Below are positions 1 to 25,567 of a stretch of 25,567 nt of DNA, in pieces. The notes beneath the pieces were generated by a model. That model was not told the origin of the DNA. It made no database searches and was given only the letters and a program-made list of their open reading frames with translations. The DNA is from a virus. Made by a program: the position numbers and the translations under genes. Within the stretch, counting starts at the first letter, position 1. Every line of letters begins with the position of its first letter. The stretch covers positions 1 to 25,567 of IMG/VR virus record IMGVR_UViG_3300036772_000234. The stretch is one strand, 5' to 3'.

Positions 1-1063
1 GTGTGAACTTCAGCTCCATCGAACCACTGCCGATAGCCTGTGCATCTGCCGTGCCTGTCGTTGATCCCGTCGTTGCAAGCAGGATGAGCTGAGCGTTCTG
101 CATCACAAAGCTAAAGCCGACGTCGACTTGCTTCTTGCCGAAGATGAGCGCGGCAAGCACAATGCTTTCCGTCTGAGGGCCATTGACATTGTTCTTCTGC
201 TGGATGTCAAAGCTCTCAATGGCAAGTGCATCGCCTGTCGTTGAGCCATTGATGGTCCATCCGCCGCTGGTCGAGGTGTAAAAGAAGGGCTGGTGGTTTT
301 CGTAGCTGACCGTTGCAGGACTGCCCTGCACGCTGACTGCAATGCCCATCCAGGTGACTTCGTAGGCAAGAAGCTCTCCTGCTTTGCTGCTTCGTTTGAT
401 GGAGTCCACCTTGCAGTCACGGACGCGCATGGTAAGCCCCGCAGCGCCACTGAGGCTACCAATGCCGACCTCGATCGTGTAGTACGGGCTATCGACTTGA
501 TCGATCAAGGTATGCACAGTGAAAGCCCTGACAGCCCCCGCAGAAGTGTGGGCAAGTTTGAGGGCACCGCCGTTGTAGGAAGAGTCAACATTGAGGGTGT
601 AAGGTCCCGATCCCGTAGCAGGGATATCGAATATGGCGATTTCTTCGGTTGCTGTGCCGGGTTCGATGACAAGCACAATGGTTCCACTGCCTGTCAGGCC
701 TGTCTGCGCTGCCAATGAGATGCTCGTTGCACCCACCAAGGTATTGGCACTGAGTGTCGTTGCAACCGATGCTGGGGTCAGGGTATCTGACGCGGTTCCC
801 ATGGCGGCAGCTTCGGTGAAGCCAAGCTCGATCGGGCGCGGGTTGAAGACCTCCGTGACCTTGACTTCCTGTTTCTCTTTGATGACCTGCGAGAGGTGGT
901 CACTGCCATCGCCTTCCCAGATTTCTTTGGCGGTGACATCCCATCCAATCTTTGAGCCATCAAGCCACCGAATGAAGTTTGTCGGAGCTACAGGCGTTCC
1001 TTGCACGGATTGCTTGGCACGCCCGAAATAACTGTTATCATTGCGTATAGGGAGCGTTGGCAT
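1..1063 (-). CDS. Phage major tail tube protein, partial (C-terminus off the left edge)
   Basis: An open frame runs from ATG at 1063 to the left edge without a stop, giving 354 residues of an unfinished protein that begins MPTLPIRNDNSYFGRAKQS. The opening pattern (small protein start, then a G-R-A/V-Q-x-x-x-G-T-P-V-A-P-T segment and a hydrophobic W-L-D-G stretch) is typical of long-tailed phage tail tube proteins that polymerise into the tail lumen. The middle (about residues 90-175) is rich in Thr, Ser, Ala and Gly and looks like an Ig-like or beta-rich insertion. The end region (about 270-354) has alternating beta segments such as ESFDIQQKNNVNG. A GAAGAGG ribosome binding site precedes the ATG, and the upstream gene ends only four bases away. 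The family call rests on sequence character and on its place after the head-tail joining genes. Siphovirus or myovirus cannot be decided because no sheath gene is visible. Confidence 0.7.
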   Translation of the reverse strand, partial: MPTLPIRNDNSYFGRAKQSVQGTPVAPTNFIRWLDGSKIGWDVTAKEIWEGDGSDHLSQVIKEKQEVKVTEVFNPRPIELGFTEAAAMGTASDTLTPASVATTLSANTLVGATSISLAAQTGLTGSGTIVLVIEPGTATEEIAIFDIPATGSGPYTLNVDSSYNGGALKLAHTSAGAVRAFTVHTLIDQVDSPYYTIEVGIGSLSGAAGLTMRVRDCKVDSIKRSSKAGELLAYEVTWMGIAVSVQGSPATVSYENHQPFFYTSTSGGWTINGSTTGDALAIESFDIQQKNNVNGPQTESIVLAALIFGKKQVDVGFSFVMQNAQLILLATTGSTTGTADAQAIGSGSMELKFT

Positions 1064-1066
1064 GTG

Positions 1067-1540
1067 TTATACCTCTTCTGCACTTTCTGCTGCATGGCCA
1101 GCTTCGGTTGCATAGCCTTCAGCGATTTGCGGTGCGACGACCTCTGAAAGTGTCGAGACTTCGGTGGGATCAGAGACCTGCGTGGCTTGCTCAACGCGCC
1201 TCCCCGAAGATGTGATCTCTTCGAAGTCTCCTCTGCCAGAATGGTGCTCATATCCGATTTGCGCCCGTTCCTCTTCCGTGAGGTCAGCGTGCTCTGCCTT
1301 GACTTTCTTGCCTGTTCCTATGCGCTCGCTATCCTTTTCGCGGCGTGGATCATGCCACCATGTTTCCCCGCGTGCTTCGCTCTCGTTGATGTGCAGGGTG
1401 TCTCCCTTGCGGATGCGCAGGGATTTCAGGGGTTTGCCTTGAGCATCAAAGTAGGGCCTTCCGGCAGGTGAAAGCACGATTTCATGCTCTGCGATGTACC
1501 TTGCAGGGACCTTTCCCTTGAGAAGCGGATTGTCTGACAT
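1067..1540 (-). CDS. Hypothetical protein, 157 aa, disordered acidic C-terminus
   Basis: I do not recognise this protein. It starts MSDNPLLKGKVPARYIAEHE; the ATG at 1540 was chosen over a TTG six bases upstream because AAGGAG sits six bases before it. The N-terminal half has a motif-like stretch (LSPAGRPYFDAQGKPLKSLRI, then a charged WWHDPRR segment) that could form a small beta domain. Residues from about 95 on are rich in Glu, Ser, Thr, Val and Ala and look disordered (STLSEVVAPQIAEGYATEAG). It lies between the candidate tail terminator and the tail tube gene, so a role in the head-tail interface or in tail assembly is possible, but this is inference from position only. Confidence 0.75.
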   Translation of the reverse strand: MSDNPLLKGKVPARYIAEHEIVLSPAGRPYFDAQGKPLKSLRIRKGDTLHINESEARGETWWHDPRREKDSERIGTGKKVKAEHADLTEEERAQIGYEHHSGRGDFEEITSSGRRVEQATQVSDPTEVSTLSEVVAPQIAEGYATEAGHAAESAEEV

Positions 1541-1563
1541 ATGCAACTCCTTTCAAGAGGTCA

Positions 1564-2070
1564 TTATTCAATTTCGTCATAGGGTGGGATGCTGATTAAT
1601 AATTCCATCGTTCGATAAATAAGCTTTAAAGGTGCAGCACTCTCATCAAATTCGCCTTTATAGGGTGAAAGTGTTATTCTCGGAATAGCTCGACTTTGCT
1701 GCACGTGTCCACTTCCAATCAATCCCTCATTCTTGCTTACATTGCTTTTCATAATTTCAAGGTCTGCTGCGATGTTGGCACGGATCTCATCGTGCTGCGA
1801 TGGCTGCGATGTCCACTTGTCGTAGTACTCGACAATGGCTAGCAGGGTGCCTTCGTAGTGATTCGGCGAAATCCTATTGTATGATTGCGACCCTGACGAG
1901 AGATGCAATGCGGGGAATTGCGGCCCCTGTGTCATCTCAAACTTTTTCTGTACATAGAACTTCGGCGGTGTCGGCGATATCGCTGCTTGAAGCATTGCCA
2001 TCCGGGTATTAGCAAGGAGCACATTGCCTAGCGCATTCAAGATGACGATATCAGTGTTGGGATTAGCCAC
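1564..2070 (-). CDS. Hypothetical protein, 168 aa, candidate tail terminator/tail completion protein
   Basis: The protein starts at a GTG (MANPNTDIVILNALGNVL) that overlaps the end of the upstream gene by eight bases; AAGG lies about ten bases before it. The N-terminus is a short helix of the sort seen in tail terminator (Gp17/gpU-like) proteins, followed by alternating strands and helices (FPALHLSSGSQSYNR, YEGTLLAIVEYYDKW). No diagnostic motif is present. The assignment comes from order: it follows the HK97 gp10-like completion protein and precedes the tail tube gene, where the tail terminator normally sits. It could equally be another joining protein. Confidence 0.55.
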   Translation of the reverse strand: MANPNTDIVILNALGNVLLANTRMAMLQAAISPTPPKFYVQKKFEMTQGPQFPALHLSSGSQSYNRISPNHYEGTLLAIVEYYDKWTSQPSQHDEIRANIAADLEIMKSNVSKNEGLIGSGHVQQSRAIPRITLSPYKGEFDESAAPLKLIYRTMELLISIPPYDEIE

Positions 2071-2272
2071 GTGCGTCTACCTTGATTGTGATCGTCTGGC
2101 TAGGGTCAACTACCACAGAATTACCCCAAAGAGCCCCTGAGCAGACCGATGCTAGCGGGTTTGGGTTAAGTGCTGTCATGTTGCTAACAAGCGTCTGCGG
2201 TCCCATTGACGGAACACAACCATTTATATTTACCTGTTGGGTTATCTCATGACCGCAATGTGGACAATGCAT
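2063..2272 (-). CDS. Small protein with N-terminal CPHCG zinc-knuckle half, 69 aa
   Basis: The start MHCPHCGHEITQQVNING is fixed by AAGGAG seven bases upstream of the ATG. C3-P-H-C6-G is a typical half of a zinc ribbon. The only other cysteines are C19 and C44, too far apart to complete a classical CxxC pair, so the site may be completed by histidines (H2, H5, H8) or by a second subunit. The rest is Asn-, Pro- and Val-rich and ends in a short strand (SQTITIKVDARG). It lies between the gp10-like and tail terminator candidates. No function is assigned. Confidence 0.65.
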   Translation of the reverse strand: MHCPHCGHEITQQVNINGCVPSMGPQTLVSNMTALNPNPLASVCSGALWGNSVVVDPSQTITIKVDARG

Positions 2273-2286
2273 CTCTTTGCTCCTTC

Positions 2287-2781
2287 TTAATAATCCGCTG
2301 CCTCTTGCAATGCTTCATAGATTGCATCGCTTACCGTCGCATTGATGTCCTCGTCGGCCACATCGGTGATCGGCGATACGAAGTCATTGGGTTCCATGCC
2401 TGCTACGCTTGGCACGGGATGTGCAGCGCCTTCCCAGTACAAAGCTTTCTTGACCTTCGGGTAGATCCTCTGATGCAGAGGCCCGTAAAGTCCCGTGCCT
2501 TCTGTGACGTAGCCAAGCTTTGTTGGCTGGGTTGTCTTCACGGTCATCGTTGAGTCTTCCACGCTTGCATTGAAGCTCTCTGCGAGTGGCCCTGATGCAT
2601 CGCCTTCCGGTGAAGACCCACTGCTGCCTTGCCCGCGTGGAGCTGCACTTGCTAAGTCCTGGACCATGGCATTCCCTGCCTCATCCAGGCTTGCCTTGAT
2701 CACACTAGGCAAATCGGCGCGAAGCTGCGCAAGGCCTTCGAGTTGTCGCTGCAGAGCATTGCCCATGGTGATCTTAAGCAT
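2287..2781 (-). CDS. HK97 gp10-like head-tail joining / tail completion protein
   Basis: This 164-residue protein begins MLKITMGNALQRQLEGLAQL. It has the N-terminal helices (about 1-45) and C-terminal signature of the HK97 gp10 family: a T-G-L-Y-G segment near residue 95, then I-Y-P-K-V-K-K-A-L-Y-W and S-V-A-G-M-E-P-N-D-F-V near residues 105-135, matching the family pattern of I-x-P-K-x-x-K-A-L-x-W followed by G-x-x-P-x-x-F. Such proteins sit at the neck and complete the head-tail joint. The ATG follows the stop of the histidine-rich peptide gene directly (TAG-ATG), so translation is probably coupled to that peptide. Between them there is no room for an independent ribosome binding site outside the peptide gene itself. 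Confidence 0.72.
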   Translation of the reverse strand: MLKITMGNALQRQLEGLAQLRADLPSVIKASLDEAGNAMVQDLASAAPRGQGSSGSSPEGDASGPLAESFNASVEDSTMTVKTTQPTKLGYVTEGTGLYGPLHQRIYPKVKKALYWEGAAHPVPSVAGMEPNDFVSPITDVADEDINATVSDAIYEALQEAADY

Positions 2782-2892
2782 CTATTTGTGCCTTTTGTGT
2801 GTATGTGTCGTTTTCCGATGTGTCGATGTGTGCCGCTTATGGGTATGTGTGCTCTTGCTATGCGATGTATGCCTCTTATGGGTATGGCCCAT
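2782..2892 (-). CDS. Histidine-rich cationic repeat peptide, 36 aa
   Basis: A short open frame from ATG at 2892 to TAG at 2784-2782 encodes MGHTHKRHTSHSKST followed by HTHKRHTSTHRKTT and HTHKRHK. The composition is extreme: 11 His, 10 Lys/Arg, 9 Thr, 4 Ser, one Met and one Gly, with no acidic, aromatic or other hydrophobic residue. HTHKRH occurs three times (residues 3-8, 16-21, 30-35), spaced 13 and 14 residues apart. A perfect AAGGAGG lies nine bases before the ATG, the previous gene stops 18 bases upstream, and the stop codon abuts the ATG of the gp10-like gene. These three facts make translation likely. Clustered His suggests metal or nucleic acid binding, but I know of no matching phage family and no function is claimed. 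Confidence 0.7.
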   Translation of the reverse strand: MGHTHKRHTSHSKSTHTHKRHTSTHRKTTHTHKRHK

Positions 2893-2910
2893 ACTCTTTG
2901 CCCTCCTTGC

Positions 2911-3291
2911 TTATTGCGCTTGCCCACCGCCTGTCACACGCTTACAGTAAAGCTTTCTGTGAGCCAATGGCCCCGCGGCGCTGTTCTGCGGAAAGATCAC
3001 AGTAAGCGTCTCGTTGGCCCCCAGCTCGTCCCAAGGTGTATACAAAGGCGCGTCGATGAGTGTGACCTTGGTGATCGTGTCCTCTGCTACGATATCCGTG
3101 CCAGCCTCAACCTTCACCAAATAATTGCTCGTAAGTGCTGCCTCTGGCATTGTTCGGTAGTCAATGTCCGTCATTGGTCCTGCGTGCGCCTCGATCTCGC
3201 TGAGATACTCCGACGGCGCTGAAGTCCCTGTACTTGGTGAATACTCCGACCTCGACGTCCAGATCAGCACATTTGGGAGGACAACAGGCAT
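2911..3291 (-). CDS. Hypothetical structural-cluster protein, 126 aa
   Basis: The protein starts MPVVLPNVLIWTSRSEYSPS, four bases after the stop of the upstream gene, and ends GGGQAQ. Its second half contains alternating strand-like segments (DIVAEDTITKVTLIDAPLY, NETLTVIFPQNSAAG), compatible with a small beta-barrel joining protein. The position between a connector-like protein and the gp10-like protein fits the slot usually held by the head closure or stopper protein of long-tailed phages, but no motif proves that. The ribosome binding site is weak (GTAGAG) and overlaps the upstream stop, suggesting coupled translation. Confidence 0.65.
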   Translation of the reverse strand: MPVVLPNVLIWTSRSEYSPSTGTSAPSEYLSEIEAHAGPMTDIDYRTMPEAALTSNYLVKVEAGTDIVAEDTITKVTLIDAPLYTPWDELGANETLTVIFPQNSAAGPLAHRKLYCKRVTGGGQAQ

Positions 3292-3295
3292 AGCT

Positions 3296-3613
3296 CTACT
3301 CGACTTTCAAGGGCAGAACAACGTGCAGAGCTGTGAGCTTGTAGCTTTCCTCTTTATGCCATTCACCTTCCTTGTGACCCTCGCTTGCCTCGAACTTCGC
3401 AATGAGATCAGGGATATCCAGGCCTTCTGCGGTCTCAGGGATATCCGGCGATGAGACCGTGATATGCAGTCGGCCTTGGTCTCCATGCTTGACCTGCTCA
3501 ACTTGGTAGGAAGCAGGGAGCTTCAAGAGATCCTTGACATCGCTATGGCCTTTTCCGTGTGCAAACCACTCTGACCCATGTTTCGCGTCGATTTTGATAA
3601 TTGCTTTACCCAT
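3296..3613 (-). CDS. Hypothetical protein, 105 aa
   Basis: The start MGKAIIKIDAKHGSEWFAHG was chosen at the ATG at 3613, which lies about ten bases after AGGAGA; an ATG seven codons upstream would overlap the previous gene and has no such site. The sequence is hydrophilic with an even spread of charge and an amphipathic segment (DIPDLIAKFEASEGH). It ends with a predicted strand (LTALHVVLPLKVE). I do not recognise the family. It belongs to the tight head-tail joining cluster and is probably cotranslated with its neighbours. Confidence 0.65.
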   Translation of the reverse strand: MGKAIIKIDAKHGSEWFAHGKGHSDVKDLLKLPASYQVEQVKHGDQGRLHITVSSPDIPETAEGLDIPDLIAKFEASEGHKEGEWHKEESYKLTALHVVLPLKVE

Positions 3614-3626
3614 ACTGTTATTTCTC

Positions 3627-4553
3627 CTAAGCAACGGGAATACCTTGATAATCGAAGAGGCACGCAGCGGCCTTCTCGCAGAGTGCCTCGACCCGTGTTA
3701 CCCCTCGTACTTGCCTGATCCTCTGGATTTGCTGATCCCCGCTCTTGGCAAGATCTAATCCGCCCATTCCCTGCTTGCTCAAAGCTCGCTCTTCAAGCAG
3801 ATCCGTGACTTGTTTGATCGTTGCCTCACGGACAGCATCAGGAATGGTCGCTGTGTAGTCCGCTGTGATCGTTGGGCTCCCTGTCTGCTCCGTGTTGAAG
3901 GTCACGCGGCCTTCGGTGTAGTTCACTGAGTAGAGCGATGAGCTGACAATGGACCCATTGCTATAGACCACAGGTGGCACGGCAGGGAGCTGATTGGGCT
4001 GTATGTGCTTCGCTGCCTGATAGCTGCTTGCCCAAAATCCACGAACAGCTTGGTAGTTCTTGTTGTCCCCGACGTTAATCAGCGCCTCACCAAAGAATGC
4101 ATTGTAGAAGCAGCAAAAGCAGTCCATCTGTATCAAGGGATTGGAAAGGCCTAGTTGCAGAATGACAGGACTCAACGAATAGGTGATGGCTTGGAGTGGC
4201 ACAATCTCGACATACCCCGCAAACGGTGCAATCACTGCATCGCCTGGATTGATCGTGGCATAGAAACCACTGCCATCCTCGCTGAGATTGGATACCTGTA
4301 TCCTGTACCGCGCCACACTCTGAATAGGCACGGGATGGCTTGGGAAGCGGATTTGACGTTTTTTGTCATCCCACTTCTGTTCGAACCAGACATTGTGAGG
4401 CTCAAACCCGCCGACTTTCATGTCGAACTTCATGAAGGCATCCACGGCAGTCTCAGCGCGTGCAATGTAGTTATTCAATGAGATATCAGTGATCCCACTC
4501 AAGGAAACACCTGTATCCTGATCTTTATACATTTGCACCGAAAGGTATTTCAT
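3627..4553 (-). CDS. Head-tail connector/adaptor-like protein, 308 aa
   Basis: The protein begins MKYLSVQMYKDQDTGVSLSG and is preceded by GAAGG about ten bases before the ATG. The N-terminal part (about 20-45) is helical (TDISLNNYIARAETAVDAFM), like the first helix of phage adaptor proteins that read a DNA-end slot under the portal. The middle (about 60-240) is beta-rich with Pro and aromatic residues. A long C-terminal helix pair (about 240-295) includes the segment VREATIKQVTDLLEERALSK. Adaptor proteins normally follow the capsid gene, as here. It is longer than the usual 100-150 residues because of the central beta-rich domain. The call is by helix pattern and position, not by a signature motif. 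Confidence 0.5.
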   Translation of the reverse strand: MKYLSVQMYKDQDTGVSLSGITDISLNNYIARAETAVDAFMKFDMKVGGFEPHNVWFEQKWDDKKRQIRFPSHPVPIQSVARYRIQVSNLSEDGSGFYATINPGDAVIAPFAGYVEIVPLQAITYSLSPVILQLGLSNPLIQMDCFCCFYNAFFGEALINVGDNKNYQAVRGFWASSYQAAKHIQPNQLPAVPPVVYSNGSIVSSSLYSVNYTEGRVTFNTEQTGSPTITADYTATIPDAVREATIKQVTDLLEERALSKQGMGGLDLAKSGDQQIQRIRQVRGVTRVEALCEKAAACLFDYQGIPVA

Positions 4554-4575
4554 TGCCGTTTTGCCTTCTATGCCA

Positions 4576-4794
4576 CTAGACTAGCGCATGGTTCCAACTA
4601 TGCCGCTCTGGACTGGTGTTGTGAGGCACCTGCGTTGCGGTCTCCAATTGACCATCCCTGTCATAGGTCAGATCTGCGAAGGCATTGCCGTTCTCTTCCG
4701 TGAGATTGGTGATGGTTGCCTCATGGATTTGACCGTCTTGGTCGATATAGTTTGCCTTGTCGCCTTCTGCTGTTTCTCTGTTATTGATTATCAT
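4576..4794 (-). CDS. Hypothetical small acidic protein, 72 aa
   Basis: This 72-residue protein starts MIINNRETAEGDKANYIDQD after AAGGAAA. It consists of short strand-like segments (QIHEATITNLTEENG, NAFADLTYDRDGQLETAT), a pattern seen in small SH3-like phage accessory or decoration proteins. It ends HSWNHALV. It sits 22 bases upstream of the connector-like gene. No family is recognised, and the function is unknown. Confidence 0.65.
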   Translation of the reverse strand: MIINNRETAEGDKANYIDQDGQIHEATITNLTEENGNAFADLTYDRDGQLETATQVPHNTSPERHSWNHALV

Positions 4795-4809
4795 GCGTTG
4801 CTTTCCTTG

Positions 4810-5325
4810 CTATGCGCTTCTATCATGGAACCACACGGTAAAATCACCCGGAGTGCCCGACAACGTATAGAATAGACCCCTGTTTATTCTGCCTTTGTCG
4901 ATCTTCGTGTCATTGCCTGACGCTGGTTTGATCACGGCAATGGCAGTGCCTGCAGGGGTTGCGTTGGGATTGCCGTCGTAGAGCGTGAGCACAACGCTCG
5001 TCCCTGGATCATTGACCACGACGTCGCCGATATCCACCGTGCGCTGCGAACTAATGACATAGCCCCCGCTGTGGTTATTCACAAAGTCGGCAGTGAATGT
5101 CGAGGATGTCACGGATTTGACCAGGACGTCCTCGAATGTTCCTGTGCCACCTGAGAAGTTGAGCCACCTGCCGGGCGTAATATTGGTCATGTCGGCAGGC
5201 GTGACGACCACATTGCTTCCTGCAGTGATGGTCGTCACTGATGTCGTTGCCACATTGTTGCCAATGGCGGCAGCGGTTGATTGGACAGCCGTGATATGGG
5301 AAGGCCTGTATTGCCAATGAGACAT
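4810..5325 (-). CDS. Beta-rich virion protein with a module shared with its neighbour, 171 aa
   Basis: Two adjacent ATGs follow AGGAGG; the second, at 5325, has the better five-base spacing and gives MSHWQYRPSHITAVQSTAAA. Residues about 30-95 form a Thr/Val/Gly-rich module (VVVTPADMTNITPGRWLNFS, then a VLVKSVTSSTFTADF stretch and a small NNHSGG end). The same order of segments occurs in the adjacent 5335-6036 gene. The C-terminal part ends FYTLSGTPGDFTVWFHD and is compatible with a small beta-sandwich. Position after the capsid gene fits a head decoration or spike-like protein. Function is inferred from composition and place only. Confidence 0.62.
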   Translation of the reverse strand: MSHWQYRPSHITAVQSTAAAIGNNVATTSVTTITAGSNVVVTPADMTNITPGRWLNFSGGTGTFEDVLVKSVTSSTFTADFVNNHSGGYVISSQRTVDIGDVVVNDPGTSVVLTLYDGNPNATPAGTAIAVIKPASGNDTKIDKGRINRGLFYTLSGTPGDFTVWFHDRSA

Positions 5326-5334
5326 CATGGCCTC

Positions 5335-6036
5335 CTAGCCCGCAAAGCCGCGTCCTTGCGCAAGCACCATGTCCAGCTGCACAGTTACCGCCGGACTTGC
5401 CAAGCCTGTGCTGTTCGAGCTCACTCGCTTGAACGTGATAATGTCGCCTGGGTGGATACTGTTGGCAGTGTACTGCGTCGCAATCTCATGGGGCGTCAAG
5501 GCGGTCTCATTGGTCCCCGATGCGTAGGTCACACTTGCAAGTGGAGCAGAAACCACATTCCATGTGCTTGAGTGAGTATTGGCAAAGGTAGCCGTGAAAG
5601 TCGTCGCAGTCTTGCTGGTCACAATGACTGTCTCAGCGCTTGCCCCTGCATCTACAAGCAAAGCTGTGCCAACCGCGATATTTGTCATGCTGCCAGGGGT
5701 GATTTCTACGCTTCCCGCTGCACCCACAGCAGTCGAGGTTGTGGTACTTACCAGCAGAGCTCCTGCTCGTTTTTGCAAGACCTGCCATGTGAAATTGTTG
5801 GTTGCCGCGCCTGTGAGATTGGCCTCTGTCACAAGGTTGACCAAGCGTGCACGGAGATCATTGAGTGGCAGTGCGCCCGCCTGGCCTGTCCCTGCAAGCT
5901 TTGTCAGGTCTGGTACCACACCCAGCACATGCTCATAGTCAGTCGCCGAACCTGCCGTGGCAGATGGGATAAGCATGGCAGGGAAACCAAGCGGATAGTC
6001 CCTGTGGAGTCCAATGAATTCAGAGATCAGCGCCAT
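5335..6036 (-). CDS. Beta-rich virion protein, 233 aa, candidate head decoration or fibre-like protein
   Basis: The protein starts MALISEFIGLHRDYPLGFPA after GGAGG five bases upstream. The first 75 residues contain helices (LPLNDLRARLVNLVTEANLT). Residues about 105-165 hold the module VEITPGSMTNIAVGTALLVD, then VIVTSKTATTFTATFANTHS, which is shared with the next gene downstream. The remainder is beta-rich and ends with a strand segment PAVTVQLDMVLAQGRGFAG. Such a Met-Thr-Asn-Ile plus T-T-F-T-A-T/D-F pattern recurs in phage surface proteins in my experience, but I cannot name a family. It is most likely on the virion, close to the capsid. Confidence 0.62.
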   Translation of the reverse strand: MALISEFIGLHRDYPLGFPAMLIPSATAGSATDYEHVLGVVPDLTKLAGTGQAGALPLNDLRARLVNLVTEANLTGAATNNFTWQVLQKRAGALLVSTTTSTAVGAAGSVEITPGSMTNIAVGTALLVDAGASAETVIVTSKTATTFTATFANTHSSTWNVVSAPLASVTYASGTNETALTPHEIATQYTANSIHPGDIITFKRVSSNSTGLASPAVTVQLDMVLAQGRGFAG

Positions 6037-6038
6037 GA

Positions 6039-6518
6039 CTACCTCCGTGTCTCTGGCAGGTGCTTGCCAAGATTATCAATGAGCTCTTTGAGACGTTCAG
6101 CGCCAAGCTGCGTTGCCAAGGCTTCAAGGTCAACCCCTGCGAGCTGCGACATGAACTGCTCAACTGGCATCGGCTTGATCCCTGTAGCCCGTGCAAAGTC
6201 TGCTTCGGTTGCATCACTTGGAAGCACAGCCTGGATGCTGATCTTTCCGCAGATTTGATCGTTCTTGCCGTCGGCCCGTGTGCCACGTTGCCAATGCTTG
6301 ACAGTGCTGTAGGGGACATTGCGAGCAACGCCTCCCTTGAAGAGGACCTTATCAACGAATTGCTTTGATTCTGGCAGGACCTTGTTCCACCCATAGAGGA
6401 CAGTGACCTTCTCGTAGTCCTCGAATTCCTTGGGCTTCTCCAAGACAGCAGTGGCGGTCCCTGCTTGCGTTACCTCGTCACCCTGCTTTTGTTCGTTCTC
6501 TTTTTCTTTGCTAGACAT
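6039..6518 (-). CDS. Hypothetical protein, 159 aa, directly after the capsid gene
   Basis: The protein starts MSSKEKENEQKQGDEVTQAG; GGGAG lies eight bases before the ATG. The first 30 residues are charged and probably disordered. The middle (about 35-110) carries the segment KVTVLYGWNKVLPESKQFVD and a YSTVKHWQRG stretch, and the end is helical (LATQLGAERLKELIDNLGKH). It ends three bases before the next ATG, so the two genes are likely cotranslated. No known family is recognised. Its place right after the capsid gene is where adaptor or decoration proteins are found. Confidence 0.68.
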   Translation of the reverse strand: MSSKEKENEQKQGDEVTQAGTATAVLEKPKEFEDYEKVTVLYGWNKVLPESKQFVDKVLFKGGVARNVPYSTVKHWQRGTRADGKNDQICGKISIQAVLPSDATEADFARATGIKPMPVEQFMSQLAGVDLEALATQLGAERLKELIDNLGKHLPETRR

Positions 6519-6534
6519 TCTCTGTATCTCCCAA

Positions 6535-6553
6535 GAGGGGCGCGATGCCCCTC
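6535..6553 (-). terminator. GC-rich hairpin after the capsid gene
   Basis: On the minus strand GAGGGGC and GCCCCTC form a seven-base-pair perfect stem with a five-base loop, in the 60-base gap between the capsid stop and the next start. No run of T follows (TTGGGAG), so it is at best a weak terminator. It could instead be an attenuator or an RNA-stability hairpin that lets capsid mRNA outnumber its downstream message. Confidence 0.45.
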
Positions 6554-6578
6554 ATTGCATTCCTTGAAAATCAGTGGC

Positions 6579-7260
6579 TTACGATGCTAAGCGGCGAACC
6601 TTTGTGCAGAAGGACGGAGCAGCTATTTCAAGCCCAAACATCCCAAAAATTATCCACCTGGATGATAGGACACCATCAACACCGGAAGGTATTTGAAGCA
6701 CGGTGAAGCTTTCGCTGTACAGCCATGGGATAGCGATGTGATCTTCGTCTAAGATATAAATATCCTCGACTAGGGCACTATCACTTGTGCGGTTGTAGGT
6801 GCCGCCTGTAGAGCCTGGGAAGGGGATGATCAACAGCTCATCCTCAGAGTAGGTCAAGGAAGAGACACGGGTACCAGGGATCAAATCCCTGAGATTGGCA
6901 GAGGCGTCGTATCTCACGTTCGACATCTGTTCGTCATCAAAGGCTTGCTTCGAATTGAGAGACATAAAGGCAAGCTTCGGAGTGCCGCCGTTGTTCGCAG
7001 CTTGGGTTGCACCGAAGCGTAGAGACTCCGTGATGTTCAAAGACGAGACATCGACCTGCGTTGCACCATTGCCAGCGAATGAGCCAACAGATCCGAGCAC
7101 GCCACGGAAGCCATCAAAGCCGTTTGCGTTGTACTTTCCTTTTTCGGTGGTTGCGTCGGCAGACGGTGTATTCGAGGCATTGCCTTGCAGGATAAAGTAC
7201 TGGATATCCTGTGCGAGCTTGACCATTCCATTCAAATCTGTTACCTCGTAAGCTTCCCTG
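6579..7260 (-). CDS. Major capsid protein, exon 2 (C-terminal part)
   Basis: This exon supplies the C-terminal 227 residues of the split capsid protein. The reading frame is open before the first TTG (position 7235): the residues REAYEVTDLNGMVKLAQDIQ can be read continuously from the intron edge. The following segment carries the long spine helix and A-domain-like strands of the HK97 fold (IQYFILQGNASNT, then the terminal EIAAPSFCTKVRRLAS). There is no ribosome binding site or ATG near the open part, which argues that the exon is expressed only by splicing. The proposed 3' splice site is after a G at 7261, with 7257 as an alternative one codon shorter. Joined with exon 1 it gives 428 (or 427) residues. 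Confidence 0.75.
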
Positions 7261-8591
7261 CCTACGTGACTACCTCATTTCTGGGTAGTTCTGCACCTTC
7301 ATTTAGGTTATACGTGCAGTTCGGACTATATCATCCCTTTCGGGTCTCGCGTGTAGTCTCTAGGGAGCCCCTTTCGGGTTTCCTCGGGATTGCGCTCCTC
7401 AGCGGTTTCCCCGATATAGCGAGATTTGCGCATATAGCAGCCTATTGCTCTTCACTTAAGATCTGTCGAAACAGTTCAACATAGTGAAGTTCTCGATTTT
7501 TGATTTTTGTGTGACACTTTTTGCAAAGAGTGATCCCGTTCTCAAGATCGTGTCCACCTCCCTGTTCGACAGGAAGGATATGGTGTATCTCAAGTTTCCA
7601 GGCATCGGAACATTCACATCGAGGCATTTTGCAGCGATATCCATCGCGTTCTAGGATAGCATGGCGTTCAGCGGCACTGAACTCATTCCCAAAACGTGTT
7701 GTTGGTATGGCAGTACGTTCGTAAGTGCGATTGCCGCCTTGGCGCTTCCCTGTACGGGCGGGAACACCATAGGCTTTCATCCATCGCTGCACGGTTGTGC
7801 CGCTTACCTGATACTGCTCTGCAATTTGCCGACGGCTTAACTTTTGCTCAATATAGAGATGCTCTAGCTCCTCTTTGGAAAGAGGAATTTCACGTGGCAT
7901 ATTTATCAAAGGTCGCTCGGGGTCTAACCCATAAGTCTTGATTAGTCCCGATACCTTGCCGTGATGGCATCCATATTGAGCAGCTATGCGTACAGATGTT
8001 AAGCCTTGGACAACGTGAAGTTCATGTAAAAGCTCTTTGCTCAAAAGCTTCTTCACGGGTACATACCGCTTTCGCGGAATATCATAGTCTACAAAAAGCT
8101 TGTGAAGAGTAGCTTTGCCATAGCCAAGCTCCTTGCCAATGGACTCCCAGGTACGCCCTGATTCTCGCTGTTCTAAGAGCCATTCCTTGGTTGGGCGCTC
8201 TTTACGATAGCGTATATTTCTTACTGGGATTCCGTGCTTGCTTAGCGCGTAATAAACAATCGATTCGGTTGTGTTTAAGCGCTTTGCAACTTCTTCTACG
8301 GCTAGACCTTCTGTTACGTAAAGTTGCTCTAAGGGTGCCTTGTCAATAGTCGGCACGGATTTTGCCCGTCTTGGAATACCATAGCCCTTTAGCAAATTAT
8401 GAATAGCGAAAGGATGGCATTCTACCATGTCGGCAATTTTCCTTATGCTTAGCAACTCTACTGTGTACATACGCTCTAACCAAGCCTTTGTAGGCTGTCC
8501 GCTTGCATCAAGTTCGATATTTTTAAACTCATCCATGCAAGCAGTATATACCTTACACGTTCAAAAGTCGAGATGTGCAACCTTTTAGGCT
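7261..8591 (-). ncRNA. Group I intron interrupting the major capsid gene
   Basis: The RNA between the exons folds by eye into a group I core. P3 is UCUCGC (7424-7419) with GCGAGA (7350-7345). P4 is UCGGG with CCCGA, P5 is CGCU with AGCG. P6a and P8 are hairpins that both use CCCGAAAGGG (7378-7369 and 7344-7335). P7 is GACUA (7358-7354) with UAGUC (7328-7324), followed by the typical AUAUAGUCC signature. P9-type stems are CUGCAC/GUGCAG and ACUACC/GGUAGU. The 5' splice site is proposed after the U at 8592, where AUGGU-AGCC pairs with GGUUGC-A-CAU (one bulged A, U-G pair at the site). The open frame of the endonuclease lies between P1 and P3. The intron is 1331 bases. The exact 3' end (7261 or 7258) is uncertain. 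Confidence 0.8.
7442..8536 (-). CDS. Intron-encoded homing endonuclease: five HTH repeats and a C-terminal HNH nuclease
   Basis: This 364-residue protein begins MDEFKNIELDASGQPTKAWL. Five repeats of about 42 residues follow, each a helix-turn-helix ending in a Y-G-I-P/L-x-R type cap: about 15-57, 65-107, 114-156, 163-205 and 218-262. The HNH domain (about 283-355) has C302 and C307/C309, the catalytic-type H318-H319, N333 and C338-x-x-C341-H342, matching the HNH zinc-finger pattern of WHH-independent HNH nucleases. It would cut intronless capsid genes and spread the intron. The start has only a weak UAAGGU site and lies in the 5' part of the intron, so expression is probably low. The stop codon of the truncated exon 1 frame (8587-8585) lies just upstream. 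Function is inferred from domains and context. Confidence 0.9.
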   Translation of the reverse strand: MDEFKNIELDASGQPTKAWLERMYTVELLSIRKIADMVECHPFAIHNLLKGYGIPRRAKSVPTIDKAPLEQLYVTEGLAVEEVAKRLNTTESIVYYALSKHGIPVRNIRYRKERPTKEWLLEQRESGRTWESIGKELGYGKATLHKLFVDYDIPRKRYVPVKKLLSKELLHELHVVQGLTSVRIAAQYGCHHGKVSGLIKTYGLDPERPLINMPREIPLSKEELEHLYIEQKLSRRQIAEQYQVSGTTVQRWMKAYGVPARTGKRQGGNRTYERTAIPTTRFGNEFSAAERHAILERDGYRCKMPRCECSDAWKLEIHHILPVEQGGGHDLENGITLCKKCHTKIKNRELHYVELFRQILSEEQ

Positions 8592-9196
8592 ACCATACGG
8601 GGCCAATGTTGTTTAGCCATTTCGGTCAACTCTGGACTGTACGATGGTGGACTACCGCCAGCTTCAACAGCGGCAATCTCTTTAAGTGTCACGCCGCGCC
8701 CAGTGCCGAAGACTGCAATCGGAAACGTCAGCTTGTCATAGCTGCCAGATGTATAGTTAACTGATCCCGTCTCTGTGATCACAGTTGATCCAAGCGATCC
8801 AGTGTCAGGCGCAGTAACCCTCGTTGCTTGGTGCACTAAACCATTCGAAGGTTTTTTGGCAATGCGCTCAAAAACAGGAAACCGCTTAATAAAGATGCTA
8901 TGGAGCGTCGGCTCTAGATCTTGACGCAAAAGAACGTTTCCGGTGGTTCCGTTCGTTGAGTCCAAGATGCTCTTAATGCTGTTTGGAACAATGGGAGAGC
9001 TATGAATTTCACCGAGAACCTTTGATGTCAAGCTGCTCTCATCGCGAATTGCGGGGGCGTTGTTGATCAGGTGTTTGAGTTGCTGTTTCAGCTCATTCTC
9101 GGTCATCGTACGGAGGTTCTCGTTGATGATCCTCTGCCGATCCTGAGCATATTTGGTGTCGTGCGGGTGTTGCACGGCAGTGAATGTATTAGACAC
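8592..9196 (-). CDS. Major capsid protein, exon 1 (N-terminal part)
   Basis: Exon 1 starts at GTG (MSNTFTAVQHPHDTKYAQDR) with AAGGAG seven bases upstream and supplies residues 1-201 plus two bases of codon 202. Residues 25-60 are helical and resemble a delta-domain or N-arm; residues about 95-175 carry beta segments such as VTAPDTGSLGSTVITETGSV and the P-domain-like end TLKEIAAVEAGGSPPSYSPE. Without splicing the frame continues two codons and meets a TAA at 8587-8585, giving a truncated 203-residue product. The capsid role is inferred from placement after a protease/scaffold gene, from the strong dedicated promoter and from the fold-like pattern. The intron near a conserved capsid region is typical of homing sites. 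Confidence 0.78.
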
Positions 9197-9344
9197 GATG
9201 TAGCTCCTTGTTCCTTCAAGGATTGCACCGTTGTGTCGAGGCTTTCATTGGATGAGGCCTGTCATAAGCGCTCTTGGCTATGATGGCAGGATCTCTTCCT
9301 CAGCTGCTCACGTGGCGTGGGCTGTAAGTAGTGTTGTTGTGAGA

Positions 9345-9374
9345 ATAGTACAACCTATCGCAAGGTGTTGTCAA
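9345..9374 (-). promoter_or_regulatory. Sigma-70-type promoter for the capsid transcript
   Basis: The minus strand has TTGACA (9374-9369, perfect -35) followed after 18 bases by TACTAT (9350-9345, 4 of 6 -10 match). It lies 150 bases upstream of the capsid GTG, with a start of transcription expected near 9338 and a leader of about 140 bases. Pentamers ACAAC, GTTGT and ACAAC flank and overlap the -10 (9372-9368, 9355-9351, 9341-9337 approximately), an arrangement that could bind a regulator. Capsid protein is needed in large amounts, so a strong internal promoter makes sense. Confidence 0.6.
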
Positions 9375-9402
9375 GGCCTATCCAAGAATACAAGGATAGG
9401 CC
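9375..9402 (-). terminator. Perfect 9-bp hairpin at the end of the protease gene
   Basis: GGCCTATCC and GGATAGGCC form a perfect nine-base-pair stem with a ten-base loop. It starts 11 bases past the protease stop codon. Only two T residues follow before the promoter -35 begins, so termination would be weak. The stem and the promoter abut directly, which would separate the protease/scaffold message from a stronger capsid message. Confidence 0.5.
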
Positions 9403-9413
9403 CTAACTTTGCC

Positions 9414-11441
9414 TTACGCAGGGACGTTCAATGGATCGTCATAGCAGGGAACACAGGCCTCTTTGCCATCCCTGTATGCCAAGCATTCAGCGCCATGCAT
9501 GTACTTGCGCTGGTCACTTGTGAGCTCTGGGCGTACCCCGTCCTGGATGGAGCCGCCGACGCCTTCGGGCCACTTGCGATAGTTCATGACTTCGCCGCTG
9601 CCGAGTGTGCGCGGCACGACAATGGTTGCCTTGAGTGCCTCATCGAGAGACCATCGCCGCTCATTGCTATTCATAGACGCAGCAGAGAGCGCCTTGAAGT
9701 CATCGTAGGTCGCTACGTCGCCGTTCTGTTGCACACCTCTACGCAAGAGGGTAGGTTGACCCAAGGGAACATTAGCAAGCTTGGCAAGATGCTCCTCTGC
9801 CGCTTTGGCTCTCTCTTCAGCGGCCTTGGTTTGTGCCTGGATATCCTTGAGTTGCCTCTGCGTCTCCTTGAGTGCCTTGGGATCGATACCGTTCTTTACT
9901 AAGACATCGACAAGGGCAGCAACATCTTTTCGAAGATCAGTAACTTGCACATGCAGTGGGCCAATCTCTGATTTGATGTCCAGCAGTTGTCCGAACTGCT
10001 TCTGCTCATCACCCCCATTGCCATCATCGGGATTATCAGTGCTATCCCCATCGTCGCTGCCTTCGGAAGCTTCCATTTCTTTGCAGGGATGGAAGCTTGA
10101 TTTGCACATCTGGACCATGCCATCATGGAGAGATTGGAGCTTTTCACGGTTCTCTTTGCTAAATTCAGAGCCACCCTTGGTCACTTCCACGAAATTCAAG
10201 GTCTTGGCAATGACTTCCTGGACTGACTCAGGGGTCAGCTCAGGGAAGGCCTTGGGGGCAGCGATCTGTCCTTGCGCGTCAAGGACGAGCTGGGGTTGAC
10301 CAAGCTCAGATGCTAGCAGATTATACATCTGTACTTTCAAAGCGTCGGCGGGACTTTGCTTGACCCCGTGCTCCTCTGCTTTGGCCTCAACGGGTGACTC
10401 TTCCTCGACTTCAACGGATGTCTCTGTTACTTCAGTGTCAGCATCGGCATTGTCAGCAGTGGCTGTCTCTTCGGAAACAGTGATCTCCTCTGCTTCTTCC
10501 TTGATATCCGTGTCCACGCTCTCTATAGGATCAACACTCTTGATTTCTGTCTTCTCAGTTTGGTCCACGGTGGTTTCCTCCTTTACGGCGGGCTTTGCAA
10601 TACGCGGCATCTCAATGCCTTTTGCCATGAGAGCAGTGACCTCATTGCGATTGAGGACCTGAGACTTCTGTGATCCCTTGGTGCTCATCGCGAACATTTT
10701 TTCGGCAGGGAGCCACTCCACGCGTTGATTTGACGTTGGCCGTGCCGTGACCCGTTCAAGGTCTTTGCGTAGAGGTTCATTGCTCATTTTCTTGAGGTAT
10801 TCCTCGTAGGCCTTGGGGTAGAGCCCTTTGACGGCAGGGGCTAAACGCAGCGCTTCATCGCCGCGGTCCTGGGATGCCAAGCGCTCAAAGAGGCCCTTCG
10901 CTGCCATCTCGACCCAGCAACGTTGATTGGCAGGGATACCAACGACCGACCACTCCAAGGTTTGCACGTGAGTGATGATGAGTGGGGGATACCAACTATG
11001 CCCATCGTCGTTCTCTTCATCGATCTCGCATTCGAGAACCATGCAGCCGATGGAGCACCCAAGCTTCCTATTGTTCTTGACCAGCTTCAAGGTCTGAGCA
11101 GCTGCAGGATTATCCATCTCCACATCGCTTTTAATGTGGATATCAGCAATACCATTTTGCAGCTCCAACCTTGGTGATTCCATGAGGGACCCAAAGAGAT
11201 CATTGGGAACATCGTAGCTATGATTGAGCCAAATAGTGAGTCCAGGCTCGACCGTCGCCATGTCAGAGAGTGCACTGATTGCCATGGTATCGCCATGCAG
11301 GTCTCTCTCAGTCGAGCTGCCGATCATGCGCACGATGTTCCCTTGCTCAGGATCGATCTCCATGGCGCTGGTGTGGATTTTGAAATCCGGTGTGACCAAA
11401 GGGCCGCCCGCCGTGAGCAGACCTGCAGACGATATCTTCAT
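9414..11441 (-). CDS. Prohead protease fused to scaffold domain, 675 aa
   Basis: The N-terminal domain (about 1-190) is a HK97-type (U35-like) prohead protease: catalytic-type His in WLNHSYD (H74), nucleophile-type Ser in KLGCSIGC (S130), and the strand LEWSVVGIPANQRC (162-175). Residues about 285-360 are a strongly acidic low-complexity stretch (KEEAEEITVSEETATAD). Residues about 485-560 form a charged coiled coil (the segment TQRQLKDIQAQTKAAEERAK), expected for an internal scaffold. The last 90 residues are unusual: they contain a LLRRGV segment and a Cys-rich end (HGAECLAYRDGKEACVPCYD). The protein should assemble the procapsid, then cut the scaffold and itself. It is one of the larger fusions of this type. 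The start ATG has a weak AAGGT site. Confidence 0.82.
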   Translation of the reverse strand: MKISSAGLLTAGGPLVTPDFKIHTSAMEIDPEQGNIVRMIGSSTERDLHGDTMAISALSDMATVEPGLTIWLNHSYDVPNDLFGSLMESPRLELQNGIADIHIKSDVEMDNPAAAQTLKLVKNNRKLGCSIGCMVLECEIDEENDDGHSWYPPLIITHVQTLEWSVVGIPANQRCWVEMAAKGLFERLASQDRGDEALRLAPAVKGLYPKAYEEYLKKMSNEPLRKDLERVTARPTSNQRVEWLPAEKMFAMSTKGSQKSQVLNRNEVTALMAKGIEMPRIAKPAVKEETTVDQTEKTEIKSVDPIESVDTDIKEEAEEITVSEETATADNADADTEVTETSVEVEEESPVEAKAEEHGVKQSPADALKVQMYNLLASELGQPQLVLDAQGQIAAPKAFPELTPESVQEVIAKTLNFVEVTKGGSEFSKENREKLQSLHDGMVQMCKSSFHPCKEMEASEGSDDGDSTDNPDDGNGGDEQKQFGQLLDIKSEIGPLHVQVTDLRKDVAALVDVLVKNGIDPKALKETQRQLKDIQAQTKAAEERAKAAEEHLAKLANVPLGQPTLLRRGVQQNGDVATYDDFKALSAASMNSNERRWSLDEALKATIVVPRTLGSGEVMNYRKWPEGVGGSIQDGVRPELTSDQRKYMHGAECLAYRDGKEACVPCYDDPLNVPA

Positions 11442-11447
11442 AGTGAA

Positions 11448-11864
11448 CTACTTACCTTTCTTGCTAGTATCAGGAACCGATGGAAGCTGAACAGTATCAG
11501 CGGTTGTGCTGTTGTCAGTGCTAACCTCTGCTGTGCTTGTCGATGCCTCACTCTGCGATGCAGGGGCCACAGGGATAGGCTGTGTGGTCTCAGTGCTCTC
11601 TGGCTCCACTGCCACAGGTGCAGGCGCTGCAGGCAGATCAGCAGGGCTTTCCGGTGTGGTGAACGGACCAAACATACGAGGCTGATTGATCCCGTTGGCC
11701 AAGTGGACAAAGAAGTCCTTGACTGCTTCCCAATCTTTACGTGGGTCCAGAATGACTTTAAGTGTAGCGACTTTCGAGCCGTTCTCTTCGCCGACATGGA
11801 CACCGAGGACCTCCTGGATATCGTCAGCGGGCTCAATGACGTCATTTCTGTTTGAATGAAACAT
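11448..11864 (-). CDS. Hypothetical protein, 138 aa, disordered Ser/Thr-rich C-terminus
   Basis: The ATG at 11864 (MFHSNRNDVIEPADDIQEVL) was chosen because AAGGAG lies eight bases before it; an upstream ATG would overlap the previous gene without a ribosome binding site. Residues about 10-65 have alternating charged and hydrophobic segments (VHVGEENGSKVATLKVILDP) that could form a small alpha/beta domain. From about residue 75 the chain is almost only Pro, Ala, Ser, Thr, Glu and Val (TTPESPADLPAAPAPVAVEP) and is probably disordered. It stops seven bases before the protease/scaffold ATG. A role as capsid assembly accessory is possible, but no family is recognised. Confidence 0.7.
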   Translation of the reverse strand: MFHSNRNDVIEPADDIQEVLGVHVGEENGSKVATLKVILDPRKDWEAVKDFFVHLANGINQPRMFGPFTTPESPADLPAAPAPVAVEPESTETTQPIPVAPASQSEASTSTAEVSTDNSTTADTVQLPSVPDTSKKGK

Positions 11865-11869
11865 GTGTT

Positions 11870-12079
11870 TTACTCCTTGTTGTTTGATGTGCTTGCCTCT
11901 TGGCAAGGGATAATAGTTGGGAAAGGAATAGCAATCGTTGAGCCACCCGTTGAAATGCGAGGAGGCTCAAAGAGCTGCCGCCATGCCATCTCATAGCTTT
12001 GCCAGGACATTCCAAGCAAGGCCATGGCTTTCGCGGCCTCTGGGTGCTCTTGCCTGAAATCTTCAAATGATTGGGTCAA
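11870..12079 (-). CDS. Small protein of a tandem paralog pair (second copy), 69 aa
   Basis: The protein starts at TTG 12079 (MTQSFEDFRQEHPEAAKAMA); the stop of the upstream gene overlaps it as TTGA and AGGAGG lies six bases upstream. The sequence aligns with the upstream neighbour: MTQ-F-x-x-x-x-Q-x-H-P-x-x-A-K-A at the start and a Pro-Phe-Pro end (AIPFPTIIP). Residues 10-40 are a helical bundle-like segment with a Trp (SWQSYEMAWRQLFE). It is not recognised as a family. Position between the head-morphogenesis-like gene and the protease/scaffold gene suggests a role in head assembly, inferred only. Confidence 0.68.
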   Translation of the reverse strand: MTQSFEDFRQEHPEAAKAMALLGMSWQSYEMAWRQLFEPPRISTGGSTIAIPFPTIIPCQEASTSNNKE

Positions 12080-12354
12080 GGGTCACCTCCTCTTGGGTAA
12101 AATGAATACCATGACCTTGGGAAAGGGATCGCTGGACTTTGAAGTTCGCTGATATCCACTGGCAGGGGCCTCGAAAGCTTCTCGATGACCATGCGATCGT
12201 AGGCTTCACGCCATTCCTCGTAGTCCATGTCGGCAGTGATACCTAGGGCTTTTGCGATATTTGGATGGCTCTGCTTAATGTTTTCGAAGTGCTGGGTCAT
12301 GGACTCAGCTTCTGCAAAGACTTCGCTCATGATTAATGGCCTTATGTCGTTCAT
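12076..12354 (-). CDS. Small protein of a tandem paralog pair (first copy), 92 aa
   Basis: The ATG at 12354 lies eleven bases after a GGAGG that also forms the end of the upstream gene. It begins MNDIRPLIMSEVFAEAESMT; a second ATG at 12330 is possible. The segment from residue 19 (MTQHFENIKQSHPNIAKALG) matches the start of the next gene, and both have a helix with Trp followed by a loop ending AIPFP. The extra 18 residues at the N-terminus are unique to this copy. The last part (SWYSFYPRGGDP) is aromatic-rich. No function is assigned. Confidence 0.68.
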   Translation of the reverse strand: MNDIRPLIMSEVFAEAESMTQHFENIKQSHPNIAKALGITADMDYEEWREAYDRMVIEKLSRPLPVDISELQSPAIPFPRSWYSFYPRGGDP

Positions 12355-12360
12355 TGCTCG

Positions 12361-13002
12361 TTATCCTCCTTTCATAACTATCACCTTGCGATGAGGGCAA
12401 TTTGAGTGAGATGGCAGTTCAATATCGTCTGCCTCATCGAAGTCGAAGCGCTTCCCTGCTATCTCTTTGCATGCATCGCATACTGCCTCATCGGGTTGTA
12501 TCTCGACCTCAATGTCATCCAATGTCACCCCATCAGGTAGCTCAATGTCCTCATCGATGAGATCCAAGATCCATTGGTCGATCCCAGCATTGGCTCCTGC
12601 TCCACAGGTATAATTTGCGATCTGCTCCGACTTCCACGCTGCCCTCGTTGTTGCCCACGTTGCAAGCTCTGTCCTTGCAGCGCCCTCACAGCCATCAAGG
12701 CTGTCGTGGTTACTCATCCATCCCGCCACAAAAGCTGTTGCCACGGCCTCTAGCTCGCTCTTGTAGGTCGAGGCAATGCTCTCAGCGTCTTGCTCCGAGC
12801 TATCCTTGATGTCTCCTTGCAGATCACTGTCCGGTTCCCAATCCGTGCTTGCTCCGACGGTATCGCTGGACTGCTGATAGGATGCCTTGGCAGAGTCTGT
12901 GCGTCCGGTGATGATCAAGGCTGTCATGGCCGCAATGTCTGCCTTGGAAAGCAGGAAGGCCGCGACAAGCAAGGCAATCAAGGCCTTTTCATCGCTGGTC
13001 AT
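12361..13002 (-). CDS. Head morphogenesis-like (Mu gpF / SPP1 gp7-type) minor capsid protein, 213 aa
   Basis: The start ATG at 13002 overlaps the upstream stop as ATGA; another ATG five codons earlier is possible. The C-terminus shows the family pattern: C175-x-x-C178 followed by an A-G-K-x-F-D-F-D-E segment and H199-S-N-C202-P-H204, as in phage head-morphogenesis proteins that have CxxC, DGKxF and HPNC motifs. The first 35 residues are hydrophobic (LIALLVAAFLLSKADIAAMT) and the middle is helical with acidic Ser/Asp-rich parts. These proteins are few per virion, bound near the portal, and may help packaging or ejection. The gene lies between RtcB and the protease, within the normal head gene block. 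Confidence 0.6.
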   Translation of the reverse strand: MTSDEKALIALLVAAFLLSKADIAAMTALIITGRTDSAKASYQQSSDTVGASTDWEPDSDLQGDIKDSSEQDAESIASTYKSELEAVATAFVAGWMSNHDSLDGCEGAARTELATWATTRAAWKSEQIANYTCGAGANAGIDQWILDLIDEDIELPDGVTLDDIEVEIQPDEAVCDACKEIAGKRFDFDEADDIELPSHSNCPHRKVIVMKGG

Positions 13003-13688
13003 GGGTTGCCAGGCCATTCGGTGAGATCAGGGACAAAGCTTACTAACTCTTCTAGGGCTGATGCAGATTGCGGAATTCCCATAACATGACCAGCAAAGTC
13101 ATAGAAGCGACGGGTTATAATCTTTTGCCAAGCGGGGATACACTTACCGCGCCACGTTTTGCCTTCTGGAATACCTCCATTGAAATCACGACGAATAGCC
13201 GCCTCTAGCTCATCCCAGAGCAGCTTTGCAAACCCTGCAAACTGTGTGTCGCGGGGATCTTGTAGCACCTCCAACGCTTCCGACCCAGCGCAATCATCGC
13301 TTTCCTCTGCAAGCTCCTTGATCCCCATGTTCACTTTGCATGCCTTGTCCTCCTCTTTGATGGCAGAGACGCCATTGATCAAAATGTCCGATAGAGAGAT
13401 GGTCCTCGTTTTGAAGTCCTCGCTGTTCTCATTGAGATAGCAGGGTGTCACCGTAGGCAATGCCTCTCCCGCTGCGATCTCAGGGATATCAAGGCAAGAG
13501 ACAATGATCTCTGCAGAGTCACGATAGGGGCCATAGATAGGCTTGTGCACTCTTTCGACTGTGTACCGATCAGGGAGAAGCAATGCCTCCTTGAGCTTGC
13601 CAAGGTTGATCAATGCAGGGTCAATGGTCAGGTCAAAGTAATCCTTGAATGCAGAGATAGGGTTGACGCAGATAATACCTTGCGGCAT
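12999..13688 (-). CDS. Hypothetical protein, 229 aa
   Basis: The protein begins MPQGIICVNPISAFKDYFDL after AAGGAG. It is rich in Asp, Glu and Cys, with a mixed alpha/beta character (PIYGPYRDSAEIIVSCLDIP, NMGIKELAEESDDCAGSEAL) and a charged C-terminal half (LWDELEAAIRRDFNGG). I see no catalytic motif and do not recognise the family. It lies between RtcB and the head-morphogenesis-like protein and overlaps the latter by four bases. Its cotranscription suggests a role near the portal or as an RtcB-associated accessory, but neither is supported by sequence. Confidence 0.7.
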   Translation of the reverse strand: MPQGIICVNPISAFKDYFDLTIDPALINLGKLKEALLLPDRYTVERVHKPIYGPYRDSAEIIVSCLDIPEIAAGEALPTVTPCYLNENSEDFKTRTISLSDILINGVSAIKEEDKACKVNMGIKELAEESDDCAGSEALEVLQDPRDTQFAGFAKLLWDELEAAIRRDFNGGIPEGKTWRGKCIPAWQKIITRRFYDFAGHVMGIPQSASALEELVSFVPDLTEWPGNP

Positions 13689-13704
13689 GGTCTTCTCCTT
13701 CCTG

Positions 13705-15078
13705 CTAATTCAGTCCCTTGAGTGACGATAGGGGCCATAGTCGGTACTGTACTGTTGCTAGCCCTGCCTGGACAACGGCTTGCACTACCTGCTCACTGCT
13801 CTTGTAACATGCTCCTGCTTCATCAATTGGAACATCAGCATTGTCATTCACGATAATTCCCTCTTTCCAGTAAAGAGCGTTGACTTCTTGCTGATTGAGT
13901 TGTCGCTTCGCAGCGCCACGGGAAAGCCTCCTGCCAGCCCCGTGATTTACAGAGAATGCCGATTTTGCAGCGCCTTCCAATGGTTGCAAAATGAAGCTGT
14001 AATCATGGTTGCTTCCAGGGATGAGCACTGGATGGCCCGTGTGTTCCCATCGAGTCCCTTGCAGGTAGGGATGTCCGGCAGGAAGGGCACGTGTTGCACC
14101 TTTGCGATGGACCCAAGCTTGCCCTAGTTCAGGCCCACACCATTCGAGCTGAACAAGGTTATGCGAGATCTCGTAGATCAGCTCTAGAGGCCCTCCAAAC
14201 ACTTCTTCGAAAGCCTCTGCTATCTGCTCAAAGATAATGATGCGGTTAATAATTGCAAAGTTCCCACCAGCATTGACAGCATTTAGATATCCCTCCCAGT
14301 GCGGTGAGTCTGGTGTGAAGTATCCAAGATCAATATGCTTTTGCTCAGGGTGCTCTTGCTTTGCAAGCTCAAAGTAATTCGTTGCAAGACCATGACCAAA
14401 TCCGCGAGATCCGGTGTGAACTTGCACGAAAAGCGTGTTTGTCTCTAAACACCGCTGAAGTTCTTGGAAGTGGTTGCCGCTACCGAGAGAGCCTAATTGG
14501 CGCATTCCCCTCTCAGGCTTGCCCTTACCTCCATAAGGGATACTCCACTCATCATCCACCGGCAACCGATTACGCTCTGCATAGCTGCGATCGATGCGGG
14601 ACCCATACTTTGAGGTATAGTATTCCGCGCCGCCACGCACAAGATTTTCGAATTCCTGCTCATCAAGTTTTGCTAGTTTCTTTGAGTTGCCTCCCATACC
14701 CATCTCAACGCGCTTCATTGTTGCCTTATTGAATGCAAGGCGCTTCTCAGGTGTCGCTGCATCCCACGGCACATTCGACCGTGCCGACATCATTCCGCAG
14801 CCAATATCGAACCCTACCGGACCCAAGCATAAGGTACCATCAGTAACTAAAACACATCCTATTGGAACACCATACCCGACATGGACATCAGGAGTGATAC
14901 ACACCAATTTAACTCCTGGAAAGGCAGTGGCATTACATATTTGTTTGTAGATATCGTCCTCTGCATCAATCAGGAGTTGCTCTGTAAGGAAGAGCCTCAC
15001 CTCGACTCCATTGGTATCATCGGTTGCAAGGCGATAAAAGCCTTGCTCATCCCAGATTGCTTCGTTTTTCCAATTCAT
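13705..15078 (-). CDS. rtcB: RtcB-type RNA ligase, 457 aa
   Basis: RtcB joins RNA ends with a 2',3'-cyclic phosphate and 5'-OH, using GTP and Mn2+. The family signatures are present: C94 in FDIGCGM (metal), H203 in GSLGSGNHFQE, H221 in VHTGSRGFGH, H306 in YEISHNL, the HRKGATRALPAG segment (324-335) and the guanylated histidine H379 in SVNHGAGRRLSR. Length matches short bacterial RtcB. One segment normally read P-G-S-M-G-T-x-S-Y is here PGSNHDYSF (354-362), a notable change at the nucleotide site. The start is supported by AAGGGA and lies inside the end of the upstream gene (32-base overlap). In a phage it most likely repairs tRNA cut by host anticodon nucleases; its place in the head gene block is unusual. 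Confidence 0.95.
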   Translation of the reverse strand: MNWKNEAIWDEQGFYRLATDDTNGVEVRLFLTEQLLIDAEDDIYKQICNATAFPGVKLVCITPDVHVGYGVPIGCVLVTDGTLCLGPVGFDIGCGMMSARSNVPWDAATPEKRLAFNKATMKRVEMGMGGNSKKLAKLDEQEFENLVRGGAEYYTSKYGSRIDRSYAERNRLPVDDEWSIPYGGKGKPERGMRQLGSLGSGNHFQELQRCLETNTLFVQVHTGSRGFGHGLATNYFELAKQEHPEQKHIDLGYFTPDSPHWEGYLNAVNAGGNFAIINRIIIFEQIAEAFEEVFGGPLELIYEISHNLVQLEWCGPELGQAWVHRKGATRALPAGHPYLQGTRWEHTGHPVLIPGSNHDYSFILQPLEGAAKSAFSVNHGAGRRLSRGAAKRQLNQQEVNALYWKEGIIVNDNADVPIDEAGACYKSSEQVVQAVVQAGLATVQYRLWPLSSLKGLN

Positions 15079-15334
15079 GATATTTCCCTTTGCCTAAATT
15101 ATCTAATTCACTTGCCATCACTTTTTCTGTGAAATATTGAGAGATTATCACAATGTTGTATGTCCCCAAAACCTTGCCATCTTTGAGCACATCAATAAGA
15201 TCGTCTATGTACCATCCTAAAGAGCTGTAGTAACAAGGCTGACTATAGCAGCGCGATTGATAGCCTCGTTCACCAATCATCGCCAAGAATCGCTCTATGC
15301 CAACCGAAGGAATATCTAGCTCTAGCTCTCCCAT
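15047..15334 (-). CDS. Hypothetical protein, 95 aa
   Basis: The ATG at 15334 (MGELELDIPSVGIERFLAMI) follows GAGGAAAA from the end of the upstream membrane-protein gene. The sequence has a helical N-terminus, a Cys/Tyr-rich centre (YQSRCYSQPCYYSSLGWYID) and a strand-like LGTYNIVIISQYF. It overlaps the RtcB start by 32 bases, so the pair is probably translated together. No family or catalytic residue is recognised. Confidence 0.62.
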   Translation of the reverse strand: MGELELDIPSVGIERFLAMIGERGYQSRCYSQPCYYSSLGWYIDDLIDVLKDGKVLGTYNIVIISQYFTEKVMASELDNLGKGKYHELEKRSNLG

Positions 15335-15337
15335 AGA

Positions 15338-15478
15338 TTATTTTTCCTCTCTCTCAAAGAGCATCTCATCGAGCTTCCTTGACGCTCGTCGCATGCGTCG
15401 CTTGTGCGCTGCGACTACCGTGGCAACGAGCAGCGATAAGACAATGATGACAGTGAGTACAGGGCCTATCAGGGTCAT
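15338..15478 (-). CDS. Single-span small membrane protein, 46 aa
   Basis: Open frame MTLIGPVLTVIIVLSLLVAT followed by VVAAHKRRMRRASRK and an acidic end (FEREEK). Residues 2-24 are a clear transmembrane segment; the strongly basic stretch at 25-35 indicates the C-terminus stays in the cytoplasm. The ATG begins one base after the stop of the upstream gene, and the TAA lies three bases before the next ATG, so it fits exactly into an otherwise empty slot. Small membrane proteins in phages can be holin-, spanin- or superinfection-related, but the location in the head gene block does not point to any of these. Confidence 0.7.
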   Translation of the reverse strand: MTLIGPVLTVIIVLSLLVATVVAAHKRRMRRASRKLDEMLFEREEK

Positions 15479-15479
15479 C

Positions 15480-15740
15480 TCAACACCACTCAATCTTGCT
15501 TTGCCTCACAAAGTAGTGAGCACCACATTTGCATCGAATTGACGGCGATACTGTGACTGTTCCATTGCTCTCAGTGACTTGGTGTCCAGTGGGACCACTT
15601 GGTAAACCACCGGGCTCTTTGCATTCAGGGCAACCAATGAACCAATATTGCCGCTTAGCATCGCAGGTCATTTCGTATGGAAGCAATTCAAGGATATCCT
15701 TGTCTACGACCGTGATCTGCGTCAATCTCTGCTCTGTCAT
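15480..15740 (-). CDS. Zinc-ribbon-like small protein, second copy of a tandem pair, 86 aa
   Basis: The ATG at 15740 overlaps the upstream stop as ATGA (MTEQRLTQITVVDKDILELL); a GTG two codons earlier is possible. It has C-P-E-C (about 36-39) and C-K-C (about 71-73) pairs, a likely four-Cys zinc ribbon, with aromatic YWFIG before the first pair and a C-terminal K-I-E-W-C. The upstream gene has the same layout. Such ribbons bind nucleic acids or proteins; no function is assigned. Confidence 0.7.
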   Translation of the reverse strand: MTEQRLTQITVVDKDILELLPYEMTCDAKRQYWFIGCPECKEPGGLPSGPTGHQVTESNGTVTVSPSIRCKCGAHYFVRQSKIEWC

Positions 15741-16006
15741 AGCCACTTGACCTCATTGTGATCAATGCTATACCTCTGCCGTGCCTTGGCCCCATGGCAA
15801 TGCAGTGGTTCCTTTGAGCTAACGGCGCCATCTTCGTCGTTCTGGGTGATTTTGTCCACGCTCACTTTGTTACCACATCCAGGGCAGCAAAGAAACCAGC
15901 ATTGATTTTCGCCGGGTCTCAAGGGTTGACCAATGTCGCCACGCTGATAGTCAAAGATACCCTTGCTGTCAGGGACCACAGTGACATGGGTGATTTCTTG
16001 GGTCAT
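15737..16006 (-). CDS. Zinc-ribbon-like small protein, first copy of a tandem pair, 89 aa
   Basis: The ATG at 16006 overlaps the upstream stop as ATGA (MTQEITHVTVVPDSKGIFDY). The core is C-W-F-L-C-C-P-G-C-G-N (about 36-46), followed by a second Cys/His site (L-H-C-H-G, about 68-72), and ends H-N-E-V-K-W-L. It aligns with the downstream copy in the opening T-V-V-x-D segment, the WF-x-x-C-P-x-C block and the terminal V/I-x-W. The second site has only one Cys plus His residues, so metal binding may be weaker or of mixed type. Function unknown. Confidence 0.7.
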   Translation of the reverse strand: MTQEITHVTVVPDSKGIFDYQRGDIGQPLRPGENQCWFLCCPGCGNKVSVDKITQNDEDGAVSSKEPLHCHGAKARQRYSIDHNEVKWL

Positions 16007-16686
16007 CCCTGCCTCTCTTTCCGCATCCGTTCAAGTAGTGGATAGTGCCTCACAAACATCGGAGTAGCAGGGACTGCGTCGAGGTCTACCCTGATAAATT
16101 GCTCCTTGCGTACAATGCTCTCGAAGCTAGGACAAGGGCCTTCACAGCCTGCCTTCTGCCATGCGACCACGGCATCACTATGCAGAGCTTTGAGCGCGTT
16201 GAGTCGCTCCGCTGCTCGCAGCTCTTTCGCTGCTTCTTCTTCAATTTGCTTGGCTTGCAAGGCATCTCGCAGAATCTCGAGGTTTTGGCGCTGCGATCCA
16301 AGATAATCAAGGAGAGTCAGGGCTTGCGTGGGATGAAGATAGATACTCTCAACCCCTTCTAGGAGGACAAAGGGCTCATTGAATCGCAGAGTCACATAGC
16401 GAACGTTGATGTTCTCATTCCCTTCCAGGCCAAGCGATGGTAGTTCACAGAGATCATTGATAATCTTTTCGAGATCGGCCATATTTGTTTTGTCTCTCTT
16501 TACTTCAATTACTCTCATAATATTCTCGTATTGTGATCCCTGTCTTCCTGAATCCTCCCAGAATACCCATCGGGACCCCGCATTGATTTCAGTGATTGTG
16601 AATAGAGGGCATATGTCTTGTTTATCAACCCAGACAACCTTGTCCCCTATCTTCCAATCTTCATAATTGCTATCAAATGTTCTCAT
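16003..16686 (-). CDS. Hypothetical protein, 227 aa, SH3-like start and central coiled coil
   Basis: The ATG at 16686 overlaps the portal stop as ATGA. The N-terminal part (MRTFDSNYEDWKIGDKVVWV, up to about residue 60) has the pattern of a small beta-barrel: W-K-I-G-D-K-V-V-W then W-V-F-W-E-D-S-G. Residues about 130-165 are a charged coiled coil (LQAKQIEEEAAKELRAAERL). The C-terminus is basic (YPLLERMRKERQG). No family is recognised. It follows the portal gene immediately and may be translated with it, but the sequence does not give a function. Confidence 0.68.
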   Translation of the reverse strand: MRTFDSNYEDWKIGDKVVWVDKQDICPLFTITEINAGSRWVFWEDSGRQGSQYENIMRVIEVKRDKTNMADLEKIINDLCELPSLGLEGNENINVRYVTLRFNEPFVLLEGVESIYLHPTQALTLLDYLGSQRQNLEILRDALQAKQIEEEAAKELRAAERLNALKALHSDAVVAWQKAGCEGPCPSFESIVRKEQFIRVDLDAVPATPMFVRHYPLLERMRKERQG

Positions 16687-18653
16687 CCGCTCTTCCCTCT
16701 CTTTGCTGCTTCATTGAATATCTTTGATACTTCCTTGCGTAACACCTTGTTTGCCTTGGCTTCTGCCTTGGGTATCCAGGACTGCTCACTGCTCTTCTTG
16801 GCAATCGCGGCAGGTTCAGAGTAAGAGCGTCGCATGTGCTTTGGCTTCCATGGCATGCCGGGCGGACGCGCGTCGTACCACAGGGATTTCTCAGTGTCAC
16901 TTGCAGAGTCATTCGATGAAGGTGCAGAACTATCATTGTTTGGAGCAGGGGGTTCGTCGCCATCATCACTGCTGCCATCTTCTACGTCGTCGCTGTCGAG
17001 CTCAGGACCACCAGATGGGTCTTGACTGCCAAGTGCACCGCCTGTACTGATTGGAGCAAAGTCCCCAACCTTGCCATCGTAGCTAAGCCATGGCATCGGA
17101 CCATCTTTCGTCATTACGTAGAATGTGTCCCCTCCATTTTTTACGGGTTCTTCTCCACGAGCTGCTAACACCTGGTTCAAAGTGATAGACGGCAATCCTG
17201 CTAATCCCTTGGAATACACGGCCATACTCTCTTGCATGTGGAGTTGCCTTGCAGCCTCTGAAACCATTGGGAAGGTGATGCAGAGGTTCACTGCGGCAAA
17301 ATCGTACCTACCATAGGGTAGTGGCGGCGCATAGTCTGCTACCAATTCTCTATTTAAATAGTCTTCAAGCAGAAGCAGGATAGGGATGAGGCCCTGATCT
17401 TCACCGACTCCTTCCATGGTCTCAGCGGTTGCCTTGTTGATGTCAAAGGTCACACCGAGTTGCTGTGGTGTGATCTGAAGCAGTGCACAGATCTTGCGCA
17501 CAAGGTAGACTTGATACTCAAGAAACTGGTTTTCTTTAGCTGAGTAGACAAGGCGGTACTGCGTCGCGGGAGTCGGACCACCGAACCAGAACAGCTCTTT
17601 CTGGCCAGCGATATCACGGTCGTAGGCATCGCGCATAGCTTCGAGCTGCGAGGATGAGGCATTCTGGATCTGGAAGGCGTTCGGTGGAGGCTTTTGCTGC
17701 ATCATGCGCAATGCTTGCTTTGTCGCCTCAAGGTCCGCTTTGATGGTGTCCATGAGGACCTGGACATATGACAGGGAAAAGCGGTAGGTAGCAGGATTGA
17801 GGAACGGCATAATGATCTCATCGTTCCTCAGGGGAACCTTGCGAGATGAGCCGATTTCCTCATAGAGATACCTGGGTTTGTTGGGATCGCCGTCCCAGCC
17901 CGGATAGACCTTGATGGTCGATGCATCCTCTGCATACAAGGCGGTCGGTTTCCTGTCCACGGTCATCGACTTGGACCAAGCGCCACGACCCAGCACGATC
18001 ATATCCTCGACCATCGATGCGGACATCTCTGTCCAGTTCTGCCGCCGCTCGTTGGGTTGGTCCATCATGAGCTCTAAGCTGTATTGGATTTTCTTGTCGT
18101 ACTTGCGCTTCGGGTCCACGGGTGACACAGCGACTTCAGCGCGACTCACTTGATCCCTGCGGACATTGATTCCTGCACGGAGCCATTCATCGTTATCAGC
18201 GTAATTCCTGAGCACAAAGGCATTGGGAACACCTTGGGGTTGATCCTTACTTGTACTCCAACCCGCCATGTTGCCATGACCCTGTGGGTACGACTGTGTC
18301 GGTGACTCTCTGAGAAATTCAGGGCTCATCGTGGACTCTCGCAGCATTTCGCGGCGATCTCCACGCTGCAATTCACGGATGTATGGGACGAGTTCAGGAT
18401 GAGCATTGAGGATACTGGCAGCATGAGAGAAGTCCAAGAACTCCACAGCGGGGGCTCTTGATGAGCTACGGACAGCGCGCTGCTCTGCGAGGGCTTGGCT
18501 CCGCTGCAAGCTCACGGACAGTTCCTGGAATGCCGCGCTAAGCGTTGGGTCACTGGCTAAGCGATCCCAGTTCGATGGCTTGGCGCGGCGTCCGCTGTGG
18601 TCCTTGACGAGTGTCACGGTTTTCCGTGATTTACGTTGTTGCTTTTTGCTCAT
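16683..18653 (-). CDS. Portal protein, 656 aa, with acidic linker and basic tail
   Basis: A HK97-like portal forms the dodecameric DNA gate at one capsid vertex. The core (about 130-490) shows a portal-type pattern: VLRNYADNDEWLRAGINVRR at the start, the wing and stem helices with TIKADLEATKQALRMMQQKP, and the typical I-T-P-Q-Q-L-G-V and D-I-N-K-A-T-A-E segments near 385-400. The N-terminal 60 residues are basic. The C-terminus has an acidic Ser/Asp/Asn linker (about 550-590; SDDVEDGSSDDGDEPPAPN) and ends in a basic segment (AKANKVLRKEVSKIFNEAAK). The ATG follows AAAGGAT. It is longer than the usual 400-550 residues because of these extensions, which could contact scaffold, terminase or DNA. 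Confidence 0.85.
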   Translation of the reverse strand: MSKKQQRKSRKTVTLVKDHSGRRAKPSNWDRLASDPTLSAAFQELSVSLQRSQALAEQRAVRSSSRAPAVEFLDFSHAASILNAHPELVPYIRELQRGDRREMLRESTMSPEFLRESPTQSYPQGHGNMAGWSTSKDQPQGVPNAFVLRNYADNDEWLRAGINVRRDQVSRAEVAVSPVDPKRKYDKKIQYSLELMMDQPNERRQNWTEMSASMVEDMIVLGRGAWSKSMTVDRKPTALYAEDASTIKVYPGWDGDPNKPRYLYEEIGSSRKVPLRNDEIIMPFLNPATYRFSLSYVQVLMDTIKADLEATKQALRMMQQKPPPNAFQIQNASSSQLEAMRDAYDRDIAGQKELFWFGGPTPATQYRLVYSAKENQFLEYQVYLVRKICALLQITPQQLGVTFDINKATAETMEGVGEDQGLIPILLLLEDYLNRELVADYAPPLPYGRYDFAAVNLCITFPMVSEAARQLHMQESMAVYSKGLAGLPSITLNQVLAARGEEPVKNGGDTFYVMTKDGPMPWLSYDGKVGDFAPISTGGALGSQDPSGGPELDSDDVEDGSSDDGDEPPAPNNDSSAPSSNDSASDTEKSLWYDARPPGMPWKPKHMRRSYSEPAAIAKKSSEQSWIPKAEAKANKVLRKEVSKIFNEAAKRGKSG

Positions 18654-18663
18654 GCCCTATCCT

Positions 18664-18945
18664 TTATGCCCATTTCTCAAGTGTTGGCTGTATGTCTTTT
18701 AGCCATGCGCCAAGAAGAGGCATCTCGTTTGCTGGTAGCCCTAGCTTCGCTGCTTCTTCTGCGATATTCACTGACTCACTTTGCAGCCTTGCCAGCAATG
18801 CAAGTGCCTCTTGCGGGGTAAAATCCTCACACTTGACATCTCCATAGACACACACAGGACGCCCAAAATTGCTATTAATGCTTCCATCATAGACAGAGAA
18901 AAGACGGGCGATATGGGTTTGTTCTTGGTTCAAATAATGCAACAT
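18664..18945 (-). CDS. Hypothetical protein, 93 aa
   Basis: I chose the ATG at 18945 (MLHYLNQEQTHIARLFSVYD) because it lies just after the upstream stop; an ATG at 18990 would overlap the previous gene by 41 bases. The ribosome binding site is modest (AGAG/GAGG upstream). The protein has a short beta part (GRPVCVYGDVKCED) and helices (TPQEALALLARLQSESVNIA). It ends DIQPTLEKWA, ten bases before the portal ATG. No family is recognised. Confidence 0.6.
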   Translation of the reverse strand: MLHYLNQEQTHIARLFSVYDGSINSNFGRPVCVYGDVKCEDFTPQEALALLARLQSESVNIAEEAAKLGLPANEMPLLGAWLKDIQPTLEKWA

Positions 18946-18949
18946 GTGT

Positions 18950-19471
18950 TTATTCTCTATATCCTCTATAAGAACTAAACATCCGTTCAATTATCGACTC
19001 ATCCAGGACAGCACTGCTATCATCGATCCCACCAAGGCTCTCCTTGAAACCTTGGAGCAATTCCTCGTCCTCTTCGGCTTCTATTGCCACCTCATCCATG
19101 TCATCTACCAGTGTAATCTCGACCTCTTCATTCACGTACTCGTTCTGCCAACACCACAGCCGTGCCTGGAATTCGGTGACGGGTCCGTGAAGGCCAAGAG
19201 TGCCATGAGTATTCCAGACATAACACTGCTCGTCGGTGGTCTTGAGCAAGGTAAAGCCTGCTGGGAGTTCCATGGAAAGGACCTTGATTAGCAAGGGGGC
19301 AGTGTTTGCAATGCGCTCCCTGACCTCACGATACGGGCGTACATCCTTTGCTGTTGTGAACATGGGAAACCCGTATGCAGAAGCAACGAATTTATCGTAG
19401 TTGCCCATGTACCATTGATAGTCCTTGAGCAAGGCGTGGATTGCTGCAATGTCAGCTTCGGATATTCTCAT
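18950..19471 (-). CDS. Hypothetical protein, 173 aa, acidic C-terminal half
   Basis: The ATG at 19471 overlaps the upstream stop as ATGA (MRISEADIAAIHALLKDYQW). The first 100 residues mix helix and strand (YGFPMFTTAKDVRPYREVRE, LLKTTDEQCYVWNTHGTLGL). From about residue 112 it is strongly acidic (VNEEVEITLVDDMDEVAIEA). It ends in a basic-aromatic S-S-Y-R-G-Y-R-E. Function unknown; the position between terminase and portal is where accessory packaging genes occur in some phages. Confidence 0.66.
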   Translation of the reverse strand: MRISEADIAAIHALLKDYQWYMGNYDKFVASAYGFPMFTTAKDVRPYREVRERIANTAPLLIKVLSMELPAGFTLLKTTDEQCYVWNTHGTLGLHGPVTEFQARLWCWQNEYVNEEVEITLVDDMDEVAIEAEEDEELLQGFKESLGGIDDSSAVLDESIIERMFSSYRGYRE

Positions 19472-19878
19472 GCTAAATAATCCTCAATCTCCTTATATGG
19501 TTCTAAAATTTCCTTAGCCTCATCAGGGCCATAGCGTTTCTTGATCCCATCGTCCGTGTTTCCCTGCTCGTCAATGTCTATTCCGAGGTGTTCAGCGAGC
19601 TTAGCAAAGATGACACGGCGTTCGTTGATCGTCATGGCCTGACTCATCTGCTCCCAGAACCGATCCTCTCTCGTCTTGGCAGGGGCTTCGATGATTTGGA
19701 CATCATCGAAGGTTCGCAGGCAAACACAGTCAAGTCCATGCTTGCGTAGCACATCATTGATATAACCGAGCTGATCAACGGCCGCATTCTTGAAAATCAG
19801 CACATACTTCTTGTCAGGCTTCAGCTCAATGACGTTGCTTACAAGCTCTAATGGTTTCAGTGCGTCTTCTTCGTTCAT
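19468..19878 (-). CDS. Hypothetical protein, 136 aa
   Basis: The protein starts MNEEDALKPLELVSNVIELK directly after the stop of the small membrane protein gene. It has a strand-helix-strand pattern (KKYVLIFKNAAVDQLGYIND, then CVCLRTFDDVQIIEAP) like a small Rossmann-type or ferredoxin-like fold, then helices (MTINERRVIFAKLAEHLGID). No catalytic motif is obvious and no family is recognised. Its stop overlaps the next ATG by four bases, so the two are likely coupled. Confidence 0.66.
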   Translation of the reverse strand: MNEEDALKPLELVSNVIELKPDKKYVLIFKNAAVDQLGYINDVLRKHGLDCVCLRTFDDVQIIEAPAKTREDRFWEQMSQAMTINERRVIFAKLAEHLGIDIDEQGNTDDGIKKRYGPDEAKEILEPYKEIEDYLA

Positions 19879-19989
19879 TTATTTTGCCTTCAATACTACA
19901 AAAATAATAAAAATAGCATAGAGCACAGCAAACAAAAGAGGAAGCCAAAGTAAAAACAGGGTCGGACGCTTGATACGTCTATCGTTCAT
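19879..19989 (-). CDS. Single-span small membrane protein, 36 aa
   Basis: The open frame MNDRRIKRPTLFLLWLPLLF followed by AVLYAIFIIFVVLKAK starts immediately after the stop of the upstream gene (TAG-ATG) and stops directly before the next ATG (TAA-ATG). Residues 11-33 form one hydrophobic transmembrane helix, preceded by the basic RRIKR segment. The positive N-terminus predicts an N-in, C-out topology. It fills an otherwise empty 111-base slot and shares no sequence with the other membrane peptide at 15338-15478. Function unknown. Confidence 0.68.
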   Translation of the reverse strand: MNDRRIKRPTLFLLWLPLLFAVLYAIFIIFVVLKAK

Positions 19990-20199
19990 CTACAACCCAA
20001 ACCTTCCTGCCAGGATATCCTTGAGGGCATTGCCTGTCTGTGCTTGTCTCTGCTCTAACTGCACGCGTTGCGCTTCAGTGAGAAAGCCCTGCTCCACATC
20101 GTCTGCGAGGTCACGCAGTGCAGGAACATTGATCTCTCCTTGTGGATGTGACTCTCCGAGTTGCTGCAAGATATAGCCATAGGGTAATTCTGTGTTCAT
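19990..20199 (-). CDS. Hypothetical protein, 69 aa, after the large terminase
   Basis: The ATG at 20199 overlaps the terminase stop as ATGA (MNTELPYGYILQQLGESHPQ). The sequence is mostly helical and charged (VPALRDLADDVEQGFLTEAQ, then a QLEQRQAQTG segment), ending LAGRFGL. It may form a small helical bundle. No family is recognised. Coupled translation with the large terminase suggests a packaging accessory, which is inference. Confidence 0.62.
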   Translation of the reverse strand: MNTELPYGYILQQLGESHPQGEINVPALRDLADDVEQGFLTEAQRVQLEQRQAQTGNALKDILAGRFGL

Positions 20200-21620
20200 C
20201 GTAGTCCTCCTAGTCCAACCAGTAATCTACTCAGATTTGCTTGTCGATGAATGCCCTCGTCTCGTCCTTGCTCTTCTTCGTCTTTGTCGTCGTCCTTGTC
20301 ATCGTCTTCATCGTCCTTCGGCTGTGATTGCACAGGAGCACTCCGTCGTCCTGATGCTGCAACAGGGATAGCCCCAGCGCTTGCCATGCTGTGCACGCCC
20401 ATCATCAATGAGGACACGCAGTCATCATGGATCTTGATGCCTTCCTCTTGGCTGTCCGGTGCTCCGTAAACGATGTTGCCTGATCCCGATATTTTGTATC
20501 CGTAGGCTCTGATTTCTGAGATCATGACCGCGATATTGGGCAAGGAGATCTGGTGATGTTCTGTGGCCAGCTGCAGCCTCTCGACCATCTCTTTCTTCTT
20601 GGGGTTGGTCCACACGATCCCATCGACCGCAAAGTCTGCTTCCCTGATCTGCTCAAGGAGAGGGTCACCGACCCCCGTGGCATCCATGACGATCGAGGCA
20701 CGGTTGTACTTCAAGGCAAGAAGCAGCACACGAACGATCTGGATGCGATAATCCGTTTGGTTGTCTCTATCGAATCCAACGAGGCGGCCATTGTTACAGT
20801 CAATGATCGTGATCACTGAGAAGTCCGTGTGCTTCGCTGGGTCCCATGCCAAGACGTAGTAGTGCCCTGGAATCGGGTCCTCTTGATATGAGTTGCCATT
20901 GATGACTTTCTTGGGATTGCGGATGCACTCATTGACTCTTTTGAAAACTGTTGCTTGATTGGCCTTGAAAATTGCGAGAATTTCCTGCTCGAACTTATCG
21001 TCCGGCATCTTCGAACGCATCTCTTCGATGAAGCTCAATGGCAGATAAGGATTAATCGTTGATGGTGCATTGAAAGACCAGTAGTCAGATTGCAGAGGGT
21101 CTTGCCCCAACTGGTAGAGATGATGGAACCAATCGTGGCCTTGCGGTGTCGAGATGAAGACAGCTTCACCATCGGTGTCTGCCAGCATCGGCATCATGAC
21201 CTCGAACCACGCCCTTGCCTTGATTTCCCTGCATTCATCGACGGTCAAGAAGTGGACACCGTCACCACGGAGATCGTCGGGGTTCTTGGCAGAGCGAAAC
21301 TCAAACTCGGAGGAGTAGAGCTTGAATTTGAGTTGTGTGTAGTTGGGCTTCGAGGTCATCTGATCCCGCATTGCACGGACAATGTTCTCGAAGGCAATCT
21401 TGGCTTGCTTATACGTGGGCGCTACCCACCAATTCAGGGACCTGCGACGCTCGACGCCTTTCTTGACATGTTCGTTGCAGCATCCAAAGGTCTTGCCAGC
21501 TCGACGACCCCAACACGACACACGGAAACGAGCCCTTGCATTATGCAATCTGAGCTGTCCCTTGTGTGGCTTGTAGAGCCCAAGGCGTACCTTGCGTGTC
21601 GGTGCTTCCCCTGTGGCCAA
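20196..21620 (-). CDS. terL: Terminase large subunit, 474 aa
   Basis: The ATPase-nuclease motor that packages DNA into the procapsid. Walker A is C36-W-G-R-R-A-G-K-T44, Walker B is HFLTVDE (123-129; E129 is the catalytic glutamate), and the coupling-type motif is FISTPQG (155-161). Nuclease residues fit D260 (WDPAKHTD), D313 (MDATG) and D399/D400 (IHDDCVSSL). The last 45 residues carry an Asp/Lys/Glu-rich acidic tract (438-450) and a basic end. The start is a TTG at 21620, chosen because AAGGAG lies eight bases before it; no in-frame ATG exists downstream of the small-subunit stop with such a site. Walker A in the form RRAGKT rather than RQ-type is a known variant. Confidence 0.95.
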   Translation of the reverse strand: MATGEAPTRKVRLGLYKPHKGQLRLHNARARFRVSCWGRRAGKTFGCCNEHVKKGVERRRSLNWWVAPTYKQAKIAFENIVRAMRDQMTSKPNYTQLKFKLYSSEFEFRSAKNPDDLRGDGVHFLTVDECREIKARAWFEVMMPMLADTDGEAVFISTPQGHDWFHHLYQLGQDPLQSDYWSFNAPSTINPYLPLSFIEEMRSKMPDDKFEQEILAIFKANQATVFKRVNECIRNPKKVINGNSYQEDPIPGHYYVLAWDPAKHTDFSVITIIDCNNGRLVGFDRDNQTDYRIQIVRVLLLALKYNRASIVMDATGVGDPLLEQIREADFAVDGIVWTNPKKKEMVERLQLATEHHQISLPNIAVMISEIRAYGYKISGSGNIVYGAPDSQEEGIKIHDDCVSSLMMGVHSMASAGAIPVAASGRRSAPVQSQPKDDEDDDKDDDKDEEEQGRDEGIHRQANLSRLLVGLGGLR

Positions 21621-21683
21621 AGATTTCTCCTTGAATGCGCTGAACGATCGTGTCGAGACAGTGTGGTTGACAAAGCATCCTTG

Positions 21684-22292
21684 CTAGTCGTCGACATCCG
21701 TGTCTACTTCAACGATGAGTTCTGTGTCCTCGTCCTCGTCGGTCTCTGCCGCGTCATTGACGGGCTCGGAGGATTCAGCGTGTTTACGGGGATCGGTACC
21801 GCGACCCCAGAAGGTTTCCACGATGACTTCCATCTCAACCTTGCCGCCGTCTTTGCCAGTAACAGCAAGTTGTTTGGTCGCAGCTCCTGCTGCAAGGCGT
21901 TCAGCGTCAAGTCCAAGCTTATAGGCATTGACTGTGGCGATAGCACCGAAGTTCCCAGCAGCAATGAGTGTATCCATCTGAGCACGGGCCTTCTCTTGCA
22001 GTTCCATGCCAAGCTTCATGTGCCGATCATTCATATTGTCTATATATTCTTGGCGAAGGGCTTTCTTCCGTTCAAGCTGCTCTTCGTCGTGTTGACGGGC
22101 GCGTTCGACCCAGCCATAAAGCCGTGACCATTCCTGCACCGTTCTTTCCACGACAACCTTGCCATCAATGGGAATCTTTGCCACCCTGGACAAGCTACGC
22201 GTAGTGCCAAGAGCACAGTAGGCGTCAGAGTATGCACGGGCACGCATTGATTCTTTCGGGGGGATTTTCTTTGGGCTGTCCTTGCCTTCCAT
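21684..22292 (-). CDS. terS: Terminase small subunit, 202 aa
   Basis: The DNA-recognition subunit that would bind the packaging site and load the large terminase. The N-terminal domain (about 15-75) has an HTH-type pattern: MRARAYSDAYCALGTTRSLS, followed by VVVERTVQEWSRLYGWVERA, typical of the small terminase with a Myb-like recognition helix. A central helical region (about 75-145) could form the oligomerisation core (the MKLGMELQEKARAQMDTLIA segment). The C-terminus is acidic (AAETDEDEDTELIVEVDTDV), which may contact the large subunit. The gene lies directly upstream of the large subunit and behind the promoter-like site at 22340. Confidence 0.75.
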   Translation of the reverse strand: MEGKDSPKKIPPKESMRARAYSDAYCALGTTRSLSRVAKIPIDGKVVVERTVQEWSRLYGWVERARQHDEEQLERKKALRQEYIDNMNDRHMKLGMELQEKARAQMDTLIAAGNFGAIATVNAYKLGLDAERLAAGAATKQLAVTGKDGGKVEMEVIVETFWGRGTDPRKHAESSEPVNDAAETDEDEDTELIVEVDTDVDD

Positions 22293-22339
22293 AGTAAGCT
22301 CATCCTTATAGGGTTGTATGGTCGAACGGTATTGATGAC

Positions 22340-22369
22340 AGTATAGCCGATGAGGCAGGGAAAAAGCAA
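22340..22369 (-). promoter_or_regulatory. Promoter-like site upstream of the small terminase
   Basis: TTGCTT (22369-22364, 3 of 6 match to TTGACA) and TATACT (22345-22340, 5 of 6 match to TATAAT) are separated by 18 bases on the minus strand. The site lies immediately after the terminator at 22374-22404 and about 50 bases upstream of the small terminase ATG, where a packaging-operon promoter is expected. The -35 is weak and overlaps the terminator T-tract. Confidence 0.45.
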
Positions 22370-22373
22370 GGAA

Positions 22374-22404
22374 AAGCCCTGCTCTCTCCCCAAAAGCAGG
22401 GCTT
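22374..22404 (-). terminator. Rho-independent terminator after the DNA-binding paralog pair
   Basis: AAGCCCTGCT and AGCAGGGCTT form a perfect ten-base-pair stem with an eleven-base loop, followed on the minus strand by TTCCTTGCTTTTT. It ends the transcript of the right-hand gene cluster, 107 bases after the last stop codon. It separates the cluster from the packaging operon. Confidence 0.85.
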
Positions 22405-22511
22405 GCATTGGAGCTTCAAGGCTGTCCGTGGAAATTGCCAGCACCAAACAGCCGTAGTGGAATAGCTCAATGTTTGTTGTGCTTAGGATAGCACGGCGTG
22501 TCAACGAGAGG

Positions 22512-23162
22512 TTAGTCAGGCCTTGCAAGTTCACCGGCTCCGTAGTGACCTCCCATGATTACATCGAGGAACCAGTGTTTCTCCACGCGACGCAGGTCAA
22601 TCTCTTCGGGGTGACGACGCACAAACTCCCTGATGGCAGGGTCGGTAAAGAGCCACACATCGCCGCCTTGAGGCTCAACGCGTTCTGTCTTTCGCCGTGT
22701 TCCCTTGAGCCAGCCACTTTCAAGCCATCGTTTGGCCTGATGGTGATTACAGCCTAGCCCAAGGCAGAGCCCATGCATCGTATAGCCCTCTTGATAGCAC
22801 TTATTGATTCCCAAGCGTTTCGCCTTGAGCCGCACAGCCGTCTTTGTGCGGCCTAGATGCTTGGCAATGTCGCCAAGGCTTACCTTGTGCAGAAAGCCTT
22901 CCAGGTACTGCACTTCTTCCTCTGTCCATGGAGGTTCCTTCTGTCTCGCAAGGCCAAGGTCTCTGCCCCATTTACGCACCTGCCAGCGAGGCACGCCAAG
23001 TCTGCGTTGCAGTTCATCGATGCGCTGCGTGGTTCCGTCATAGAGTGCGAGGATGAGACGTCGGCCAGGCTCGTCCAACACATATTTTTGAGGCATGCCA
23101 CCTTTGTGAATACCAGTTCTTTTTGCTCCGACCTGCTCAAGCGGCATAAGAGGCTGTGTCAC
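22512..23162 (-). CDS. DNA-binding protein with three HTH-like segments (second paralog), 216 aa
   Basis: The GTG at 23162 (MTQPLMPLEQVGAKRTGIHK) was chosen because AAAGGAG lies eight bases upstream and because it aligns VGAKR at residues 11-15 with the upstream paralog; an alternative TTG is six codons earlier. Segments: an N-terminal HTH (about 30-72, ending VRKWGRDLGL), a SANT/Myb-like block (about 77-120; WTEEEVQYLEG, then TAVRLKAKRLGI), and a third HTH or MerR-like block (about 125-155, NHHQAKRWLESGWLKG). The end has a conserved IREFVRRHPEEID segment. It probably binds DNA, but whether it regulates transcription or marks the packaging start cannot be told. Confidence 0.75.
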   Translation of the reverse strand: MTQPLMPLEQVGAKRTGIHKGGMPQKYVLDEPGRRLILALYDGTTQRIDELQRRLGVPRWQVRKWGRDLGLARQKEPPWTEEEVQYLEGFLHKVSLGDIAKHLGRTKTAVRLKAKRLGINKCYQEGYTMHGLCLGLGCNHHQAKRWLESGWLKGTRRKTERVEPQGGDVWLFTDPAIREFVRRHPEEIDLRRVEKHWFLDVIMGGHYGAGELARPD

Positions 23163-23176
23163 GGGATATTCTCCTT

Positions 23177-23818
23177 TCAACGATCTCTTGGATTGTCCAG
23201 GGCTCCAAGGCCTCTATCGCCTGCCATGATATCAGCGATCCATAGCCAATCAAATTTGCGGGGGTCAAGTTCACCAGGGTGCGCAAAGATAAATTCACGG
23301 ATATCCCTAGCAGAGAAATGCCATACATCATGCGCAATCTCCATGCGTTGCTTCTTTCCCTTGAGCCAACCTTGTTCAACCCATTTATAGATTTTGTGGT
23401 GGTTCACTCCAAAGCCTGCCCTGAGGTCGGCCAAGCTGTACCCATCCTCGTCGTTAGGCTTGTAGAGACCGAGATGGATAGCTTTGAGTCGTACCGCAGT
23501 GTATCCACGGTGAAGCTGCAATGCAATCTCTGCAATCCCCATGCTTCCAATGCTACCCTTGAGAAAATCCATCTCTTTCTGGGTCCAGTTCCGATCACGA
23601 GAGGGACGTGTGAGGTTCATCTGGCTTGCCCACTTGCAGATAACCCAACGTGGGACGCCTAAGCACTTCTCTAGCTCATCAATGCGTGCCGATGACCCAT
23701 CATAGCGCTCATTGATGATTTTGCGGCCATGATCGCTTAGGAAATACTTCTGAGGCCTGCCACCACGTTCCAATCGCTTTGCTCCGACACGCGGGACAGG
23801 GGCTTCACGGTCAATCAT
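23177..23818 (-). CDS. DNA-binding protein with three HTH-like segments (first paralog), 213 aa
   Basis: The ATG at 23818 overlaps the MazG-like stop (TAATG). The layout matches the next gene: N-terminal HTH about 27-70 (GVPRWVICKWASQMNLT), SANT/Myb-like block about 77-118 (WTQKEMDFLKGSI, then TAVRLKAIHLGL), third block about 126-157 (NHHKIYKWVEQGWLKG) and the C-terminal IREFIFAHPGELDP. Pairwise similarity is obvious along the whole length, so it is a tandem duplicate. The third block resembles a winged-helix or excisionase-type recognition helix. Function is inferred as DNA binding only. Confidence 0.75.
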   Translation of the reverse strand: MIDREAPVPRVGAKRLERGGRPQKYFLSDHGRKIINERYDGSSARIDELEKCLGVPRWVICKWASQMNLTRPSRDRNWTQKEMDFLKGSIGSMGIAEIALQLHRGYTAVRLKAIHLGLYKPNDEDGYSLADLRAGFGVNHHKIYKWVEQGWLKGKKQRMEIAHDVWHFSARDIREFIFAHPGELDPRKFDWLWIADIMAGDRGLGALDNPRDR

Positions 23819-24333
23819 TAGTGATCCCCTTCCTCTCTGTTCTTTGATCGTTCTGCGTCAAATCCACTTGGATATCTTTTCCGTAGCTTTTCGGTGTTCT
23901 TATCCAGGACTTCCTTGAGAGGGACATTGAGTGCATTGCAAAGCGCTGTGAGATACCAGAGTACATCACCCAGCTCAAGCGCTATTTTGTCTCTATCTAA
24001 CTCATGAGAATGAAAAAGCACTTTCTTCAGAATATCACACACTTCTCCCGTCTCACCCGCAAGACCCATTGATGCCATTGCAAGTGTATCGCCATAGCCC
24101 TTGGTTCCCACGGTTCGCTGTACTTCTTGCTGATAGAGGTCGAGAGGATGATGATTGCTAAACAGAAAGCCAGCAACGAACTCACCGATTCTGCGATGCC
24201 TCTCCTTGTCTGCTTCAGGGAGATCGCGGTAAGGAACAATGTCCGAAGCGCTGGGATCATTGGATTGCTCATAGGCAAGGTCAATCTCAGCCAGACGGAC
24301 AAGCTCTCCTAGTTTCTCACGGTCGATAGTCAT
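23818..24333 (-). CDS. MazG-like nucleotide pyrophosphohydrolase, 171 aa
   Basis: All-alpha NTP pyrophosphohydrolases of the MazG family hydrolyse NTPs or dNTPs to NMP and PPi; in phages they may clean the nucleotide pool or lower ppGpp. The metal-binding motif E94-x-x-E97 and E120-x-x-D123 (GLAGETGEVCD, ALELGDVLWYL) fits the E-x-x-E-x(12-28)-E-x-x-D pattern. The N-terminal 70 residues are an extension with charged helices. The ATG at 24333 overlaps the upstream stop as ATGA, as in its neighbours, and the better ribosome binding site (AAAGGT) fits it; a GTG four codons earlier is possible. The C-terminal end is acidic and overlaps the next gene by one base. Confidence 0.85.
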   Translation of the reverse strand: MTIDREKLGELVRLAEIDLAYEQSNDPSASDIVPYRDLPEADKERHRRIGEFVAGFLFSNHHPLDLYQQEVQRTVGTKGYGDTLAMASMGLAGETGEVCDILKKVLFHSHELDRDKIALELGDVLWYLTALCNALNVPLKEVLDKNTEKLRKRYPSGFDAERSKNREEGDH

Positions 24334-24644
24334 GCCCATCCCCACCTTTCATCCGTGATCTCACACCACTTGCCAGACCGCTCTTCCCATTCCCACTCAT
24401 CAGGGTCGTCATAGTCAAAATCAGCGGTCTTCACTGGGACCCACGAAGGATCTACGAGGCCAATGCAGACCTCTTCGAGCGTCTTGCCATCCTTGGTTTC
24501 TAGATTCCTGCTTCCACCGGGATCAATGTCCATGCCTTCGTAGTCCTTGGCAAGGGCGTCAAGGAGAGGCAGGGAGAGCACTCCGTGGTCATAGATGGTG
24601 ATGATTGTATGTTCAAATGCTGAGTATGCTGCGTTATTTCCCAT
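24330..24644 (-). CDS. Hypothetical acidic protein, 104 aa
   Basis: The ATG at 24644 (MGNNAAYSAFEHTIITIYDH) follows AAGGAG nine bases upstream and overlaps the end of the LuxR-like gene by 11 bases. The first half has a helix (LSLPLLDALAKDYEGMDIDP), then a strongly acidic aromatic stretch (DFDYDDPDEWEWEERSGKWC). The family is not recognised. The acidic, Trp-rich surface could mimic DNA, as some anti-defence proteins do, but there is no direct evidence. Confidence 0.65.
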   Translation of the reverse strand: MGNNAAYSAFEHTIITIYDHGVLSLPLLDALAKDYEGMDIDPGGSRNLETKDGKTLEEVCIGLVDPSWVPVKTADFDYDDPDEWEWEERSGKWCEITDERWGWA

Positions 24645-24921
24645 TGGTAATTTCTCCTTGAATTACAGGGATTTCATCGAGTGCAATGAGTCCCTGTTGT
24701 AGTGCGTACAGTGCCAGCCTCACGCGGTCTGCCTTGTCACCCGTGGCATAGACACCTCTATGAGGCCTCACTGCAAAGCCAAGCTTGCGACGAATACGGC
24801 AGAGATGAGAGCGTACGGTTGTGGCGGCCACGCCCATCTCTGCTGCGATCCCAGCATCAGTGAAACCCTTGGCGACCCAGCGCAGGGCCTCGACCTCACG
24901 CGGTGAAAGCTTAGCAGTCAT
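24634..24921 (-). CDS. LuxR/GerE-type helix-turn-helix protein, 95 aa
   Basis: The ATG at 24921 overlaps the upstream stop as ATGA. Residues about 4-60 carry the LuxR-family DNA-binding domain: LSPREVEALRWVAKGFTDAG, then IAAEMGVAATTVRSHLCRIR with the recognition helix TVRSHLCRIRRKLGF. There is no receiver or ligand-binding domain, so it is a stand-alone HTH, like small phage regulators. The C-terminal part is a short helix pair (VRLALYALQQGLIALDEIP). It probably acts as a transcription regulator of the local genes, an inference from domain type. Confidence 0.85.
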   Translation of the reverse strand: MTAKLSPREVEALRWVAKGFTDAGIAAEMGVAATTVRSHLCRIRRKLGFAVRPHRGVYATGDKADRVRLALYALQQGLIALDEIPVIQGEITNGK

Positions 24922-25466
24922 TGATCTTCACCGAGAAGCTGCTCTGTCAGATCAACAAGCTCATCTGGTGATTTTGCATCAAATGAGGGTTGTCCGTATT
25001 TCTTCCACTCCTTCAATAGCTCTTCCAGGTCTTTGACGTGGCTCACTGCTTGTGCAAGGTCTCCTTGAAGCTCTTCAATGCGTTTGCCTTGATCCACAAT
25101 GTTTGCTGCCATGGCAACCCCTGCCTCTTGCATTGTGAGGAGTTCGGTTTCTAACGTATGATTTTGGCGCACCAAAGAAGCCGTTTTCTTGATCGACTCT
25201 CCGAGCAAGCTCCATCCTTGCATGGGGCCACATTTTGCAGGTTCGAACACGCCCGATGCTGCATACGCTTGCAGATAGGGTAAAACGGCTTGTACCTCCT
25301 CTCTTGTGAAGTGCGTATACGGCGCATGCATTGATATGTCCCCGTCTTCCCTGATAGCACAGCGCAAAGACTCCTCAAATGCAACAAGAGTGATTTTCTC
25401 GTTGTACGTGTTTTTAAAGCTGATATAGTCTTGGTCTATGGGTGTCTTACCTGTTTCAATGTTCAT
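24918..25466 (-). CDS. Hypothetical coiled-coil protein, 182 aa
   Basis: The ATG at 25466 overlaps the stop of the partial upstream gene as ATGA (MNIETGKTPIDQDYISFKNT). Residues about 1-90 are mixed alpha/beta (TREEVQAVLPYLQAYAASGV). From about residue 90 to 155 it forms a long coiled coil (IKKTASLVRQNHTLETELLT, then ELQGDLAQAVSHVKDLEELL). It ends in an acidic tail (ELVDLTEQLLGEDQ). No enzyme motif is present. Coupling to the LuxR-like gene suggests common expression, nothing more. Confidence 0.66.
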   Translation of the reverse strand: MNIETGKTPIDQDYISFKNTYNEKITLVAFEESLRCAIREDGDISMHAPYTHFTREEVQAVLPYLQAYAASGVFEPAKCGPMQGWSLLGESIKKTASLVRQNHTLETELLTMQEAGVAMAANIVDQGKRIEELQGDLAQAVSHVKDLEELLKEWKKYGQPSFDAKSPDELVDLTEQLLGEDQ

Positions 25467-25567
25467 ACCATTTCCTCGCTTTTCTCTGCCTCTCTTGGCA
25501 AATCTGGGAACTTCTCTGCGATCCGTGCAATCAAGGCGTCCTCACTCATCCTCTCGACGATTGGCAG
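25463..25567 (-). CDS. Partial gene, C-terminal 34 residues (start off the right edge)
   Basis: An open frame enters at the right edge and ends at TGA 25465-25463, reading VERMSEDALIARIAEKFPDL then PREAEKSEEMV. The stop overlaps the next ATG as ATGA. An internal ATG would give a 28-residue peptide, but the absence of a ribosome binding site before it favours a longer truncated gene. Function unknown. Confidence 0.5.
   Translation of the reverse strand: MPIVERMSEDALIARIAEKFPDLPREAEKSEEMV

Follow-up and report, generated by a model that had tools for sequence, protein, structure and literature searches.

A probable gene for a short histidine-rich, acid-free peptide between putative connector genes in a small clade of uncultured tailed phages

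Proteins of the J/VP8 kind in microviruses are short (<70 residues), strongly basic (pI 12.9 for VP8 of SpV4), and almost free of acidic residues; they show poor sequence conservation with their charge kept, are produced along with the virion proteins, and bind the packaged DNA (PMC11281519). J of phiX174 and VP8 of SpV4 are the closest analogues in kind of the peptide described here, the predicted product of the p36 gene in the window, that is, the whole 25.6-kb stretch of DNA analyzed, an IMG/VR virus contig; p36-type peptides are likewise short and strongly basic, and they have no Asp or Glu. The basic residues of J/VP8 proteins are, however, Arg and Lys, whereas the window peptide has 11 His against 10 Lys plus Arg and its counterpart in the relative L028 has 28 His against 11; only that of the relative L018 is dominated by Arg. 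The J/VP8 phages are tailless ssDNA phages with no packaging motor, whereas the p36 phage is of the tailed kind, with genes for TerL, portal, protease, and connector. In tailed phages a motor packages the DNA, a basic internal peptide is generally unneeded, and there are no typical basic capsid arms (PMC7096446), so that finding one at their neck would be out of the ordinary.

The gene order at the locus follows the framework of SPP1 genes 16, 16.1, and 17 (connector stopper, HK97-gp10-like, and tail-to-head joining), with the peptide gene between the putative equivalents of genes 16 and 16.1. In SPP1, by contrast, no gene lies between these two, which overlap in the published table, and their border is the seam of the connector and tail modules and a place of gene exchange (PMC6316719). 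Iron sites rich in His have been described in phage receptor-binding proteins, including that of phi11 (PMC4901313) as well as T4 gp37 and others (PMC11705849). The HxH iron sites of T4 gp37, the phi11 receptor-binding protein, and R22Y gp12 belong to phage structural proteins and show the HxH spacing that the peptide has in the window and L028, though not in L018; they lie inside large trimeric folded tail proteins, whereas the p36 type is a free ORF of 36–67 residues among connector genes at the neck. Hpn of Helicobacter is a small His-rich protein for metal storage. The His content of Hpn-type proteins is comparable to that of the L028 peptide (42%); unlike them, the p36 peptides are strongly cationic, contain neither Cys nor acidic residues, and occur in a context of phage morphogenesis genes.

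The initial annotation described p36 as encoding a 36-residue peptide with 11 His, 6 Lys, and 4 Arg, no acidic or aromatic residue, and HTHKRH three times; these counts were correct, and the strand, which it had not given, is the minus strand (36 codons read from 2892 to 2782). The AAGGAGG before the gene and the contact of its stop codon with the gp10-like gene were also present as described. The AAGGAGG lies 9 bases upstream of the p36 ATG, and few ribosome binding sites in the cluster are as strong; the TAG (2784–2782) is followed without a gap by the start codon of the gp10-like gene, an ATG beginning at 2781. The virion genes on the minus strand of the window comprise those for TerL, portal, an RtcB-like RNA ligase, protease, MCP, adaptor, p126, the His-rich ORF, the gp10-like protein, and others (Table 1). 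The placement in a head-tail joining cluster was borne out by the next gene, which is HK97-gp10/Neck1-like, and by the upstream 308-residue gene, which weakly matches head-tail adaptor profiles.

Table 1. Positions and properties of features in the window and in its relatives.
Feature	Contig	Coordinates	Strand	Size, composition, or sequence	Basis or remark
p36, His-rich cationic acid-free peptide	window	2782..2892	minus	36 aa; MGHTHKRHTSHSKSTHTHKRHTSTHRKTTHTHKRHK	open frame ATG...TAG, composition, shuffles, same-slot ORFs in L028 and L018
p36 ribosome binding site	window	2902..2908	minus	AAGGAGG	sequence; comparison with other cluster genes; match in L028
HK97-gp10/Neck1-like gene (SPP1 gp16.1 position), right edge of slot	window	2287..2781	minus		phrog_5, psiM100 ORF16
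p126, conserved, upstream of p36, left edge of slot	window	2911..3291	minus		homologues in same place
p112, accessory, between adaptor and p126	window	3296..3634	minus		tblastn, ORF lists
Probable head-tail adaptor	window	3627..4553	minus	308 aa	phrog_442, weak in 5 of 5 homologues, best E 9.1e-5
Slot ORF	L028 (IMGVR_UViG_3300021560_000819)			67 aa; 28 His, 5 Lys, 6 Arg, 0 Asp/Glu; MAVSHRHHRHSAHSHGSHKGTHRVSHHHGTHKHHKATVHHGHKHSHHRHNATHHRVSHSHHVHHARK	
Slot ORF	L018 (IMGVR_UViG_3300012201_000004)			49 aa; 9 His, 1 Lys, 13 Arg, 0 Asp/Glu; MTRRRTHRAHRVRVHRARVHRPHKARVTHMRVVHHNISHRAYMFRLYGA	
Slot ORF, unrelated, acidic	G004 (L008)	1215-1481	minus	88 aa	own ribosome binding site
p126-peptide junction	window	2892-2911			in phase
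p126-peptide junction	L028	15383-15399			in phase
p126-peptide junction	L018	6334-6344			in phase
MCP gene, split (region 6579-9196)	window	8585-9196 and 6579-7235	minus		two parts around HNH ORF
HNH endonuclease ORF	window	7442-8536			within split MCP gene
Probable group I intron core	window	7312-7487			Rfam RF00028, E 2.2e-6, under gathering score
MCP insert	L028	8592-9713			after residue 98; HNH ORF on opposite strand
MCP insert	L005	14801-15925			after residue 98; HNH ORF on opposite strand
RtcB-type RNA ligase gene	window	13705-15078	minus		phrog_1075, E 8e-68
Repeats resembling p233 and p172	L023 (57-kb relative)	13521-14943			several copies

The gp10-like protein matched phrog_5 (tail completion or Neck1) through two of four homologues (best E 8.5e-6), the window copy alone matching weakly (E 0.0037), and the L028 homologue showed 54.5% identity over 44 residues with psiM100 ORF16, an HK97 gp10 family protein (E 5e-10). 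The identity of the relatives with the window copy was 35–42%, and an AlphaFold model of this protein (pLDDT 63) had no convincing match among solved structures. The p126 protein showed 56–60% identity with its homologues in L028 and G004, and 50% with that in L018 (also G006). It gave no convincing family match, its AlphaFold model (pLDDT 41) was too poor for assignment, and by position only it is possibly the connector stopper. The accessory p112 gene was present in L028, and was not found at this place in G004 or G006 by tblastn or in ORF lists.

The MCP gene of the window is split around an HNH endonuclease ORF with a probable group I intron core; in G001 nothing separates the two MCP parts. 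The MCP inserts of L028 and L005 are at a different place from that of the window, suggesting independent intron-like insertions into the same gene. The RtcB-type ligase gene lies between the portal and capsid genes, and its product could repair tRNAs cut by host defense. The 57-kb relative contains several repeats of stretches resembling the window p233 and p172, a pattern that looks like duplication of a repeated domain.

We compared the interval bounded by the p126 and HK97-gp10-like genes, here called the slot, among relatives of the window. A TerL search gave five contigs (G001–G005), the adaptor added the 57-kb contig L018/G006, and an MCP alignment added L028, whereas protein-level scans using p126 alone or the gp10-like protein alone found no relatives. 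Only G004, G006, and L028 reach the slot; G002 stops inside p126. No prophage relative was found in adaptor and MCP searches of genome contigs, and megablast of window positions 1–12000 against phages gave no match. Short His-rich ORFs, for which the initial annotation had suggested a search between the stopper-like and gp10-like genes of related phages, occupied the slot of L028 and L018, but not that of G004, which holds an unrelated 88-residue ORF. The L028 ORF starts with TTG and has AGGAGG six bases before it; that of L018 has no strong ribosome binding site near its ATG and no relaxation of the third codon position. The unrelated ORF in G004 indicated that the p36-type gene is dispensable or replaceable and that the slot is a point of exchange, and the lack of the peptide in G004 excluded a universal neck function.

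The three peptides (36, 49, and 67 residues) consist of His, Lys, and Arg to 47–58%, have no acidic residue, no Cys, and few hydrophobic residues, and have a pI of 12; between relatives His is traded for Arg, with cation content and the absence of acidic residues retained. A content of at least 18% His without Asp or Glu was found in exactly three of the 2941 distinct ORFs of the clade (at least 25 residues), all three of them slot ORFs, only 17 of the 2941 overlapping these slots, and in none of 1392 control ORFs from seven stretches of other phage records; the 18% threshold was chosen after seeing the L018 member, and the exact odds should therefore not be over-read. No His-rich acid-free ORF was found in the checked stretches of Tunturi_4, P23-45, phiFa, Hardycor1, psiM2, and OnionKnight, which are wider relatives or gp10 carriers. 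Pairwise alignments of the peptides exceeded composition-preserving shuffles modestly (fractions of shuffles reaching the score, 0.018, 0.128, and 0.002), so that common descent of the three is plausible but unproven. The p36 type thus far comprises three members, all on metagenome contigs, which appear to be fast-evolving short peptides that keep composition more than sequence.

Dinucleotide shuffles of p36 gave 4.1 ± 1.6 His, and 11 His was reached in none of 2000; the slot genes of L028 and L018 likewise never reached their own His counts in 2000 gene-level shuffles each, and in 100 shuffled windows none of 45,282 ORFs of at least 25 residues had 30.5% His or more. The entropies of the three codon positions of p36 were 1.38, 1.64, and 1.99 bits, and both CAT and CAC were used for His. 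The constraint on positions 1 and 2 with a nearly uniform third position is the pattern expected if selection acts on the amino acids and not on a DNA repeat. The p36 gene is mildly repetitive, with three partial copies of a 24-nt direct repeat at spacings of 42 and 39 nt, and some duplication may have shaped the gene. Antisense ORFs over the window slot were rejected as candidates; in L028, two of the three antisense frames and all sense alternatives except one contain stops.

None of the three peptides matched a profile of Pfam, PHROGs, or NCBIfam at E up to 1, low complexity limiting such searches, and the 67-residue peptide (tblastn) and its gene (distant blastn) found nothing among phages, a result made uninformative by the low-complexity filter. 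No description of such a peptide was found in literature searches. Retention of the odd composition, and hardly of the sequence, in relatives indicated a real gene of an undescribed kind, and p36 is very probably a real gene. Within its small clade of uncultured phages, p36 is a small gene, not described before, that is kept by composition. The recurrence of this composition in the same slot of two divergent relatives, the strong ribosome binding site in the window and one of these relatives, and the absence of a family match lend good support to the earlier proposal that p36 is real, is translated, and falls outside the described families.

The p36 product is probably disordered and would bind nucleic acid or metal, either within the virion or around it. 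The initial annotation had suggested metal binding, an internal peptide binding RNA or DNA, or a factor released with the DNA. p36 would be a late gene of the structural operon, expressed at the same time as the connector and tail-completion genes, and the composition of the chain suggests that it would be disordered. Charge and His content have been retained better than the sequence, and this points toward a disordered peptide with affinity for polyanions; the exchange of His for Arg with cations kept fits charge as the retained property. Such a peptide would bind polyanions, most plausibly DNA, whether inside the head or where head and tail join, and may act as a mobile counter-ion in or around the virion; since much of it is His, its charge would rise as the pH falls. 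The location between a probable connector gene and a gp10/gp16.1-like gene argues for this role, whereas the small number of members, the unrelated acidic ORF in the G004 slot, the lack of a strong nearby ribosome binding site and of third-position relaxation in L018, and the general ability of motor-packaging phages to do without a basic internal peptide argue against it. The polyanion-binding mechanism as a whole is put forward tentatively, with somewhat less than even confidence. It is conceivable, but rather doubtful, that the peptide is an undescribed virion component, a disordered His/Arg/Lys chain placed where head and tail meet, holding or condensing the end of the DNA (or metal) in a pH-sensitive manner and being released or rearranged at ejection.

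The main rival to polyanion binding is metal or pH sensing via His. The His residues in HxH and HxxH arrangements might chelate Zn, Ni, Cu, or Fe and thereby stabilize or cross-link the neck or tail, or load the particle with metal. HxH and HxxH spacings are frequent in the window and L028 peptides, with three HxH in the former and 11 in the latter, which also has eight HH pairs, and the iron sites of the phi11 receptor-binding protein and T4 gp37 provide a precedent; however, the L018 peptide has no HxH, with 13 Arg against 9 His, the peptides offer no Cys or acidic ligands, and the known phage sites belong to folded trimers, not to a free peptide. The data speak more for a cationic function in general than for a strict metal site, and we regard metal binding as possible but unlikely.

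It is likewise considered unlikely that p36 encodes an accessory ("moron") peptide that is parked at the border of the head and tail modules and targets the host in late infection, for instance as a cationic peptide active on membranes or ribosomes. The slot is replaceable, as seen in G004, the nearby p112 gene likewise comes and goes, and SPP1 genes 16.1–17 have been described as acquired into this conserved position (PMC6316719). However, p36 has no promoter or terminator pattern of its own beside it on the coding strand, the peptide gene is tightly and co-directionally packed with morphogenesis genes in all three phages, and very few hydrophobic residues are available for membrane activity.

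The peptide might also represent the C-terminal tail of p126, either through stop-codon readthrough or as a piece split from a longer ancestral p126, because in each of the three phages its reading frame agrees in phase with that of p126 (chance 1 in 27) and the p126 end just ahead of it is glycine-rich. The separating stops differ, however (TAA, TAG, and, in L018, TAG with a second in-frame TAA), and in the window and L028 a strong ribosome binding site lies within the spacer, which makes this origin improbable.

The leader of the histidine operon is the model for attenuation at His codons. A similar leader peptide, at which the ribosome would sense charged tRNA-His and control the next gene, could account for a short frame rich in His codons with a strong ribosome binding site and contact with the next start codon; nevertheless it is very improbable, as no terminator-like site was found on the minus strand between 1500 and 4700, the RNA folded slightly better than shuffles (z −1.5), a leader of 67 residues, as in L028, would be rather long, and in L018 His gives way to Arg. 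A chance open frame on repetitive DNA, to which the three 24-nt direct repeats in the window gene might point, is scarcely credible given the agreement of two divergent relatives in slot and composition, the shuffles, the codon-position pattern in the window and L028, and the ribosome binding sites.

Short low-complexity genes tend to escape gene callers and profile libraries, and a peptide that is retained solely by its composition where connector and tail genes meet would therefore be an overlooked structural or accessory class of phage proteins. If the p36 peptide does bind DNA or metal at the neck, this would bear on how tailed phages retain and release their pressurized DNA.
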